The notes under the pieces: model-generated
Told to the model about the DNA's origin: nothing
The model's database searches: none
The model's input: the letters and a program-made list of their open reading frames with translations, nothing else
Source of the DNA: Nitrosomonadaceae bacterium
Lineage (GTDB): Bacteria > Pseudomonadota > Gammaproteobacteria > Burkholderiales > Nitrosomonadaceae
Length of the DNA: 64,000 nucleotides
Direction: 5' to 3'
Assembly: GCA_030646695.1 (NCBI GenBank)
Contig: JAUSLF010000022.1
Coordinates: 1 to 64,000 of the forward strand
Part shown: piece after piece, positions 1 through 64,000 of the stretch
Layout: each line of letters begins with the position of its first letter
Position numbering within the stretch: the stretch's first letter is position 1
Translations under genes and position numbers: made by a program

Positions 1-1
1 G

Positions 2-394
2 TCGGCATTGATGTGGCATTCACAGGTTCCCGCAGACCGGATTCAGGTCAAGGTCGAGAAGGGCTGGATAACGCTCAAAGGCGAGGTGGACTGGGACTAT
101 CAACGGCGTCAAGCCGAGAACGCCGTGCGCTCGTTGACAGGTGTCGTCGGGGTCACCAACAGCATAACTTTGACGGCGTCCGCCACGCCCGAAAACGTGA
201 TCAGCCGCATCCGCGATGCCTTTACCCGCCATGCTGAACGTGAAGCCAAGGACATTGAAGTTGTTGTTAAAGGCGCGGTGGTGACCTTGCGTGGCACGGT
301 GGATTCCTGGGCCGAGCACGCCGCCGCATCTGGCGCGGCTTGGGCGGCACCTGGAATTGCCAACGTTGTGAACGAGATCAAGGTCCGCATGTGA
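2..394 (+). CDS. BON-domain protein, 5' end outside window
   Basis: The frame is open to the left edge and ends at a TGA, so only the C-terminal part is present. It shows the end of one BON domain (VPADRIQV, then GWITLKGEV and LTGVVGV) and a second, complete BON-like domain (DIEVVVKGAVVTLRGTVDSW, then GIANVVNEI). BON domains are about 60-residue alpha/beta modules found in OsmY-type periplasmic or cytoplasmic stress proteins and are thought to bind lipids or membranes. The TTG/ATG at bases 8-13 lie inside the first domain, so the true start is upstream of the window. It converges on the phosphorylase gene that follows. The family call is firm; its exact role is unknown. Confidence 0.8.
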   Translation, partial: SALMWHSQVPADRIQVKVEKGWITLKGEVDWDYQRRQAENAVRSLTGVVGVTNSITLTASATPENVISRIRDAFTRHAEREAKDIEVVVKGAVVTLRGTVDSWAEHAAASGAAWAAPGIANVVNEIKVRM

Positions 395-433
395 AGCCAT
401 TCCTTGCATGAGGTAGGTCCGGTTTGGCACGAC

Positions 434-2980
434 TCACCGCTGCCACAAAATTCGCGCGGCTTCCAGGGGGACTGCCACGCCATCGTGATACGGTATGAGG
501 CGCGCCGTGTAATCGGACGCTGGGCGAGCCGCAGGCACGTAGGCATGATAAGAGTAGCCGTTTGTTGCCCCCACCAGTTGCCAAACGCGCTCCATGCTCA
601 CTCGCTCCGGCTCGGCACCGTTGACACCATTGGCATATAACTCGACCCGTACCGCCTCCGGGTCAAGATCATCGAGATACACCTGCACTTCAAATACGTG
701 TTGCTCGCCATCCGTCTTTACCGTCACATCGCCGAAGCGCATTGCAGCCCATTTTTTCTCCACAGCGTGCCGCCAATTAACCATATCCACGCCGATTGCG
801 CCGTTATCGACAGCCCGCGCAAGGTAGGCCGAGGCCGCCGGGAGGTAGTGTTGCTCGGTGTATTCGCATAGCGAGCGGTTGGTGGAAAAGCGCGGTGTCA
901 ATTGCGCCATGCTTTCGCGCATCCGGGCCACCCAGGCGCTTGGGATACCTTGTCCATCGCGCCTATAAAACTCGGGGATCACCTCGCGTTCGAGCAAGTC
1001 ATAAAGAGCTTCAGCTTCGACCGCGTCCCAGGCAGCATCGTTATCATGTTCCTGCCCATCGCCCAACGCCCACCCTACTTCCGGCGTGTAGGCTTCTGCC
1101 CACCAACCGTCCAATTCGGACAGATTGATGCCGCCGTTGACCAGTACCTTCATGCCGCTCGTTCCGCACGCTTCCCAGGGGCGGCGAGGCGTGTTGAGCC
1201 AGACGTCGACTCCCTGCACCAACTGCTCGGTCAAGTGCATGTCGTGATCGCTGAGGAAGGCCACACGGGGGCGGGCCGCAGACCGACCGATGAAATGCAT
1301 CCATTGCTGAATCAGCGCCTGCCCCGCCTGATCTGCGGGATGCGCCTTGCCAGCCATGATGAGTTGCACCGGGCGTTGCGGATCAGTCAACAGGCGCAGC
1401 AGTCGTTCCGGATCGTGTAACAGCAGATTCGGTCTTTTATAGCTTGCAATCCGGCGTGCAAAACCCAGCGTCAACGTATTGCAGTCAAACACATGTTTCG
1501 CCCCCTCAACCGTCTCGGGCGGCGCGCCGGATGAAGCCAACTGCCGGGACCATCGTTCGCGCGCGTATTCCACAAGCGACTTGCGGGCGGCGCTGCGAAA
1601 TTGCCAGAGCCGGGCGTCGGAGACGCACCGAATGTTCTGCTCCAGGGTTTCGGTCATCCCCAGCCAGCGGGACTTTCCACACGTTTGGGTCCAAAGATCA
1701 TCGGCCGCCTCCGAATCCCAGGTCGGCATATGGACGCCATTGGTCACGTGTCCGACCGGTACTTCGCCCACCGGCCAGCGTGAAAAAAGCGGGCTAAACA
1801 GGTGCCGACTCACCCTGCCGTGCAAGCGACTCACGCCATTTACTGCCCCGCTCCCCCGGATTGCCAGATAGGCCGTGCTGAAGGGCTCCGATGAGTCGTT
1901 CGGGTTCTGGCGCCCCAACGCCAGCAAACTGTGGCAGGTTATACCGAGCTGCATACCTGCATAACCAGCGAGGTATTGCTCGATGAGCTCCGGAGCGAAA
2001 CGATCAAAACCGACAGCCACCGCCGTGTGCGTGGTGAAGAGGTTGCCCGCCCTGGTGACGGCCAGCGCGACCTCGAAGCTGCGTCCGGTTTCCTCCATGA
2101 AGCTTCGTGCGCGTTCCAGCACCGCGAAGGCCGCATGCCCTTCATTCAAGTGGCAGACCTCTGGCTGGATGCCGAGCGCCGCGAGCAGCCGCCATCCGCC
2201 AATCCCGAGCAGGATTTCCTGTTTGAGGCGCAACTCCGGCCCGCCTCCGTAAAGTTCGCTGGTAATGCCTCGATGCGCGGGGTAATTCGCTGCGTCATTA
2301 CTGTCCAGCAGGTACAGCTTCACGCGACCGACCTGAACCTGCCACGCGCGCAGCCAGACCGAATAACCGGGTAACGCAACTTCTAATCGCAACCACTCCC
2401 CATTCGGTTTACGCAAAGGTGTGATCGGCAACTGTCCGGGGTCGTTATACGGGAAGAGTGCCTGTTGCGTGCCGTCCTTGTCGATCACCTGACGAAAATA
2501 GCCTTGCTGGTAAAGCAGCCCCAAGCCGATCACCGGGACGCCCAAATCGCTGGCGGCCTTGAGTTGATCGCCGGCCACGTTGCCAAGTCCGCCCGAGTAG
2601 ATAGGCAACGCTTCGCTCAGCATGAATTCCATACTGAAATACGCAACACAGCCTAACTGCGATTGCGGGTAGGTTTGCTGAAACCACGCAGGCGCCTCCG
2701 CCGCATCCCGCCTGGTCTGTACCAGATCGTCAACGTTTTTGCGGAAAACGGGATCGGCTAAAACATGCTCGATCTGATCGCGCGAGACCGTCTGCAAGAC
2801 AACCCAGGGATTTTGGGTCAGATCCCAGAGCTCTGGATCAAGCTGCTGCCACACTTGGTCGCTGGCATGGTTCCACGCCGAACGCAGATCCAAGGCCAGC
2901 TCGGCCAAGGAATTGAACCCCTCGATTTCCGTGGGTAGAAATTTGTATATGGGGTGGCTGGCACGTGTTTGTTTGCTCAT
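434..2980 (-). CDS. glgP: Alpha-glucan (glycogen) phosphorylase, copy 1
   Basis: This 848-residue GT35 enzyme releases glucose-1-phosphate from the ends of glycogen or maltodextrin with pyridoxal phosphate. The PLP-lysine motif GTSGMK lies near residue 610, followed by NLSELDGWW. PIYSGGLG and NEGHAAF motifs are in the N-terminal half. It belongs to the shorter 'MalP-like' phosphorylase group of about 850 residues. The ATG at 2980 (MSKQTR) is preferred because GGAGAGG lies just upstream. A longer open frame would run into the 3' end of pgm. It is 40 bp downstream of pgm, whose product uses glucose-1-phosphate, so the two probably share a transcript. A second phosphorylase gene lies at 12011-14566. 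Confidence 0.93.
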   Translation of the reverse strand: MSKQTRASHPIYKFLPTEIEGFNSLAELALDLRSAWNHASDQVWQQLDPELWDLTQNPWVVLQTVSRDQIEHVLADPVFRKNVDDLVQTRRDAAEAPAWFQQTYPQSQLGCVAYFSMEFMLSEALPIYSGGLGNVAGDQLKAASDLGVPVIGLGLLYQQGYFRQVIDKDGTQQALFPYNDPGQLPITPLRKPNGEWLRLEVALPGYSVWLRAWQVQVGRVKLYLLDSNDAANYPAHRGITSELYGGGPELRLKQEILLGIGGWRLLAALGIQPEVCHLNEGHAAFAVLERARSFMEETGRSFEVALAVTRAGNLFTTHTAVAVGFDRFAPELIEQYLAGYAGMQLGITCHSLLALGRQNPNDSSEPFSTAYLAIRGSGAVNGVSRLHGRVSRHLFSPLFSRWPVGEVPVGHVTNGVHMPTWDSEAADDLWTQTCGKSRWLGMTETLEQNIRCVSDARLWQFRSAARKSLVEYARERWSRQLASSGAPPETVEGAKHVFDCNTLTLGFARRIASYKRPNLLLHDPERLLRLLTDPQRPVQLIMAGKAHPADQAGQALIQQWMHFIGRSAARPRVAFLSDHDMHLTEQLVQGVDVWLNTPRRPWEACGTSGMKVLVNGGINLSELDGWWAEAYTPEVGWALGDGQEHDNDAAWDAVEAEALYDLLEREVIPEFYRRDGQGIPSAWVARMRESMAQLTPRFSTNRSLCEYTEQHYLPAASAYLARAVDNGAIGVDMVNWRHAVEKKWAAMRFGDVTVKTDGEQHVFEVQVYLDDLDPEAVRVELYANGVNGAEPERVSMERVWQLVGATNGYSYHAYVPAARPASDYTARLIPYHDGVAVPLEAARILWQR

Positions 2981-3020
2981 AGCCTCTCCTTCAAATTTGT
3001 CTTGGACGCGCAATCCCCGG

Positions 3021-4673
3021 CTACTGCGTGGGCGCCGCCAGCGCAGCAGCGACGATGATCTGTGCTTCCGCCAGGATGCGGCGCAGATGATCCGCTCCAC
3101 GAAAGCTCTCCGCATAGATTTTGTAGATGTCCTCTGTTCCGGACGGACGCGCCGCAAACCATCCACTCCCGGTAATCACCTTCAAGCCGCCGATGGGTGC
3201 GCCGTTGCCCGGTGCCTGCGTGAGGATGCTCTGGATTTTTTCGCCAGCCAGCTCTGTAGACAGTATCTGCTGGGGTGAGAGCTGCGCCAGCATTTGTTTT
3301 TGCTCTGGGGACGCTGGCGCCTCAACACGATCGTAAATAGGTTCACCGAACTCGCGCGCAAGCTCACGGTAGATTTCGCCGGGATCGCGGCCCATGCGTG
3401 CGGTAATCTCTGCTGATAGCAAAGCCGGGACCATGCCGTCTTTATCTGTCGTCCAGACGCTGCCATCCATACGGATAAAAGAGGCGCCCGCGCTCTCTTC
3501 CCCGCCAAAACCAAGCGAGCCGTCAAGCAGTCCCTCCACAAACCACTTGAAGCCGACTGGCACCTCGTAGAGCTTGCGGCCGAGCTTCGCAGTGACGCGA
3601 TCGATCATCTGGCTGCTGACGACCGTTTTGCCAACCGCCGCATCCTTGCTCCACTTAGGCCGATGCTGGAAGAGGTAGAAAATGGCGACGGAAAGGTAAT
3701 GGTTGGGCGGCAGCAAACCCGCATTCCTGGTGACGATCCCATGCCGGTCATGATCGGTGTCGCAGGCGAAGGCAATGTCGAAGCGGTCCTTGAGGTCGAT
3801 CAAGTTCCGCATTGCGTAGGACGAAGATGGATCCATGCGAATCTGACCATCCCAATCGACCGTCATGAAGCGGAAGGTGGGATCGACGACTTCGTTCACA
3901 ACCGTGAGATCCAAGCCATAGCGCTCGGCAATCGGGCCCCAATAATGAACCCCGGCGCCGCCAAGCGGGTCCACGCCCATACTGATGTTCGCGCCGCGAA
4001 TCGCATCCATATCAAGCACGCTGCCGAGATCACTTACATAAGCATTGAGAAAGTCATGCCGGTGCGTGGTAGCGGCGCGCCGGGCCTGCTCATAGGGGAT
4101 TCTTTTCACGCCCTGCAGGCCGCTTTCCAGAAACGCATTGGCCTTGGCCTCGATCCATCCCGTGATGTCGTTACCTGCAGGCCCACCGTTGGGTGGGTTG
4201 TACTTAAAGCCGCCATTATCGGGCGGATTGTGCGAAGGTGTGATGACAATTCCATCCGCCAGCCCTGCATCGCGGCCGTGGTTGTAAGTGAGTATTGCAT
4301 GAGAAATCACAGGAGTGGGTGTGTATTCGTCTTTATCTGCGAGCATGACTTCCACACCGTTGGCCGCCAGCACTTCGAGCGCACTGGTAAACGCCGGCAC
4401 GGAAAGCGCGTGCGTGTCGAAACCCAGAAACAGGGGGCCATCGATACCCTGTTGCTTGCGGTACTGGCAGATGGCCTGACTGATGGCAAGAACATGCCAT
4501 TCGTTGAAGCTATTTTCGAACGCGCAACCGCGATGCCCCGAGGTGCCAAATGCGACCCTTTGCCCGTACACCGAAGTGTCAGGCATGTTGCTATAGTAGG
4601 CCGTCACTAGTTTTGGGATATTGACCAGCATCGTCAGCGGGGCGGGCTTTCCTGCTAAAAGGCTTGCTTTCAT
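3021..4673 (-). CDS. pgm: Phosphoglucomutase (alpha-D-glucose phosphate-specific)
   Basis: It interconverts glucose-1-phosphate and glucose-6-phosphate. At 550 residues it matches E. coli Pgm (546) along its whole length, including the N-terminus, which supports the ATG at 4673 (GGAG lies two bases upstream). Diagnostic motifs are FGTSGHRG, the phosphoserine loop TPSHNPP, the metal-binding DTDHDRHG, the sugar-binding GGEESAG and the phosphate-binding SGTED near the C-terminus. It sits between class I aldolase and glycogen phosphorylase in a minus-strand carbon operon, linking glycogen breakdown to glycolysis and the pentose phosphate genes upstream. A 315-residue open frame on the opposite strand is a coding shadow. 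Confidence 0.96.
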   Translation of the reverse strand: MKASLLAGKPAPLTMLVNIPKLVTAYYSNMPDTSVYGQRVAFGTSGHRGCAFENSFNEWHVLAISQAICQYRKQQGIDGPLFLGFDTHALSVPAFTSALEVLAANGVEVMLADKDEYTPTPVISHAILTYNHGRDAGLADGIVITPSHNPPDNGGFKYNPPNGGPAGNDITGWIEAKANAFLESGLQGVKRIPYEQARRAATTHRHDFLNAYVSDLGSVLDMDAIRGANISMGVDPLGGAGVHYWGPIAERYGLDLTVVNEVVDPTFRFMTVDWDGQIRMDPSSSYAMRNLIDLKDRFDIAFACDTDHDRHGIVTRNAGLLPPNHYLSVAIFYLFQHRPKWSKDAAVGKTVVSSQMIDRVTAKLGRKLYEVPVGFKWFVEGLLDGSLGFGGEESAGASFIRMDGSVWTTDKDGMVPALLSAEITARMGRDPGEIYRELAREFGEPIYDRVEAPASPEQKQMLAQLSPQQILSTELAGEKIQSILTQAPGNGAPIGGLKVITGSGWFAARPSGTEDIYKIYAESFRGADHLRRILAEAQIIVAAALAAPTQ

Positions 4674-4809
4674 TACTCCATTTTTCTCCAGTCATGGCTG
4701 TTACTTCAACGCTGATAAGAAATTCATATCTCTCGTTCAACAATTCCCCAAGCAGTCGCAGCTTGTCGACACCTGCATTACTACCGACCATTCCGACCCA
4801 CGCAGCAAC

Positions 4810-5835
4810 TCATTCGTTCTCCATCGCGGCTGTGTATTTGCCTTGGCGGGCCGCGCTATTCAGGCGCGCCCGCTGGTACAGCGCTTGCTGCGCGATTATC
4901 TTGTTCGCCGCCTCGCCGCGCCATGCCTTAAGCACGGGTGCCTGCAGGGCGCGCCCGTAGGAGAAGCTCAAGACCCACGGTTGCCTTTCTGCGTTGGCAT
5001 TCATGGCGTTGAGGTTGGCCGTGGCCGCCGCCTCACTCTGCCCGCCAGAGAGAAAATTGATTCCGGGCACCGCTGCTGGCACCGTGCGCCGCAGGCAGGT
5101 GAGAGTAGCCTGCGCCACCTGTTGGGGTGTGACTTGCTTGAGGCATGCGCTGCCCGGCACAACCATGCTGGGTTTCAAGAGCATGCACTCAAGCGCGACG
5201 CGTTGCTGGTGCAGCGCGTGAAACACTGCATGTAGCACCTCTTCGGTGACGCGTGCGCAAGTCGCGAGCGTGTGGTCACCGTCCATCAATACCTCGGGTT
5301 CGACGATCGGCACCAGGCCCTGCTCCTGGCAGATGGCTGCGTAGCGCGCCAAGGCATGGGCATTGGCTGCAATCGCCTGCGGCGTCGGGAGGCCAGCGCC
5401 GATGGCAATCACCGCGCGCCACTTGGCAAAACGCGCGCCCAGTTGTTTGTATTCGCTCAACCGCTGTGCCAGACCGTCTAGACCCTGCGTCACTTTCTCT
5501 TCTGGAAAACCGGGCAGCGGCATCGTGCCCTTATCCACCTTGATTCCGGGCACCATGCCTTGTGCTGTCAGCAACTGCGGCAGCGGCACACCTGCCGCAG
5601 TTTTTTGTTTTAGTGTTTCCTCGAACAGGATGACGCCGCTAATAAAATCGCCCAGTCCGGGCGTAGAAAACAACAGCTCCCGGTAATCGCGCCGGGTCTC
5701 CTCAGTGGACGCCACATTCACCCCCTTAAACCGTTTCGCGATGGTGCCATCGCTCTCGTCGGCCGCGAGAATCCCCTTGCCCGGCGCCGTCAGCTCCGCC
5801 ACCGTCTTTTCCAACTCTTGTATAGATAACGACAT
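4810..5835 (-). CDS. Fructose-bisphosphate aldolase, class I
   Basis: It cleaves fructose-1,6-bisphosphate to dihydroxyacetone phosphate and glyceraldehyde-3-phosphate through a Schiff base. The protein has 341 residues, the usual length of the animal/plant-type class I family. GKGILAADES is at the N-terminus, and the Schiff-base lysine is Lys221 in LLKPSMVVPG. The ATG at 5835 is chosen because GGAGG stands four bases upstream; a start seven codons earlier has no such site. It directly follows a pgi remnant and precedes pgm. Class I aldolases of this type are less common in bacteria than class II, but occur in several betaproteobacteria. The activity assignment is firm. Confidence 0.95.
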   Translation of the reverse strand: MSLSIQELEKTVAELTAPGKGILAADESDGTIAKRFKGVNVASTEETRRDYRELLFSTPGLGDFISGVILFEETLKQKTAAGVPLPQLLTAQGMVPGIKVDKGTMPLPGFPEEKVTQGLDGLAQRLSEYKQLGARFAKWRAVIAIGAGLPTPQAIAANAHALARYAAICQEQGLVPIVEPEVLMDGDHTLATCARVTEEVLHAVFHALHQQRVALECMLLKPSMVVPGSACLKQVTPQQVAQATLTCLRRTVPAAVPGINFLSGGQSEAAATANLNAMNANAERQPWVLSFSYGRALQAPVLKAWRGEAANKIIAQQALYQRARLNSAARQGKYTAAMENE

Positions 5836-5852
5836 AGAACCTCCATCTGTGA

Positions 5853-6112
5853 TCAATCAATCGTTTTGAATCGCCTCAACAACATCGCCGCGATGCGTTC
5901 ATTCAAACCACAGGCGCTGGCCAGTTCCAGCAACAGGCGAGCGTCTCGCCGATGATATGCTGTTTGGAGTAATCGAGATATAGGCCGGCGGCCTTGGCGT
6001 GCAGACGCTCGCCGCGTGCGGGGTCGGCGGCGAACAGTTCACGCAGGTGATGCCGTTGCTGTTGCCCGGCATGTTGCTGCAACGCCTGCCATCGCGGCCG
6101 CCGGGTCAACAA
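5853..6112 (-). pseudogene. Remnant of glucose-6-phosphate isomerase (N-terminal ~85 codons)
   Basis: The translation [22 protein letters not shown] and YLDYSKQ, then GETL matches the first part of the intact Pgi at 16189-17823 ([29 protein letters not shown]). After GETLA the frame breaks. Moving one frame restores [20 protein letters not shown], again Pgi-like, until a TGA at 5855-5853, 18 bases before the aldolase start. About 85 of 540 codons survive, so this is a frameshifted, 3'-deleted copy. It lies directly behind tal, the position expected of an ancestral tal-pgi pair. The start is uncertain: TTG at 6112, or an ATG further up in another frame. Confidence 0.85.
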
Positions 6113-6166
6113 GGATGTGGAGGATTGCAGGTGCGGTTGGAGCCATGACGATGCTCATCGGTGGCT

Positions 6167-7255
6167 TCAGCGGGCGCTTGCCAGCGCGGCACTCTTGTCA
6201 GTGATGCGCTGCAGCAGCTGTTGCCAGGACTTGACGAACGATTGCGCTCCGTCACGCTGCAGTTGGGTCGCGAGCGCATCGACATCGATGCCGACCTGCG
6301 CGAAGCGCGCCAGTATGGCCTCGGCATCGCCGCCGTCCGCGGCCATCATACCCTTGAGTTCGCCACGCTCGGCGAAGGCATGTAGGGTCTTCTCGGGCAT
6401 GGTGTCGATGGTGTCCGGCGCGGCCAGCGCTTCGACGTACAAGGTATCCGATGCCTTGGGATCCTTGGTGCCGGTACTGGCCATGAGCAGTCGCTGCGGA
6501 CGTGCCCCGGCGGCAGCAAGCCTGTGCCAGCGCGGTGAGGCCAGCAGCTCGCGATAGGCCCGGTAAGTACGCCCGCCAATCGCGATGCCGAGTTTGTTGC
6601 GGAGCTCTTCGGGCACCTTGTCGCTCACCGCCTTGTCCCAGCGGCTGACGAATAGCGAGGCGACTGAGCCGACGTGTGGGTCGAGCCCGGCGGCGATACG
6701 GCGTTCGATGCCGCGCAGATAGGCCTCGGCGGCGGCGAGGTATTGCTCGCGCGAGAACAACAGGGTGACATTGATCGGTACGCCGGTGAAAATTGATTCT
6801 TCGATCGCAGGAATGCCTTCGGGCGTACCAGGAATCTTGACGAACAGGTTCGGCCGATCGGCCTGCTGGTGGATCTGCCGCGCGGCCTTGATGCTGCCAT
6901 CGGTATCACTGGCCAGCAATGGTGAGACTTCCATCGAGACCCAGCCATCGATGTGATGGCTGGCGTCGAACGCTGGCCGGAACAGATCGGCGGCACGGCG
7001 CAGATCCTCCAGCGCCAATTCGATGAACAAGGTTTCGCCGGATTTCCCAGTCTGCGCCTTGTCGCGGATGCCGTCGTCGTAGGCGTCGGTGTTGCCGATT
7101 GCCTGGTCGAAGATGGTCGGGTTCGAGGTCAGGCCGGTGACTGATAACTCGTCGATGTAGCGGCGCAGGGTGCCGTCGTTGAGTATCTCGCGGGTGATGT
7201 TGTCCAGCCACAGACTCTGGCCGAGATCGTGTAATTGCCGGGTCTTCTTGTTCAT
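6167..7255 (-). CDS. tal: Transaldolase
   Basis: It transfers a dihydroxyacetone unit between sugar phosphates in the non-oxidative pentose phosphate pathway. The protein has 362 residues. The Schiff-base lysine is Lys140 in NLFVKIPGTPEG. Other family blocks are VTGLTSNPTIF near the N-terminus and LMASTGTKDP. The start at 7255 (MNKKTRQ) has AGGAG seven bases upstream; a longer open frame lacks support. It follows zwf by 110 bp and is trailed by a decayed pgi copy. This is the longer type of transaldolase, known from actinobacteria, cyanobacteria and proteobacteria, where it can be paired or fused with Pgi. Confidence 0.95.
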   Translation of the reverse strand: MNKKTRQLHDLGQSLWLDNITREILNDGTLRRYIDELSVTGLTSNPTIFDQAIGNTDAYDDGIRDKAQTGKSGETLFIELALEDLRRAADLFRPAFDASHHIDGWVSMEVSPLLASDTDGSIKAARQIHQQADRPNLFVKIPGTPEGIPAIEESIFTGVPINVTLLFSREQYLAAAEAYLRGIERRIAAGLDPHVGSVASLFVSRWDKAVSDKVPEELRNKLGIAIGGRTYRAYRELLASPRWHRLAAAGARPQRLLMASTGTKDPKASDTLYVEALAAPDTIDTMPEKTLHAFAERGELKGMMAADGGDAEAILARFAQVGIDVDALATQLQRDGAQSFVKSWQQLLQRITDKSAALASAR

Positions 7256-7365
7256 GTTTACTCCTGGTTCATGGATGGGGCGCGCGTCGCTACGCGATGG
7301 CGAAACGATCATTGTCGGGCAGCGTAGTTGTCCACATCAAGCAGACACCATATCGTCCAGCACCG

Positions 7366-8766
7366 TCATGCCACCACCTGCCCCGGTACGGGATTGTGCC
7401 AGCAGCCGTCCGCTGCGATCAGCGCATCAGCCTCTTTTGGTCCCCAGCTGTAGGGCTTGTAGAGGTGAACCGGGTGATGGGTCTTGAGGACTGGATCGAC
7501 CACTGCCCAAGCGGCCTCAACCGCATCCTCACGGGTAAAGAGCGCTCCATTGCCCGCCATGGCGTCGCCCAGAAGCCGCTCGTAGGGGGCTTCCGCTTCC
7601 TGTCCCGGCCGTTCACCGACCAGATAGAGCTCTCGCTGGTCGCCGACGAATTCCTTCCCCTCGCGCTTGACGCGAGCGGCGAGTGCGATGGCGGGATTGG
7701 GGTAGAGCCAGAAGCGCAGATAGTTGGCGCGTCCGGTCGCCGGCACGGAATCGGCGAACAACCTCGACGGTGGCGGCTTCAACTGGACCAGCACCTCGGC
7801 AACCTTTTCGCGCATGAATTTGCCGGAACGCAAATACCATGGCACCCCTTCCCAGCGCCAAGAATCGATGAAAAGCCGCAAGGCGCAGAAAGTCTCGACA
7901 TCGGAGTTCTTCGCCACATCCGGTTCTCTTCGGTAGCCAACGTACTGGCCGCGCACCAGATCGTCGGGTTTCAAAGGGCGCATGGCCTGAAAGACTTCAG
8001 TTTTCTGGCTGTGCACGGCCGCATAGCCCCTATGGGATGGCGGCTCCATGGCAAGCAGGGCGACGATCTGGAACAGATGGTTCTGGATCACGTCGCGTAG
8101 ACAACCGGTAGTTTCGTAAAACGCGCCGCGGTCCTTTATGCCGAAATCCTCGGATAGGGTCATCTGGACGCTGGCCACGTAGTTGCGGTTCCAGATTGGC
8201 TCCAGAAACGAATTGGCGAAGCGGAAGTAGAGGATATTCATGATCTCCTCCTTCCCAAGGTAGTGGTCGATGCGGAAGATTGAATCTTCCGGGAACACCG
8301 ACCGCACGACACAATTGAGCTCCCGCGCGGAGGTCAGGTCGCGTCCGAATGGCTTTTCGACGATGACCCGTGCATCCTTGGCGCAGCCAGCTTTCGCCAG
8401 GCCCTGCACCACGGTCGCGAACATGCTCGGATGAATCGCGAGATAGTGCACTGGTCGCACTGCGCCGTTTAGCGCCTGTTTCAGGCGGTCGAAGGTCGCG
8501 GCATCCTGGTAGTCGCCGTCTACGTATCGCAGTTGCGCGGACAGCTTGGCGAACGCGTCCGCATCGACGCCGCCGTTGTGCTCCAAGCTATCGCGCGCAT
8601 GTTCGCGCAGCTTGTCCAGCGTCCAGCCGGCACGGGCCACGCCGATGATCGGTATATCCAGATCGCCGCGCCGGATCATTGCTTGCAGCGCGGGGAATAT
8701 CTTCTTGTAGGCCAGATCGCCCGTAGCGCCGAAGAAAACAAAGGCATCGGAATGGAGTGCGTTCAT
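7366..8766 (-). CDS. zwf: Glucose-6-phosphate 1-dehydrogenase
   Basis: It oxidises glucose-6-phosphate to 6-phosphogluconolactone, the entry to the oxidative pentose phosphate pathway. FFGATGDLAYKK near residue 12 is the dinucleotide-binding loop and RIDHYLGKE is the substrate/catalytic signature. The ATG at 8766 is preferred over the GTG at 8772 because AGAAGGAG lies five bases before it. The gnd stop codon is only two bases upstream, so translation of gnd and zwf is probably coupled. The 466-residue length is normal for the family. No 6-phosphogluconolactonase gene is seen nearby. Confidence 0.96.
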   Translation of the reverse strand: MNALHSDAFVFFGATGDLAYKKIFPALQAMIRRGDLDIPIIGVARAGWTLDKLREHARDSLEHNGGVDADAFAKLSAQLRYVDGDYQDAATFDRLKQALNGAVRPVHYLAIHPSMFATVVQGLAKAGCAKDARVIVEKPFGRDLTSARELNCVVRSVFPEDSIFRIDHYLGKEEIMNILYFRFANSFLEPIWNRNYVASVQMTLSEDFGIKDRGAFYETTGCLRDVIQNHLFQIVALLAMEPPSHRGYAAVHSQKTEVFQAMRPLKPDDLVRGQYVGYRREPDVAKNSDVETFCALRLFIDSWRWEGVPWYLRSGKFMREKVAEVLVQLKPPPSRLFADSVPATGRANYLRFWLYPNPAIALAARVKREGKEFVGDQRELYLVGERPGQEAEAPYERLLGDAMAGNGALFTREDAVEAAWAVVDPVLKTHHPVHLYKPYSWGPKEADALIAADGCWHNPVPGQVVA

Positions 8767-8768
8767 CT

Positions 8769-9797
8769 TCACTCCTTCTGCTTCTGGGCCGTCTTCTCCA
8801 TGTGACCGCCGAATACGTAGCGCATCGCAGACAACACCTTGTTGGCAAAATCGGCATCACCGCGCGAGCTGAAGCGTTCATAAAGTGCGGCGCTCAGGAC
8901 AGGGACGGGCACGGCTTCGTCGATGGCAGCCGCGAGTGTCCAGCGTCCTTCGCCCGAATCAGACACACGGCCAGTGTAGCTCTTCAAATCGGGGTCAGTT
9001 AGCAGCGCGGTAGCAGTGAGGTCCAGCAACCACGAGCGGATCACGCTGCCGCGGCGCCAGACCTCCGCGATCTCAGGCAGATCCAAGTCATACTGGTAAT
9101 ACTCCGGGTTGCGTAACGGCGTTGTTTCGGCATCCGTATCGCGAGCCCGCTTGCCGACATCAGCATTGTGCAGGATATTTAGTCCTTCGGCATAAGCCGC
9201 CATGACGCCATATTCAATGCCGTTGTGAACCATCTTGACGAAGTGGCCCGCTCCTTGTGGCCCACAATGTAGATAACCCTGTTCGGCAGTGCCGACGCGC
9301 TGTTGCCGGCCTGGCGTTGGCGGGGCCGCGTCAACGCCAGGGGAGAGGGTGACAAAAATCGGGGTAAGATGCTGGACGATATCTTTTTCACCACCGATCA
9401 TCAGGCAGTAGCCACTCTCGATCCCGGCGACCCCACCGCTCGTCCCGATATCCAGGTAATGAATTCCTTGCTGTTTCAATTCATCGCCGCGCCTAATGTC
9501 GTCGTGGTAATAGGAGTTACCGCCGTCGATGACGATATCGCCTTCCTCAAGGAGCGGCACCAGCATCGTCAGCAACTGATCAACCAAGGCGGCAGGCACC
9601 ATCAACCAAATTGCGCGTGGCTTGGCCAACTGGGTGACTAGATCCTCAAGCGAAGATGCCCCAATAACACCTGGATGCACGAGTTTCCTGACGGCTTCTG
9701 CGTGCACGTCATAGACCACGCATTCATGACCTCCCTGCGTCAGGCGCCGCACCATATTGGCACCCATACGTCCTAATCCAACCATGCCGATCTGCAT
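8769..9797 (-). CDS. gnd: 6-phosphogluconate dehydrogenase (decarboxylating), short type
   Basis: It converts 6-phosphogluconate to ribulose-5-phosphate and CO2. At 342 residues it belongs to the short GntZ/YqeC-like class, not the 470-residue E. coli Gnd class. Seen are the N-terminal Rossmann loop [17 protein letters not shown], and the active-site segment [16 protein letters not shown]. The start at 9797 (MQIGMVGLG) is fixed by the Rossmann fold and has a GGAGG-like site upstream. It is the first gene of the minus-strand run that continues with zwf and tal. Cofactor preference (NAD or NADP) cannot be read with confidence. Confidence 0.95.
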
Positions 9798-9939
9798 TCT
9801 GAGCCTCCTTGATTAACGTTATTTACCTCTGATTCTCACCCGTTGCAACTCCTGGTCCGTCGTTCCCGTCGTTGCGCCCAAGCCTACTAAATGCGGACTG
9901 GAGTATCTGCATAACATCCTCTTCATTTCAGTAGGGTTC

Positions 9940-9967
9940 GGTTTATTCGAAGTGAGCAGGTTGTCAA
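9940..9967 (-). promoter_or_regulatory. Candidate sigma-70 promoter for the gnd-zwf-tal run
   Basis: On the minus strand a perfect TTGACA (9967-9962) is followed after 16 bases by TAAACC (9945-9940), about 140 bases before the gnd start. The -10 match is weak, so this is only a candidate. The rest of the gap 9798-9997 shows no gene. Confidence 0.3.
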
Positions 9968-9997
9968 GTCTATGGTGGGGAATAGTATCGATAACCC

Positions 9998-11302
9998 CTA
10001 CATTTCCGATTGTAAATTATGCGCCAGGTTCTGCAGCCGCGCTATCCTTAACGCGGCAGGCGGATGGGAATCATAAAATGCCGAATGCAACGGGTCGGGA
10101 GTGAGCGTTGCGGCATTGTCCTGGTAGAGCTTTACCAGCGCACGGATGAGATCGGTGGCAGAGGCTTTGTGTGCAGCGTATTCGTCAGCTTCAAATTCGT
10201 GTTTGCGCGAATACAGGCTGGACAGCGGCTGCAACAGGAACGTAAACACGGGCATCACCAGGAAAAACAGCAATAGTGCCATTGCGGTTGCAGGTACGGC
10301 CGCAACGGTTACGCCCAATCCCTGATAGAACCAGTCCTGCTGCATCAGGTAGCCCAATCCCCACAAGAACACCAGGCTCATGGCGAAACTCCAGACGATG
10401 CGTTTCATGACGTGGCGGCGCTTGAAATGTCCCAGTTCATGCGCCAGCACTGCTTCGATTTCGGCTGCGTCGAGCCGCGAAAGTAAAGTGTCGAAGAAAA
10501 CGATACGCTTGGTTTTGCCGAAGCCGGTGAAATAAGCGTTGCCGTGACTGCTGCGGCGCGAGCCATCCATCACGAACAGTCCACTGGATTCGAAGCCGCA
10601 TTTTTGCAGCAGTTGTTCGATACGCGCCTTGAGCGCGGCATCTGCCAGCGGCGTGAACTTGTTGAATAGCGGCGCAATCCAGGTGGGGTAGATGGCCAGA
10701 ACCAGCAGGTTGAATACCATCCATGCGAACCAGGCGTAGAGCCACCAGTGCGCACCCATCTCCGCCATCAGCCACAACACCCCGAATAGCAGCGGTACGC
10801 CGAGCAGCATACCCAGCGCAGTCTGCTTGATGAGATCGGCAAAGAACATGGCGGGCGTCATTTTATTGAAGCCGAATTGTTGTTCGATGATAAAAGTGCG
10901 ATAGTAAGTCAAGGGGATTTCTACTACACTCATCAGCAGCATGGTGCTGATGATCAGCGCTATGCCGTGGGTTATCGGGTAATTTGCTAAACTGCCGTCG
11001 AGCGGTATCGGGACACCCAGCCAGTCTGACCAGAAAGCGGCCAGGGCATTCAACCCGCCGCCGAGGGTAAGAGCCAGTAGCAATGCCGCTTCCAGAAATA
11101 TGTTGAGATAACCGAGACGGGTTTTTGCGCAAGTATAGTCGGCTGCTTTCTGGTGCGCTGCTAGATCGATTTGCGCGGAAAAGTTGTCGGGCACGCTGGC
11201 GCGGTGGGCGCGGACATGGTGGATATGCCGCGTTGCGAGCCACATGCGCACACAGGTGGTGAGCAGCAGGGCGGCAACAAAGACGGCAGTGAAGATTTGC
11301 AT
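9998..11302 (-). CDS. M48 family (Ste24-like) membrane zinc metallopeptidase
   Basis: This 434-residue integral membrane protease resembles Ste24/CAAX prenyl protease 1. The zinc motif HELGH begins at His288 (LAHELGHFKRRH), and the third ligand region FEADEYAA lies towards the C-terminus. Several hydrophobic segments precede and follow the motif, starting with MQIFTAVFVAALLL. The start at 11302 places this membrane segment at the N-terminus; a 22-codon longer TTG frame would add a hydrophilic leader and reach into the promoter region shared with orn. Bacterial members are thought to act in membrane protein quality control. It is divergent from orn, an arrangement I recall from several betaproteobacteria. 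Confidence 0.9.
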   Translation of the reverse strand: MQIFTAVFVAALLLTTCVRMWLATRHIHHVRAHRASVPDNFSAQIDLAAHQKAADYTCAKTRLGYLNIFLEAALLLALTLGGGLNALAAFWSDWLGVPIPLDGSLANYPITHGIALIISTMLLMSVVEIPLTYYRTFIIEQQFGFNKMTPAMFFADLIKQTALGMLLGVPLLFGVLWLMAEMGAHWWLYAWFAWMVFNLLVLAIYPTWIAPLFNKFTPLADAALKARIEQLLQKCGFESSGLFVMDGSRRSSHGNAYFTGFGKTKRIVFFDTLLSRLDAAEIEAVLAHELGHFKRRHVMKRIVWSFAMSLVFLWGLGYLMQQDWFYQGLGVTVAAVPATAMALLLFFLVMPVFTFLLQPLSSLYSRKHEFEADEYAAHKASATDLIRALVKLYQDNAATLTPDPLHSAFYDSHPPAALRIARLQNLAHNLQSEM

Positions 11303-11373
11303 GGATAGTTGAGACCAGAGGCTGGCAACGGGCAGTGAGCGTGACGGACTGCTAGCGGTATGACACAATTACA

Positions 11374-11389
11374 CCCTGAAAATTCAGGG
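11374..11389. promoter_or_regulatory. Short inverted repeat in the orn leader
   Basis: CCCTGA and TCAGGG are separated by four bases, 13 bases before the orn ATG. It could be a small operator or leader hairpin. It is short enough to be chance. Confidence 0.25.
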
Positions 11390-11402
11390 GAAGGGTCGGA
11401 TT

Positions 11403-11948
11403 ATGGCACAAGATAACGGTAACCTCATCTGGATCGACATGGAAATGAGCGGACTCAGCTCGGATCGCGATCGCATCATCGAGGTGGCCCTGGTCGTGAC
11501 CGATTCGCAGTTGAACGTGGTGGCGGAGGCGCCGGTGCTGGTGGTACATCAGTCAGATGCGGTGTTGGACGGGATGGACAACTGGAATAAATCCACTCAT
11601 GGCAAATCCGGTCTGATCGACAAGATCAAGGTGTCAACCCTGACAGAATCTGAGGTGGAGGCATGCATGCTTGAGTTCCTGCAGCAGCATGTTCCGCCTG
11701 GGATTTCCCCCATGTGCGGCAATTCCATCTGCCAGGACCGCCGCTTCTTGGCGCGTTCCATGCCGCAACTGGAGGCATATTTTCATTATCGCAATCTGGA
11801 TGTGAGCACCCTGAAGGAACTGGTCAAACGCTGGAAACCCGGGATTGCTGCAGGTTTGACCAAGCAAAGCAAGCATGAAGCGCTGGCGGATATTTATGAC
11901 TCCATTGTTGAAATGAAGTATTACCGCGAGCATTTCCTCAGGGCGTAG
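11403..11948 (+). CDS. orn: Oligoribonuclease
   Basis: It is a 3'-5' exoribonuclease that degrades 2-5 nt RNA fragments and linear dinucleotides such as pGpG, and is essential in many proteobacteria. The 181 residues match the family length. The DEDDh catalytic set is visible: Asp12 and Glu14 in [11 protein letters not shown], the central Asp in [12 protein letters not shown], and the C-terminal KHEALADI segment with the last Asp and nearby His. The start ATG gives the canonical short N-terminus. It diverges from the M48 protease gene and stands upstream of glgP copy 2, with 62 bp between them. Confidence 0.97.
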
Positions 11949-12010
11949 CAGAGTAATACGCAATTTACTTTTCACACCTATCGTCTAGCCTCTGTTAAGG
12001 AGAATTACGC

Positions 12011-14566
12011 ATGTCTTCCCGCACCGCATTTACCATCGCAGTCAATCCCAAAATCCCGCCCCGTCTGGTGCGCCTGGAGGAGCTCACCAACAATCTCTGG
12101 TACAGTTGGGATCGCTCTACCCGCACCTTGTTTGCCCGATTGCATCTCGGTCTGTGGGGGGCGGTGGGGCACAATCCCAAGGCTTTTCTCAAGCGCGTGG
12201 ACGAATCCCTGCTGCTGAAAGCGGCAGAAGACCGGGTATTCCTGGCCAATTACAACCGTATTCTGTCGGCCTACGATTCTTATCATTCCGAGCCGCTGCG
12301 GCACGACGACACCGAAAGCCTGCGTTCACACGATCAGGTGGCGTATTTCTGTTTCGAGTTCGGTTTTCATGAGAGCTTCCCGATTTATTCCGGCGGCCTT
12401 GGCATCCTGGCCGGTGACCACTGCAAGTCAGCGAGCGATCTGCGTTTGCCGCTTGTCGCTGTCGGCCTGCTCTACCGCCAGGGCTATTTTTTCCAGACTA
12501 TCGATAACCAGGGCAATCAGCAAGTCACCTACGCCGACTCGGATTTCGAAGACTTGCCGGTGTCGCCGGTGCTGCGCGGTGATGGCTCGGAAGTGCATGT
12601 CGAAGTGGAATTGCCGCAACGCAAGGTGGTGGTGAAAGTGTGGCAGGCGAAGGTGGGCAATGTGATGCTCTATCTGCTCGATACCGATTTGCCGGAAAAT
12701 TCCCCGCGAGACCGCGACATCGCCCATCAGCTCTATGGCGGCGACAAAGTCATGCGCATCGAGCAGGAAATCATACTCGGTGTCGGTGGCGTGCGCGCAT
12801 TGCAGGCGGTGGGCATGCAGCCGACGGTATGGCACATCAATGAAGGTCATGCGGCGTTCATGATGCTGGAGCGTGCGCGCGTATTGGTGCAGCAGGGACT
12901 GGATTTTGCCAGCGCGCTGGAGGCAGTGGCGGTGAGCACGGTATTCACTACCCATACCGCAGTGCCGGCGGGACACGATCATTTCAGTGAAGATATGATG
13001 CAGGCATACTTTGATGGATTCTACCGCGATCTTAAAATCGTCCGTGAAGAATTCATGGCGCTGGGCCGCACCCCCGGCAGTCCGGATTTCAATATGACTA
13101 CGCTCGCCATCCGCGGTTCGCGCTTGCACAACGGCGTGAGCAAAATACACGGCGGCGTATCGGCGCGCATCTGCCGGAATTTGTGGCCGCAGATTGAGCC
13201 GGAAGAAAACCCGATGGCATATGTCACCAACGGCGTGCATGTGCCGACGTTCCTGGCGCAGGAATGGTCCGACTTGTTCGATCGCTATTTCGGGCAGGAT
13301 TGGCGCAGCAAGATGCGCGACACCGAATACTGGTCGCGCATCTACGAGATACCCGACCACCTGTTCTGGAGCGTGCGGCAGTCGCTGAAATCACAAATGC
13401 TTTACGGCATACGCAACCGTCTCGCCATACAGAATTCCCGCAACCATGGCTCTGATGCGCATCTCGACCGGCTGTTCAAGTTCGCCGATCCGATCAACCC
13501 AAATGTGTTGACACTCGGTTTTGCCCGCCGCTTCGCCACTTATAAACGCGCCACGCTGCTATTCGAGAATCTCGACTGGCTGCGTAAAATCATCCTTGAC
13601 CAGGAACGCCCGGTGTTGCTGATTTTCACCGGTAAGGCACACCCGGCGGACGTTCCTAGCCAGGACTTGATCCGGCGCATCAGCCAGATCGCGCACTTGC
13701 CAGAATTTGAAGGGCAGCTTCTGTTGATCGAAGGTTATGATCTACGTCTTGCGCGGCGGCTGGTGGCGGGAGTGGATGTGTGGCTCAACAACCCGGTGTA
13801 CCCGCTGGAGGCAAGCGGTACTTCCGGGATGAAAGCGGGCATCAACGGAACAATTAACCTGAGTGTACTCGATGGCTGGTGGGGAGAAGGCTACGACGGC
13901 AAAAATGGCTGGGCCATCAAGCCGGGACCGGAGGATATGACGCCCATACTGCGCGACCAGGAAGAAAGCCAGACGCTCTATGAAATCCTGCAGGATCGTG
14001 TGGTGCCACTCTATTACAGTCGCGACAAACTTGGTTTTTCGCCTGAATGGGTGAGAATGGCCAAGCATTCGATGGCGTCATTGCTGCCGCGCTTCAGTGC
14101 CGCACGCATGGTGGGTGAATATGTGAAGAATTTCTATCTGCCAGCCAGCAATCAAGGTGCGCTCTATGCCGAAAACGGCTTCGCCGTCGCTAGGAAAATC
14201 GCTGCCTGGAAAGCCCATGTGAGAAACGCGTGGGGCGGGGTGACGCTACGCCGGCTGGATACCCCCTGCCAGCGCGTCAACTTTGGCGATGCGCTGCATT
14301 TCAATGTTGCTGCAAGACTGAACGGCCTGCAGCCTGAGGACGTGATAGTGGAACTGTTGATCTGCCGCCAGTTCAAGGGTAGCAAGCCGTGCGATTTCAA
14401 GCACTTCAGGTTTAAATTTAGTGGCGTCGGAGAATCGGGTGAGCATCTGTTTGAACTGGATCTTGCCCCGGAATTATGCGGCAGGCTGGAATATTACATC
14501 CGTATTTATCCGTATCAACCGCTGCTGACGCATCCGCTGGAAATGGGCATGATGGTATGGTTGTGA
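12011..14566 (+). CDS. glgP: Alpha-glucan (glycogen) phosphorylase, copy 2
   Basis: This second GT35 phosphorylase has 851 residues. AAGGAG stands nine bases before the ATG. The PLP-lysine motif GTSGMKAGINGT is near residue 607, with NEGHAAFMMLERAR and LGFARRFATYKR as further family blocks. It shares layout and length with copy 1 at 434-2980 but is clearly diverged, so this is not a recent duplication. It converges on glgA, and the 40-base gap between them has no hairpin terminator. A possible division of labour is glycogen for one copy and maltodextrins from the GH57 enzymes for the other; the sequence alone does not show which. Confidence 0.95.
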   Translation: MSSRTAFTIAVNPKIPPRLVRLEELTNNLWYSWDRSTRTLFARLHLGLWGAVGHNPKAFLKRVDESLLLKAAEDRVFLANYNRILSAYDSYHSEPLRHDDTESLRSHDQVAYFCFEFGFHESFPIYSGGLGILAGDHCKSASDLRLPLVAVGLLYRQGYFFQTIDNQGNQQVTYADSDFEDLPVSPVLRGDGSEVHVEVELPQRKVVVKVWQAKVGNVMLYLLDTDLPENSPRDRDIAHQLYGGDKVMRIEQEIILGVGGVRALQAVGMQPTVWHINEGHAAFMMLERARVLVQQGLDFASALEAVAVSTVFTTHTAVPAGHDHFSEDMMQAYFDGFYRDLKIVREEFMALGRTPGSPDFNMTTLAIRGSRLHNGVSKIHGGVSARICRNLWPQIEPEENPMAYVTNGVHVPTFLAQEWSDLFDRYFGQDWRSKMRDTEYWSRIYEIPDHLFWSVRQSLKSQMLYGIRNRLAIQNSRNHGSDAHLDRLFKFADPINPNVLTLGFARRFATYKRATLLFENLDWLRKIILDQERPVLLIFTGKAHPADVPSQDLIRRISQIAHLPEFEGQLLLIEGYDLRLARRLVAGVDVWLNNPVYPLEASGTSGMKAGINGTINLSVLDGWWGEGYDGKNGWAIKPGPEDMTPILRDQEESQTLYEILQDRVVPLYYSRDKLGFSPEWVRMAKHSMASLLPRFSAARMVGEYVKNFYLPASNQGALYAENGFAVARKIAAWKAHVRNAWGGVTLRRLDTPCQRVNFGDALHFNVAARLNGLQPEDVIVELLICRQFKGSKPCDFKHFRFKFSGVGESGEHLFELDLAPELCGRLEYYIRIYPYQPLLTHPLEMGMMVWL

Positions 14567-14605
14567 GGTTATGTTGGGGAGTGGGGAGTAAGGAGTAGGG
14601 AGGCA

Positions 14606-16147
14606 CTACATTTTCCGCTGCCGTTTGGATGTGGCTGGTTTGGCACGAGCCTGTTTCGATGGCCGGGATAGCAGCGACAAATATATTTCGCGGTAGGCAG
14701 CAGCGCTGGTGCGCCAACTGAAATCTTTGGCCATGCCGTTTTTCTGCAAACGGCGCCAGGTTGGTTTATCGTGGTAGGCGCTAGTGACGCGCCGGATGGC
14801 GGCGAGGAAATTGCCAGGGGTCATGGTGTGGAACAGGAAACCGCTGGCGCTTCCGTCGGCGAGCGTTGCCGGGGTGCAGTCCACCACCGTGTCGAGCAGA
14901 CCACCAGTGGCATGTACCAGTGGCGGCGTACCGTAGTGTTGGCTGTACATCTGGTTCAAACCGCAAGGTTCGAAGCGTGATGGCATCAGGAAGCTGTCGA
15001 CGCCGGCCTCAATCAAGTGTGACAGCGTTTCGTCAAAGCCAATACGCACAGCGATTTTCCCAGGGTGAGTTTTTGCCAACAGCGTCAACTGCTGTTCCAG
15101 CGCCGCTTCGCCGCTGCCGAGAATGACCAGTTGTGCGGGAATTCTGGTCAGTTGCGGCGCGACCTGCAGCAACAGATCGTAACCCTTCTGATGAGTGAAA
15201 CGGCTCACTGCCCCAAACAATAAAATATCCGGATCGACCATCAGTCCCAGCGCCTGCTGCAATGCGCGCTTGTTGGCGGCCTTGGCGGCAAGCCTGTTGG
15301 CAGTGTAATTGCGCGCAAGACAGGGATCGGTGGCAGGGTCCCATTCAACGCTATCGATGCCATTGACGATGCCGCTGAGATGTTCGCGGCGTCCTGCCAG
15401 CAAGCCTTGCAAGCCGAAACCCAGTGGCGCCGTCTGGATTTCCCTGGCGTAGGTGGGGCTGACGCTGACGATGTGATCGGCATAATAGAGTCCGGCCTTG
15501 AGAAATGACATTTTTCCGTGGTATTCAACACCGTTGATGTCGAAGCTGGCGGCGGGCAGTCCCAGTTGGGTGACGCTGCCGGGCGGGAATACACCTTGAA
15601 AGGCGAGATTGTGTACCGCCATTAGGGATGCCGCTTTTGTTCCCCGATGAAAATACAGATATGCCGGCGTGAGGCCGCTTTGCCAATCATTGCAGTGAAC
15701 CACCTGCGGGCGCCAGGCGAGCGGGCTGGCATCGCTCGCCAGAATTGCGCCGATTTTTGCGAGTAGACCGAAACGCAGCGCGTTATCCGGCCAGTCATGC
15801 CCGGCCGCATCCGTGTACGGACCGCCTTTGCGCCGATAGAGTCCGGGGCAGTCGATGATATAGATGGGAACGCTTGCAGAGGTACTTACTGGCAGTCTGG
15901 CGGATAACAGTACGGCCGGCGGAAATTGCGCTAGATCACCAAGCTCCGTCACCTTGCGTTTGTGTTTAAGTTCCGCCAGCACTTGCGGGTAGCCGGGAAT
16001 CAGCAGGCGCACGTCCACCCCCAATTGCTGCAGCGCCACTGGCAGTGCTGCGCTGACGTCACCCAGACCGCCGGTTTTGTTCAGAGGATGGACTTCGGAT
16101 GTGATGAACAGAACACTAAGATCGGGGCGTGATGAGTTGGGCGGCAT
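14606..16147 (-). CDS. glgA: Glycogen synthase (ADP-glucose type)
   Basis: This GT5 enzyme adds glucose from ADP-glucose to the growing alpha-1,4-glucan. It has 513 residues. The ADP-glucose-binding KTGGLGDV is near residue 24, and the C-terminal GT-B donor site contains PSRFEPCGLNQMYSQHYGT. The C-terminal tail is basic (KQARAKPATSKRQRK). No clear ribosome-binding site precedes the ATG at 16147. It lies behind pgi on the same strand and near glgB and glgC, so this block is a complete glycogen synthesis set. Confidence 0.96.
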   Translation of the reverse strand: MPPNSSRPDLSVLFITSEVHPLNKTGGLGDVSAALPVALQQLGVDVRLLIPGYPQVLAELKHKRKVTELGDLAQFPPAVLLSARLPVSTSASVPIYIIDCPGLYRRKGGPYTDAAGHDWPDNALRFGLLAKIGAILASDASPLAWRPQVVHCNDWQSGLTPAYLYFHRGTKAASLMAVHNLAFQGVFPPGSVTQLGLPAASFDINGVEYHGKMSFLKAGLYYADHIVSVSPTYAREIQTAPLGFGLQGLLAGRREHLSGIVNGIDSVEWDPATDPCLARNYTANRLAAKAANKRALQQALGLMVDPDILLFGAVSRFTHQKGYDLLLQVAPQLTRIPAQLVILGSGEAALEQQLTLLAKTHPGKIAVRIGFDETLSHLIEAGVDSFLMPSRFEPCGLNQMYSQHYGTPPLVHATGGLLDTVVDCTPATLADGSASGFLFHTMTPGNFLAAIRRVTSAYHDKPTWRRLQKNGMAKDFSWRTSAAAYREIYLSLLSRPSKQARAKPATSKRQRKM

Positions 16148-16188
16148 AGAGTGAATTTGTATGTGGTAGCTTATTGGTCGCCCCGTTG

Positions 16189-17823
16189 CTACCGGTTTGC
16201 CTTGAAATAATTTATTAACCCGTTGGTGGAGGCATCATGGGCAGTCACCTTTCCATCCTGCTCCAGTTCGGCCAGAATTGTCCCAGCCAGTTGTTTGCCC
16301 AGCTCCACTCCCCACTGATCGAATGGGTTTACGTTCCAGACCGCACTTTGTACGAATACCTTGTGTTCGTAGAGGGCGATGAGCGACCCCAGGGTTTTGG
16401 GATCCAGTAGCCTGAACAGAATGGAAGTGGTGGCATGGTTGCCGGGGAAAACCTTGTGCGGCAGCAGTTTCTCCAGCGCTTCTGCTGTCATCCCCTGGGC
16501 TTCGAGTTCGGCACGGACTTCGCTTGCATTCTTGCCGCGCATCAGCGCTTCCGTCTGAGCAAAGAAATTAGCCAGCAACAGGCGATGATGGTCGCCGACG
16601 GGATTGTGGCTTTGGCAGGGCGCCAGGAAATCTGCCGAGATGGTTTGCGTACCCTGGTGCAGTAACTGGTAGAAAGCATGTTGACCGTTGGTTCCCGGTT
16701 CACCCCATACCACCACGCCGGTGCTGTAGTCCACTGCGTTACCGTCACGGTCTATGCGCTTGCCGTTACTCTCCATTTCCAGTTGTTGCAGATAAGCCGG
16801 GAAGCGTTGCAGAGATTGATCATAAGGCAGCACCGCATGGGTTCCGGCACCGCAGAAATTGATCTGCCAGATGCCGATGAGACCGAGCATGACCGGCAGA
16901 TTCTGTTCCAGCGGCGTGCTGGTGAAATGCCGGTCCATTTCCCTTGCCCCGGTGAGCAGCGCATAAAAATTCTCCATGCCGATCGCAAGTGCAATCGGCA
17001 GGCCGATTGCCGACCACAGCGAATAGCGTCCGCCCACCCAATCCCAGAACTCGAACATGTTGCCGGAATCGATGCCGAATTTCCCCACCTCCGCACGGTT
17101 GGCGGAGACTGCAACGAAATGGGTGGCGACATCCTGTTCTTTGCCGCCATGGGCAAGAAACCACTCCCGCGCGGCGCGGGCATTAGCCATGGTTTCCTGG
17201 GTAGTGAAAGTTTTCGAGGCGATGATGAACAGCGTGGTTTCCGGGTTCAACTGCCGCAGCATTTCGGCAAGCTGGGTGCCATCGATGTTGGAAACGAAGT
17301 GTGCAACGAGATGGGGCGAGCCATAAGGTCTGAGGGCTTCGACCACCATCGCCGGTCCCAGGTCGGAACCACCAATGCCGATATTGACCACATCGGTGAA
17401 GCGATTGCCGGAGTGACCTGTTAACTCGCCGCTGCGCACAGCGTTCGAGTATCGCTCCATCTGCGTCAGCACCCGTTTGACCGCAGGCATGACATCGACC
17501 CCGTCCACCAGCACCGGGTTCTCGCCGCGCAGCGCAACATGCAGAGCGGCACGGTCCTCGGTATTGTTTATTTTCTCTCCGCGGAACATCCGCGCGATCC
17601 AGTCCTCCAGCCCCTGCTGGCGGGCGAGTGCCAGTAGCAGGGTGATGGTCTCCGCGCTGACGGGATGCTTGGAGTAGTCCAGCAGAATATCGTTAAACCG
17701 CAACGAGAATTTGTCGAAGCGCTGATTATCCTGTGCAAATAACTCGCGCAAATGCTGTCCTGCCATGACTGGCTGGTGGGCCTGCAACGCAAGCCAGGCA
17801 GGGGATTGAGTGCGGGTGGACAT
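16189..17823 (-). CDS. pgi: Glucose-6-phosphate isomerase
   Basis: It interconverts glucose-6-phosphate and fructose-6-phosphate. The protein is full length at 544 residues. It carries the phosphosugar loop [14 protein letters not shown] and the C-terminal [15 protein letters not shown] signature. It lies 34 bases behind the thiolase gene and 41 bases before glgA. This is the only intact pgi in the window. A decayed N-terminal copy remains behind tal at 5853-6112, so the function seems to have been kept at this site and lost at the other. Confidence 0.97.
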
Positions 17824-17857
17824 GTCTCTCTATTCCTGATGGTGGAAAATCTCCGCG

Positions 17858-19042
17858 TCACAGACTTTCGAATATCGCTGCGATGCCCTGACCGCCGCCA
17901 ATGCACATAGTCACCAGCGCATAGCGTCCGCCGCTGCGGTGTAGTTCGTAAATCGCCTTGACCGTGAGGATGCAACCGGTCGCACCTATGGGGTGCCCCA
18001 ACGCTACCGCTCCGCCGTTAGGATTGGTTTTTACCGGATCGAAATGCAGCTCTCTCGCCACCGCACATGACTGGGCAGCAAAGGCTTCATTGGACTCAAT
18101 TACGTCCATGTCGGCCACCGTGAGGCCGGCGCGCTTCATGGCATTCTGCACTGCCGGCACCGGTCCGATGCCCATGTATTTTGGATCGACCCCGGCGTGA
18201 GCATAGGATACCAGTCGCGCCATCGGCTTGAGGCCGCGCTTCTCGGCGGCACTGCGTTCCATCAGCACCACTGCCGCCGCGCTGTCGCTGATACCGGAAG
18301 CGTTGCCTGCCGTGACCGTGCCGTCTTTTTGGAACACTGTGCGCAGCCCGGCCAGGGCTTCGATACTCACATCCGCGCGCGGATGCTCGTCAGTATCAAA
18401 AATTGCCGCACCCTTGCGGGTTTTCAGTTCAATTGGCAGTATTTGTTCCTTGAAATAACCATTCCTAATGGCGTGGATGGCGCGGTGGTGGCTTTCCAGC
18501 GCGAATCTGTCCTGCTCTGTGCGGCTGATGCCCCATTTGGCGGCGATGTTTTCTGCGGTAACACCCATGTGCACGTTATCAAAGGGGTCGGTCAGTGCAC
18601 CTACCATCATATCCACGGTGCCGCCGTCGTTCATGCGCTGCCCCCAGCGCAGTGCAGGCAGCAGATATCCGCCGCGGCTCATGGATTCCGCGCCGCCGGC
18701 AACGGCCGCATCGGTATCGCCCAGCAGGATGGTTTGCGCGGCGGAGATGATGGCCTGCAGGCCGCTGCCGCACAAGCGATTCAGAGTCAGTGCGGAGGTA
18801 GTCTGCGGCAGGCCGCCGTTGATGCAGGCCACGCGTGCGAGATACAGGTCCCGGGTTCCGCCGTGGATCACATTGCCAAAAACCAGATGTCCGGCTTCGT
18901 TGGGATCGATCCCGGCGCGAGCCACTGCCGCGCGCACCACTGTTGCCGCCAGTTCTGTAGCGGCAACATCCTTGAGCGCGCCGCCGTAATCGCCGATGGC
19001 GGTACGGACACCGCTCAATATCACCACTTCGCGTGCATTCAT
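17858..19042 (-). CDS. Acetyl-CoA C-acyltransferase (thiolase)
   Basis: This thiolase condenses or cleaves acyl-CoA through a cysteine acyl-enzyme. It has 394 residues. The nucleophile is Cys91 in LNRLCGSGLQA, the histidine lies in GHPIGATG, and the second cysteine in CIGGGQG. The length and motifs fit the acetyl-CoA acetyltransferase group (AtoB/PhaA/BktB). It could feed polyhydroxyalkanoate synthesis or short-chain fatty acid metabolism, but no reductase or synthase gene is adjacent, so I do not assign PhaA. It lies between glgB and pgi, an unexpected place in a glycogen cluster. Confidence 0.93.
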   Translation of the reverse strand: MNAREVVILSGVRTAIGDYGGALKDVAATELAATVVRAAVARAGIDPNEAGHLVFGNVIHGGTRDLYLARVACINGGLPQTTSALTLNRLCGSGLQAIISAAQTILLGDTDAAVAGGAESMSRGGYLLPALRWGQRMNDGGTVDMMVGALTDPFDNVHMGVTAENIAAKWGISRTEQDRFALESHHRAIHAIRNGYFKEQILPIELKTRKGAAIFDTDEHPRADVSIEALAGLRTVFQKDGTVTAGNASGISDSAAAVVLMERSAAEKRGLKPMARLVSYAHAGVDPKYMGIGPVPAVQNAMKRAGLTVADMDVIESNEAFAAQSCAVARELHFDPVKTNPNGGAVALGHPIGATGCILTVKAIYELHRSGGRYALVTMCIGGGQGIAAIFESL

Positions 19043-19106
19043 GACATCTTCTTTGTTTGCCAGAAATATTTTTCTTTATTCGTACTTGGCGACTGAATTT
19101 CCCAGA

Positions 19107-21383
19107 TCAATTGCACACTGCATCCGTTAATGCCGCGACGCTATGCGAACCTTCCAGGGAAAGAATGATCCCCGCCAGTGGTGGCAGCGTGATAACGATG
19201 GAATCCGGCAGTCCCATCCATGATTCGCCGCTGCTGGCGAGATGTCCCAGATTGCCCAGATTGCTGCCGCCGTAATAGGCGGAGTCGCTGTTGAATATTT
19301 CGTGATAGTTTCCCGCAACAGGAACACCGATGCGATAGCCTACCCGTGGTACTGGGGTGAAATTGAGCGCGACCAGTGCGAATGAACCATCCTGCGCGCG
19401 GCGCAGGTAATTGATCACGGAATTATCGGCATCGTGGCAGTCAATCCAGGCAAAGCCTTCTGGCGAAAAATCCAGTTGATACAACGCAGGAGTATTGTTG
19501 TAGAGATGATTGAGGTCGCGCAGCACCGCCTGCACACCACGGTGCTGCGCGTGCTTTAGCAGGCTCCAGTCCAGCTCTCGGCTGGCATTCCATTCGCGTC
19601 CCTGGGCGAATTCGTTGCCCATGAAATTGAGTTTCTTGCCGGGGTAAGTCATTTGATAAGCAAACAGCAGGCGCAGGTTGGCGAATTTCTGCCAAGCGTC
19701 ACCTGGCATTTTGTCCAGCAGCGAGCCCTTGCCATGCACCACTTCATCATGCGAGAACGGCAGCACAAAATTTTCGGTGTAGGCGTAGAGCTGGCCGAAA
19801 GTGAGCCGATTGTGATGAAACCGCCGGTGCACCGGGTCTTGCAGCATGTAGCTAAGTGTATCGTTCATCCAGCCCATGTTCCACTTCATCGAGAACCCCA
19901 GTCCGCCAGCATAAGTGGGACGCGATACCGCCGGCCATGCGGTGGACTCCTCAGCCAGCGTCAGCGCACCGGGAAATTCTTCATGCACCATGATATTCAA
20001 TTCACGCAGGAATTCTATGGCTTCAAGATTTTCCCTGCCGCCATACTTGTTGGGTAGCCATTCATCTTGCTTGCGGGAATAATCCAGATAGAGCATGGAT
20101 GCAACCGCATCCACCCGCAGTCCGTCAAAATGAAATTCAGATAACCAGTAATGGGCACTGGACAGCAGAAACGATTTAACTTCATTACGCCCGTAATTGA
20201 AAATATATGTGCCCCAATCCTGGTGAAATCCCAGGCGTGGGTCTTCGTGTTCGTACAGCGCGGTGCCGTCAAAACGGGACAGGGCAAAGGCGTCCCGCGG
20301 AAAGTGCGCCGGCACCCAGTCGAGAATCACACCGATACCTGCCTGGTGGCAAGTATCGATGAAGAATTTCAGATCATCCGGTGAACCATAACGGCTGGTG
20401 GCGGCGAAATACCCGGTGATCTGGTAACCCCAGGACTCATCAAGCGGATGTTCCGACACCGGTAGCAGTTCGATATGGGTATGGCCCATTTTCAGTACGT
20501 AGGGAATCAGGTGCTGGGCAAGCTCGCGATAAGTATAAAAGCGTCCGTCCGGATGCCGCTTCCACGACCCGGCATGAATTTCGTAAATATTCAGCGGTGC
20601 GTGCAGCCAGTCCCAGCTAGCGCGGTTCACCAGCCAGCCGGCATCCTGCCAGTTGACGGCGCCGCCAGCGGGTGTGCGCGCGGCGGTGCCGGGGCGCAGT
20701 TCGTAGCGCGTAGCATAAGGATCGGTTTTGAGCAGAATTTTGCCGCTATCGCGGTTGCGGATCTCATACTTGTAGAGTGAGTCCGGCGGCAGGCCGGGGA
20801 TAAACAATTCCCAGACACCGCTGGAGCCGCGCACCGTCATCGGATGCACCCGCCCATCCCAGCGGTTGAAGTCACCCACTATACTGACCCGCTCAGCATT
20901 GGGTGCCCACACCGAGAAACGTACTCCCGCGACACCGTAGATTTCGGCAACGTGAGCGCCCAGGGTGCGGTACGTCTGCCGTAACCGGCCTTCGTTGAAC
21001 AGATATAAGTCATGGTCAGGAATTTGTGACGGGAAAGCGTAAGCATCATAAGTTTCATACACTGTTGTATTCCGTGCCGCATCATGTTCCTCAACGCGCA
21101 GCAGATAGGGCATAGCGGGTAGAGCCGCACTGCACCACTCGAAAACTCCACTGGGATGAGCGCATGTCATCGGCTCAAAACCGCCGGTGGTCTTGATCCA
21201 GACGTTGTTGGCATAAGGATAGAACACCCGCACCAAACCGTGGTCTTGCTGCACGCGGGCGCCAAGATAATTAAAAGGATCGTGCAGCCGTGCTGCCAGT
21301 AGTGCTTTCAGCAACGGTGCAACTTTAACGGAGGTGATGGGTTTCACGAGGCTGGGTTGCATGTGCAGGATTATAGCTTGCAT
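19107..21383 (-). CDS. glgB: 1,4-alpha-glucan branching enzyme
   Basis: This GH13 enzyme forms alpha-1,6 branches in glycogen. It has about 758 residues. An N-terminal GlgB domain and a CBM48-like domain ([18 protein letters not shown]) precede the catalytic barrel. Catalytic blocks are DWVPAHFP, the nucleophile in [11 protein letters not shown], the acid/base in LAEEST, and [10 protein letters not shown]. The start is uncertain: no good ribosome-binding site precedes the ATG at 21383 or the one at 21362, and a TTG at 21404 is also in frame. It diverges from glgC. Confidence 0.95.
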
Positions 21384-21473
21384 GTGATCGTTGATTCGGA
21401 TCAAATTTCATCGCAGGAAAGTGCCATAATGCAAAAGAACGCGGTAACATGACCAAGGGAGCAATGCACGCTT

Positions 21474-22766
21474 ATGAACTCTTACCCGAAAAAACAAGAG
21501 GCTGATCTGCGTTTTCACAGCCAGATTACACGTAATGCCATAGCGCTGATACTGGCAGGTGGGCGCGGCAGCCGTTTGCAACAGCTCACTGATTGGCGTG
21601 CGAAGCCGGCAGTGCCATTCGGTGGCAAGTTTCGCATCATTGATTTTCCCCTTTCCAATTGCGTCAATTCCGGCATCCGCCGCATCGGTGTTGCCACCCA
21701 GTACAAATCGCAGAGTTTGATCAGTCACATCCAGCACGGCTGGGGTTTTCTTGATGGCCGCTTCAAGGAGTTTGTCGAATTGCTACCTGCGCAGCAGCGG
21801 ATTGAGGAGGCGTGGTACCAGGGAACTGCCGATGCGGTATTCCAGAATCTTGACATCCTGCGCCGCCATGAACCGAAATACGTGTTGATTCTGGGGGGCG
21901 ATCATGTTTATAAAATGGACTACAGCAAGCTGCTGGCCGAGCATGTGGGAAAATCTGCCGATATGACCGTGGCCTGTCTGGAGGTGCCGCTGGAAGAGGC
22001 GAGCGCTTTCGGTGTCATGAGCGCCAATGATGAATTGCGTATCACCAGTTTTGCCGAAAAACCGGCGAACCCGGAACCTATTCCAGGTCAGCCGGGGCAG
22101 GCGCTCGCCAGCATGGGCATTTACGTGTTCAACGCCGCGTTTCTTTTCGAACACTTAATTCGCGATCATGATGATCGCAGCTCATCGCACGATTTTGGCA
22201 AGGATCTGATTCCGTACCTGGTACCCCGCCATCGGGTATTTGCTCACCGTTTTTCCGACAGTTGCGTCAATATGGTCTCAGGAGTACCGTACTGGCGGGA
22301 CGTGGGCACAGTTGACGCCTACTGGGAGGCCAATCTTGGCCTCACCCACGTGACCCCGGAGCTCAACCTGTACGATGAGGACTGGCCGATCTGGACCCAC
22401 CAGGAACAGTTGCCGCCCGCCAAGTTCGTGTTTGATGACGATGACCGGCGCGGCCAGGCGCTGGACTCGATGGTGTCGGGCGGCTGTATCATCAGCGGTT
22501 CGACGGTACGCCGTTCACTGCTGTTTTCCAATGTGCAAGTCCGCAGCTACAGCAGCATTGAGGACTCGGTGATACTGCCCAACGTCGACATCGCTCGGCA
22601 TGCGCGCCTGCGGCGGGTGGTAGTAGACAAGAATTGCATGATTCCTGAAGGACTGACGGTGGGGTTTGATCCGGAGGAAGACCGCAAGCGATTTTATGTT
22701 ACTGAGAAAGGCATCACGCTGATTACCCCGGAAATGCTTGGACAGAGAGTGCATTATGTCAGGTAG
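21474..22766 (+). CDS. glgC: Glucose-1-phosphate adenylyltransferase (ADP-glucose pyrophosphorylase)
   Basis: It makes ADP-glucose from ATP and glucose-1-phosphate, the committed step of glycogen synthesis. The 430-residue protein has the pyrophosphorylase loop [27 protein letters not shown], the substrate block [10 protein letters not shown], and a C-terminal left-handed beta-helix ([16 protein letters not shown]). E. coli GlgC (431) is almost the same length. A GGGAG stands about 12 bases upstream of the ATG, rather far. It is the first gene of a plus-strand run with the two GH57 genes and diverges from glgB. Confidence 0.97.
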
Positions 22767-22854
22767 CCGGATGACTGGGGATCAAGAGCAGAGTGTGGGT
22801 GGCCCGCGACAGCTGAAGTCGTTTCACTGAATTTTCATAGAGTTTCTAGCGGAA

Positions 22855-24561
22855 ATGCAACCACTAAACCTCGTCCTGCTGTGGCACATGCACCAGCCGG
22901 ATTACCGTAATTACAAGACCGGCGAATTTACGCTGCCGTGGGTGTATCTGCATGCCATCAAGGATTACACCGACATGGCGCATCACCTTGAGGCTCATCC
23001 GCGCATCAAGGCAGTAGTGAATTTTGTGCCAGTGTTGCTGGACCAGTTGGAAGATTATGCCGCACAGTTCGCCCTGGGGCGGATGCGCGATCCGCTATTG
23101 CGCTTGCTGGCTACTCCCGAACTGGAGCAGGTATCCGCGAGCGAGCGTCTGCGTGTCTTCGATAGTTGCTTTAGCAGCAACCATACCACCATGATGCAGC
23201 CGTATCCGGCGTACCAACGCCTGTATGACCTGCACGAAATGCTGCGTGGACATGGCGAGGCCCAATTGGCCTATCTTTCCGGTCAATATCTGGCGGACTT
23301 GCTGGTGTGGTATCACCTGGCATGGACCGGCGAGAGTGTGCGCCGGGGCAATGAGGTGGTGGCGCGATTGATGGCGCAAGGCGGGAATTTTAGCCACGCT
23401 GACCGGGTTGAATTGTTTAATCTGATTGGAGAATTGATTCGGGGGTTGATTCCGCGCTACCGCAAGCTGGCCGAGTCGGGCCAGATCGAACTGTCCACGA
23501 CGCCGCATTACCATCCGCTCTCGCCACTGCTGATTGATTTTACTTCTGCCCGCGACAGTCTGCCCGGTGTTGCTTTGCCGACGGAAGAGGTTTATCCGGG
23601 GGGGCGCAGCCGTGTCGCATTTCATGTGACATCAGCGATGGAGAGTCATGTGCGGCGCTTCGGTATCAAGCCTGTTGGCGTATGGCCAGCGGAAGGTGCG
23701 GTATCGTCGCCATTGCTGGAAATCCTGGCAGAGCACGGCTGTCAATGGAGTGCCAGCAGCGAGGGCGTGCTGGTCAATAGTTTGCACAAATCATATCCTG
23801 ACAAGCCGCTGCCGCAGCGAGGTCGTTATCTTTACCGCCCCTACCGGGTGCAGGGGAGAACCGATGGCATGACCTGTTTTTTCCGTGACGATAGACTATC
23901 GGACATGATCGGCTTCGAGTATGCCAAATGGTTCGGACGCGATGCCGCCGAGCATCTGGTGCACTCGTTCGAACAAATCAGCCGTGATGCCCCAGCGGAA
24001 GAGAGCCCAGTGGTGAGCGTGATTCTGGATGGTGAAAATGCCTGGGAATACTATCCTTACAACGGCTATTATTTCTTTGATGATCTTTATGAAATTCTTG
24101 AAAATCATCCATCAATTCGTGCCACCACTTACCGCGACTATATCGCATCCCCAGAGTTTGCCGACGCCGTCGTGCTACCAGTACTGGCGGCGGGTAGTTG
24201 GGTGTACGGGACATTTTCCACCTGGATCGGTGACCCCGACAAAAACCATGCGTGGGACCTGTTATGCGCCGCCAAGCATAGCTACGATCTGGTGATGCAA
24301 AGCGGGCGCCTGACGGCCGAGGAAAAGGCCGCAGCCGGACGGCAACTGGCTTCCTGCGAAAGCTCGGACTGGTTCTGGTGGCTGGGTGATTACAATCCGC
24401 CGAATGTGGTGGAGGGTTTTGATAAGCTGTTTCGCGACAATCTGGCCAATCTTTACAGTTTGCTGAAACTGCCGGTACCGGCAGCGGTGTTTAAGCCTAT
24501 CAGTCATGGTAGCGGACATCCTGAGTCGGGTGGTACGATGCGGCGGGCGACGCAGGAATAA
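22855..24561 (+). CDS. GH57 family glycoside hydrolase
   Basis: This 568-residue GH57 protein probably acts on alpha-glucans. Conserved regions are seen in order: WHMHQPDY near the N-terminus, the nucleophile Glu280 in GVWPAEGAVS, and Asp392 in ILDGENAWEYY as acid/base. The layout is that of the amylase/amylopullulanase-like GH57 group. No signal peptide is present, so it should act in the cytoplasm on glycogen or maltodextrins. The next gene starts four bases after its stop codon, so the two GH57 genes are almost certainly co-transcribed. Exact activity (amylase, pullulanase or transferase) cannot be decided from sequence. Confidence 0.9.
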   Translation: MQPLNLVLLWHMHQPDYRNYKTGEFTLPWVYLHAIKDYTDMAHHLEAHPRIKAVVNFVPVLLDQLEDYAAQFALGRMRDPLLRLLATPELEQVSASERLRVFDSCFSSNHTTMMQPYPAYQRLYDLHEMLRGHGEAQLAYLSGQYLADLLVWYHLAWTGESVRRGNEVVARLMAQGGNFSHADRVELFNLIGELIRGLIPRYRKLAESGQIELSTTPHYHPLSPLLIDFTSARDSLPGVALPTEEVYPGGRSRVAFHVTSAMESHVRRFGIKPVGVWPAEGAVSSPLLEILAEHGCQWSASSEGVLVNSLHKSYPDKPLPQRGRYLYRPYRVQGRTDGMTCFFRDDRLSDMIGFEYAKWFGRDAAEHLVHSFEQISRDAPAEESPVVSVILDGENAWEYYPYNGYYFFDDLYEILENHPSIRATTYRDYIASPEFADAVVLPVLAAGSWVYGTFSTWIGDPDKNHAWDLLCAAKHSYDLVMQSGRLTAEEKAAAGRQLASCESSDWFWWLGDYNPPNVVEGFDKLFRDNLANLYSLLKLPVPAAVFKPISHGSGHPESGGTMRRATQE

Positions 24562-24565
24562 TCCG

Positions 24566-26587
24566 ATGCCCCCACCCATTTCCCTGCTTTTCGGTGTGCA
24601 TGCTCACCAGCCTGTCGGCAATTTTCCAGAAGTGCTGGCCGATGCGCACCTGCGCTGTTACCAACCCTTTCTGCGGGTACTCTACCGCTACCCGGATTTC
24701 CGCTTTGCGGTACATTTTTCCGGCTGGTTGCTGGATTATCTGATCGAACATTATCCGGAAGACATGGCACTGTTGCGGGAAATGGTGGCGCGGGGGCAGG
24801 TGGAATTATTCGGCGCGGGCGACACCGAGCCGGTGCTGGCAGTGATCCCCAACCGTGATCGTATCGGACAAATCCAGACTTTTTCCGACAAGCTGGAAAT
24901 GAAATTAGGGCAACGCCCGCAGGGCGCGTGGCTGACAGAACGGGTGTGGGAGGCAACGGTAGTTCCGGCGCTGGCTGATTGCGGCATACGCTATGTGATT
25001 GTGGACGACTATCATTTTCTTTGCACCGGTAAAACGGTGGCGGAATTGAATGGTTATTTCACCACCGAGGAGGATGGGCGCACGCTGGACCTGTTCCCCA
25101 TTTCTGAAACCTTGCGTTACAAGCTGCCGTTTTCTCCGGCCCACGAAGCGGTGGCGTATATCGAGTCTCTGGCCGAGGGCAGTACGGCAGACGGCGGCAA
25201 TGCAGCGGTTTATTTCGATGACATCGAAAAATTCGGTATTTGGCCAGAAACTTACCAATGGGTATACGAAAAAGGTTGGCTCGATCAATTCATTCAAGGT
25301 GTGCTGGCCTCGCCAAAAATCCGCACCCAGCACTACCGCGATTATCATGCCAGCGGAAAGACTCGTGGCATAGTGTATCTGCCCACCACTTCCTACATCG
25401 AAATGAACGAGTGGACACTTCCTGCGCAGCCTGCCAATGCCTACGCCGATCTGGTGCAGCAGGCAAAAACGGACGGTCGATACGAACGCGATAAAGCGTT
25501 TCTGCGCGGCGGCATCTGGAAAAATTTCTTTTCGCTCTATCCCGAGTCCAACTGGATGCACAAGCGCATGCTAGGACTTTCTGCGCGTCTCGCCACGCTA
25601 CCGCAGAAGCAGCGCACCGCCACAATGCAGCAGAAGCTGTACGAGTCTCAAGCCAATGACGCTTACTGGCATGGTTTGTTTGGTGGTCTGTATCTGCCCC
25701 ACCTGCGGCGCGCAGTATATAACGACATGGTCGCTTTGGAAGCAATGCTGGATGCCTGTGCGCCACGCCCGGTCCGCTTCATGGAAGATACCGATCTTGA
25801 CGGGGTGGATGAAGTATATCTGCAGAATGGCGTGATCCAGGCGGTGTTGAAACTCGATGGTGACGCCTGTATTTGTGAACTTGATGCCTATGCGCTCAAA
25901 CATAACTTCGGTGATACCTTGCGACGTCAGACTGAGCACTATTACCGCCGGATTCAACAGGGTGGGGGAGGCGGACACCGGCACAGTGATACGGGTATCG
26001 CCTCGGCGCACGAGCGCGTCAATTTCAAGCACAAAATAAATGCCGCAGACATGGAGGCTGACGATCATGCACGCGGATTGTTCGTTGATCGTCTGAATGG
26101 GGTGTTCATGCACTACCGCCACGATCCTTCCACTGCGGGCGGCGTGCATTTCCGGGCGGATACGCCCTGCCTGTCTGTGAGCAAAAGTTTCGAACTCGCG
26201 GCTAACCACCTGCAGGTGTCGTACCGCTTCACCGGCGAAGTGGAGGGCGTATTCAGCACTGAACTCAATCTCGCCATGCCCAGTTGCGACGGCTGGGGCG
26301 GACGCTATATTCACCAGGGGAAAATTCCCGGCGGCTTTGGTCAACCGTTGGAACTGAGTGCGCTGGATGAGATAACGCTGGACGATGACGTGCTGGCCGG
26401 AAGCGTTACCTTGCATGTTTCCTCGCCAGTGGCGCTATCTGCGCAGCCGCATTATTCCGTATCGCAATCCGAGGGCGGATTCGAGAAAATCATGCAGGCG
26501 GTGACGCTGAAACTGGAATGGCCGGTGACCGCGCGGGAGTTGACCATCACTCTGGAGATAGTCGTGCGCGGTAAGGAAGCTGCATGA
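24566..26587 (+). CDS. GH57 family 4-alpha-glucanotransferase / alpha-amylase
   Basis: It has 673 residues from the ATG at 24566, which is favoured by AGGAA upstream; a longer frame overlaps the previous gene. Residues 1 to ~300 form the GH57 barrel with HAHQPVGNF, the nucleophile Glu125 in WLTERVWEA, and Asp218/219 in YFDDIEKFG. The C-terminal half is beta-rich (EDTDLDGVDEVYLQN), as in Thermococcus litoralis 4-alpha-glucanotransferase, which has 659 residues with Glu123 and Asp214. The match in length and spacing supports a glucanotransferase or closely related amylase. It lies directly behind the first GH57 gene. Confidence 0.9.
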   Translation: MPPPISLLFGVHAHQPVGNFPEVLADAHLRCYQPFLRVLYRYPDFRFAVHFSGWLLDYLIEHYPEDMALLREMVARGQVELFGAGDTEPVLAVIPNRDRIGQIQTFSDKLEMKLGQRPQGAWLTERVWEATVVPALADCGIRYVIVDDYHFLCTGKTVAELNGYFTTEEDGRTLDLFPISETLRYKLPFSPAHEAVAYIESLAEGSTADGGNAAVYFDDIEKFGIWPETYQWVYEKGWLDQFIQGVLASPKIRTQHYRDYHASGKTRGIVYLPTTSYIEMNEWTLPAQPANAYADLVQQAKTDGRYERDKAFLRGGIWKNFFSLYPESNWMHKRMLGLSARLATLPQKQRTATMQQKLYESQANDAYWHGLFGGLYLPHLRRAVYNDMVALEAMLDACAPRPVRFMEDTDLDGVDEVYLQNGVIQAVLKLDGDACICELDAYALKHNFGDTLRRQTEHYYRRIQQGGGGGHRHSDTGIASAHERVNFKHKINAADMEADDHARGLFVDRLNGVFMHYRHDPSTAGGVHFRADTPCLSVSKSFELAANHLQVSYRFTGEVEGVFSTELNLAMPSCDGWGGRYIHQGKIPGGFGQPLELSALDEITLDDDVLAGSVTLHVSSPVALSAQPHYSVSQSEGGFEKIMQAVTLKLEWPVTARELTITLEIVVRGKEAA

Positions 26588-26621
26588 TGCGCAGCAGTCC
26601 TCTAGGAACCAGCCCGTTTCA

Positions 26622-27482
26622 TCAAATCACGTTGACGGGTACTTTTAGATAAGTAGTACCGTTCGCTTCCGGCGGCGGCATCTCCCCAGCGCGCACATTG
26701 ATCTGCACCGATGGCAGCAACAAGGTCGGCATCTCGAGCGTGGCGTCACGCGCTTCACGCATGGCAACAAACTCGTCTTCGCCAATGCCGTCATGCACAT
26801 GAATGTTGTGCGCGCGCTGCTCGGCCACCGTGCTTTGCCACTGCGCAGGGCGATTTAAGGGCGGGTAGTCGTGGCACATGAACAGTCGTGTTGCCGGAGG
26901 TTGTGCGAGCAATCGGCGGATCGAGCGGAACAGGCGGCGGGCATCACCACCCGGAAAATCGGCGCGAGCCGTGCCCACATCCGGCATGAACAGCGTATCA
27001 CCCACAAAGATTGCGTCACCGAATTGATAAGCCAGATCGGCTGGTGTATGGCCTGGTAGCGAAATGGCTGTTGCGCTCAGTTTGCCAACCTTGAAAGTCT
27101 CGGCATCCGTCAATAAATAATCAAACTGCCTGCCGTCCGGTATGAACTCAGGTCCAAGATTGAATATCTTCTTGAAAGTCTCCTGCACCTGGGGAATTTC
27201 ATTGCCTATGGCAATTTTTCCACCTAGTTTTTCCCTGAGATAATGTGCGGATGAGATGTGATCGGCGTGTGCATGCGTTTCGAGTATCCATGCGACGGTC
27301 AGCTGCCGGTCGTTGATGAAAGTGACCAACTTGTCTGCAGATAAGGTACTGATTCGGGCAGACTTTGGCTCGTAATCCAGGACGGGATCGATAATCGCGC
27401 AACTACCGCCGGACTCGTCAAATACAATGTAGCTGACGGTCCACGTGGCTGGGTCAAAAAAGGCTTGAATCTGCGGGGACAT
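26622..27482 (-). CDS. Blh-like MBL-fold hydrolase, probable persulfide dioxygenase
   Basis: This 286-residue metallo-beta-lactamase-fold protein carries THAHADHISSAHYL, the glyoxalase-II-like GHTPADLAY, GDTLFMPDVGTARAD and CHDYPP, the metal ligands of the ETHE1/Blh sulfur dioxygenase group. These oxidise glutathione persulfide to sulfite. It is divergent from two YeeE/YedE genes and a BigR-type repressor, the usual Blh neighbourhood in Xylella, Agrobacterium and relatives. Its promoter overlaps the shared palindrome at 27516-27541, so repression by the adjacent ArsR protein is likely. It has no N-terminal rhodanese or BigR-associated extension. Family and pathway are well supported; activity is inferred. 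Confidence 0.88.
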   Translation of the reverse strand: MSPQIQAFFDPATWTVSYIVFDESGGSCAIIDPVLDYEPKSARISTLSADKLVTFINDRQLTVAWILETHAHADHISSAHYLREKLGGKIAIGNEIPQVQETFKKIFNLGPEFIPDGRQFDYLLTDAETFKVGKLSATAISLPGHTPADLAYQFGDAIFVGDTLFMPDVGTARADFPGGDARRLFRSIRRLLAQPPATRLFMCHDYPPLNRPAQWQSTVAEQRAHNIHVHDGIGEDEFVAMREARDATLEMPTLLLPSVQINVRAGEMPPPEANGTTYLKVPVNVI

Positions 27483-27510
27483 CGTTTTCTCCTGTATTTA
27501 GAAATTTGTC

Positions 27511-27547
27511 TTGACAATAATATATCAATTAATATATTATTCGTCAA
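27511..27547. promoter_or_regulatory. BigR-type operator with overlapping divergent promoters
   Basis: A 26-bp AT-rich palindrome fills 27516-27541: arms AATAATATAT and ATATATTATT around CAATTA. On the plus strand TTGACA (27511-27516) is followed after 16 bases by TATATT (27533-27538). On the minus strand TTGACG (27547-27542) is followed after 17 bases by TATATT (27524-27519). The two promoters face each other across the same palindrome, so a repressor bound there would block both. AT-rich palindromes of this kind are the known target type of BigR in Xylella and Agrobacterium. Confidence 0.85.
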
Positions 27548-27606
27548 CATAATATTAGTGGCTCGCAAGGAACCACTTCCCAAAATCAGGCAGGAGGATA
27601 AATAAA

Positions 27607-28041
27607 ATGTTGATTGATTGGTCTCACTTCACCCCGTGGTCCGCGCTGGCAGGCGGGATGACCATTGGCATCGCGGCAGCGCTGTTCGTATTGCTAAACG
27701 GACGTATTGCCGGAATTTCCGGCATAGTCGGCGGATTGTTCAGGTTGCAGACGGGTGATATGGGCTGGCGTATTGCGTTTGTTGCAGGGCTGGTCGCTGC
27801 GCCGCTGGTGTGGCAACTGTTTCATCGCCTGCCTGATCTTCATATTAATACCGGCTACGGCATGCTGGCGCTGGCTGGTTTGATTGTCGGCGTTGGCACG
27901 CGCTACGGCTCCGGCTGTACCAGTGGTCACGGGATTTGCGGAATGTCCCGACTGTCGCCGCGCTCTATCATTGCCACCCTGGTATTCATGTGTACAGGCT
28001 TTGTCACCGTTTACATGATGCGACATGTGTTCGGCGGATAG
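27607..28041 (+). CDS. YeeE/YedE family half-transporter (sulfur transport), first
   Basis: This 144-residue membrane protein has about four hydrophobic segments. The family signature GTRYGSGCTSGHGICGMSRLS contains the cysteine thought to handle sulfur species. CAGGAGGA stands close before the ATG. YeeE/YedE proteins import thiosulfate or related sulfur compounds; the short PmpA/PmpB-type proteins come in pairs, each half of a full-length YeeE. It is the first gene of the plus-strand operon with its partner, the repressor and a TauE exporter, and is driven from the palindromic promoter region. Confidence 0.9.
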   Translation: MLIDWSHFTPWSALAGGMTIGIAAALFVLLNGRIAGISGIVGGLFRLQTGDMGWRIAFVAGLVAAPLVWQLFHRLPDLHINTGYGMLALAGLIVGVGTRYGSGCTSGHGICGMSRLSPRSIIATLVFMCTGFVTVYMMRHVFGG

Positions 28042-28065
28042 TGCCATTATCGGAGGAGAAATAAA

Positions 28066-28512
28066 ATGGTCAACATCACTGCATTGCTAGCGGGTCTGAT
28101 CTTCGGCTTGGGACTCATTCTGGCGGGAATGGCGGATCCGGCCAAGGTTCTGGCATTTCTCGATATTACCGGTGCATGGGATCCTTCTCTCGCATTGGTC
28201 ATGGGGGGCGCGATTGCCGTGGGATCGATCGCTTTCGCCGTGGCTGGCAGGCGCAGCCGCAGTTATCTGGGGTTGCCCATGCACTTGCCTACTGCGCGGG
28301 TGATCGATAAGCGCCTGGTGCTGGGGAGTCTTGCATTCGGCATCGGCTGGGGGATGGCCGGTATCTGCCCCGGGCCGGCACTGGTTTTGCTGGGGGCTGG
28401 CAGCCGCGAAGGCATCGTGTTTGTGGCGGCAATGCTGCTGGGAATGGGGGGTTTTGAAATTCTGGAAAGATCCAAATCCGTTGAACGGCCCAAAATGGGG
28501 CGGCATGTCTAA
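28066..28512 (+). CDS. YeeE/YedE family half-transporter (DUF6691-like), second
   Basis: This 148-residue membrane protein has several hydrophobic segments, and GFGIGWGMAGICPGPALVLLG (last part GICPGPAL) holds the conserved cysteine. It is the natural partner of the preceding gene, 24 bases upstream, with GGAGGAG before its ATG. The GLILAGMADPAKVLAFLDI block near the N-terminus is characteristic of the second half-protein in PmpA/PmpB pairs. Together the two should form a channel or importer for a reduced sulfur species. The substrate is not evident from sequence. Confidence 0.88.
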   Translation: MVNITALLAGLIFGLGLILAGMADPAKVLAFLDITGAWDPSLALVMGGAIAVGSIAFAVAGRRSRSYLGLPMHLPTARVIDKRLVLGSLAFGIGWGMAGICPGPALVLLGAGSREGIVFVAAMLLGMGGFEILERSKSVERPKMGRHV

Positions 28513-28575
28513 GGAATCACTGAACAAGTCCCATGCAGGTGCGATGGGGGTTTTGCACGAAAGGCGGAGGTGTTT

Positions 28576-28899
28576 ATGAAAACGGAAGCAGATTTACCCA
28601 GTATTGCGGTGATACGCGCATCCGCAACGGAAGCCTGTTCCATGCTGAAAGTGCTGGCAAACGAAGACAGGCTGCTCATTTTATGTCAGTTGATTCAAGG
28701 CGCCAGAAACGTCGGCGAGCTGGAAGAGTTGCTGGATATCCGGCAGCCTACACTATCACAGCAGCTCACCGTGCTGCGCGCAGAGGGGTTAGTCACAACT
28801 GAGCGCAAAGGTAAATACATCTATTACAGTCTGTCCAGCCATGAAGTAATTCAAATCATGCAGACTTTATCCGGTCTTTATTGTGACAAGGGCCATTGA
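28576..28899 (+). CDS. ArsR/SmtB-family repressor of BigR/SqrR type
   Basis: This 107-residue winged-helix regulator has the recognition-helix region DIRQPTLSQQLTVLRAEGLV and the wing TERKGKYIYYSL. Starting at the ATG 28576 (GGAGG five bases upstream; the GTG at 28570 is less likely), the cysteines that matter are Cys37 in LILCQL and Cys103 in LYCDKGH. Their spacing of 66 residues equals that of Cys42/Cys108 in Xylella BigR and Cys41/Cys107 in SqrR, which form a disulfide or tetrasulfide with persulfides. It probably represses its own operon and the divergent hydrolase through the 27516-27541 palindrome. An additional Cys21 is present. Confidence 0.92.
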   Translation: MKTEADLPSIAVIRASATEACSMLKVLANEDRLLILCQLIQGARNVGELEELLDIRQPTLSQQLTVLRAEGLVTTERKGKYIYYSLSSHEVIQIMQTLSGLYCDKGH

Positions 28900-28902
28900 G
28901 TC

Positions 28903-29736
28903 ATGGAGCAGCAAGCAATCCAGATAACCAGTGCGCTGCTAGGTTCTCTTGTGGGCATAATTCTCGCGCTTACTGGCGCAGGCGGCGCCATCATTGCGGT
29001 TCCCCTGCTCATCTTTGGTTTGCATCTTGCTGTTGCCGAGGCAGCCCCTATTGCGCTGCTTGCCGTGAGCTTGTCGGCTGCCATTGGAGCCATGCTGGCG
29101 CTGAAGCTGGGAAAAGTGAGATACCGGGCGGCCGGGTTGATCGCTGTTAGCGGTGTCCTGACTGCACCCATCGGCATCTGGGCAGCGCACAAATTACCCA
29201 ACGCGCCTCTGACCCTGTTGTTTGCCATCGTATTGGCGTACGTTGCGGTTCACATGCTGCGCCAGAGCAGGACGGTTGCTGCCAGGATTGAAGAGTCACG
29301 CCCTGCCGCTGTGCCCTGCCAGCTTGATACAGGCATCGGACGTCTGATCTGGACCGAGCCTTGTGCCAGGGCACTGGCAATTTCAGGCGCTTTTGCGGGC
29401 TCTTTGTCGGGTCTGCTGGGGGTTGGTGGTGGTTTTGTCGTGGTGCCCGCACTCAGGAAAGCCACCAATCTGGAGATGCAGTCCATACTTGCAACATCGC
29501 TTGCAGTGATCGCACTTATTTCCGCAACCGGTGTCGCCTCAGCCGTTTTGATTGGTGGAATGGACTGGTCAATCGGACTTCCATTTTCCGCTGGCGCGAT
29601 CGCCGGAATGGTGGCAGGCGGAATATTTGCCAAGCGTTTTGCGGGCCCAAAGCTGCAACAGAGCTTTGCTGTTCTCGCGCTCTGTGTGGCGCTGGGCATG
29701 GTTGTTAAAGTGGTACTGACTGCGGGCATCGTTTAA
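28903..29736 (+). CDS. TauE/SafE family sulfite/sulfur-compound exporter
   Basis: This 277-residue integral membrane protein has the two-fold repeat of the TauE/SafE family: ALTGAGGAIIAVPLLIF in the N-terminal half and GLLGVGGGFVVVPAL in the C-terminal half, with about eight hydrophobic segments. It follows the repressor stop by three bases, so it belongs to the operon. In persulfide-response loci such proteins are thought to expel sulfite produced by the dioxygenase. Substrate is inferred from context. Confidence 0.9.
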   Translation: MEQQAIQITSALLGSLVGIILALTGAGGAIIAVPLLIFGLHLAVAEAAPIALLAVSLSAAIGAMLALKLGKVRYRAAGLIAVSGVLTAPIGIWAAHKLPNAPLTLLFAIVLAYVAVHMLRQSRTVAARIEESRPAAVPCQLDTGIGRLIWTEPCARALAISGAFAGSLSGLLGVGGGFVVVPALRKATNLEMQSILATSLAVIALISATGVASAVLIGGMDWSIGLPFSAGAIAGMVAGGIFAKRFAGPKLQQSFAVLALCVALGMVVKVVLTAGIV

Positions 29737-29833
29737 CAGGCCGCGCGATTATTGACTGCATAGTTGTAGTGATGCCCGTAAAATTTCTGGTAAAATTACG
29801 GATTCTCAAAGAGCCCCGCAAGGAAGAACCGCC

Positions 29834-30157
29834 ATGACTTACGTAGTAACTGAAAACTGTATCAAGTGCAAATATACCGATTGCGTAGATGTATGTCCGG
29901 TGGATTGCTTCCGTGAAGGCCCCAATTTCCTGGTGATCGATCCGGACGAATGTATCGATTGCACTCTGTGTGTGGCCGAATGTCCGGTAGAGGCGATTTT
30001 TGCCGAGGATGACGTGCCGGATAATCAGCAGAACTTCATCTCGCTCAATGCCGATTTGTCAAAAGTCTGGGGACCCATCATCGAGAAGAAAGATGCTCCG
30101 CCCGATGCCGACGAATGGGCAAAAGTGACAGATAAGCTGGATAAGCTGGAACGCTGA
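29834..30157 (+). CDS. fdxA: Seven-iron ferredoxin (3Fe-4S/4Fe-4S)
   Basis: This 107-residue FdxA-type electron carrier has cysteines at 9, 12, 17, 21 and 25 ([17 protein letters not shown]) and a second cluster motif [15 protein letters not shown]. The acidic C-terminal extension ([14 protein letters not shown]) is typical of the proteobacterial family. GCAAGGAAG lies about ten bases before the ATG. It stands alone between the sulfur operon and the AddB-like gene and is a common housekeeping ferredoxin, so no link to the sulfur locus is implied. Confidence 0.96.
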
Positions 30158-30186
30158 TCCGGTGTAGCGGTAGCTTGCCTCGCCGC

Positions 30187-32946
30187 ATGTCCATCACCCT
30201 GAAATTTCCGCAAATCACTCCCACTGATGTTTTCGTACATCTTGCTGCCGGCCTGAAAGCCGGCGGCACGGTTGTTACCCCTAACCGGCGGCTCGCGCTG
30301 GCGCTTAAGCGCGAGTTCGATGCTGCCCAGGCCGCTCAAGGACTCAGTCTCTGGGATACGGCTGATATCCTGCCATTCCCCGCATTCATCGAACGTGCTT
30401 ACGAAGGTGTGCTTTACTCCGGACAGGCAACCGGACTGCCCATTCTGCTTACCACTGCGCAGGAACAGGCATTGTGGGAGGATGCCATTCGGCGTGCGGA
30501 TACGGCTTTGCTTGCGGTTGCGGAAACTGCACGGCTTGTGCGTGAGGCGTGGCAGCTCGCGCATGCATGGCAGCTTCTTCCGCAGCTCAGAAGTTTTCCG
30601 CTCAACGAAGACGGCAAGGCATTCCAGGATTGGTCACAGCATTACGCACGCGCTACCGGGCGCAAACAGCAAACCGACAGCGCGCGCCTATGTGATCTGG
30701 TAGCCGGATTGTGGCAGCACGCAGCGGTAACAAAACCGCAACGCCTGATCTGCTATGGCTTTGACATCGTCACGCCGCAGCAGGCAGCATTGCTGAGCAA
30801 ACTCGAGGCGGCTGGTTGCGAAGTGCTGCTGGCACAATCGCGGTCGCAACTGCGGCTGCATCATGGCACTGTACAGCGCGTCGCAGGCACCGACAGCCGC
30901 GATGAGATTCAGCGTGCGGCAATATGGGCGCGAGCGCGGATCGAGACTGATGCTGCGGCACGTATCGGCATTGTTGTGCCGGATCTCGCCAGGCGGCGCA
31001 GTACGATCATGCGCATTTTCAGTGAGGTGATGGAACCGGACGTGCAGTGTGTGTTGCCGGACACTGCCCGGCGCACATTGCCGTTTAACACCTCGCTCGG
31101 CATGGCGTTGACCTCATATCCGCTGGTCAGCACCGCGTTCCTGCTACTCGAACTGGCCGGACGGGAGATTGAATTCGAACGTGCGAGCCGTTTGCTGCGA
31201 TCGCCGTTTGTTGCGGGCGGCGAAACCGAAATGACCGGCCGCGCGCAACTCGACGCCCAGTTGCGCAAGCGTGCCGAGCCAGTGATGGCGCTCGACCGGT
31301 TGCTTACGCTGATTGAACGCGACGGGGGGAATTGCCCGATCCTCTTGCAGCGCTTGTCCGCACTGGCTGAATTCCGCAAAGCAAATCTGTTCGGCGCACA
31401 GGCGCCCTCAGCGCTGGCCAAAGCCATTTCCGCAGCACTGCAGATTGTCGGTTTCCCCGGCGAGCGCAGCCTCGATTCGGCCGAATATCAGACCCTGAAA
31501 AAATGGCACGAAGTTGTCGCCGACTTCGCCGCGCTTGACAGCGTCATAGCGCGCACCGGTTACAGCGAAGGGCTGTCGCGCCTGCGCCGCATGGCGGCAG
31601 AAACCTTGTTCCAGCCCGAGACAGCAGATGTTCCCATCCAGATTCTCGGTGTGTTCGAAGCTGCGGGCATGGAATTCGATCACCTGTGGGTGATGGGGTT
31701 GTCCGATGAAGTATGGCCGCAGCCGCCGCGTCCGAATCTGTTCCTGCCGATCGAGCTGCAACGCGCGGCAAAGCTGCCGCAGGGTTCTGCCGTTGAATCG
31801 CTCGAACTGGCGCGCCGGCTTACTGCTGACTGGCTATGTAGCGCGGATGAAGTCATTCTGAGCCATCCACAGCACAGCATGGATCGCGGCGGACAGGAAC
31901 TCATGCCCAGCCCGCTGATCACGCACATTGCCGAGAGTGAGCCTGCACTCACATCGATACCAGCCGCTTATGCCAGCCACCGCGATCTGATCCACAGCGC
32001 CGGCCAGCTTGAACACAGCGAGGATGATAAAGCGCCTGCGGTGGATCAGGCGGTGCACGCCATCAGCGGCGGCACAGCGGTGATAAAAAATCATGCGGCC
32101 TGTCCGTTCCGTGCGCTGGCGCTACACCGGCTCGGTGCGCAGAGTTTGCAGGCCCCGCACACCGGACTGGATGCGCGGGAGCGCGGCACACTGGTGCATC
32201 GTGTGCTCGCACAGGCGTGGAAACAACTCAAGAGCAGCAGTGCGCTCGCTGCGGTCGGCAACGATGATCTTGAAGCAATGCTGAGGCAGGCCGCTGCAGA
32301 GGCGATTGCACATATCCGCAAAGACCGGCCGACGACGCTCTCGGGACATTTTGCGGAAATCGAACAACGGCGTCTGGTGCGGCTGGCACGCGAATGGCTC
32401 AATGCAGACAAAGAGCGCGGCGATTTCACCGTCATCGCCTGCGAAGACAAACGCAGCATCGAAATCGGCGGGCTTGCGTTGACCACTCGTCTCGACCGCG
32501 TTGACGAACTTGCCGACGGGCGCCGCATCGTCATCGATTACAAGACCCGCGCACCATCGGTCAGCGCCATGCTCGGCGAGCGCCCGGACGAGCCGCAACT
32601 GCCGCTATATCTGGTCTCTGCCGAGCCGGATGCCGCCGCAGTTGCCTTTGCCCAGGTCAAGATGGGCGCCATGCAATTCACCGCACTCGCGCGCGACAAT
32701 GACCTATTGCCTGGGGTGAAAGCTTTCTCCGAATCGCGCCAGCGTGACCGGCATGGTTCGTGGGAGGAACTGGTTGCCGCCTGGCGCACCGATCTCACCC
32801 GCCTTGCTGCAAGTTTCCGCAGCGGCGATGCCCAGGTCGATCCCAAGCGATACCCACACACCTGCGACAACTGCGATGTGCAGCCGTTCTGCCGCATCTA
32901 CGAGCGGATCGAGAGCGCGTTTTCCCAGCAGGAGGAGAGGGAATGA
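30187..32946 (+). CDS. AddB-like PD-(D/E)XK nuclease / inactivated helicase
   Basis: It is about 919 residues long. An N-terminal helicase-like region (TVVTPNRRLALALKREFD) lacks a Walker A motif, as in AddB. The C-terminal nuclease domain has TRLDRVDELADGRRIVIDYKT (catalytic Asp and DYK). Four cysteines typical of an AddB iron-sulfur staple are seen: one in HAACPFRAL and three in TCDNCDVQPFC (CX2CX5C). The family is often annotated as 'probable DNA repair protein'. Its TGA overlaps the ATG of the AddA-like helicase gene. Together they should form a RecBCD-like end-resection enzyme. The start at 30187 (MSITLKF) is the likeliest but has no clear ribosome-binding site. Confidence 0.88.
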   Translation: MSITLKFPQITPTDVFVHLAAGLKAGGTVVTPNRRLALALKREFDAAQAAQGLSLWDTADILPFPAFIERAYEGVLYSGQATGLPILLTTAQEQALWEDAIRRADTALLAVAETARLVREAWQLAHAWQLLPQLRSFPLNEDGKAFQDWSQHYARATGRKQQTDSARLCDLVAGLWQHAAVTKPQRLICYGFDIVTPQQAALLSKLEAAGCEVLLAQSRSQLRLHHGTVQRVAGTDSRDEIQRAAIWARARIETDAAARIGIVVPDLARRRSTIMRIFSEVMEPDVQCVLPDTARRTLPFNTSLGMALTSYPLVSTAFLLLELAGREIEFERASRLLRSPFVAGGETEMTGRAQLDAQLRKRAEPVMALDRLLTLIERDGGNCPILLQRLSALAEFRKANLFGAQAPSALAKAISAALQIVGFPGERSLDSAEYQTLKKWHEVVADFAALDSVIARTGYSEGLSRLRRMAAETLFQPETADVPIQILGVFEAAGMEFDHLWVMGLSDEVWPQPPRPNLFLPIELQRAAKLPQGSAVESLELARRLTADWLCSADEVILSHPQHSMDRGGQELMPSPLITHIAESEPALTSIPAAYASHRDLIHSAGQLEHSEDDKAPAVDQAVHAISGGTAVIKNHAACPFRALALHRLGAQSLQAPHTGLDARERGTLVHRVLAQAWKQLKSSSALAAVGNDDLEAMLRQAAAEAIAHIRKDRPTTLSGHFAEIEQRRLVRLAREWLNADKERGDFTVIACEDKRSIEIGGLALTTRLDRVDELADGRRIVIDYKTRAPSVSAMLGERPDEPQLPLYLVSAEPDAAAVAFAQVKMGAMQFTALARDNDLLPGVKAFSESRQRDRHGSWEELVAAWRTDLTRLAASFRSGDAQVDPKRYPHTCDNCDVQPFCRIYERIESAFSQQEERE

Positions 32947-35900
32947 GTGCTACGCCCATTCCGGATTTTGCCGAGCGCCGCCGCGCACTTGATCCGGCGC
33001 AGTCGTTCATCGTGCAGGCACCGGCCGGGTCGGGCAAGACCGGGCTGCTGATCCAGCGTTATCTAAGGCTGCTGGCGTGTGTCGATGCGCCGGAAGAAAT
33101 CATCGCGATTACCTTTACCCGCAAGGCTGCGGCGGAGATGCGCGAACGGGTGCTGGCTGCGCTGGCACAGGGCGGAAAACCCCCTGCAACCGAACACGAA
33201 CAACTGACCTGCGAACTGGCGCACGCGGCTTTGCAGCGCGACGCTGCAGCGGGCTGGCAGATTGCTGCGAATCCGGCGCGGCTGCACATCCAGACCATCG
33301 ATTCATTATGTGCTGCACTGACGCACCAGATGCCACTGCTGTCAAAGTTTGGTGCGCAACCGGAGAGCGTTGACGACGCCTCCGAACTCTATCTGGAAGC
33401 GGCGCGCGCGACCATCGAGCTGGTCGAAGGTGACGATGCAGTGGCACAGGATGTCGAGCGCTTGCTTGAGCATCTCGACAACGATGTGGCCCGTATCGAA
33501 ATGCTGCTGGCCGACATGCTGGCGCGGCGTGACCATTGGCTGCGGCATATCCACGGCAGAGACCGCGACGAACTGGAAGCAGCACTGAAAAATGCGCGGC
33601 GCGAAGCACTGGAATGCGTGTGCGGCATGTATCCCGTCCCGGCGCAGGACGAGTTGACCGAAATTGCACGCTATGCCGCCGCCAATCTGGCCACTGCCGG
33701 CAGGAGCTCTCCGCTCGGCGTGTGTGACAAACTCGCTGCGTTGCCGGGCAGCGCAGATGATGATGTCGTGCTGTGGCGCGGCATCGTCGAGCTGCTGCTG
33801 ACCAAAGAAGGTGATTGGCGCAGACAGCACGATGTCAAGAATGGTTTCCCGCCGGGCAGCAGCAAGGCCGAGAAAGAAATTTCGAAATCATGGAAAGAGC
33901 GCGCGCTTGCATTGATCGCTGCGCTCAAGGAAAACGATACGTTGCGCCAGGCGCTGCATGACATGCGCCGCCTGCCACCGCCCGCTTACACCGATATGCA
34001 GTGGGAGGTGCTCGGTGCGATCACCCGCTTGCTGCCGCACGCTGTCGGGCAACTCAAGCTCGTGTTCCAGGTGCGCGGCCAGGTGGATTTCACCGAAGTC
34101 GCGCAGGCTGCGCTGCTTGCGCTGGGCGAGCCTGATGCGCCGACCGATCTCGCGCTTGCGCTCGATTATCGTATCCGGCATTTGCTGATCGATGAGTTCC
34201 AGGATACGTCGATCAGCCAGTATGAGCTGGTGGCAAAGCTTATTGCCGGCTGGGAACCGGGAGACGGTCGCAGCCTGTTCGTGGTTGGCGACCCGATGCA
34301 GTCCATCTACCGTTTTCGCGAGGCCGAGGTCGGATTGTTCTTGCGTGCGCGTGCGGAGGGGATCGGCAACCTCGCGCTGCAGCCGGTTGCGCTGTGCGCC
34401 AATTTCCGTTCGCAGCGCGGCATTGTCGACTGGGTCAATGCCACTTTCGCGCAGGTGATGCCGGCGCAGGAAGATATCGCTGCCGGTGCGGTGCCATACA
34501 CATCATCAATCGCCACGCACGCAATACTTCCCGGTACGGCAGTCAATGTGCATGCATTTTTCAATGATGACCATGCGGCTGAAGCGGCGAAAGTGGTGGA
34601 GATCATCAAGCAGGCACAGCACGATGAACCGTCCGCCACAACCGCAATCCTGGTGCGCAACCGTGGCCACTTGCGCGAAATCGTACCGCGGCTCAACGCA
34701 ACCGGACTGCGTTTCCGCGCAATCGAGATCGAAGGTCTTGGCTACCGGCCAGTGGTACAGGATTTGCTGGCATTGACGCGCGCGCTGGCGCATCCAGCCG
34801 ACCGCCTGGCGTGGCTGGCAGTGCTGCGCGCGCCGTGGTGCGGCCTCACGCTTGCCGATCTGCATGCGCTGGCCGCACGGCAATCTGCCTCTGCCTTTGA
34901 CGACACCGAGCGCACCGTGTGGGAATTGCTCAACGACGACGCGCGCATGGCGGCAGTTTCCGCCGATGGTGGCGCGCGACTGCTGCGAGTACGGAAAGTG
35001 TTGCGCGATTGCATTGGCAACCGCTGCCGCTCATCGCTGCGCACGCTGGTCGAAGCAGCATGGCTGGCACTCGGCGGTCCGGCTTGTGTTGGCGATGTGA
35101 CCGATCTCGCAGACGCTGAAATCTATTTTGATTATCTCGAAGCGCATGAAGAAGCGGGTAGCATTCCCGAACTGGCTCTGTTCGAGCAAGGGCTGGCCCG
35201 GCTCTTCGCGCTGCCCGATCTGGGGGCTGACGACAGGCTGCAGATCATGACCATCCACAAAGCCAAGGGCCTCGAGTTTGATCATGTGATCGTGCCCGGC
35301 CTCGGTCGTCTGTCACGCAGCAACGACAAGAAACTGTTCATGTGGATGGAACGCCCGCGCGCAACATTTGCCACCGGCAGGGAAGACGACAGCACTGACT
35401 TGCTGCTTGCGCCGATTCAGGAGACCGGTGCGGATGGTGATCTCATCTACGCCTGGCTGGAGAAGCTGGATGCCGATAAAGAGTATTTCGAGGATCAGCG
35501 CCTGCTCTATGTCGCGGCGACACGTGCCAGGCAGCGCCTGCATCTGCTGGGCAGCACCCGCCTTGTTCCCGACCGCGATGGCGTGATCGAGCCGAAATTA
35601 CCCGCCGGGAAATCCTTGCTGGGCAAGCTCTGGCAGGTGATTGAGCCGGATTACGCTGCGGCCGCCTCACTGGCAATGCTTGCGCATACCCCACTTGCCC
35701 CGGAGGGAGAAGAGACCGCAACAGAAGAATTCTCTGTCGACCAGTCGCTGCGCCGCCTTGCATCCGGCTGGACATTGCCCGCCGCGCCGCCGCGGGTGGC
35801 ATGGAGTCCACCACGGAGCATGACGCAGGCGCAGGATCAGATTGAATTTTCATGGGTCGGCGAAACCGCGCGTCATGCCGGCAGCGTGGTGCACCGCTGG

Positions 35901-36389
35901 CTGCAGCGCATCGCTGAAGACCAGATGCAAGGCTGGGATGCGGCGCGGATAATGAGCCTGCGCGCCACTTTCAAACACAATCTGCTTGCCTGTGGTATCA
36001 GCGACAGCGAAGTGGACACAGCCAGCGAGCGGGTGATAATGGCGCTCTCCCATGCGCTCAGCGATGCGCATGGCCGCTGGCTGCTCGGGCCGCAGCAGGA
36101 CGCGCACAACGAACTGCGTCTGACCGCGCTGATTGATGGCATGCAGATGAATCTGGTGATCGACCGCACTTTCCGCGATGCGGATGGCCAGCGCTGGGTT
36201 GTGGATTATAAAACCAGCAGTCATGAAGGCACCGATGTGGAAGGCTTCCTCGATCGCGAGCAGCAACGTTACCGTGCTCAGCTCGAGCGCTATGCTGCAC
36301 TCATGCGCAGGATCGACGAGCGGTCGGTGAAACTGGGATTGTATTTTCCGCTGCTAAAGGGATGGCGGGAGTGGGAGGGTGGTGGGTGA
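32943..36389 (+). CDS. AddA-like UvrD/RecB helicase-nuclease
   Basis: This 1148-residue protein couples a superfamily 1 helicase with a RecB-type nuclease. Walker A is APAGSGKTGLL, Walker B LLIDEFQDTS, then VVGDPMQSIYRFREAE; motif V/VI regions are TIHKAKGLEFDHV and YVAATRARQRL. The C-terminal nuclease has LVIDRTF and WVVDYKTSSH. The start at 32943 overlaps the AddB-like stop in an ATGA arrangement, so the two are translationally coupled; a 61-codon longer frame is an overlap artefact. It should load on double-strand ends for recombinational repair, and such pairs also degrade phage DNA. Confidence 0.92.
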   Translation: MSATPIPDFAERRRALDPAQSFIVQAPAGSGKTGLLIQRYLRLLACVDAPEEIIAITFTRKAAAEMRERVLAALAQGGKPPATEHEQLTCELAHAALQRDAAAGWQIAANPARLHIQTIDSLCAALTHQMPLLSKFGAQPESVDDASELYLEAARATIELVEGDDAVAQDVERLLEHLDNDVARIEMLLADMLARRDHWLRHIHGRDRDELEAALKNARREALECVCGMYPVPAQDELTEIARYAAANLATAGRSSPLGVCDKLAALPGSADDDVVLWRGIVELLLTKEGDWRRQHDVKNGFPPGSSKAEKEISKSWKERALALIAALKENDTLRQALHDMRRLPPPAYTDMQWEVLGAITRLLPHAVGQLKLVFQVRGQVDFTEVAQAALLALGEPDAPTDLALALDYRIRHLLIDEFQDTSISQYELVAKLIAGWEPGDGRSLFVVGDPMQSIYRFREAEVGLFLRARAEGIGNLALQPVALCANFRSQRGIVDWVNATFAQVMPAQEDIAAGAVPYTSSIATHAILPGTAVNVHAFFNDDHAAEAAKVVEIIKQAQHDEPSATTAILVRNRGHLREIVPRLNATGLRFRAIEIEGLGYRPVVQDLLALTRALAHPADRLAWLAVLRAPWCGLTLADLHALAARQSASAFDDTERTVWELLNDDARMAAVSADGGARLLRVRKVLRDCIGNRCRSSLRTLVEAAWLALGGPACVGDVTDLADAEIYFDYLEAHEEAGSIPELALFEQGLARLFALPDLGADDRLQIMTIHKAKGLEFDHVIVPGLGRLSRSNDKKLFMWMERPRATFATGREDDSTDLLLAPIQETGADGDLIYAWLEKLDADKEYFEDQRLLYVAATRARQRLHLLGSTRLVPDRDGVIEPKLPAGKSLLGKLWQVIEPDYAAAASLAMLAHTPLAPEGEETATEEFSVDQSLRRLASGWTLPAAPPRVAWSPPRSMTQAQDQIEFSWVGETARHAGSVVHRWLQRIAEDQMQGWDAARIMSLRATFKHNLLACGISDSEVDTASERVIMALSHALSDAHGRWLLGPQQDAHNELRLTALIDGMQMNLVIDRTFRDADGQRWVVDYKTSSHEGTDVEGFLDREQQRYRAQLERYAALMRRIDERSVKLGLYFPLLKGWREWEGGG

Positions 36390-36801
36390 AGGGGGGCAGG
36401 CGGCAGCCCGGATAGGTGTCCAGACGCATTCTCACCTCAGACTACCGCTTTTTTCAGGGATCGAAGATCAAAATGGGCGTTTGACAGCGGTACTTAAGTC
36501 GAGGACACTTTCGTGCGTGCGGTTGAGTTTTCTATCCTCAGTATAGACGGGCTGACGGTGGACGGGACGGCGTAGATATTATGATGCGTACCCATTTGGC
36601 TGGCGAACCATGATACTCTTTGCCTCGAAGGCCGACCTGCGAAGTTCGAAGAGCAAGCAGCGTAATTGAATTGTCACGAATCCAAAACACGCGAATTCAA
36701 TCCGACCCCGACCCCTTTAATTTCCCTTTAATTCTCTTCTTTAATTCGCTTAATTCTTTTGGCGCGGGGTAGTTCATTTCTTTAATTCCGCGCAACCCGC
36801 C
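36390..36801. other. Non-coding junction between AddA-like gene and Hsp70 cassette
   Basis: No supported gene is found in these 412 bases. The last third is AT-rich, with TTTAATT or TTAATT words near 36716, 36727, 36740, 36749 and 36781. It also holds a dispersed-repeat copy at 36694-36722. It marks the core/accessory boundary. Confidence 0.6.
36694..36722 (-). repeat. Dispersed repeat copy A (downstream edge of Hsp70 cassette)
   Basis: On the minus strand it reads AATTAAAGGGGTCGGGGTCG followed by GATTGAATT. It is related to the copies at 39993-40015 and 61324-61346, which share AATTAA, GGG, a C/G-rich core and a closing AATT. From memory such units resemble short palindromic repeats scattered in proteobacterial genomes beside REP-associated transposases. 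No transposase is present here. Confidence 0.55.
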
Positions 36802-38472
36802 CTACCTGTAGGTAACGGTCGGTTCCCACCGTGTTCCATCGGTTTGCGCGTCAAACTGCGCAGCCTCCTCAGCAAGCTCAGGTAGCTCTCGTGCCGCTCC
36901 GCCAATGGCTACAGCAAGGCGCTGATAGTCACTCACGTATTTTTCATAGTCTTCGGTTATCCACGCAGGCACATCCAATGCGTGACGGAGCCCCAATCTA
37001 TGCCCGTGTACGTCCACATATCCCTTCGCAAGCGCCTGAACCATGGATAGCCCCGCGCCGCCACCCGTCAACACGACACTAATTTCATCCCTGCCATTCC
37101 GTTTGAATGTCGCAACTTTATTGGCCCAGCTTTCGTGAGTAGCTCTTAGGGAAGACTCAAACTTGTCTCTAAGCGCGCTGCTGAGATCCAACATTGGTTG
37201 ACTTTTTTCGAACTCATCCTTTGTAACAATCACCTTGCTCCCATTCGATAGAACAGTTTCCAATGAGCCGGTATTCATCAGTAACTCTTTGTTCTCGCGT
37301 ATACCCAACGCCAACTGAGTCGCTGCAAACGGGTAATCGACGCTACCTGGCCGAACGTGGGCCTTTTCAAGAATCATCGCGTGTAAGAAACCGTCTATTG
37401 TGTCACCGGCTTGAGCAATTGCATCAACCGAGCCACCGATTTGCCAGATCTTGAATCGGCCGATCTTCTGGTCTTGATCAGTCCAAAACGCGGCATAGTC
37501 CGATGTGCCCGCCCCAATGTCGACGACAACGAAAAGTCCTCGATCACGCTCTTCCTCACTGACAACACGGCTGGCGGCTGCCGCAACCGGCTCAGGCAGC
37601 CCGCGGTCAACAAGATGATCTGGCAATTGTTGAAGCTCGTTCACACTATCAATAGTGGCCTTAAGCACATCGGCCGGGATGCCCTCTTTCCATTTTTCAC
37701 TAAACGTGTCTGCAAGAATTTGTGCTTTTGCCAGCATTTTTCTCAGCTCACCCTCCGCCCAGCCAAGCCGCGTTGGCTCCCAACAAGGTCGCGCAAACCG
37801 CCTGGTCGAATATCGCTCACCACAATCAGCCGCAAGTGCGCTCGTAGCAATGTCAGTAAAGTAAGCCAAATACGCGAGAACCATATCTGCATTAGTGAAG
37901 GGGACCTGAGTTGGATTGATCTCAGGTTCTAAGCGTCCACTCATCAGCGTTTCAAGCGTTCCCTGACTGAGCCGCTGTTTGATGGAGTCGAACCGGCGAC
38001 GGCCACTACCAGATTCAGCGTTACTCTTTGTAAGTGCGTCGCAGCCAAAATAAACGCGGCCAGAGTTTGAGATATATAGCGACGACTGCAAACCAAAGGG
38101 ACTGGTCTCGTCACCGGCTTGCCGCCCGAGTGGTAGCGCGACCAATGGCTTCTTATCACCTCGTGTCGCTGCCGCTTTGGACATCGCTGTACCAAAATCG
38201 AGGCATAGCAACACGTCGGTTCGCGCTGATGATTGGCTCTTCAAGGATTCGATATTGAGTCGCTCGGCACGATCACGAAGTATGTGCGCTGGGGGCGCGG
38301 ACAACACAGGCTCATTTGGTGCTGTGCCTCCTAACAACTCCAGTGCAACGCGTAGCGCACCGAACTCTCCAGATGAGACCGGACCCGGAAGTCGCAACTG
38401 TCCTGTTTCTGGAACGCGCTCCATGCGCTGAAGAAGGCTTTCAAGAAGTGCCTTCGCTACCGACTTATCCAT
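36802..38472 (-). CDS. Hsp70-like ATPase lacking a substrate-binding domain
   Basis: This 556-residue protein has the actin/Hsp70 ATPase fold. Phosphate-1 motif LCLDFGTAMSKA is at residues 89-100, the Hsp70-type link EPVAAAASRVVSEE near 294-307, phosphate-2 VVVDIGAGTSDY at 315-326, and the adenosine motif VVLTGGGAGLSMV at 466-478. An 80-residue N-terminal extension precedes the fold. The chain ends about 80 residues after the adenosine motif, so there is no beta-sandwich substrate-binding domain or lid as in DnaK. The start at 38472 has only a weak GGGTAAG upstream. It is second in a two-gene unit, 33 bases behind the 473-residue gene. Codon use and GC look lower than in neighbours. Hsp70 family membership is firm; biological role is unknown. 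Confidence 0.85.
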   Translation of the reverse strand: MDKSVAKALLESLLQRMERVPETGQLRLPGPVSSGEFGALRVALELLGGTAPNEPVLSAPPAHILRDRAERLNIESLKSQSSARTDVLLCLDFGTAMSKAAATRGDKKPLVALPLGRQAGDETSPFGLQSSLYISNSGRVYFGCDALTKSNAESGSGRRRFDSIKQRLSQGTLETLMSGRLEPEINPTQVPFTNADMVLAYLAYFTDIATSALAADCGERYSTRRFARPCWEPTRLGWAEGELRKMLAKAQILADTFSEKWKEGIPADVLKATIDSVNELQQLPDHLVDRGLPEPVAAAASRVVSEEERDRGLFVVVDIGAGTSDYAAFWTDQDQKIGRFKIWQIGGSVDAIAQAGDTIDGFLHAMILEKAHVRPGSVDYPFAATQLALGIRENKELLMNTGSLETVLSNGSKVIVTKDEFEKSQPMLDLSSALRDKFESSLRATHESWANKVATFKRNGRDEISVVLTGGGAGLSMVQALAKGYVDVHGHRLGLRHALDVPAWITEDYEKYVSDYQRLAVAIGGAARELPELAEEAAQFDAQTDGTRWEPTVTYR

Positions 38473-38505
38473 TTTTCTTACCCTTTATTGAAATTGTTAT
38501 TATCG

Positions 38506-39927
38506 TCATTGACTAGTGACGATCGCTCTGACAACAATATGCAATCTTCCAGATGTATCGCGGCGCACAACACCAGGACGCGCGACTTTGACCTGAGCCG
38601 CGCCGCCTTCTCCTTGCACCATCGCGTGTTCAACAGGGGAGAACGGAATGGTTTCGCCCGGGTCACCGAATAGGCGGATACCACGCTGATCTGCGACCGC
38701 AGTGACTGCAGTTGCTAACTGATCAAAATACGCATTTGCATTTTCGTTTTCGGATGATGAGGCGTTGGATCGCGTTTTTTTCTCATCCGCTAGGACCAAC
38801 AATGCACGCGCTATGTAACGATCTGCCTCAAGCAACTGCCCTTGTTCTGAATCGAAGTCGGCATCATCTTCTTTGGAAACACGGCCTGTTTTTAGCCAGC
38901 TCTGAACAGCTGGTGTGGCTCCAGCCATTTCTTCCAAAATGGCGCGCGTATGTTGAAGTGAGCGTTCTCTCGTTCCTGTGCATAGATCCAAGACATCAAA
39001 TAGACCTTCATCCCTAATCCCTAACCGAGCAGACAATCTGATCGCATCGATTACAACCCGTTTGACGTCAGCAATCGCTTTCGAACGCGTAACAAAAGTG
39101 TTCCACCCGCTTGCTAGAAACCATCTCTTGCAGGAACTTAGGCTCGAGTAGATTGTGCGATCAAGCATGAGTGAAAAGCGTGTGCGCACAATTGCTGTGA
39201 TTAGATGCGCCACTTCTTCCGTCAGCGCCTGTATTACCTTGACGTCTTGTGGTGGTCCACATTTCTCAAATGAATGGGCTAAAAGGTCCCGGAGTTGTCT
39301 CCCTATTTCTGGACCAGGTGCGGGCCCGTAGGCCGCTGTTGCCGCACATGTTGCAGCAACCACGCGACGCAAGAGCTTAGCTGTGGATTCGCTAGGATTT
39401 TCAGTTACCCGTATTGCATTGATATTGGTAGTAAGGCTACGTAACGCGTCATCCAGCCCAACACTCTCGCCAATCAATGTCGATATTAATTTTTCTCGCG
39501 CTTTCTCCGCAGTAGGCTCAGCCATTGCCTCTCTGGCAACATATTCTCGTGCCCAACTCGGTCTGACGAACTCGATTGCGCTCGCTATGTAATAGCGCTC
39601 ATTTCCATCCACAAGAAGGTTAACAGGCGGTAAGGGATCTACTAGCGAATCTTTCACAGCTTGAATCACAGGCTTCGATTTTTTCTTTGCAATGGCTCTT
39701 ATCAACTCGAGCATCGAAACTGCTCTTAACCGATCCTGGGGGTCGGCACCTATTGCGCTTCCGCGCTTAAGCCTCTCAACACCAAGTGCGAACTCTGGCG
39801 AATCCAGTACTGCAAAAATACGCTTTGCGTTGACGAGCTCCCGCGCAGCTGCTATCTGGCTTCCAACTGAGTCTCCAGAAGCGAATTGTCGCAGAAGTTC
39901 ACCATCCGACGTACGTTCTGAAGTCAT
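38506..39927 (-). CDS. Uncharacterised helical protein with GrpE-like C-terminal domain
   Basis: It has 473 residues and no overall family that I recognise. Residues 1 to ~400 look mainly alpha-helical, with repeated Leu/Ala/Arg-rich stretches, and have no signal peptide or membrane segment. The last 55 residues are beta-rich: GETIPFSPVEHAMVQGEGG, then VKVARPGVVRRD and GRLHIVVRAIV. This order resembles the GrpE beta-wing, where PFDPNxHEA is followed by a V...GY...GR..R.A.V.V strand pair. GrpE is the nucleotide exchange factor of DnaK, and the next gene is an Hsp70-like ATPase, so I infer an exchange-factor role. GGGG stands six bases before the ATG. The domain match is by eye and needs a profile search. 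Confidence 0.55.
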   Translation of the reverse strand: MTSERTSDGELLRQFASGDSVGSQIAAARELVNAKRIFAVLDSPEFALGVERLKRGSAIGADPQDRLRAVSMLELIRAIAKKKSKPVIQAVKDSLVDPLPPVNLLVDGNERYYIASAIEFVRPSWAREYVAREAMAEPTAEKAREKLISTLIGESVGLDDALRSLTTNINAIRVTENPSESTAKLLRRVVAATCAATAAYGPAPGPEIGRQLRDLLAHSFEKCGPPQDVKVIQALTEEVAHLITAIVRTRFSLMLDRTIYSSLSSCKRWFLASGWNTFVTRSKAIADVKRVVIDAIRLSARLGIRDEGLFDVLDLCTGTRERSLQHTRAILEEMAGATPAVQSWLKTGRVSKEDDADFDSEQGQLLEADRYIARALLVLADEKKTRSNASSSENENANAYFDQLATAVTAVADQRGIRLFGDPGETIPFSPVEHAMVQGEGGAAQVKVARPGVVRRDTSGRLHIVVRAIVTSQ

Positions 39928-39973
39928 TGTTTACCCCAACATAAAAATGTTCTCCTGTATACGCACTCTTCAT

Positions 39974-39994
39974 TTATTGATTCCATATCAATAA
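39974..39994. promoter_or_regulatory. Perfect 8-bp inverted repeat upstream of the Hsp70 cassette
   Basis: TTATTGAT and ATCAATAA are separated by TCCAT, 47 bases before the start of the 473-residue gene. It could be an operator for the cassette. It abuts the dispersed repeat at 39993, so it may instead be part of that element's edge. Confidence 0.45.
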
Positions 39995-40015
39995 TTAAAG
40001 GGCCAGGCACGAATT
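39993..40015 (+). repeat. Dispersed repeat copy B (upstream edge of Hsp70 cassette)
   Basis: It reads AATTAAAGGGCCAGG, then CACGAATT, 23 bases, in the orientation opposite to copy A at 36694-36722. The two copies therefore bracket the two-gene cassette as inverted repeats. The sequence next to it passes straight into a copy of the 3' end of the SNF2 gene. Confidence 0.6.
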
Positions 40016-40160
40016 ACCCAAGCCTGAATAAATCGCGCAATTCTTCATTGCCCAGATCGCCTATCCAGTTTTCGCCTATGCCGACGGTCAGGTCGGCGAG
40101 TTGACGCTTGGATCGGATCATGTCGTTGATGCGCTCTTCGAAAGTGCCACGGGTGATGAA
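40016..40160 (-). pseudogene. 3' fragment of a SNF2 helicase gene
   Basis: This 145-base stretch aligns with 40996-41140, the 3' end of the intact SNF2 gene, at an offset of 980 bases with roughly ten mismatches. Read on the minus strand it encodes FITRGTFEERIND, RSKRQLADLTVGIGENWIG and NEELRDLF, matching the last ~48 residues of the helicase. Several of the differences fall in third codon positions, so the fragment seems to come from a diverged, once-functional homologue and not from a fresh duplication. It ends abruptly at both sides in repeat-like sequence. Confidence 0.85.
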
Positions 40161-40170
40161 GTGCTCCGAA

Positions 40171-40202
40171 AATGGGGTCAGACTCGACTCATTTATTTAA
40201 TT
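40171..40202 (+). repeat. Possible dispersed repeat variant (AATGGGGTCAGACTCGAC)
   Basis: It begins AATGGGGTCAGACTCGAC and ends TTTATTTAATT. The GGGGTCAGACTCGAC word resembles a motif that I recall as common next to REP-like elements in proteobacteria. It lies exactly where the SNF2 fragment stops and before the broken toxin gene. Relation to copies A-C is by theme, not by alignment. Confidence 0.35.
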
Positions 40203-40250
40203 CGTGGCGATGGCAAGATATAAGCGGCACGTATTAGCCACTAAACCGCT

Positions 40251-40337
40251 CTAGCTAAGCCCCAACGCTTTGGATTCATACCAAGCCTGAGCCTCCAGAA
40301 GTTCTTGCTCTGCCTCTGGACGGAGCACAATCAACAT
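40251..40337 (-). pseudogene. ParE/RelE-type toxin, truncated after 28 codons
   Basis: The ATG overlaps the antitoxin stop codon (TGATG). The 28 residues MLIVLRPEAEQELLEAQAWY plus ESKALGLS are the typical N-terminus of a RelE/ParE toxin (RPEAExELxEAxxWYE). A TAG follows at 40253-40251 and the sequence beyond, towards the repeat at 40171-40202, shows no ParE-like coding in any frame. About 70 residues, including the catalytic C-terminal part, are missing. It should be non-functional. Confidence 0.8.
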
Positions 40338-40567
40338 CAGGGTTTATTCGGAAATAATTTAGATTGAACCTGTTCCCACGGGACGGCTGTGGAAGGGTCA
40401 GCACGGTGCGCTGCAACGCGACGATGTAGCTCAGTCTTTTGGGCTTGTGACAACTCAACGGTATTTGGTGCCTCCGCAACAATGCTATCCCAGATGTCCT
40501 CGACGAGTTGAATGCGCTCGGAGACGGACAACTTCATGTATTCAGTAGTGGCGGCGGGAGTAGGCAT
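40337..40567 (-). CDS. Addiction-module antitoxin (PF09720/TIGR02574-like), now orphan
   Basis: This 76-residue protein has the family block LSVSERIQLVEDIWDSI and the closing RRVAAHRADPSTAVPWEQV, both characteristic of the small antitoxins paired with RelE/ParE toxins. The ATG at 40567 gives the usual short N-terminus; a longer open frame is not supported. The toxin gene directly downstream is truncated to 28 codons, so this antitoxin has lost its local partner. It may still neutralise a related toxin elsewhere or be decaying. Confidence 0.88.
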   Translation of the reverse strand: MPTPAATTEYMKLSVSERIQLVEDIWDSIVAEAPNTVELSQAQKTELHRRVAAHRADPSTAVPWEQVQSKLFPNKP

Positions 40568-40634
40568 GGATGTAGTATAAATCAAGGCCGACGTTAAGGT
40601 AAGGGGATGAGAATTAAGGAGGCGATTTGCCGCC

Positions 40635-40901
40635 TCACTTGAATAGCGGGTTGAATTTGGCGACCAAGGGAAACTGGCCGGGGTTGCGAATAGATTCCAC
40701 AGCCAGATCGACATCAAGTAGAGGCCAATAAAGATGATTGGGTGTTGGCCATTCGACGGTAGTAATCTGCTCCATAGTGGCCTGCTTGAACCAGGGAAAC
40801 TCTTCATAGGGGACAAAAAGTTCCTCATCTTTCAAAAGCAACCAGAAGCCTTTGCTTGATGCCAAGGAAACTTCGACTTCAGAAGTGGCTACGCCAGGCA
40901 T
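40635..40901 (-). CDS. DUF2442 domain protein
   Basis: This 88-residue protein has the DUF2442 pattern SSKGFWLLLKDEELFVPYEEFPWF, of which the key part is GFWLLLKDEELFVPYEEFP, and a C-terminal HLYWPLLDVDL block. GAGGAG stands ten bases before the ATG at 40901. DUF2442 genes usually follow a DUF4160 gene in a small two-gene unit with toxin-antitoxin-like distribution. Here only the 3' end of a DUF4160-like gene precedes it, overlapping by 23 bases. Function of the family is not established. Confidence 0.82.
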   Translation of the reverse strand: MPGVATSEVEVSLASSKGFWLLLKDEELFVPYEEFPWFKQATMEQITTVEWPTPNHLYWPLLDVDLAVESIRNPGQFPLVAKFNPLFK

Positions 40902-40965
40902 GGATGATCTCCTCATAATGATCCTGCACCAACAACGATGCTTCATTGATCCGTTTTTGATTCAT
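40879..40965 (-). pseudogene. 3' fragment of a DUF4160-like gene
   Basis: The frame MNQKRINEASLLVQDHYEEI, then IHAWRSHF and TGA, resembles the C-terminal helix of DUF4160 proteins, which end in a pattern like ...ELVEEHxEELLEAWxEFF. It overlaps the start of the DUF2442 gene as such pairs do. An in-frame stop lies five codons before the ATG and the SNF2 gene stop is only 30 bases away, so the N-terminal two thirds are gone. The match is short. Confidence 0.45.
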
Positions 40966-40993
40966 CGCTGACTCAATCTGGTGGCTCTAAGTC

Positions 40994-43900
40994 TCACCCA
41001 AGCTTGAACAAATCGCGCAGCTCCTCGTTGCCCAGATTGCCTATCCAGTTTTCGCCTATGCCGACGGTCAGATCGGCGAGTTGACGCTTGGAGCGGATCA
41101 TGTCGTTGATGCGCTCTTCGAAAGTGCCACGGGTGATGAAGCGGTGCACCTGCACGTTTTTTTGCTGCCCGATGCGATAGGCCCGGTCGGTGGCCTGGGC
41201 TTCGACTGCGGGGTTCCACCATAAATCATAATGGATCACGCTGGAGGCCGCCGTGAGATTCAGCCCCGTGCCGCCTGCTTTCAGCGACAGGAGGAACACC
41301 CGCTCGGTGCGGTCGTTCTGGAATTTCTCCACCATTTCATCGCGTTTCTTGCGCGAGACTCCACCGTGCAAGAATAGCGGGGCTGATCCATAACGTTTCT
41401 CTACCCAGCCTGACAACAGTTTACCCATTTCACGGAACTGGGTGAACACCAGCATCTTTTCATGGCTGGTGTGGATGGTTTCGAGCAGGTCGAGGAACAG
41501 CGCAGCTTTGCCGGAAAGCGCCGCATCGTCCTTGCCCTTCTTCAGGTATTGGGCAGGATGGTTGCATATCTGTTTCAGTGCCAGGATCATTTGCAATACC
41601 AGTCCTTGGCGCTTGAAAGTGTCGGACTCGCCGTTGATCACGCGCAGGCTTTCGCGCACCACCGATTCATAGAGGGCAACCTGTTCCTGCGACAACTCGC
41701 AATACTGATCCTGTTCGATCTTATCCGGCAGGTCGCTGATGATGCTTTTGTCGGACTTGAGGCGGCGCAGCAAAAACGGCGCGGTCACCTTGCGGAAGCG
41801 CTGCACGGCGTGCTGGTCGTGGTGGCTCTGTATCGGAACCGCAAACTCCTTGACGAAATGGCTGAGGTTGCCCAGGTAGCCCCGGTTGGCGAAATCCATG
41901 ATGCTCCAGTATTCGGAGAGGCGGTTCTCCACCGGGGTACCGCTCATGGCGATGAAGGTTTGCGCCGGGATGGCCTTGATCGCCTTGGCCTGCGCCGCTG
42001 CCGGGTTCTTGATATTCTGCGCCTCGTCGGCGATCACCATGCACCAGGACATCTTTTTCAAGGCAGTCTGGTCGGTGCGCACCACGCCATAGGTGGTCAG
42101 CAGCACATCCGGGCGCGTTTGTTCCAGCTCCCGTTTGGTCCCGTGGTAGATCGCCGCCGTCAGTGTCGGCGCGAAGCGGGCGATCTCTTTTTGCCAGTTG
42201 GTGAGCAGGGTGGTTGGCACGACCACCAGAGCGCCCGCATCCTTGAGCGCGCCTTCTTCCTTGAGCTTCAGGAGTATGGCGATCACTTGCAAGGTTTTCC
42301 CCAAGCCCATGTCGTCTGCGATGACGCTGCCGAAGCCCGCATGATGGTTGCGGTAGAGCCATGCGTAGCCCCGTTGCTGGTAGGGGCGCAGGGTGGCGTT
42401 GAGGTGGTGCGGCAATGGCACTTCACCGATATCGGTCAGTTCCCGGATGACCTGTTTCATAGCCTTGTCCAGCACTACTGGAGTCCCGGCGTATTCCTCG
42501 GCCAGCGCGATGCGCAACAACTCCGCGCCTGATAGCGAGGGTGGTTTTTGCAGTTGGGTGCGCAGGCGTTCGATTTCTTCCGGGTCGAGATAGACGTATT
42601 CGCTCTTGAAACGGATGATGCCGGAAGCGCTCTTGACCAGCTTTTCGAATTCGGCGCGGGTGAGCAGGCTGTTGCCCAAGGCGATCTTCCAGTCGAAGGC
42701 GAACAGGTCGTTGATATCGAGAAAGCTGCTGCTGTCGCGGGCTTTGGCCGACATCTGCATGGACAGGCGAGGCCGCAGAAGATGATCGAGTCCTTTCGGC
42801 AACAGGGCGCGAATGCCGAGTAGGCGGATGACCGGCAAGGTGTCGAAAAGAAAGGCTGGCAACTCCGGCGCGGACATGGGTAGCGGCTGCTTTGCGCCGC
42901 TGCTGACATAGCCGTTCAGTGGCGGAAAAAATCCGGACAGCAGGGACACGGTTTGCAGCACGCCGAAGCGCTCCGCCTCCCAGCGTTTGCCGGTGAGCAC
43001 CTTATCCAGCGGAACCGGTTTCTCCAGCGGCGTTTCACGGTTTTCGACGGCGAGGGACAAGGCGAAATCATTTGCGGTATCCGCCTCCTCCAGCCATAGC
43101 ACCGGCGCATGGCTGTACCGGGACAAATGAAAGCGCGACAGCCAGACCTGAATTCCAGCAGCGATGGAGCCTTCGCCGGGGCCATCGAACACGGCGCGTC
43201 CCGTGGTGAAAAACAGACGGGTAATTTTATTGTCATCGGATGTGGCGAGTCCATTCCATTGATGGATGTAATGACCGAGCACCAGCGAACACAGTGCTTC
43301 GGCCTGCGCCTGTGGCGTCAGCGGCGACTGCTTCCGTCCCTGCTTGAGCACGGCCAATCCGGCTGGCAGGCCTTGCGACAAACGTAGCATCAGGCTCTGG
43401 ACAGCCCCATCAAGCGTGGCGGGCAACCAGCGCAGTCCGGCATGGCCGCCATCAACGGCGAATAATTGCGGGAATATGGCACCCTGTGCCAGGAGGTGCA
43501 GGGTCGCCAGGCGGACGTGGTAAAGCGCCGCCACCTGCGGTTGAAAATCCGGAAGGTCAGCAGCGTTTGTCTGCGACAGCGCGTGCAGTATCACATTCCA
43601 GTCCGCCATATCTTCCATACCGGATACGATATGCGCATAGCCTGCATCGAACTGGATCAGCGGCGCATCGCTAGCATGGAAGCGCCGTCCGCTTTCCTGA
43701 GTAACGTGAAACTTGCGCAGCGAGTCCTTATCTACCTTGCCCACTTGTAGGAGAGGGAGAGGGAAATGGGGATGGCGGGTTTCATCATTAGGGGCGGAAT
43801 ATTTGCCATGACCGTTAGGCACGAGCTCCAATTCCTGCCGTGCGGCGCGGCTAATTCGCTTGAGGGTTTTTCCATAGAGCAGACGGAAGTCGCCATGAGG

Positions 43901-44611
43901 ATAGAAAGCCGGTTTCTCAGGAAGGATGCGAACCAGCGTGTTGGCAAGGTTTGGCAGGCTCGAAAAATCGAGAGCGTTGAGCGCGCTGGAGGCATCTGCT
44001 GTGGATACCTCGCCGGGTTGCCCTTCCGCGTCGGCTCGCAAGGCCAGCATATCCTTCACCACGGGTAACGCAGCCTTCGCTTCCCGCTCGATGGCGATGT
44101 TGCGTTCCTTGAGGGCTGCGGTCAGGTCAATGCCGCGCAGGGAAAACACCAGGAAAGGGTTGCCATCAATCTCGCGGCTGACAAGATAGATGGCCGCTGC
44201 AAGATGCTTGCACGGCACTGCCCAGTCGGGGCAGGAACAGTGCATATCGAGGTCTTTCCATTTCTCCGGGAATACGGCGATGCCAAGTTGTTTCGCCTGG
44301 TCGAGCACCGCAGGATCGAGCTCGCGGTTGAGCATTCTAGCGATGACCACCGGCGATGCGGCCAATGCATCCAGTAGCCGCTTTGCATCTTTACCCGAAA
44401 CCGGCGGGACGGTGACGCGCACTTCGTAAGGCCTGGGACGCGATCCCTGCACCTTGGCCGAAATGACGCCAGCACGGATTTCCAGGCTCCTGACCGCGCC
44501 CTTGCTGGCATAGGCTCGCCCCCGTGGCAGGCGGTTGTCGTAATCAATGTGGGTGAGAGCTTTCAGCCACTGCTCGCCCCACCAGGTCTGTCCATAAGTT
44601 TGTCGTGCCAT
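40994..44611 (-). CDS. SNF2-family helicase with N-terminal SWIM zinc finger
   Basis: This 1205-residue protein has a SWIM zinc finger near residue 130 (HCSCPDWAVPCKHLAAA, pattern CxC...CxH), a long linker region, then the SNF2 ATPase: IADDMGLGKTLQV (Walker A), VIADEAQNIKN (DEAQ-type box), MSGTPVENRLSEYW, and the C-terminal helicase lobe with FLLSLKAGGTGLNLT and DRAYRIGQQKNVQVHR. Such bacterial proteins bind DNA or nucleoprotein and may remodel stalled polymerase complexes, like RapA. The start at 44611 (MARQTYGQTWWGEQWL) agrees with the usual N-terminus. A partial copy of its 3' end lies at 40016-40160. A 356-residue frame on the other strand is a shadow. Confidence 0.93.
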   Translation of the reverse strand: MARQTYGQTWWGEQWLKALTHIDYDNRLPRGRAYASKGAVRSLEIRAGVISAKVQGSRPRPYEVRVTVPPVSGKDAKRLLDALAASPVVIARMLNRELDPAVLDQAKQLGIAVFPEKWKDLDMHCSCPDWAVPCKHLAAAIYLVSREIDGNPFLVFSLRGIDLTAALKERNIAIEREAKAALPVVKDMLALRADAEGQPGEVSTADASSALNALDFSSLPNLANTLVRILPEKPAFYPHGDFRLLYGKTLKRISRAARQELELVPNGHGKYSAPNDETRHPHFPLPLLQVGKVDKDSLRKFHVTQESGRRFHASDAPLIQFDAGYAHIVSGMEDMADWNVILHALSQTNAADLPDFQPQVAALYHVRLATLHLLAQGAIFPQLFAVDGGHAGLRWLPATLDGAVQSLMLRLSQGLPAGLAVLKQGRKQSPLTPQAQAEALCSLVLGHYIHQWNGLATSDDNKITRLFFTTGRAVFDGPGEGSIAAGIQVWLSRFHLSRYSHAPVLWLEEADTANDFALSLAVENRETPLEKPVPLDKVLTGKRWEAERFGVLQTVSLLSGFFPPLNGYVSSGAKQPLPMSAPELPAFLFDTLPVIRLLGIRALLPKGLDHLLRPRLSMQMSAKARDSSSFLDINDLFAFDWKIALGNSLLTRAEFEKLVKSASGIIRFKSEYVYLDPEEIERLRTQLQKPPSLSGAELLRIALAEEYAGTPVVLDKAMKQVIRELTDIGEVPLPHHLNATLRPYQQRGYAWLYRNHHAGFGSVIADDMGLGKTLQVIAILLKLKEEGALKDAGALVVVPTTLLTNWQKEIARFAPTLTAAIYHGTKRELEQTRPDVLLTTYGVVRTDQTALKKMSWCMVIADEAQNIKNPAAAQAKAIKAIPAQTFIAMSGTPVENRLSEYWSIMDFANRGYLGNLSHFVKEFAVPIQSHHDQHAVQRFRKVTAPFLLRRLKSDKSIISDLPDKIEQDQYCELSQEQVALYESVVRESLRVINGESDTFKRQGLVLQMILALKQICNHPAQYLKKGKDDAALSGKAALFLDLLETIHTSHEKMLVFTQFREMGKLLSGWVEKRYGSAPLFLHGGVSRKKRDEMVEKFQNDRTERVFLLSLKAGGTGLNLTAASSVIHYDLWWNPAVEAQATDRAYRIGQQKNVQVHRFITRGTFEERINDMIRSKRQLADLTVGIGENWIGNLGNEELRDLFKLG

Positions 44612-44636
44612 GAAGTCTGTGTGCGAAAGTTAAAAT

Positions 44637-44662
44637 CCACTAATCCCGGGCTGGATTAGTGG
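44637..44662. promoter_or_regulatory. Perfect 10-bp inverted repeat upstream of the SNF2 gene
   Basis: CCACTAATCC and GGATTAGTGG are separated by CGGGCT, 25 bases before the SNF2 start codon. It could be an operator or a terminator-like hairpin; no T-run follows. No strong ribosome-binding site is seen between it and the ATG. Confidence 0.55.
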
Positions 44663-44823
44663 TGATGATGGGTGGCGCGCATCTGGGGATACTAACCGTC
44701 AGGAGGTCAATATTCAACCAGCGAGAGCGGCATCGGCAGAACTATCTAAATTGCAGAAGAGTGAATAGGCTTCAGCGATTCACTCCAAATGAAGTTGATA
44801 CTTCATCATGCCGGATCAATAAG

Positions 44824-44946
44824 ATGGTCACGGTGCCGCCATCGGCTGTCCAAGGAGATATAGCACTACTTGGACAAAACTTCTTGCGTAAGGTGGATGT
44901 ACTCCAGGCAGATGATAAAATGGTGATTGGATTCAGGAGCAAATAG
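44824..44946 (+). pseudogene. Possible C-terminal remnant of a retropepsin-like aspartic protease
   Basis: The end of an open frame reads VTVPPSAVQGDIALLGQNFL, then RKVDVLQADDKMVIGFR. This resembles the end of clan AA aspartic proteases (...LLGMxFLxxLxxxxxGxxLxL). No DTG catalytic motif is found upstream in any frame, so only a remnant would be present. Apart from this and the palindrome at 44637-44662, the 399-base gap 44612-45010 shows nothing. Confidence 0.3.
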
Positions 44947-45046
44947 TCCCGGCGATATTGGAAATACTCCGGTGTATTTTTATACTTATTGAAATGCCCT
45001 GCTTTGGGTTATGCTACTGACAAAACTACGCGCAACAAGATTTCGC

Positions 45047-45595
45047 ATGTTCACCCCCGCACACCACATCACCATGACCCTACCACGCCGCATCGCCGCT
45101 GCCTGCATCTGCTGCCTGCTGAGTGTCGGCACTGCGACCGCAGCGCCTATCGATATTGCGGGGGAAGCCTACAACAAAAGTGCTCACGTGCAGGCCATCA
45201 AGCTATTCAGGCCGTTGGCTGCCCAGGGAAACGCAGATGCGCAAGCCATGCTGGGCATGATGTATCTCAAGGGCGAAGGCACTACCCGGAGTTATCCGGA
45301 AGCTATGAAATGGCTCATGTTGTCGGCAGCACAGGGCAATGCAAGTGCGCAAAATAACCTTGGATCGATGCATTTCAATGGCGATGGCGTAGTCCGGAAT
45401 TATCCCGATGCCCTGAGATGGTTTCGCTTGTCTGCGATGCAAGGAGATAAGCATGGGCAAACCAGCCTGGCTGCAATGTATCTCAATGGTTATGGCGTAG
45501 CCAAGGATGTGAAGGAAGCCGTGAAGTGGTATCGCCTGGCTGCAGCGCAGGGGGATGAAAATGCCGCGCAAGCCCTGAAACGTTTAAATCAGTAG
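45047..45595 (+). CDS. Secreted Sel1-repeat protein
   Basis: The protein has a signal peptide (RRIAAACICCLLSVGTATAA, then APID) and about three to four Sel1-type repeats of 36 residues, each ending in a (A/R)xKWxxLSAxQG-like turn: AQAMLGMMYLKGEGTTRSYP, AQNNLGSMHFNGDGVVRNYP, and GQTSLAAMYLNGYGVAKDV. Sel1 repeats are TPR-like and bind other proteins. Starts at 45011, 45047 and 45074 are all in frame, and none has a good ribosome-binding site. The gene is followed one base later by an Adhesin_E-like gene. The two together match the single fused protein at 62109-63695. Confidence 0.85.
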   Translation: MFTPAHHITMTLPRRIAAACICCLLSVGTATAAPIDIAGEAYNKSAHVQAIKLFRPLAAQGNADAQAMLGMMYLKGEGTTRSYPEAMKWLMLSAAQGNASAQNNLGSMHFNGDGVVRNYPDALRWFRLSAMQGDKHGQTSLAAMYLNGYGVAKDVKEAVKWYRLAAAQGDENAAQALKRLNQ

Positions 45596-45608
45596 TATGG
45601 GAGGTGCA

Positions 45609-45995
45609 ATGCGTAAAATTATTCTGATGATGCTATTGGCTGTTGCAAGCAGTAGTGTGCTGGCGCAGTGGGTTGAGATTGGCGGTGACAAAACCATTAC
45701 CATCTACGCCGATCCCGCCACCATTCAAAGGGTGGGCAACAAGGTAATAATGTGGGAGGTGGGTGACTTCAAGGCGGCCAATACTTCCGGTGGCAAGTCG
45801 TTTAGGTCAATGAGGAAACAGCAGGAATACGAGTGTAAGGAAAAACAGATTCGGACACTTCGTACGATTTTATACTCTGACAGTATGGGCAAAGGTGAAG
45901 TAGTGCATACCGATCATAAGCCCCGTAATTGGGAGCCGGTTACGCCCGGAAGCTATGGCGATTTTCTGTGGAGAACCGCCTGTAGAAAACCGTAG
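45609..45995 (+). CDS. Secreted surface-adhesin-E-like protein
   Basis: This 128-residue protein has a signal peptide (MRKIILMMLLAVASSSVLAQ) and one Adhesin_E-like domain: WVEIGGDKTITIYADPATIQ, KVIMWEVGDF, YECKEKQIRTL and NWEPVTPGS, with two cysteines in the mature part (YECKE and TACRK). The family takes its name from Haemophilus protein E but is widespread as small secreted proteins of unknown role. GGGAGG before the ATG at 45609 favours this start over 45597. It follows the Sel1-repeat gene and probably shares its transcript. Confidence 0.8.
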   Translation: MRKIILMMLLAVASSSVLAQWVEIGGDKTITIYADPATIQRVGNKVIMWEVGDFKAANTSGGKSFRSMRKQQEYECKEKQIRTLRTILYSDSMGKGEVVHTDHKPRNWEPVTPGSYGDFLWRTACRKP

Positions 45996-46005
45996 GCGCG
46001 CATGC

Positions 46006-46040
46006 GAGCGGAGTCCGATTCAGTGGACGGGCAAAGTCAT
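46006..46040 (+). repeat. Inverted repeat, left copy, of a 1.2-kb segment
   Basis: It starts GAGCGGAGTCCGATT, continues CAGTGGACGGGCAA and ends AGTCAT. The reverse complement recurs at 47161-47194 with one substitution and one single-base gap. The two copies enclose the lipoprotein gene and the small secreted-protein gene. Confidence 0.8.
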
Positions 46041-46273
46041 GATGCGCACTCTGCCTTGACCTGGTCGCGTGGCCGGGAGCTCCTCGAGGAAGACGCTTTC
46101 TCACAGTAACTCACTAACTCATCCCTGTTCTGGTACATGGTATTCGTAGGATCGGCCGGCGACAGATCCATACACTTGGAGAATAATTCTTTCCGCAAGC
46201 ACTGGTCTGTTATGGAGGAAGGCTCGCACCCCGCCAGAAGTGTGAGGATCAGGATAGTTCCGAGCATCTTCAT
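46037..46273 (-). CDS. Small predicted lipoprotein
   Basis: This 78-residue protein has a lipoprotein signal (MKMLGTILILTLLAGC with lipobox LAGC). The mature part is about 63 residues, hydrophilic, and has four further cysteines (QCLRK, KCMDL, YCEK, ECAS), so two disulfides are possible. I do not recognise a family. Its 3' end overlaps the left inverted-repeat copy by four bases. Confidence 0.65.
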   Translation of the reverse strand: MKMLGTILILTLLAGCEPSSITDQCLRKELFSKCMDLSPADPTNTMYQNRDELVSYCEKASSSRSSRPRDQVKAECAS

Positions 46274-46412
46274 CAGGATTCTCCAGCGGCTGCCGTGGTT
46301 TTACAGGGTACACCATTATGTGTAAGTCAACGACTCCTATCTGGAAATACGAACTTTCGTTCCCGACACATTTCAGATAGTTGGGTTTCCCAAAAACGGA
46401 CACTCAGCGTTG

Positions 46413-46455
46413 ACGGAGAGGGGCGCACGCGGCTCTTGCGCCCGTCCCTCTCCGT
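46413..46455. other. Strong GC-rich hairpin between two small secreted-protein genes
   Basis: Arms ACGGAGAGGG (46413-46422) and CCCTCTCCGT (46446-46455) pair perfectly. An inner stem GCGCA/TGCGC extends them, with an asymmetric four-base bulge. No T-run follows on either strand, so it is not a classic terminator. The rest of 46274-46604 shows no supported gene. Confidence 0.55.
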
Positions 46456-46604
46456 AGGGTTGGGTGCCATTCATTGACTATTTTTCCAGTCGCAGATGGC
46501 TCCTGTATTTACGCCAAATGTCGTAAAGGTTTTTTATAGCGCAGGACAGGAAAATATGGATAAACACGGCGCTAGCATCTGCACGACTGTTATAGGGTAT
46601 CGAC

Positions 46605-46985
46605 TTACGGAACCACGCGGACGATCGCCCAGTGGCCGTCCGCCCTCTTGCAAGCCTCGCGCCTGGTCGTGTCCTTCAGGCCGTTGTACGCGTAGCTTGA
46701 GATCTTCAGATAACGGCATTGATTGCCTTCGAGCTTGCGGGTGGAGTCGGTCACGGTGATCTCGCCACCGTTACGCGATGCCTCGTTCTTCCACTCTTTG
46801 TGCGCGCCGTTCTCGCCTTTGTCGAGCAAATCAGCGACGGTCTCATCGTAGAGTTTCCGGTCCTGATCGTTGAAGTATGCTCCTGGTATGTCGTGCATCC
46901 ACCACACGTTCTGGGCGGTGGCGGTCGCCACCCAGCTGCCGGCAAAAAGCACACAAAGCAGTGCCACTGTTTTCCGAAACATCAT
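46605..46985 (-). CDS. Small secreted protein, family uncertain
   Basis: This 126-residue protein begins with a signal peptide (FRKTVALLCVLFAGSWVATATAQ). Its C-terminal part, GNQCRYLKISSYAYNGLKD, then REACKRADGHWAIV, resembles the end of RT0821/Lpp0805-type surface antigens, where a CRxY...ACRxxDGxW motif closes the protein, but the glycine-zipper part of that family is missing. Two cysteines are probably paired. It lies inside the segment bounded by inverted repeats, with the small lipoprotein gene downstream on the same strand. Confidence 0.65.
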   Translation of the reverse strand: MMFRKTVALLCVLFAGSWVATATAQNVWWMHDIPGAYFNDQDRKLYDETVADLLDKGENGAHKEWKNEASRNGGEITVTDSTRKLEGNQCRYLKISSYAYNGLKDTTRREACKRADGHWAIVRVVP

Positions 46986-47160
46986 AGCGCCTCTCCCGAA
47001 AAGTGTCTCATGACTGGAAATAGAATGGACTTAATCGTCCCTTTCTACCTGTTAACTTATTTAAAGTAGCTCAGTATAAACCATTGTCAAGCGATGTGAA
47101 TCCTGGCGATTTCGTTAACCAGTCCTGCGCCAGCAGGCAACAATCTGCAGCATCATTTAG

Positions 47161-47194
47161 ATGACTTGCCCGTCCACTAAATCGGACTCCGCTC
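47161..47194 (-). repeat. Inverted repeat, right copy, of a 1.2-kb segment
   Basis: Reverse complement of the copy at 46006-46040. The sequence just beyond it, around GCCTTCGACGGACTCAGGTCGAACGG (first words GCCTTCGACGGACTCAGG), resembles a common intergenic repeat word of proteobacteria. The gap 46986-47252 has no supported gene. Confidence 0.8.
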
Positions 47195-47252
47195 ATTTCG
47201 TGGCCTTCGACGGACTCAGGTCGAACGGAATGTAATTTCAATTTGTGCCGGT

Positions 47253-48059
47253 TCAATGACCTAGGGCCGGCAAGCGGCCGAACAGCCGGAGAGCGAGCAA
47301 GACAGTAAGCGGGAGGTAAATGAGAATCCCCGTCATTCCTTGCAGGGGTTCGCCGATCCAGAAGGTCACGGCGAGATTGAAAATCAGTACACCATAATAG
47401 AGTCCGCAACCGAGCAGCACATGTCCGGTCACCGATTCGGTAGGAGGGAGGTCGGTCTGGGAAAGCTTGCGATCCAGGGGAAGATAGACCAGCAGCGCAA
47501 GCAGGCTGACGGTAGCCCAGCCGATATAATTAGCCACCGGGATACCGAAATGTATGCCGGGATCGGGGTAATAGTAAATCTTGCCGAGGAACCAGCGATC
47601 GCCAAGGAGCGCGACCGGATCGATGATGATGTCGATAAACGTGAGAAAGACGGTCGTGAGCAGCACGAGGGGCCAGCCCGTTCTTACGGAGAGAGGGAAC
47701 TGCATGCGGATGATGCCGCTACCGGGACTGGTGCCAGTCGCGGGTAGGAGAAAGGCAAGGGCCATGCAATAACTCGCAAACAGAAGAAACACGAACGAGA
47801 GAGAATCCATGAAAGGGACGTCCGCGATATACAGCTCCTGGCCGACCGTCGAACCAGTGTAGAAGTACCAACCGAACGGAATACCGGTGCGAGTGGAGGA
47901 GAACTCGCACACAAATGCCACGATCCAGGTGATTGCCATGAAGTATCCCGTCCGCCGCCAGCCGACCAGGCGGCTCGCTATGAACAGGAAGACGGCGAGA
48001 AACACAAAAACATAGGGACGGAGGACAGCCGTCTTGAGCAGGAGGTCGAGGAATTCCAT
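47253..48059 (-). CDS. Carotenoid biosynthesis-type membrane protein (DUF422/CruF-like)
   Basis: This 268-residue integral membrane protein has about seven hydrophobic segments. The family block CEFSSTRTGIPFGWYFYT is clear, and DIIIDPVAL and YYYPDPGIHFGIPVANYIGW follow. Members include the bisanhydrobacterioruberin hydratase CruF, and many uncharacterised bacterial homologues. No phytoene synthase or desaturase gene is nearby, so a carotenoid role here is only inferred from the family. It stands alone, about 110 bases before the end of the next minus-strand gene. Confidence 0.82.
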   Translation of the reverse strand: MEFLDLLLKTAVLRPYVFVFLAVFLFIASRLVGWRRTGYFMAITWIVAFVCEFSSTRTGIPFGWYFYTGSTVGQELYIADVPFMDSLSFVFLLFASYCMALAFLLPATGTSPGSGIIRMQFPLSVRTGWPLVLLTTVFLTFIDIIIDPVALLGDRWFLGKIYYYPDPGIHFGIPVANYIGWATVSLLALLVYLPLDRKLSQTDLPPTESVTGHVLLGCGLYYGVLIFNLAVTFWIGEPLQGMTGILIYLPLTVLLALRLFGRLPALGH

Positions 48060-48171
48060 CAGTTCCAGGTGCGCGACTATATGAGAGAATTCTACAGGTA
48101 AATCACTTTAGCATAAACCTGAACCAATAAAATATCAGCGAACCAAATTACCCTGAAATTCCTCTACCTAC

Positions 48172-50589
48172 TCAAGCAAACCCCCTCAGGGCAGCACAGG
48201 CTAAACCGTAAATCAGTACCGCTAGCAGGATCACCACGGAAAACCCCAGATGAATCGCCAGCAAGGTGGCGAGGACGGCCCCCACCACTGAGGCGCAACC
48301 GTTGATCGCCCATACCCAGGGAATGGTGTCCTGGGCCGTGCCCGCCAGCCGCATCATGCCGGTAGGGAAAGGTATTCCCATGCACACCGCCAGCGGCGCG
48401 ATCAGCATCACGGAAATAACTATTTTGGCCGCATCAGGTAAATGGATCAGCGCCTGAAACAGGCCCGGCAGGATCGCGAGATAGAGCAGCGATAAGGCGC
48501 CCATCATCATTACCGCCAGGGTGACATGCCTGCTGCCTGCTGCCCGCCAGCGTCCGGCAAGCCAGCTACCGGCGGCGGCAAATACCAGAAATGCGCACAG
48601 CACGGTCGCCACGGCGTACAAGGGGTGAGCCAGAAACAGCACAAATTTCTGGATGAAGGCGATTTCCATGAACATGAAGGCCAGGCCGATGGCAAGAAAA
48701 TACAGGGCCACCCGCCCGCTGGGCAAGCTACGGCGGCAACGCGACACGGCCAGCGGCGCCAGGATCAGCAGAACGCTTGCCGCAAATGCCTGCAGCAGCG
48801 TCGCCACCAGCAGCGGATAGCTCCAGTCGAGCAGCGGCATACCGCCTTGTTCGCGCAAGGTGAACAATTCTGCGGCTGCGCTCCATTTGAAGAAACGGAA
48901 AAAATGCGGCCGATCGTCAGTTGCCGGCTCAATGTAGAACTTGTAGCGATCGAGGAAGGTCTGCCGTTGCGGGCTCAGCAGAGCAACAGCGCCTTCAAAG
49001 AAGTAGGGCTGCTGCAGCAGGTTGTAACGGTTCGCCTCATCAGCGCGCATCCCTGGGTAATAAGCCAGGTCGAAAGAGCGGGCACGGCTGAACTGCTTGA
49101 TCGCCACAATTTCCTGTGGCGTGAAATCGCTGTTCTTCACCAGTAGTGTGACGGTCTTCCAGCCCCGTATCATCACCAGCCGGGCAGCAGGGTTGGGCAC
49201 GCCGTCTCGTTCCAGAGCGGACACTGCAGTGGCAAACAGTTTCAGCGCATCGCGCGGCGGTAGGCTGAGCCAGCGGGTGACGGCCAGGATCCCGCCCGGA
49301 GTGAGGCGGTTGAGGTAGGTCTGCAGCGCTTCCACCGTGTAGAGATAGCTCTCGCTCAAGCCGTAGAGCCCGGCCGAGGCAATGCCAAATGAATCCAGCA
49401 GCGCCACCTGGATCAGGTCATAGCGTTCCTGACTGGTGTTGACGAAGCCACGTGCCTCGGCTGCGTGCACCTGCACCCCGGGCAGGGTGTAAAGGCCACC
49501 GGCAAAGTCATAAAAACGTTGCCGGACCAAATCGATGATGTTGCGATCGAGTTCCACCGCATCGATTTCACGGGCTCGATGATAAAGCGCCTGCAATACA
49601 TCGCTGCCAGCCCCCGCACCCAGCACCAGCACATGCGGCCGTTCCAGCAGATGATAGGGCAGCGCCGAAGTGAGCTGGTCGAGATAGGCCAGCGGCGCGA
49701 GCTTGCCGTCAAACCGGGTCAGCACCGCCGGGCCGTCTCCGTCCACAAACACCCCCAACTGCGGCGGCGGTTCGTCTGTGGCGTTGAGGCTCATCCCCGG
49801 CGCATGACGGAAAGGGATACGGGTGCTTTCCACCACCGTGATCTGCCCCAGCGGACTGGAGCGTTCCTCGACCACCCGAGTTCCGGCAATGTTCAGGGTT
49901 TGGCTCAGATCCTTGTAGACGGAGGGATGTATTTGCAGCCAGGCGCCGGGTAGCGCCACAGCTACCAGTAAAGCCAGTCCGAGAAGCACTCCCATCAGCC
50001 ATTTTGGCCGTATCTTCAGTTCGATGCTGGCAATTGCGGCAGCCAGCAGGGCCAATGCGGTGAGGACGACCAGCACCATCGGGAGCGGCACGAGAAACAG
50101 CACACCGATCACGCCCAGGCTGCCTGCCCCTGCGCCCAGAATGTCGATAGCATAGATGCGTCCAGCCTCCCTGCCGAAATACCAGAAGACCAGACCGATG
50201 CCTAGCCCGCCGCAAAAGAAGGGCAACATCATCAGCAGATAAACGGCGAGCAGCTTGGCTATTTGGGTTTTGTCCCACAGCAGCTCGAGCGGATTGAAAG
50301 GAACCTGTTGCGCCAGCATGAATGCCACGGGCATCATGAAGGCCAGCGCCATCGCGGCCATGACGTACACCCGGCCGAAGTGCGGAGCAATTTTTTCCTT
50401 CAGCAAGGTCAGCGCCGTGCCGCTCGCGCCGTAGCCCAGCATCGCCGCGCTGATGATCATGTAGGCGAAGTGATGCCACAGCACGATGCTGAACAAGCGC
50501 GTCAGCAGCACCTCATAGGCCAGCACGCAGGCAGAGAGTAGCCCAATGGCAATGAATGGCGGGCGCGGCACAGCCATGCTAAGACGCAT
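48172..50589 (-). CDS. Membrane-embedded spermidine-synthase-like methyltransferase-fold protein
   Basis: This 805-residue protein has three parts: an N-terminal membrane region of about six segments (residues ~1-215), a soluble Rossmann domain with HVLVLGAGAGSDVL (near 322-335) and DAVELDRNIIDLV, and a C-terminal membrane region of about seven segments. The middle resembles the SpeE catalytic domain, but a polyamine function is not shown: such membrane fusions are an uncharacterised group. The second half of the domain lacks an obvious diamine-binding motif that I can name. It is 26 bases behind pcm and in the same direction, so two SAM-type enzymes share a transcript. Confidence 0.82.
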   Translation of the reverse strand: MRLSMAVPRPPFIAIGLLSACVLAYEVLLTRLFSIVLWHHFAYMIISAAMLGYGASGTALTLLKEKIAPHFGRVYVMAAMALAFMMPVAFMLAQQVPFNPLELLWDKTQIAKLLAVYLLMMLPFFCGGLGIGLVFWYFGREAGRIYAIDILGAGAGSLGVIGVLFLVPLPMVLVVLTALALLAAAIASIELKIRPKWLMGVLLGLALLVAVALPGAWLQIHPSVYKDLSQTLNIAGTRVVEERSSPLGQITVVESTRIPFRHAPGMSLNATDEPPPQLGVFVDGDGPAVLTRFDGKLAPLAYLDQLTSALPYHLLERPHVLVLGAGAGSDVLQALYHRAREIDAVELDRNIIDLVRQRFYDFAGGLYTLPGVQVHAAEARGFVNTSQERYDLIQVALLDSFGIASAGLYGLSESYLYTVEALQTYLNRLTPGGILAVTRWLSLPPRDALKLFATAVSALERDGVPNPAARLVMIRGWKTVTLLVKNSDFTPQEIVAIKQFSRARSFDLAYYPGMRADEANRYNLLQQPYFFEGAVALLSPQRQTFLDRYKFYIEPATDDRPHFFRFFKWSAAAELFTLREQGGMPLLDWSYPLLVATLLQAFAASVLLILAPLAVSRCRRSLPSGRVALYFLAIGLAFMFMEIAFIQKFVLFLAHPLYAVATVLCAFLVFAAAGSWLAGRWRAAGSRHVTLAVMMMGALSLLYLAILPGLFQALIHLPDAAKIVISVMLIAPLAVCMGIPFPTGMMRLAGTAQDTIPWVWAINGCASVVGAVLATLLAIHLGFSVVILLAVLIYGLACAALRGFA

Positions 50590-50615
50590 TCCACTGAGGA
50601 CTCATTTGGAGGTTC

Positions 50616-51341
50616 CTAATGTCCGCCGGTAAGCGGAACGAAACTCACCGGCACAATCTGGCGGCTGGTCACCGAACCATCGGTCTGTTTCTCCACCACC
50701 ATCAGATACTGGGTCATGAAATGCGCACCGAGCGGGATCAGCATGCGCCCCCCCGGTTTCAGCTGCTTGAGCAGCGGTGGCGGCACGTGGCTGGCGGCAG
50801 CCGTCACGATGATGGCGTCAAACGGCGCCGTTTCCGGCCAGCCGTAATAGCCGTCGCCCAATCTCACTTCCACATTGCTGTAGCCAAGAGATTTCAGCCG
50901 CTCAGCTGCTTCTTTTCCCAGCGGTTCGATGATCTCGATGCTGTAAACCGACTTGACTATTTCTGCCAGCACCGCCGCTTGGTAGCCCGAACCGGTGCCG
51001 ATTTCAAGTACTTTATCGCCCTCCTTGAGTTGCAGCAGGTCAGTCATCAGTGCGACGATGAGCGGCTGTGAAATCGTCTGTCCATAGCCGATCGGGAGAG
51101 GGCGATTGAGATAGGCAAACATAGCCAGCCAAGTGGGGACGAAATGATGCCGCTCCACTTTTTTCATGGCCGTGATAACAGCAGGACTGAGAGTGTCGCG
51201 GCCGCTGTAGGGGGACGAAGCGGCGACCTCGGCCAGCACTTCCTCGACCATATTCTGGCGCAACATGTCGAATCCACCGCCTTGTGACGGCAACACGCAA
51301 CAGAAATAAAGGAATACTCCCAAGGCGAAGTGGCGTTTCAT
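50616..51341 (-). CDS. pcm: Protein-L-isoaspartate O-methyltransferase, probably with signal peptide
   Basis: It methylates isoaspartyl residues in damaged proteins using S-adenosylmethionine. Motifs are LRQNMVEEVL at the start of the domain, the SAM loop KVLEIGTGSGYQAAVLAEI, YSIEIIEPL, and the C-terminal LKPGGRMLIPLG. From the ATG at 51341 it has 241 residues and begins with MKRHFALGVFLYFCCVLPSQ, a plausible signal peptide, before the domain. An ATG at 51266 would give a standard cytoplasmic Pcm of 216 residues. Which start is used decides its compartment. Confidence 0.9.
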   Translation of the reverse strand: MKRHFALGVFLYFCCVLPSQGGGFDMLRQNMVEEVLAEVAASSPYSGRDTLSPAVITAMKKVERHHFVPTWLAMFAYLNRPLPIGYGQTISQPLIVALMTDLLQLKEGDKVLEIGTGSGYQAAVLAEIVKSVYSIEIIEPLGKEAAERLKSLGYSNVEVRLGDGYYGWPETAPFDAIIVTAAASHVPPPLLKQLKPGGRMLIPLGAHFMTQYLMVVEKQTDGSVTSRQIVPVSFVPLTGGH

Positions 51342-51511
51342 GATTTCATTAAAGCAGATTCCCGGCACGGGTGCTGGCCAGAACCATATTTTGCCGTCAA
51401 ACGGTGGTTGCATATTCACTTCGACTTGCTGACCGCATATTGACACCGGGCGTCAGGCTGAAGTCCGGCCTACCGCTTCTGGCGGAGTTTCAGCATAAAT
51501 CAGGATTCGTT

Positions 51512-52480
51512 TTATGAAGAGTTCGCGGGATAGCTTCTGATTAGCTCGTCACTCACTCGCGGGAGTTCTTCTGGCGGCACGCCATCACATCCCCCTGCAA
51601 TTCTCCGGCCGCCACCGCCGAAGCGCCGGCAGAATGCGGCCGCACTGATTCCGGCAGTCTGGGGGGTGCGCAGACTCAAACTGAAACTTGCATCGGCGTA
51701 CGGCACCAGCACGGCGTGGACGCGTATCTGATCGGACGTGGCGAGATAGTTGGCGAAGCTACCGATCACGCGCCTGGCCCATGCTGCATCAGGCAACTGG
51801 TGCAAGGTCACGCCAGCGGTGTCGATCTCCGGCGCGCAAGCGAGCGCCTGCGCCATATCCGCAGTGCAGGCCTGGCGGATGCGCGCGAGCACCGGCTCCT
51901 GCTCGATGAATTGCTCAGCATCTTCGTAAGGTGCGAGCGTTCGGTAGAGTTCCGCTGGCGGGCAAACGAGATCGCTTTCAGAGCCGCCATAGGCGTTGTA
52001 ATTCAGGCATTCGCCCAAATCGCGCCAAGCCGCCACGGTAGTTGCGGGGACGGACAATGTGCGCGCGAGTTGAGCTGCGGCTGCCAGCAGATTGTCGCCG
52101 AAGGCCGCTACCACCGCCCAGCTACGATAGCGGCCTCCGAGCATGCGGTCCACGATGACACTGGTGCAGACCGCGGGCGAGACATCGATCTCGATCTGAA
52201 GTAGCGGGTGTTGCGGCAGCGGGCCGTTTACGTGATGATGATCAAAATAGCGTACGTGCACGCCTGCCTGCAGCAGCGCCAGCAGCGCGCCGCGATTCCG
52301 ATCCAGCGGAATATCGAGTACGGTAACGTGATCGCCGGGCGCGGCGATCAGGCGCTGCAACAGCGCAGTGTCGCGCTTGACACCGGTCACCAGCACGGCA
52401 TCGCGGGGCTGCACCAAACGCAGCTGGTGCAGGGCACAGATGCCGTCAGCATCGCCGTTGAAGACATCGAAGAAAGTCAT
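51512..52480 (-). CDS. DHH-family phosphoesterase
   Basis: This 322-residue protein has NGDADGICALHQL near the N-terminus (the DHH family's first metal motif, here DAD), VLDIPLDRNRG, the signature YFDHHHVNG, and a C-terminal DHHA1-like end RFGGGGRRIAGGC. The family cleaves phosphodiester bonds in small nucleotides or short oligonucleotides (NrnA, RecJ, GdpP relatives). Short-RNA or cyclic-dinucleotide turnover is possible, but the substrate cannot be inferred. Its start overlaps the end of the APH/kinase gene in an ATGA arrangement, so translation is coupled. Confidence 0.85.
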   Translation of the reverse strand: MTFFDVFNGDADGICALHQLRLVQPRDAVLVTGVKRDTALLQRLIAAPGDHVTVLDIPLDRNRGALLALLQAGVHVRYFDHHHVNGPLPQHPLLQIEIDVSPAVCTSVIVDRMLGGRYRSWAVVAAFGDNLLAAAAQLARTLSVPATTVAAWRDLGECLNYNAYGGSESDLVCPPAELYRTLAPYEDAEQFIEQEPVLARIRQACTADMAQALACAPEIDTAGVTLHQLPDAAWARRVIGSFANYLATSDQIRVHAVLVPYADASFSLSLRTPQTAGISAAAFCRRFGGGGRRIAGGCDGVPPEELPRVSDELIRSYPANSS

Positions 52481-54084
52481 GGCGCCTTTTTTGCCTGCAA
52501 GGCAGCGTTCACCCGTTGCCGCAGCTCGCTGGCCGGTTCCCGCTCGCTGTCGAAAATGACTGCAAAGGCACGCTCGTCAGTCTCCAGCGGCTCCTGCGTC
52601 GCGAACTGGTGCGCGAGTACTTCGAGTGTCGCTTCGGAAGCGTCCCTGCCTGCGTGCTCGCGCTGCAGCAGGCGTCTGCGCAGTTCCTCATCTTTGGCTA
52701 GACAGCTCACAATGACGAAGGGAACATTCCGTTCTGCCGCGAGCCGGCGCAGACTGTCTCGTTGCCAGCGCCGCAGAAAAGTCGCATCGACGATAACTAC
52801 ACAACCCGCATCGAGGATGAGGCCAGCCAGGCGCCGCAGTTCCTCATACGTGGCTTGCGTCGCTGATTCGACATAGATGCCGCTGTCTATACCCGAGCCA
52901 CTTTTCGAGCGCGGCGCGACGTGCTGCAACCGCTTGCGCTCGATATCCGAGCGCACCCGGACGGCAGCAAGCCCCTGCAGCAGCAATTGCGTCACGGCTG
53001 TCTTGCCCGAACCCGACAGGCCATGCGTGATGATCAACCCCGGTCTCGCCGGTGCGGTAACCTTGCTTGCATAACCGGCGTAGGCCGCATAGGCGTCGAG
53101 CGCCAGCTTCCTGTCCTGCGCGCTCAGATGCGATTGAGAAGCACGGATGCGCGCCACCTTTGCCCGCACCATGGCGCGGTAGATCTGGTAATAGTGCAGC
53201 AGACGCAGGCCCGCATAGTCGCCCGTCTCCTGCAGATAGGCATTGAGGAACCGCCAGGCGAAATCCGGCCGGCCATGTTCATCCAGGTCCATGACGAGGA
53301 AGGCGATCTCGTTGATGACGTCGATCCAGCGCAGATTGGGATTGAATTCGATACAGTCGAAGACCTGGATTTCTCCATCCACCAGTGCGATATTGCCAAG
53401 ATGCAGATCACCGTGGCACTCGCGGATGAAGCGCTGTTCGTGCCGCTGCGCAAACACTGGCAGCAGCGCTGCATGCTGCGCGAGACTCCATGCCTCAATC
53501 AGCGCCAGGGAATCGCGTTCAGCGGGGGTAGCGAGCAAGCTGCGGATCTGCACGAAATTCTGGCGCATTGCCGATTCGATGCTGGATGCGCAACCGTAGT
53601 CCTGATCGAGTCGCGCACATTCGATGCGCTGATGGAAAGCGGCGACGGTGGCCGCAATCGCATCGATATGTTCGGCAGTCAGTCTGCCGCAGGAGAGAAC
53701 GCGATCCAGCAGTCCTTCTTGCGCGAACTGGCGCATTTTTACCGCAAATTCAAACGCATCCGATTCAGCGCCAAGCTTCGGTTTTTGTGGCGTGCCGCTA
53801 ATTGGAATGACATCCAAATAAAGCCGGGGCGCGAGCCTGCGATTTAGCCGCAGTTCCTCCTCGCAGAAAAAATGCCGCAGTCCCGGTGTTGTGAAATCGA
53901 GAAAGCCCAGATTGACCGCTTTCTTGATTTTGTAGGCATAAGGCCCGGTGAGCAGCACAAAGGAGATGTGGGTCTCGATCAACGTTATTCTGTCGACGGT
54001 GTGCGGATAGCATGCCGCATCGAGCAATGCGTGGATGAGAGTCTCCTGTTCCCACGCCGGAGTGGCAGTAGTCTGGATATTCAT
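52477..54084 (-). CDS. Fused aminoglycoside-phosphotransferase-like and P-loop kinase protein
   Basis: This 535-residue protein has two domains. Residues ~30-330 form an APH/choline-kinase-like domain with the catalytic block ECHGDLHLGNIALVDG and the Mg-binding DCIEFNPNLRWIDVINE. Residues ~345-520 form a P-loop kinase with GLSGSGKTAVTQLL (Walker A) and VVIVDATFLRRW. Such bifunctional proteins are common in environmental proteobacteria and are not established resistance enzymes. The substrate is unknown. It overlaps the DHH phosphoesterase gene by four bases, so the two are likely to work on a related metabolite. Confidence 0.86.
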   Translation of the reverse strand: MNIQTTATPAWEQETLIHALLDAACYPHTVDRITLIETHISFVLLTGPYAYKIKKAVNLGFLDFTTPGLRHFFCEEELRLNRRLAPRLYLDVIPISGTPQKPKLGAESDAFEFAVKMRQFAQEGLLDRVLSCGRLTAEHIDAIAATVAAFHQRIECARLDQDYGCASSIESAMRQNFVQIRSLLATPAERDSLALIEAWSLAQHAALLPVFAQRHEQRFIRECHGDLHLGNIALVDGEIQVFDCIEFNPNLRWIDVINEIAFLVMDLDEHGRPDFAWRFLNAYLQETGDYAGLRLLHYYQIYRAMVRAKVARIRASQSHLSAQDRKLALDAYAAYAGYASKVTAPARPGLIITHGLSGSGKTAVTQLLLQGLAAVRVRSDIERKRLQHVAPRSKSGSGIDSGIYVESATQATYEELRRLAGLILDAGCVVIVDATFLRRWQRDSLRRLAAERNVPFVIVSCLAKDEELRRRLLQREHAGRDASEATLEVLAHQFATQEPLETDERAFAVIFDSEREPASELRQRVNAALQAKKAP

Positions 54085-54412
54085 GTGGGAGATTGACCGG
54101 CCGCTTGCGGACCGCAGCGGTCTCCCTCAATGGATAAGGGTTGCAATCCCGCATTTCGATCTATCATGGATGGCTTCTATCCTTCATTCGATTCGAGGGT
54201 CGGATGTTGCTGGTATTGCAGCGGCAATGTCATCATCTGTTCCGTGACACTCAATCCGGCCAGACGGACAATAACGGTTAACATTTTGTTTGTAGGACAG
54301 ATATGCCGAACATTCAAGGCCAGGGAGCCGCTCAGTGATGCCCCACCGACTGATTCGTCAGGATAGGCATGGTGTCTGGCCTGGCACCGCCGGTTTGCGC
54401 TGCATCCATTGC

Positions 54413-54442
54413 TTGACCGGAAAACCCCTCGGGTTCTACTAT
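54413..54442 (+). promoter_or_regulatory. Candidate promoter of the rhodanese gene
   Basis: TTGACC (54413-54418) and TACTAT (54437-54442) are 18 bases apart, 45 bases before the ATG. The 15-base word CTTGACCGGAAAACC recurs at 55458-55472 upstream of the MCE operon. The remainder of the gap 54085-54487 shows no supported gene. Confidence 0.5.
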
Positions 54443-54487
54443 GGCGCGGTCGGGACTGATGGCCGCATTCAAACTTGAAGCTGTGAA

Positions 54488-54898
54488 ATGAAAAATTATC
54501 TCCTGTTGCCCTGGGTTTTATTATTTCTGGCGGCCTCTGCGCTGGCTGCGGATCTGGCCCCGGCCAAGGTAGCCGGAGCCAGCACCATCGGCACCGTTAC
54601 CGCCAAGATGCTGTTTGATAAAGACTTCATCTTTGTCGATGTGCGCCGGGCGGAGGATTTCAACAGCGGCCATATACCGGGCGCCAGACATCTGGCTATC
54701 AACAGTGAGAATTTCACCGAGGAGAATTTGAGCGCCATTGTAAAAAAAGACCAAACGGTGATTTTTTACTGCAATGGCGTCAACTGCAAGGGCAGTTCAA
54801 TTGCCAGCGAGAAAGCCGTGGCATGGGGATGGAGCAAGGTGCTTTATTACCGGGAAGGTTGGCCGCAGTGGAAAGAAGCCGGCTTGGCGGTTGAGTAA
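54488..54898 (+). CDS. Secreted rhodanese-domain protein
   Basis: This 136-residue protein has a signal peptide (MKNYLLLPWVLLFLAASALAA) and one rhodanese domain: FVDVRRAEDFNSGHIPGARH, VIFYCNGVNCKGSS as active-site loop, and the closing YYREGWPQWKEAG. The catalytic cysteine should be the first Cys of the CNGVNCK loop. It is exported, so it would handle sulfane sulfur or a redox/metal partner in the periplasm. The next gene encodes a small haem protein on the same strand, which suggests a periplasmic redox unit. Confidence 0.88.
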   Translation: MKNYLLLPWVLLFLAASALAADLAPAKVAGASTIGTVTAKMLFDKDFIFVDVRRAEDFNSGHIPGARHLAINSENFTEENLSAIVKKDQTVIFYCNGVNCKGSSIASEKAVAWGWSKVLYYREGWPQWKEAGLAVE

Positions 54899-54981
54899 CA
54901 ACAGCCAAGCCTGGGACAGGATTGATGCCGCACTGTTACGGGCGACTGGATTTGAACATTGGTGTTATACGGGAGATTAAC

Positions 54982-55449
54982 TTGAAGAAAATTTTTGCTA
55001 TGGCATTGTGCCTAATCGCCACGACTGTGACGGCGAGTGATATTGATGAACGTCGAGTCCTGTCCATCACCGAGATGCAACGAGACCACATCCTTACTGA
55101 AATGCGCGCGCTGCTCGCAGGAACACAGAATATTCTGTCTGCGCTTGCCAGGGACGACATGGCGGCGGTGGCTCGTCATGCACGCCCGCTGGGTACGGGC
55201 ATGGCACACAAGAGCGAAGATCACATGCAGGCGGTGCTGCCGCAGGAGTTCATGCAGCTGGGCATGTCGGTGCACAAGGATTTTGACCAGATAGCCGCTG
55301 ACGCAGAATCGTTGAAAAATTCCAAACACACGCTGAAGCAATTAAGCGAGTCGATGACCAAGTGTGTTGCCTGCCATGATGCTTATCAACTCCGCATTAC
55401 AGACCAGCCCGCAAAATTGCATACTCAACCCATGCGGCATAAACATTGA
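54982..55449 (+). CDS. Periplasmic haem protein with C-terminal CxxCH
   Basis: It is 155 residues from a TTG start at 54982, which has GGGAG seven bases upstream and gives the signal peptide LKKIFAMALCLIATTVTAS (first residue Met in the protein). A longer ATG frame from 54922 would bury this signal. The mature part is helical, and the single haem motif CVACHDAYQLR is near the C-terminus, as in cytochrome c' type four-helix bundles. Sequence identity to cytochrome c' is not obvious. It follows the rhodanese gene by 83 bases. Confidence 0.75.
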   Translation: MKKIFAMALCLIATTVTASDIDERRVLSITEMQRDHILTEMRALLAGTQNILSALARDDMAAVARHARPLGTGMAHKSEDHMQAVLPQEFMQLGMSVHKDFDQIAADAESLKNSKHTLKQLSESMTKCVACHDAYQLRITDQPAKLHTQPMRHKH

Positions 55450-55458
55450 GTTTGATAC

Positions 55459-55489
55459 TTGACCGGAAAACCATGGATGGGGTCTACTA
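55459..55489 (+). promoter_or_regulatory. Candidate promoter of the MCE transporter operon
   Basis: TTGACC (55459-55464) and TACTAG (55484-55489) are 19 bases apart, 70 bases before the operon start. The first 15 bases match the word at 54412-54426. The -10 match and spacing are weak. Confidence 0.35.
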
Positions 55490-55559
55490 GGGGAATCCAT
55501 CCGGGTTGTAACGTGCAGCGCAGATCTCTGTTTCAACAAACGGGGTTGCTTCCATCCTG

Positions 55560-56696
55560 ATGCCAGAGAATCAACCGAGTGATCCATCAATGCTGCTGCG
55601 CCGGGTAACCGGCGAGGATGGCACGCCGTGTTTGCTGCTTACTGGTAATTGCACTTTGGCTGGACTGGAGCAGCGGCTGCAGGCGTTATCCGATGAACTG
55701 GCCAGCTATGCCGCCGACCCGAGATTACATTGGGATTTGACCGGGATCGAGCAGATGGATGACGCCGGGGCGGTACTGTTGTGGCGGGCCTGGGGCGCAC
55801 GCCGCCCCGCGCGTTTGCTGCTGCGGCCTGAACAGGAGAGATTGTTTAGCCGCCTGGGGAAAACGCCACCGCTGCCTGCACCTCCCCCGCGTGATTTGTT
55901 GTGGCCGGTCACGAAGCTGGGCGGGGCGGTTTTTCTGCTGTGGGAGCATTTGACCGGCATCGTCATACTGGCGGGCCAATTGCTGCTGGACATGAAGTAT
56001 CTGGCCGCTCATCCTGCACGCATTCCCTGGCGTGAGATTTCTGCCAATCTGTTCCGTACCGGCGCGCAGGCGCTGGGTATTACCGCGCTGGTAGGGTTCC
56101 TCATCGGCGTCGTGCTGAGCTATCTTTCTTCCAAACAGCTGCAGATGTTTGGCGCGGACATTTTCATCATCAACATTCTGGGCATGAGCATCATCCGTGA
56201 ACTTGGTCCGATGCTGGCGGCAATCCTGGTGGCAGGACGTTCCGGCTCTTCCATGACTGCGCAACTGGGCGTGATGCGGGTAACCGAAGAACTGGATGCG
56301 CTGACTGTGATGGGCATCCCTCACAGCCTGCGGCTGGTGCTGCCAAAAGTCATTGGGCTTGGTATCGCAATGCCGCTGGTGGTGCTGTGGACCAGTGCGA
56401 TTGCGTTGTTGGGGGGCATGGTGGTCGCCGAACTGCAGTTAGGGCTGAGTTATCATTTTTTTCTCAACAAGCTGCCGGATGCGGTGCCGCTCGCCAATTT
56501 ATGGCTGGGGCTGGGTAAGGGCGTGGTGTGCGGCATGATAATCGCGCTCATTGCCTGCCATTTCGGTTTGCGGATCAAGTCCGACACCGAAAGCCTGGGG
56601 GCGGGTACTACCAGTTCAGTGGTGACCGCGATCACTGTTGTCATTATCATCGATGCAATTTTCGCCGTTATTTTCTCCGATGTGGGAATCAAGTAG
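55560..56696 (+). CDS. MlaE-like ABC permease with N-terminal STAS domain
   Basis: This 378-residue protein has a soluble STAS-like domain (residues ~1-110, DLTGIEQMDDAGAVLLWRAW) fused to an MlaE-type permease. The permease shows VGFLIGVVLSYLSSKQLQMF, GMSIIRELGPMLAAILVAGRSG and MRVTEELDALTVMG. It is the membrane part of an MCE phospholipid or hydrophobic-compound transporter. In the E. coli Mla system the STAS protein MlaB is a separate subunit that stabilises the complex; here it is fused. It is followed by the ATPase, the MCE protein and a lipoprotein. Confidence 0.92.
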   Translation: MPENQPSDPSMLLRRVTGEDGTPCLLLTGNCTLAGLEQRLQALSDELASYAADPRLHWDLTGIEQMDDAGAVLLWRAWGARRPARLLLRPEQERLFSRLGKTPPLPAPPPRDLLWPVTKLGGAVFLLWEHLTGIVILAGQLLLDMKYLAAHPARIPWREISANLFRTGAQALGITALVGFLIGVVLSYLSSKQLQMFGADIFIINILGMSIIRELGPMLAAILVAGRSGSSMTAQLGVMRVTEELDALTVMGIPHSLRLVLPKVIGLGIAMPLVVLWTSAIALLGGMVVAELQLGLSYHFFLNKLPDAVPLANLWLGLGKGVVCGMIIALIACHFGLRIKSDTESLGAGTTSSVVTAITVVIIIDAIFAVIFSDVGIK

Positions 56697-56708
56697 GGCC
56701 ATAATGTG

Positions 56709-57500
56709 ATGGCGAACGAAGCGAACGCAAACTGCATTATCGAGGTTGAAGGGCTGCATAGCCGTTTTGGCAACCATGTGGTGCACGAGGACATCAATCT
56801 GTGTGTGCATCGCGGCGAGGTGCTGGCGCTGGTAGGCAGTTCCGGCAGCGGCAAGACCGTGCTGCTGCGGCAGATGCTGGGTTTGGAAACGCCAGCACAA
56901 GGGATAGTGCGGGTTTTTGGTCAGCCCGTACATGATGCCGACCGCAATGAGCTGCAAGACATGCGCAACCGCTGTGGGGTTTTGTTTCAGAAGGGCGCCT
57001 TGTTCAGCGCACTGTCGGTGTTCGACAATATTGCGCTGCCAATGCGCGAGCTGCGCACGCTGGACGAGCGCATGATACGCGACCTGGTCATGCTTAAGCT
57101 CAAGATGGTGGAGATTGACGCGGAGCATGCGAACAAGATGCCCGCCGAGCTTTCCGGCGGAATGATCAAACGGATCGCGCTGGCACGCGCCATGGCACTG
57201 GATCCGGAGCTGCTGTTTCTGGACGAGCCGACTTCCGGGCTGGATCCGGTACTAAGCGAAGGCTTCGTCAAGCTGATTCAGGCATTGCGCACTGAATTGA
57301 CGCTGACCATCGTCATGGCGACACATGATCTGGATACGCTGGCGGCGCTGGCAGATCGCGTGGCAGTGTTGGCCGAGCAGCGCTTGTTGGCGCTGGGCAG
57401 TCTGGGGGAAGTAATCAGTATTAGCCATCCATTCATCACCAAATTTTTTCTCGGTGAGCGTGGTAAGAAGACGTTGGGAAATAATGGCTATATCTTATAA
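56709..57500 (+). CDS. MlaF-like ABC transporter ATP-binding protein
   Basis: It is 263 residues from the ATG at 56709; a GTG one codon earlier is also possible. Walker A is ALVGSSGSGKTVLLRQML, the Q-loop GVLFQKGALFSALSVFDN, the ABC signature ELSGGMIKRIALARAM, and Walker B LLFLDEPTSGLDP. It energises the MlaE-like permease encoded 12 bases upstream. GALFSALSVFDNI is characteristic of the Mla/Mce ATPase subfamily. Confidence 0.94.
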   Translation: MANEANANCIIEVEGLHSRFGNHVVHEDINLCVHRGEVLALVGSSGSGKTVLLRQMLGLETPAQGIVRVFGQPVHDADRNELQDMRNRCGVLFQKGALFSALSVFDNIALPMRELRTLDERMIRDLVMLKLKMVEIDAEHANKMPAELSGGMIKRIALARAMALDPELLFLDEPTSGLDPVLSEGFVKLIQALRTELTLTIVMATHDLDTLAALADRVAVLAEQRLLALGSLGEVISISHPFITKFFLGERGKKTLGNNGYIL

Positions 57501-57509
57501 GGAGGTATC

Positions 57510-58421
57510 ATGGAAAATCGTGCCCATGCCCTTGCAGCCGGTCTATTCGTAATACTTCTGAGTATGGCAGTGGCTGCGGTCGCCGTTTGGTTCGGCGGTG
57601 AAACCGTGGTGCGTGACAGATACTTGCTGGTGTCGGAAGTTCCGGTAACGGGACTGAATCCGCAAGCGGCGGTCCGTTACCGTGGCGTGAGCGTCGGCAA
57701 AGTGGAGGATATCCGCCTGGATCCGGAAAATACGCACCTTATTTTCGTCCGCGTTGCCGTGGATCGAAATATACCGCTGACCAAAAACACTTACGCACAG
57801 TTGGGTTATCAAGGTTTGACGGGCCTTGCATTCATACAATTGAATGATGATGGCAAACATGTTGAGCGCATGCAGACTGATCCGGACAATCCCGCGCGCA
57901 TTCCGCTGCGTCCTTCCGCATTGGATAACATAGCCGATGCCGGGCAACACCTGCTGAGCAATGCAAATGAACTGTCAGGGCGTCTGAATACATTGTTGGG
58001 TGAGCAGAATCAGGTGCACATCTCGCACATTCTGAAAAACGTGGAGGCGGCAAGCGGCCGTTTCGATAGCATTACCGATCAATTGGAGCCGGGACTCAAG
58101 GCTTTGCCAGAATTGACCGCTGAGGCCAGCGTCACGCTGAAACGCACCAACCAGTTGATGACAGATCTCAACCAGATTGTGGTAAAAATAAACCAGCAGG
58201 GAGGGATAGTTGACAGCTTGTCCGACACTGCCGAAGAGCTCGCAGACACCCTGCCTAAACTGCGTGATGCAAGCCATGGCATTGCGCGCAGCACTCGCGG
58301 CATGGATCGCGTTCTGCTGCAACTGGAAGAACAGCCTCGCAGCCTGCTGTTTGGCAGACCGCCACCGCTGCCAGGACCAGGAGAAGATGGTTTTATACCG
58401 CCACAGGGTCTATCCAAATGA
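57510..58421 (+). CDS. MlaD-like MCE-domain protein
   Basis: This 303-residue protein has an N-terminal membrane anchor (FVILLSMAVAAVAVWFG) and one MCE domain (VSEVPVTGLNPQAAVRYRGV, then GKVEDIRLDP). A long helical tail follows, with a repeated Leu/Asn pattern as in PqiB- or Mce-type needles. It carries substrates between the inner-membrane permease and the outer membrane. AAGGAGG stands six bases before the ATG. The last four bases overlap the start of the lipoprotein gene. Confidence 0.93.
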   Translation: MENRAHALAAGLFVILLSMAVAAVAVWFGGETVVRDRYLLVSEVPVTGLNPQAAVRYRGVSVGKVEDIRLDPENTHLIFVRVAVDRNIPLTKNTYAQLGYQGLTGLAFIQLNDDGKHVERMQTDPDNPARIPLRPSALDNIADAGQHLLSNANELSGRLNTLLGEQNQVHISHILKNVEAASGRFDSITDQLEPGLKALPELTAEASVTLKRTNQLMTDLNQIVVKINQQGGIVDSLSDTAEELADTLPKLRDASHGIARSTRGMDRVLLQLEEQPRSLLFGRPPPLPGPGEDGFIPPQGLSK

Positions 58422-59062
58422 AAAAAATTATTTTAATTGCAATGATGCTGCTCACAGGCTGCGCCATCACGCCCCAAGCCCGAATAGCGCCAACGGTGTA
58501 TGACTTTGGTTTGCAACCGCCAGCAGATGTCCCCGCTGCTTCTGCCCTGTCCGGCCAGCCGCAACTGATGGCAAGCTTGCTGGTAGCGGAGGCAACAGCA
58601 CCCGCCTGGCTGGATAGCCAGGCGATTCAGTATCGTCTGGCATATCACGATCCCGCGCAAGCGCATGGTTACGCCAACAGCCGCTGGGCTGCCGCACCTG
58701 CAGCATTGCTCACCCAGCGCATCAGGAGCCGTATCGCCGCCGTTATCAACAACGGAGTAGTGAGTGCCGGTGATGGCGTGCGGGCGGACTATGTATTGCG
58801 CCTTGGACTGGAAGAATTTTCCCAGGTATTTGATACGGTCGAGCAAAGCCGTGTGGTAGTCAGATTGCGCGCCAGTCTGGTCGAGCGCGGGACTCGCCGG
58901 TTGCTGGCTCAGCGCAGCTTCAGCGTGGAACAGGCGGCTCCCACGGCCAATGCCACAGGTGCGGTCTATGCCTTGACCGAAGCGGGTGACAGGCTGACCG
59001 GAGACTTGATCGACTGGCTCGCCGCAAAGCTGGCAGAAGAAGGGAAGAAAGCAGCAAAGTGA
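58418..59062 (+). CDS. ABC-type transport auxiliary lipoprotein (PqiC-like)
   Basis: This 214-residue protein has a lipoprotein signal (MKKIILIAMMLLTGC) and the domain of the PqiC/YmbA family: YDFGLQPPAD, WLDSQAIQYRLAYHDPAQAH and YANSRWAAAPAALL. Such lipoproteins complete MCE transport systems at the outer membrane. The start overlaps the mlaD-like gene in an ATGA arrangement. The four-gene set is thus complete: permease, ATPase, MCE protein and lipoprotein. Confidence 0.88.
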   Translation: MKKIILIAMMLLTGCAITPQARIAPTVYDFGLQPPADVPAASALSGQPQLMASLLVAEATAPAWLDSQAIQYRLAYHDPAQAHGYANSRWAAAPAALLTQRIRSRIAAVINNGVVSAGDGVRADYVLRLGLEEFSQVFDTVEQSRVVVRLRASLVERGTRRLLAQRSFSVEQAAPTANATGAVYALTEAGDRLTGDLIDWLAAKLAEEGKKAAK

Positions 59063-59108
59063 GATTGAGTTGGGGGATAGTCTCCCATTTTTAACAGGAG
59101 CCAGAAAT

Positions 59109-59672
59109 ATGGAACGAGTAAAAATTGGGTTGTGCAGCCTTGTAATTACCCTCATTCTGGGTGGTTGTGCCACCACGGGTGGTGCAACCCCGGAAGGGAA
59201 ACGTCAGGCTATTCTCTCTATGAAAAACGAGACACTGTCGGCGCTTTATAAAGTTCGCCCTGGGGCGAGAGCCCAGATTGCAGCGGCACCCGGTTATGCA
59301 GTCTTCAGCAACGCCAATGTCAATGTAATTTTTGCCAGCTTCGGCGGCGGTTATGGGGTTGTTAGCGGCAACAAAACTAAGTCCGTTTTCATGAAAATGG
59401 GAGAGCTTGGTATCGGCTTAGGACTGGGTGTTAAGGATTTCCGCGCTGTATTTATTTTTCATGATCAGGCGACCCTGACAAAGTTTGTCGACAGCGGCTG
59501 GGAATTCGGCGCACATGCCGATGCAGCGGCTAAGGCCAGCGACAAAGGTGCGGCTGTAGGCGGCGAGATTCTCCTCAGCGGCATAACAATTTATCAATTA
59601 ACGGAAAGCGGGCTTGCGCTTCAGGCCACGGTTAAAGGGACCAAGTACTGGAAAGATGACGAGCTGAATTGA
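59109..59672 (+). CDS. SYLF/YSC84-type lipid-binding lipoprotein
   Basis: It is 187 residues from the ATG at 59109 (ACAGGAG upstream), which yields a lipoprotein signal MERVKIGLCSLVITLILGGC. The SYLF domain shows APGYAVFSNANVNVIF, GGYGVVSGNKT and LGVKDFRAVFIFHD. The family binds phosphoinositides in yeast and is probably lipid-associated in bacteria. It is 46 bases behind the MCE lipoprotein gene and fits a lipid-handling role. A longer frame from 59070 is not supported. Confidence 0.88.
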   Translation: MERVKIGLCSLVITLILGGCATTGGATPEGKRQAILSMKNETLSALYKVRPGARAQIAAAPGYAVFSNANVNVIFASFGGGYGVVSGNKTKSVFMKMGELGIGLGLGVKDFRAVFIFHDQATLTKFVDSGWEFGAHADAAAKASDKGAAVGGEILLSGITIYQLTESGLALQATVKGTKYWKDDELN

Positions 59673-59867
59673 GCGGCGCGCGTACATTTAGCCTGACGCA
59701 ATAGAGGGAAGTGTTGCCGCATTGCAGTCAGATCTGAGATCTGTTTCCACATCTTAGACAATATTCCGTATTGAACAGATCTAGCGAGTAAAGAAGTGAA
59801 AACCTCCCGCCTGAATGGTGGGGTATCCGGTACCATAGCTACTGCTGCCGTGAGCAGCAGGTACTTT

Positions 59868-59931
59868 GCCGAGAGGCAAATTATCTTGCAACACGAAACC
59901 ATTTTTCAGTTACAATAATTTACCTCTCGGC
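59868..59931. promoter_or_regulatory. Promoter and 17-bp inverted repeat of the hicAB operon
   Basis: The arms GCCGAGAGGCAAATTAT (59868-59884) and ATAATTTACCTCTCGGC (59915-59931) match at 16 of 17 positions. TTGCAA (59886-59891) and TACAAT (59911-59916), 19 bases apart, form a candidate promoter lying between or within the arms. hicA starts at 59940. This is a good candidate operator for autoregulation by HicB. The rest of the gap 59673-59939 shows no supported gene. Confidence 0.7.
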
Positions 59932-59939
59932 TAATCTGA

Positions 59940-60194
59940 ATGGCGAAGCATCACAAAGCTCTGGAGAAGTTGTGTGCGAAACCACCACCCGCTGACCTTA
60001 AATGGGGCGAGCTGAAAAGTATTTTGGAGGGTTTGGGCTACACCCTACTTAAGGGCAAGGGATCGCGTAGGAAATTCTTTCATCATGCCAAGAACGCACT
60101 AATTATCTGCCATCAGCCACATCCATCGCCAGACGTGGACAAGGGTTGCATCGCCAATGTGGTTGACCATCTGAGAACTTACGGATTTATATAG
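59940..60194 (+). CDS. hicA: HicA-type toxin (mRNA interferase)
   Basis: This 84-residue protein has the HicA dsRBD-like fold pattern: WGELKSILEGLGYTLLKGKG, then SRRKFFHHAKNALIICHQPH, and ending VDHLRTYGF. In most HicA proteins the catalytic His lies in a GSHxxF turn. Here the corresponding site is GSRRKFFHH, which is a known variant subfamily, so activity may rely on a neighbouring residue or be altered. It is the first gene of the operon, with its own promoter and operator, and HicB follows 10 bases later. Confidence 0.86.
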   Translation: MAKHHKALEKLCAKPPPADLKWGELKSILEGLGYTLLKGKGSRRKFFHHAKNALIICHQPHPSPDVDKGCIANVVDHLRTYGFI

Positions 60195-60204
60195 AGAGGG
60201 CAGC

Positions 60205-60645
60205 GTGGACATTCTCAAGTACAAGGACTACGAAGGTACGGCAGAGCTGGATATGGCTCGCCGGGTTTGTCGTGGGAAGATTCTGTTCATTGATGATTTA
60301 GTAACATACGAGGCTGAGTCGCCAGCAGAGCTGCAGAGAGAGTTTGAGGCGGCAGTTGATGATTACATTGATACTTGCGCCTCTCTTGGTAGAGAGCCAC
60401 AGAAGCCATTGAAGGGGCAATTCAACGTCCGCATTCCGCCTACCTTGCACAAGGGGGCCGTACTGCGTGCCTTGGCTGATGGTGTTTCTCTCAACGACGT
60501 GGTTGTGCGCGCCGTGGATGCTTTTGTCAATGTCCGGGCGGATATTAACCACAACGTCCGGGTGAGGCTCGACGTTCCTGAATGGAACTCGTATATGTCG
60601 AGTGGGCTAGCACAACCAAAGTGGGAGGCTGTCCATGTCCATTAA
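60205..60645 (+). CDS. hicB: HicB-type antitoxin
   Basis: This 146-residue protein has an N-terminal HicB domain (YKDYEGTAELDMARRVCRGK, FEAAVDDYIDTC) and a C-terminal ribbon-helix-helix segment (FNVRIPPTLHKGAVLRALAD, then GVSLNDVVVRAVDAFV). It should neutralise HicA and bind the operator at 59868-59931. GAGAGGGCAG stands just before the GTG/ATG start region. Its end overlaps the next gene by 11 bases, which suggests that the three genes form one operon. Confidence 0.88.
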   Translation: MDILKYKDYEGTAELDMARRVCRGKILFIDDLVTYEAESPAELQREFEAAVDDYIDTCASLGREPQKPLKGQFNVRIPPTLHKGAVLRALADGVSLNDVVVRAVDAFVNVRADINHNVRVRLDVPEWNSYMSSGLAQPKWEAVHVH

Positions 60646-60964
60646 TGACATCAATGCAGTTCAGCCACCAGCGCTTGCTGATGAGCCCCTATCCACTCGT
60701 GATCTTGCGGCGGTACTGGTCAAGCACTATGGGCTTCACGAAGGGCGCTACACCCTGTCGGTTGAGTTCCAGATTGGCGTGGGGCCTGTTGGCCCCGAAC
60801 TTGACGCATTACTTCCAGGAGTAATGATTGGCGTTTCCAGAATTGGACTGAGACCTTCAGAAACCGATGCTCCCGCAGTCGTGGATGCGGCAATCGTTAA
60901 TCCTGCAAAGAAGCCGCATATAAAGGTAGCAGCGAAGCCGCGTATTACCGTAAAGGCGGACTGA
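60635..60964 (+). CDS. Hypothetical third gene of the hicAB operon
   Basis: This 109-residue protein has no signal peptide or membrane segment. The N-terminal part is acidic; LAAVLVKHYGLHEGRYTLSV and FQIGVGPVGPELDALLPGVM form a compact central block; the C-terminal tail is basic (KKPHIKVAAKPRITVK). I do not recognise a named family. It overlaps hicB by 11 bases, so it should be co-expressed with the toxin-antitoxin pair. It might be a chaperone or accessory antitoxin, but this is only inferred from position. Confidence 0.6.
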   Translation: MSINDINAVQPPALADEPLSTRDLAAVLVKHYGLHEGRYTLSVEFQIGVGPVGPELDALLPGVMIGVSRIGLRPSETDAPAVVDAAIVNPAKKPHIKVAAKPRITVKAD

Positions 60965-61070
60965 ACTGCTCACCATCAGCTTGCTGGGTGACCTTAAGGC
61001 CTATGCCCCTTGTAAAGCTACCTTCTCCGGGCATAATCACCACGCTATTCCCGCAACATGCGCAACATGG

Positions 61071-61168
61071 GAAAAGGGGATGCAGCCATTTACCATGCTA
61101 GACTTTCTGCATGCCTCGTCTCACCCGCACTGGCTTGATGTGTGAATAAGGGTTGCATCCCCTTTTTC
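61071..61168. repeat. Long-range inverted repeat, possible structured RNA
   Basis: Arms GAAAAGGGGATGCAGCC (61071-61087) and GGTTGCATCCCCTTTTTC (61151-61168) pair over about 16 positions with one wobble and one extra base, enclosing a 63-base loop. On the plus strand the second arm ends in a T-run, like a terminator. It lies over a possible minus-strand small ORF. Neighbouring bases of the gap 60965-61377 show no other gene. Confidence 0.5.
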
Positions 61169-61256
61169 TATTCTCGGCGGTGACCGGCGCTTGCGAAGCC
61201 GCCTGCGTGTTGAGCTGACAGAGTGCGCGTGCTGCGGCGAGCAGATCGAGTTTCAT
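61098..61256 (-). CDS. Possible 52-residue small protein, Ash/Icd-like end
   Basis: The ATG at 61256 has CGGAG about eight bases upstream. The protein starts MKLDLLAAARALCQLNTQ and ends KRGCNPYSHIKPVRVRRG plus MQKV. From memory, a GCNP...VRRG block also occurs in phage Ash and Icd-like proteins, encoded over the c4-type antisense RNA region. This suggests a relic of a phage immunity locus. It is short and could also be an RNA-only element. Confidence 0.35.
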   Translation of the reverse strand: MKLDLLAAARALCQLNTQAASQAPVTAENRKRGCNPYSHIKPVRVRRGMQKV

Positions 61257-61323
61257 CGTGTGGGCTCCGTAGTGCAGAAAAAAGCGGCGGCATTGCCGTC
61301 GTGATATTGCACATGTAGAAAAT

Positions 61324-61346
61324 AATTTGAACCTGGCCCCTTAATT
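61324..61346 (-). repeat. Dispersed repeat copy C
   Basis: On the minus strand it reads AATTAAGGGGCCAGGTTC and AAATT, 23 bases. It agrees with copy B (39993-40015) in the first 15 positions except one and in the closing AATT. It lies 31 bases before the orphan gene at 61378. Confidence 0.6.
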
Positions 61347-61377
61347 CCGACTCGGAAAGGACCTGGCGAAGGAATTA

Positions 61378-61980
61378 ATGAATGAAGCAATTCCGATAGG
61401 TTTATTAGCTTCCAGATATTTCAACGAAAGTGCAGATGTGTCGATAGCACTGAAGATTGGAAATCAAAATTTCGACGCAATAGTTTCAGATAACAGGAAA
61501 GAGAAATCTCCAATATCGTATATTGAGGTTACGATGGCGCATGAGGGCGAAGATGAGTACTTGAGAATGCGCTATTTGCACGAAACAGAAGAGGTCTCTG
61601 GCCTAGGAAAAGTTACGAAACATGGTACAAAAAGGACAGGGTTGAGCATTGAAGTGCAGAGCGAGATGGTATCTCAAGCAGAAGTTATCGAACGAGAATC
61701 AAAGCTGTTATCCGATGCAATTGAACGGAAGTTGGCCAAATCCTATCCGAAAAATACTCTTCTTCTTATCGCTTTCGATGATGTAATGGCCTTTGATCGT
61801 AAGGACAACATCCAGCGCATGGAAGTCATTCTCGAACAGTACCTACCTAGGCTCACAGCTTTTCGCTGCGTCGTGATTATCGGTCTTCACAAGGGTCTTC
61901 ATATTGTAAGGTACGTCGACAATGAGCGGTCTAACCTGGAGCTCAACCCGGACCCGGCCGCTTGCGGCCTAGTCGGTTAG
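61378..61980 (+). CDS. Hypothetical protein next to a dispersed repeat
   Basis: This 200-residue protein has no signal peptide or membrane segment and belongs to no family I recognise. The N-terminal half is beta-like (SADVSIALKIGNQNFDAIVS, YIEVTMAHEGEDEY); the C-terminal half alternates (NTLLLIAFDDVMAFD, FRCVVIIGLHKG), which could be an alpha/beta fold, possibly nuclease-like, but no catalytic set stands out. AAGGA is four bases before the ATG. Its codon use is AT-richer than in the neighbours. The start lies just behind repeat copy C, so the 5' end may be altered by the insertion. Confidence 0.6.
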   Translation: MNEAIPIGLLASRYFNESADVSIALKIGNQNFDAIVSDNRKEKSPISYIEVTMAHEGEDEYLRMRYLHETEEVSGLGKVTKHGTKRTGLSIEVQSEMVSQAEVIERESKLLSDAIERKLAKSYPKNTLLLIAFDDVMAFDRKDNIQRMEVILEQYLPRLTAFRCVVIIGLHKGLHIVRYVDNERSNLELNPDPAACGLVG

Positions 61981-62108
61981 CTCCCATCGTTATCAGGCAG
62001 GGGCAACGAAGGGATCTCGGTCTGGCACCTGCATTTGATGTAATTACAGAGCGCCAGAGTAGCTTCTCTGCACGATGTTTTTAGTAGGTTTCTGGAAAGG
62101 TAGTCTGA

Positions 62109-63695
62109 ATGCTCACCCATAAGCACGACATCATGCCCCACAACATCATCATGTTTTTTCAGCGTTGGATCACTGCTGCATGCATATACTGCATGCTTGG
62201 TGTCGGTACTGCGATCGCAGCGCCCATCGATGATGCGGCAAAAGCCTACAGCAAAGGTGATTACGTACAAGCTTTCAAGCTATTTAGGCCGTTAGCTGCT
62301 CAGGGAAATGCAAATGCACAAATGCTCCTTGGTTGGATGTATCGCGATGGCAAAGGTGTAACCCAAGATTATCGGGAAGCCGTGAAGTGGTATCGTTTGG
62401 CTGCGGCGCAGGGACTTGCAGACGCGCAAGATTACCTTGGTATGATGTATCACAATGGCGAAATCGTACCCCAAGATTTTGAGGAAGCCCTGAAGTGGTA
62501 TCGCCTGGCTGCGGCGCAGGGGTTTGCAATTGCGCAATTTAGCCTTGGTTCGATGTATCACAAAGGACAGGGCGTAACCCGGGATGATCAGGAAGCCTTG
62601 GGGTGGTATCGCTTGGCTGCGGCGCAGGGGGATATAAATGCGCAATATAGCCTTGGTGTGATGTATGCCAAGGGCTATGGTATAACCCGAGATGATCAGG
62701 AAGCCCTGAAGTGGTATCGCTTGGCTGCGGCGCAGGGGGATGAGCCTGCCAAGGAAATCCTAAAGCGCCCTGAAATGGTTGCGGCAGCGAAAAACCTCGC
62801 AACCATGCAAGCGCAATCTAAGCGACCTCAGCACCCAGCAGACGACATCCTCAAGAAACATCCGGCCGTAGCGCGCTACCTGCAAGAGCGAGACCTCAAT
62901 GATGCGAAAGCAGCTAGCCGTAAAGGTGACTACGCACAAGCTATCAAGATATTGAGGCCGTTAGCTGAACGGGGAGATGCAAGTGCGCAAACTGACCTTG
63001 GTGCGATGTATCGCGATGGCGAAGGCATAACCCAGGATTATTGGGAAGCCCTGAAGTGGTATCGCCTGGCAGCAGAGCAGGGAAATGCAGAGGCGCAAGC
63101 TATGCTTGGTTCAATGTATCACAATGGCGAAGGCGCAACCCAAGACTATCAGGAGGCCATGAAGTGGTATCGCCTAGCTGCGGCGCAGGGAAATGTAAAT
63201 GCGCAATTTAGCCTTGGTTGGACGTATGAAAATGGCCATGGCGTAACCCAGGATTATCAGGAAGCCGTGAAGTGGTATCGCCTGGCTTCAGCGCAGGGGC
63301 ATGAGCTTTCCAAGGAAATCCTAAAGTTTCCTAAAATGGTTGCGGCAGCACAAAGCCTCGCTACGGGGTGGGTTTTGGTTAGCTTTGATGGAACTTTTAC
63401 CATCTACGCCGATCCCGCCACCATTCGCAAGACGGGCAATAGGGTAAAAATGTGGGATCTGCTTGACTACAATATGGCTGACAAGATTTCTGGTAAGCCG
63501 TATATGTCAATAAGAGGACAAAGTGAATACGACTGCAAAGAGGAGAAGATTCGGTCACTCTACGCAACTTACCACTCTGAGAATATGGCCAGAGGCGAAG
63601 TAATTTCTACCGGCACGAAGCCTAGTAATTGGGAGCCAGTCGCGCCTGGCAGTATGGCGGCGGCGTTGTGGAAAATAGCCTGTAAGAAGCGGTAA
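62109..63695 (+). CDS. Secreted Sel1-repeat protein fused to an Adhesin_E-like domain
   Basis: This 528-residue protein begins with a signal peptide (MFFQRWITAACIYCMLGVGT, then AIAAPID; ATG at 62109 has AAAGG eight bases upstream, while 62151 gives the shorter signal). Sel1 repeats of 36 residues fill ~62-206 (four copies) and ~285-393 (three copies). The two blocks look like an internal duplication: each starts with KGDYxQAxKxxRPLA and ends with KEILKxPxMVAAAxxLAT. Residues ~420-528 form an Adhesin_E-like domain (GTFTIYADPATIR, YDCKEEKIRSL, NWEPVAPGS). The pair at 45047-45995 has the same two modules as separate genes. Confidence 0.85.
   Translation: MLTHKHDIMPHNIIMFFQRWITAACIYCMLGVGTAIAAPIDDAAKAYSKGDYVQAFKLFRPLAAQGNANAQMLLGWMYRDGKGVTQDYREAVKWYRLAAAQGLADAQDYLGMMYHNGEIVPQDFEEALKWYRLAAAQGFAIAQFSLGSMYHKGQGVTRDDQEALGWYRLAAAQGDINAQYSLGVMYAKGYGITRDDQEALKWYRLAAAQGDEPAKEILKRPEMVAAAKNLATMQAQSKRPQHPADDILKKHPAVARYLQERDLNDAKAASRKGDYAQAIKILRPLAERGDASAQTDLGAMYRDGEGITQDYWEALKWYRLAAEQGNAEAQAMLGSMYHNGEGATQDYQEAMKWYRLAAAQGNVNAQFSLGWTYENGHGVTQDYQEAVKWYRLASAQGHELSKEILKFPKMVAAAQSLATGWVLVSFDGTFTIYADPATIRKTGNRVKMWDLLDYNMADKISGKPYMSIRGQSEYDCKEEKIRSLYATYHSENMARGEVISTGTKPSNWEPVAPGSMAAALWKIACKKR
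62292..62735 (+). repeat. Tandem 108-bp coding repeats (Sel1), block 1
   Basis: About four 108-base units encode 36-residue Sel1 repeats. The DNA word GAAGCC, then TGAAGTGGTATCGC and TGGCTGCGGCGCAGGG recurs almost unchanged, so recombination between units is likely. Confidence 0.85.
62961..63288 (+). repeat. Tandem 108-bp coding repeats (Sel1), block 2
   Basis: About three units, each close to those of block 1. The linker of block 1 and the linker behind this block are also related, so the block duplication included the linker. Confidence 0.85.
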
Positions 63696-63736
63696 GTGCT
63701 TGTGATCTTTCGCGGACTATCGTAGGAGCCATCCTT

Positions 63737-63901
63737 GTGCTGGTTTTGTCTTTTTCGGCATGGGCGAACTTCACCGGCAAGGTGGTAGGGATTGCCAATG
63801 GCAACACAGTAACCGTTTTGGACGTGACCAAGGTGCAGCACAAGGTTCGCTTGACTGGAATTGATGCGCTATTCCAGCCACATGACTCAAGTTTTACTTG
63901 A
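63737..63901 (+). pseudogene. Staphylococcal-nuclease-like gene, truncated
   Basis: The frame reads LVLVLSFSAWANFTGKVVGI, then ANGNTVTVLDVTKVQHKVRL, TGIDALFQPHD and TGA. This is the signal peptide and first third of an SNase/thermonuclease (FxGKVVxVxDGDTxxVxD...HKVRLxGIDA). The DGDT position has NGNT. The catalytic Arg/Glu region is missing. The frame continues upstream to about 63719 but a GTGATCTTTCGCGG start in another frame suggests an early frameshift. It converges on the minus-strand gene at the edge and overlaps its end by eight bases. Confidence 0.75.
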
Positions 63902-64000
63902 GTGCGCCGAATACTTCCTGCAGCCGCTTGTTACCCTGACCAATCGGGTCTTTGCGGATGGCGCGTTCTTCTTCCGCCATCATCAGAAAGTAACCATCCA
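63894..64000 (-). CDS. C-terminal end of an unidentified gene, cut by window edge
   Basis: The minus-strand frame is open to the edge and ends with TAA at 63896-63894. The 34 visible residues include YFLMMAEEERAIRKDPIGQG and NKRLQEVFGALK, a charged helix-rich C-terminus. Not enough is visible to name the family. Confidence 0.5.
   Translation of the reverse strand, partial: DGYFLMMAEEERAIRKDPIGQGNKRLQEVFGALK

Follow-up and report, generated by a model that had tools for sequence, protein, structure and literature searches.

Background

In the available text of PMC5823870, the bigR genes form a single operon that includes a two-domain Blh; BigR targets the -10 region of this operon and is released when its two cysteines become bridged. 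For natural bidirectional promoters of E. coli, the accessible part of Warman et al. 2026 (PMC12825309) reports little competition between the two directions at basal activity; the five bidirectional promoters tested there had low basal activity, and clear competition appeared only after a -35 had been strengthened. Polymerase competition at naturally strong bidirectional promoters has been little studied.

Here we describe a 37-bp element within a 64,000-nucleotide stretch of DNA (the window), which an earlier note, made from the letters alone, had taken for an unusually compact divergent switch repressed by a BigR-type protein. We give a probability of roughly three in four to the reading that this element is a promoter-operator common to two divergent sulfide-detoxification units, governed by a BigR/SqrR-like repressor and used by alternating polymerases.

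Results

The 37-bp element and its two predicted promoters

The element (TTGACAATAATATATCAATTAATATATTATTCGTCAA; Table 1) is a TTGAC-N27-GTCAA frame that encloses an AT-rich palindrome of 26 bp, whose 13-bp arms are matched at 12 of 13 pairs. On the plus strand the promoter scan placed a -35 TTGACA at 27511-27516 and, after a spacer of 16, a -10 TATATT at 27533-27538, with TATTAT at 27535-27540 (spacer 18) as an alternative -10. On the minus strand it placed TTGACG at 27547-27542 and, after a spacer of 17, TATATT at 27524-27519, preceded by TG. Transcription is predicted from these positions to start near 27545 on the plus strand and near 27512 on the minus strand. The hexamers of the two strands interleave over the same DNA, 20-22 bp of promoter DNA being common to both directions, and the palindrome covers both -10 regions. 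The centre of the outer arms is displaced by half a base from that of the core palindrome (19 vs 18.5, counted from 27511). Sequence, promoter scan and palindrome analysis thus bear out the coordinates first given for the element and its description as two promoters facing each other through one 26-bp palindrome.

Table 1. Coordinates of the 37-bp element, its parts and the adjoining genes in the window
Feature	Coordinates	Strand	Evidence or remark
Metallo-beta-lactamase-fold persulfide (sulfur) dioxygenase, stand-alone	26622..27482	-	Matches dioxygenase half of Blh
Composite element, two facing promoters and one palindrome	27511..27547	.	Sequence, promoter scan, shuffles, conservation
Promoter toward pmpA-pmpB-arsR-tauE, TTGACA-16-TATATT	27511..27538	+	Promoter scan
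Palindrome, probable operator of BigR/SqrR-like repressor (putative binding)	27516..27541	.	Palindrome analysis
Promoter toward persulfide dioxygenase gene, TTGACG-17-TATATT	27519..27547	-	Promoter scan
pmpA-like YeeE/YedE sulfur transport half (PF04143)	27607..28041	+	
pmpB-like YeeE/YedE half (PF20398)	28066..28512	+	
ArsR-family regulator, SqrR/BigR group	28570..28899	+	Cys39 and Cys105 aligned with two sensor cysteines
TauE/SafE-family exporter (PF01925)	28903..29736	+	

Genes on either side

The dioxygenase matched the Blh model over positions 141-422 of 423 with 387 bits, below the cut-off of 625. It lacks the sulfurtransferase half and therefore belongs to the stand-alone persulfide dioxygenase type, outside the bifunctional Blh proteins, which are recognised by having both domains. 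The solved structures nearest to the ArsR protein are BigR and SqrR, the latter being entries 6o8l to 6o8o, which carry the label of ArsR-family regulator only and which we take to be SqrR. Its Cys39 and Cys105 align with the sensor cysteines of these chains (41/107 in SqrR, 42/108 in BigR). The protein passed the ArsR/SmtB subfamily model (84.3 vs a cut-off of 55) and scored 94.1 bits against the curated NCBIfam BigR equivalog, whose cut-off is 155; we therefore call it SqrR/BigR-like. The earlier note's BigR-type protein is indeed the ArsR regulator of the plus arm, with both sensor cysteines, but it scores below the level at which the BigR name itself would apply.

A GH57 glucanotransferase-type gene (24506-26587) adjoins the sulfur cluster and is preceded by an ORF that, judged by eye, is ADP-glucose pyrophosphorylase-like (region 21474-26587).

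Conservation within the genus

Among six genomes of the same genus, that of the window and five others, the 37-bp element is invariant at 34 of its 37 positions; the left flank keeps 4 of 28 positions and the right flank 11 of 37. Part of these low flank figures is owed to insertions in three loci (L003, L006 and L007). They lie on the pmpA side of the element, and in L006 on the dioxygenase side as well, and stretch the intergenic region to 249-571 bp while leaving the element untouched. The inserted sequences are related, contain TTCCAGTTCGAAAGTGAAAC... and are apparently a dispersed repeat.

The pmpA leader holds a short hairpin at 27557-27577 (AGTGGCTCGCAAGGAACCACT). In L004-L007 its stem is altered, several pairs being retained through changes on both sides. 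Considered as an RNA element, the hairpin had an unremarkable fold energy (z-score -0.80).

Conservation across divergent dioxygenase loci

Relatives were collected by searches that favour best hits. The family search matched 72 of 125 genomes, from which 30 loci and 40 further regions were taken; a second relative set comprised the best 80 of 475; and the order search matched 143 of 399 genomes and supplied 29 loci beside the window together with 60 further regions. Those named (Nitrosomonadaceae, Nitrosospira, Nitrosomonas) suggest that the window's genome is one of the Nitrosomonadaceae. Before divergent and one-way loci were counted, we dropped 22 identical 37-mers, one interval shorter than 45 bp, one locus without upstream sequence, and 53 loci in which arsR did not come first and no dioxygenase diverged.

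TTGAC-N27-GTCAA was found exactly in 14 of 105 distinct intergenic regions running from a divergent dioxygenase to pmpA or arsR, at least six of the 14 belonging to the window's genus. The same exact arms stood at N26 in one of the 105 and at none of the other spacings from 20 to 36. When arms matched at 9 or more of 10 positions were accepted, 20 occurrences were seen at N27, where about 0.4 were expected, and nine at N23. Overlapping opposed promoters, both scoring at least 9 with generic sigma70 frequencies as weights, were present in 97 of 135 distinct loci in which a dioxygenase diverges from pmp or arsR genes (4.4% of 1350 shuffles), the pair falling below threshold in the remaining 38. 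The two -35s were offset by exactly 36 in 34 of the 135 loci and in 0 of 1350 shuffles. Typical divergent members combine spacers of 16 and 17, one for each direction, and their cores are widely different.

A second layout places the -35s inside, 21-22 bases apart, and the -10s outside; 23 of the 135 divergent loci have it, as do 3 of the 26 one-way loci. It appears as a TTGAC-N13-GTCAA-like sequence in L133, L134, L137, L145, L150, L187, L190 and L194, where each -35 lies within the spacer of the opposite promoter. Since its symmetry is kept in some one-way loci, TTGA..TCAA may be an operator in that layout.

Use of the motif as a regulon marker was rejected. The bare TTGAC-N27-GTCAA matched four sites in the genome and a backwards control likewise four; a motif with the AT core matched in 12 of the 399 order genomes, with control matches similar in number. 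As motif and control matches are about equal, the motif alone marks no regulon, and the 37-bp frame may help to recognise divergent persulfide-detoxification loci, not by itself.

One-way loci as a natural control

The alternative that fares best among those considered takes all 37 bp as one extended operator, with the outer TTGAC and GTCAA arms contacting the repressor and a single working promoter direction. The outer arms are symmetric, a relative, HlyU, protects 35 bp around a 17-bp core (available text of PMC4330345), and loci with an offset of 22 retain the TTGA..TCAA symmetry also where no divergent dioxygenase is present. The two readings differ in what they predict for the far GTCAA box: as the -35 of the dioxygenase promoter it should be lost from loci without a divergent dioxygenase, and as part of an operator it should be kept.

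Twenty-six such one-way loci were available, partly from other lineages and possibly with other, unrelated divergent genes. A far GTCAA box with at least 4 of 5 matches was present in 0 of these 26 and in 29 of 135 divergent loci (Fisher p 0.003), the mean match at N27 being at background, 1.31 of 5, in the former and 2.36 in the latter. An offset of 36 was likewise seen in 1 of 26 one-way vs 34 of 135 divergent loci (Fisher p 0.009). The near -35 was kept, and plus-promoter scores were alike (11.5 divergent, 10.8 one-way). When arsR-first loci were clustered by their ArsR protein at 85%, the difference in GTCAA stayed (2.46 vs 1.30, p 0.0006), and at 75% identity it remained weakly (p 0.03); after clustering by 37-mer similarity it was no longer significant (1.53 vs 1.26, p 0.17), while the score of the overlapping minus promoter still differed (p 0.002).

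The second -35 thus goes with the divergent dioxygenase gene, and its loss from one-way loci favours GTCAA as the -35 of the dioxygenase promoter rather than as operator. The spacing of the arms, moreover, is fixed at what two promoter spacers of 16-17 bp need, and their half-base displacement from the core fits a 16/17 pair of spacers, not one symmetric dimer. We accordingly regard an extended operator as unlikely; the comparison with one-way loci supports two promoters, short of proof.

Chance controls

Dinucleotide shuffles (n=5000 each) were made of the 124-bp intergenic region or of the AT-rich core alone. An equally good palindrome arose in 8 and 17 of these, respectively, and an overlapping facing pair totalling at least 21 of 24 in 1 and 4; with the palindrome fixed and the flanks alone shuffled, a total of 21 was reached in 0 of 5000. 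The 64 kb contain no second facing pair in which each strand matches 10 or more of 12, and the palindrome occurs once in the whole genome, three mismatches being allowed. An AT-rich palindrome alone yields TATATT on both strands, so the informative part is the two -35 elements. A further alternative sees in the palindrome a symmetry of AT-rich DNA due to chance or structure and puts the promoters in use elsewhere in 27483-27606. It draws on these two ready-made -10s and on the fact that motif scans do not show function, but is made very improbable by the shuffles, the conservation and a promoter scan in which no other promoter-like site appeared within 27483-27606.

Discussion

A probable co-regulated pair

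In the shared promoter-operator that we propose, the reduced BigR/SqrR-like repressor, itself a product of the plus arm, would sit on the central palindrome and keep both promoters off; since that palindrome spans the -10s of the two promoters, a single dimer would suffice to shut down both directions. Persulfide or polysulfide would bridge the two cysteines of the repressor and make it depart, after which polymerase may enter from either side. Simultaneous binding in both orientations is not expected from the known size of the polymerase footprint and the 20-22 bp of shared DNA. As both polymerases require the same DNA they would take turns, each excluding the other only while bound, so that both arms would be served in turn, and the relative strengths of the promoters would set the ratio of dioxygenase to transporter after derepression.

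The element is therefore most likely a co-regulated pair rather than a switch of direction, since both arms belong to one sulfide/persulfide pathway with one probable operator and should come on together. A true either-or switch, in which strong firing one way silences the other direction for long periods, could appeal to the near-consensus state of both -35 elements and to E. coli, where a strengthened -35 brought a large drop in the transcript of the other direction (accessible part of PMC12825309). One pathway and one operator speak against it, near-equal promoters would share rather than exclude, and no positive feedback locking one direction is visible at the locus; we consider it highly unlikely. 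Competition between polymerases is itself plausible, given two -35s near consensus, and would set a ratio and not choose a direction.

What stands of the initial reading is two good sigma70-type promoters on the same DNA, conserved as a pair; the word switch does not fit, nor does unusual compactness. In the available text of PMC12825309, divergent starts at bidirectional promoters of E. coli are often separated by 10, 18 or 23 bp, less than the 33 bp or so that we predict, and the layout recurs in many relatives of the locus, as the offset of 36 indicates.

More tentatively, the divergent persulfide-dioxygenase loci of Betaproteobacteria might share one conserved, symmetric promoter-operator module, a BigR-type palindrome framed by TTGAC-N27-GTCAA. 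Its two strong promoters would be kept in a state of polymerase competition, and mutual exclusion after derepression would hold the dioxygenase:transporter ratio constant and damp noise; we rate this proposal, taken as a whole, as possible but doubtful. The locus would offer a clean test case: both -35s are near consensus, the probable operator is single, the products serve the same pathway, and one-way relatives provide natural controls.

Comparison with known systems

Among the papers listed in our literature searches, none was recognised as a description of such a promoter geometry at a BigR-type locus, though this does not prove absence. In the bioA/bioB region of E. coli, the BirA operator overlaps both promoters, one repressor site serving both arms. 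This region, named in the accessible part of PMC12825309, resembles ours in its overlapping divergent promoters and differs in repressor, ligand and spacing. The bidirectional promoters of E. coli, as far as the same text describes them, are pseudo-symmetric DNA from which a pair of divergent RNAs arises, in many cases mRNAs whose functions are linked. In them, as expected for our element, two polymerases do not bind simultaneously and compete according to strength. Their divergent starts, however, are grouped around a shared -10 at distances of about 10-23 bp, which by definition places our element outside the class, as the predicted -10s at 27519-27524 and 27533-27538 do not overlap; here the -10 hexamers are 8 bp apart, the starts a predicted 33 bp or so, and both -35s outside. 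The bigR operon of Xylella and Agrobacterium (available text of PMC5823870) has, like our locus, genes for a BigR-type sensor, a dioxygenase and TauE, and its repressor sits on the -10 region, as we infer for ours; unlike it, our locus has a single-domain dioxygenase divergent from pmpAB-arsR-tauE. In Serratia, the divergent operons under PigS control, cited in the reference lists of PMC7315123, PMC12423496 and PMC9774590, likewise combine an ArsR-family regulator with transporters of sulfur compounds. The conjugation switch of pLS20 is comparable in that a single regulator controls divergent promoters which overlap and differ in strength, but there, in the available text of PMC4207663, this regulator brings about genuine switching that involves DNA looping and autoregulation. 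Divergent promoters that overlap, and polymerases that exclude one another at them, have precedents in the E. coli bidirectional promoters and in bioA/bioB. The element described here is a real and conserved instance of that known kind, in which promoters of opposite direction overlap and probably have a common operator.

Follow-up and report, generated by a model that had tools for sequence, protein, structure and literature searches.

The window analysed here is a stretch of 64,000 nucleotides from a Nitrosomonadaceae bacterium. Two adjacent genes on its minus strand, which we call A and B, lie within an accessory insertion between an AddA gene and a Sel1 gene. Gene A is transcribed first and gene B follows downstream. 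In coordinates and spacing, both open reading frames agree exactly with a first-pass annotation of this DNA. Scans for promoters and terminators gave results at chance level only. The features of the insertion are as follows.

36402..44970, no strand assigned: accessory insertion with AddA on one side and the Sel1 gene on the other, established by blastn of the loci and missing in congeners G001, G007 and G002
36802..38472, minus: gene B (PDC-M61B), a 556-residue reading frame for an ATPase with an Hsp70 nucleotide-binding domain (NBD)
38473..38505, minus: A-B intergenic gap of 33 bp, with an AAAGGG Shine-Dalgarno-like site ahead of B
38506..39927, minus: gene A (PDC-M61A), a 473-residue reading frame for a solenoid protein with a GrpE-like end
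40016..40161 and 40996..41141, no strand assigned: direct repeat (146 bp, 93.8% identical) made up of the SNF2 3' end and its copy
40337..40946, minus: genes for an antitoxin (PF09720) and a DUF2442 protein, flanked by the two repeat copies and not counted as components of A-B
40994..44611, minus: SNF2 helicase gene (SWIM, DUF3670), an accessory gene in its own right, outside the pair

A variable site next to AddA

In the three congeners that lack the insertion, AddA lies next to the Sel1 gene, and the interval between the two measures 8.57 kb in the window versus 638 bp in G007. At the same site, congener G004 carries a Drt8 reverse transcriptase gene with an RT-associated PD-DEXK gene, and G003 carries a gene that we judged by eye to encode a PemK/MazF-like toxin. 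Because the defence genes at this site differ among congeners, we regard it as a defence hotspot. Variation of the interval within the genus is seen in the window (36402-44970) and in loci L112 and L115. About 17 kb from the adjoining Sel1-repeat gene (45011-45595), at 62169-63659, its repeat region recurs in diverged copies with 70-77% DNA identity.

It had been remarked that the cassette has a lower GC content than its neighbours and lies between repeats and broken genes. Both observations hold: GC falls from about 0.61 in AddA to 0.49-0.53 in the region of the pair, and the 146-bp repeat duplicates the end of the SNF2 gene. This repeat looks like a duplication that arose from insertion of the antitoxin/DUF2442 pair. 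The SNF2 gene, which lies upstream of the pair, was considered as a third component and dropped; since it occurs without A and B in congeners G003 and G008, we treat it as a separate passenger. Core genes of Hma, BREX, DISARM or type I restriction-modification (RM) systems were not found at 32-45 kb of the window. The host genome as a whole has no HmaB but does contain type I methylase genes elsewhere, so it is possible that the pair acts in trans on a type I system.

Folds and conserved residues of the two proteins

The subdivisions of the two proteins and the nucleotide-binding motifs of B map to the window as follows.

38875..39927, minus: A residues 1-351, HEAT/ARM-type alpha-solenoid (AF2 helices and VIA-align)
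38509..38835, minus: A residues 365-473, long helices and GrpE-like beta-domain (VIA-align, hhalign)
38224..38472, minus: B residues 1-83, N-terminal extension preceding the NBD in the model
36868..38223, minus: B residues 84-535, Hsp70-type NBD (VIA-align)
38173..38208, minus: B phosphate-1 motif LLCLDFGTAMSK, residues 89-100, from the sequence; D92 and T95 correspond to DnaK D8 and T11
37495..37530, minus: B phosphate-2 motif VVDIGAGTSDYA, residues 315-326, from the sequence; D318, T323 and D325 correspond to DnaK D194, T199 and D201, in 42/42 homologues
37039..37077, minus: B adenosine motif VVLTGGGAGLSMV, from the sequence; it includes VVLTGGGAGL (residues 466-475), with G470 and G471 in 42/42 homologues

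The best PDB matches of a profile of 42 B homologues are Hsp70 NBDs (best E 1e-8). In the AF2 model of B (pLDDT 87), the NBD aligns with that of a DnaK model at a VIA-align Z of 29.4 over 345 residues (2.8 Å), and with crystal structures at Z 25-28; taken together, the matches to DnaK, BiP and Hsp110 NBDs span Z 25-29 over about 345 residues. We paired the residues of B with those of DnaK by motif. On this pairing, the equivalents of DnaK D8, T11, K70, E171, P172, D194, T199 and D201 are identical in all 42 homologues, although the equivalents of D8 and T11 sit in the seed pattern of the homologue scan. B residues 90-97 are accordingly not independent evidence, because the seed was CLDFGTAM, which inflates their apparent invariance. 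The complete Hsp70-type ATPase core claimed for B is thus present, with its three motifs where the first-pass annotation had placed them and with an NBD fold.

That annotation had also held that B lacks the substrate-binding domain of DnaK, and the homologues bear this out. Neither a VLLLDV-type interdomain linker nor a substrate-binding domain is found in any of the 42, and in each of them the chain stops 26-37 residues past the last NBD helix; we therefore consider the missing domain to be real. Its loss, together with that of the linker, makes classical peptide clamping and control by a J-protein unlikely. The homologues also keep the 83-residue N-terminal extension, which has conserved positions of its own. 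B is an Hsp70-NBD protein and not a canonical Hsp70 chaperone.

Searches of Pfam, NCBIfam and PHROGs place neither A nor B above the cut-off of any family. In NCBIfam, B shows weak similarity to HscA and FtsA, and it scores 21 bits against an HscA cut-off of 708.55. Grouping with a housekeeping HscA or DnaK, which would have spoken against a new system, is not seen. A filament ATPase of the FtsA/ParM type, suggested by NCBIfam, was dropped as a reading of B because both profile and fold put Hsp70 first.

In the AF2 model of A (pLDDT 93), about 20 helices lead into a pair of long ones (352-388 and 392-414), which a beta-domain of seven strands (417-472) follows. Residues 1-351 align with TSC2, importins and CAND1 at VIA-align Z 9-11. 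Residues 365-473 align with residues 79-186 of GrpE in a GrpE-DnaK model, at a Z of 8.7 that falls under VIA-align's cautious level for helical folds (rmsd 4.1 Å, 102 residues). The elements of the GrpE fold, namely a long helix, a short bundle and a beta-wing, are present in the structure of A, with moderate support. A comparison by hhalign with too narrow a set of GrpE sequences gave no match, and a broader set of 48 gave a modest one (P 0.0015) whose register matches end to end and which beats 60 of 60 shuffled controls. The sequence pattern G..GE..(E/P)(Y/F).P..HE...G....V.V.R.G......V.VK..V in A echoes the GrpE wing. Foldseek with the whole A model listed helical repeats alone among its top rows, the GrpE match having come from VIA-align, and a PDB search with the C-terminal profile of A found nothing. 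As the Pfam GrpE family (PF01025) matches none of 44 A proteins, we class the end of A as GrpE-like rather than GrpE.

Resemblance of the A C-terminus to GrpE, a nucleotide-exchange factor of Hsp70, is therefore moderately supported and not decisive; it gains weight because the fold, the weak profile signal and the Hsp70 motor encoded next door agree. The earlier description of A as a helical partner fits the solenoid and misses the GrpE-like domain at its end. Five A proteins have a match to the IF2_N domain (best E 6e-6). We recognised no effector domain, toxic or nuclease, in either A or B.

Distribution and genomic neighbourhoods of the pair

A two-sequence profile, run against 84,980 genomes, yielded 43 B homologues. 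With one viral contig added and one duplicate removed, these make 43 distinct loci; the duplicate, L037, repeats L036, whose 'Bacteroidia' label is probably a binning error. A adjoins B in all 43 loci, with A convergent in one (L062), and the gap between them is mostly 2-50 bp. The distance matrices of A and B correlate at r 0.97, a value reached in 0 of 2000 permutations; this indicates joint travel and not binding, because shared ancestry of linked genes would by itself give the same correlation. The hosts are Alpha-, Beta- and Gammaproteobacteria, Desulfobulbaceae and the viral contig. On that contig (IMG/VR, L034:6570-9776) the pair lies beside phage lysis-type genes and metabolic genes of the host, apparently as cargo of a prophage.

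No full-length B homologue was found in 60 relatives and no other among 369 genomes of the class, where the remaining matches are short and weak; A was found in none of 298 other genomes of the phylum. By tblastn, neither A nor B matched GenBank plasmids and B matched no phage, and a second viral scan gave no further copy. The pair had been proposed to be a mobile two-gene module, which is supported by its conserved adjacency, its absence from all searched congeners and the reuse of its site by other defence genes.

In 28 of the 43 loci, the pair is located within or next to a larger anti-phage system. This association is read from a single scan of the collection, for which two peptide patterns served as seeds, and some members of locus groups were placed there because they clustered with an annotated representative in blastp rather than by individual scans. 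Hma is the most frequent (10 loci), with the pair directly before HmaC and mostly after HmaB. The pair lies downstream of type I RM genes in seven loci and with BREX/Pgl genes in six (BrxL and PglZ, PglX, PglW, or Druantia DruE with BrxC-PglX). Three loci have an HKD-Snf2 helicase with a type III methylase or HEC-07, and in these DUF4391 is fused to A; two have DISARM genes. These host systems join DNA methylation to helicases or translocases. In locus L060 (1109-18760), from Thiorhodococcus minor, the pair has a Druantia DruE gene on one side and the BREX genes BrxC and PglX on the other. Locus L043 has a HEC-05-like gene between HmaB and the pair (5730-7445), and L070 has a gene of similar size in the same place (5709-7445).

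The pair is seen between HmaB and HmaC, or straight after HsdS or BrxL, often only a few bases apart. Since the genes next to A or B often share a few bases with them, these loci look like operons, and random adjacency of this kind inside operons would presumably be rare. On the tree of B, the BREX label requires at least five separate changes and the type I RM label at least four, which indicates that the cassette has been recruited repeatedly. Recurrent adjacency in distant genomes, mainly in defence islands or prophages, was a check proposed for the pair at the outset, and it gave a positive answer; the association with defence loci is strong. However, 15 of the 43 loci, and the locus of the window, have no recognised partner system, which means that the pair does not generally depend on a larger one. 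The neighbourhoods lend no support to a stress or secretion role, which had also been suggested.

Proposed function and related systems

The pair is already listed as a candidate. In PADLOC-DB 2.0, A matches PDC-M61A (PDLC04728, E 2.2e-53) and B matches PDC-M61B (PDLC04731, E 1.9e-141); because the matches run nearly end to end and the genes are adjacent, we identify the pair as PDC-M61, a candidate phage defence system. The entry resembles our pair in being a two-gene set with both proteins matched nearly full length, and differs from our analysis in having no description, fold, mechanism or test attached to it. The earlier naming of the pair as the window's best candidate for an undescribed system stands as regards publications, as we found no paper that names PDC-M61 or that describes an Hsp70 pair in BREX, Hma, RM or DISARM systems, but not as regards databases. 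Our literature search likewise found no report of phage protection by the pair, and did not find the solenoid-GrpE reading of A or the embedding in these systems described before.

We somewhat favour the hypothesis of a mobile accessory module for anti-phage defence, driven by ATP, in which B is an Hsp70 motor without a substrate-binding domain and A its dedicated solenoid exchange factor. The GrpE-like end of A would dock on B, the HEAT/ARM solenoid would supply the client binding that B lacks, and hydrolysis of ATP by B together with nucleotide exchange driven by A would power a cycle. Such a cycle may assemble, remodel or license large methylation-linked, helicase-bearing complexes like those of Hma, BREX, type I RM and DISARM. 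A solitary pair, as in the window, might perform the same role in trans or might act on a phage protein. The client could thus be part of a defence complex, which would be assembled, licensed or freed from a brake, or it could be a phage protein. Positions within operons and the DUF4391 fusion favour the former, while solitary and prophage copies keep the latter open.

Rather doubtful, in our estimation, is a stand-alone sensor that co-travels in defence islands, in which the solenoid of A would detect a phage protein and trigger exchange on B, and B would block the phage or the cell. Such a sensor would explain the window and the 15 loci without a recognised partner, the viral cargo and the fact that PADLOC lists a system of just two genes, and sensing linked to a chaperone has a reported precedent in bNACHT25 and DnaJ (PMC12169576). 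However, the operon positions and the DUF4391 fusion point to work within a host system, and neither protein has a recognisable toxic or nuclease effector domain.

It is less probable still that the pair is a regulator or inhibitor of host restriction belonging to mobile elements (counter-defence), or a safety brake against self-restriction. The pair does sit inside methylation-based systems that need control of self-damage, and it also occurs on a viral contig, but its loci are mostly chromosomal and co-operonic with systems that look intact, and the sequence gives no signal of inhibition. A housekeeping or stress chaperone paralogue of the HscA/DnaK type with its own exchange factor, to which the Hsp70 fold and the weak NCBIfam similarity to HscA and FtsA might point, is very improbable given the lack of a substrate-binding domain, the score of 21 versus 708 bits for HscA, the absence from 60 relatives and effectively all 369 class genomes, and the location in defence loci.

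The accessory module that we favour is a variant of the recruitment of Hsp70 and its exchange factors to conflict systems. Like Hsp70 and GrpE, B has an NBD with all catalytic residues and A ends in a GrpE-like helix and beta-domain; unlike them, B has neither linker nor substrate-binding domain, the GrpE-like end of A is preceded by a solenoid of 350 residues, and the locus has no J-protein. The nearest published systems are CoCoNuTs and GAP1-N2. In CoCoNuTs, Hsp70-like NBD and substrate-binding domains are fused to McrB or to the HEAT-bearing CnuC (PMC11090510). They share with A-B an Hsp70 ATPase and HEAT-like repeats in restriction-type immunity, but are McrBC fusions that retain the substrate-binding domain, whereas A-B is a separate two-gene module that lacks a GTPase and includes a GrpE-like part. 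GAP1-N2 GTPase conflict systems contain HSP70, GrpE and an extra HSP70 domain without the peptide-binding part, and so share even the truncated Hsp70; these systems are centred on a GTPase and occur in actinobacteria and firmicutes, and the excerpted text of the source mentions no solenoid-GrpE fusion (PMC7159879). Hma (a DUF499-centred, BREX-related system), BREX, type I RM and DISARM are frequent operonic hosts, and the pair lies outside their described parts. Neither the main text of a 2026 BREX survey that covers auxiliary genes and Hma-type systems (PMC12839542) nor that of the Hma description (PMC8565338) mentions Hsp70, GrpE or a chaperone.

These findings touch on the question of why large systems such as BREX, Hma and DISARM require such a number of components, and by what means they restrain and release their attack. 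Independent moves of the pair into several systems point to a shared step of control or assembly driven by ATP. More tentatively, the pair may be a general, interchangeable motor of chaperone type, recruited by unrelated immune systems of the methylation-based kind as an on/off switch for their complexes, which would amount to a control layer so far undescribed. In A-B, the client-binding role of Hsp70 seems to have shifted onto the exchange factor, and the two-gene cassette offers a small, testable handle on large defence systems.
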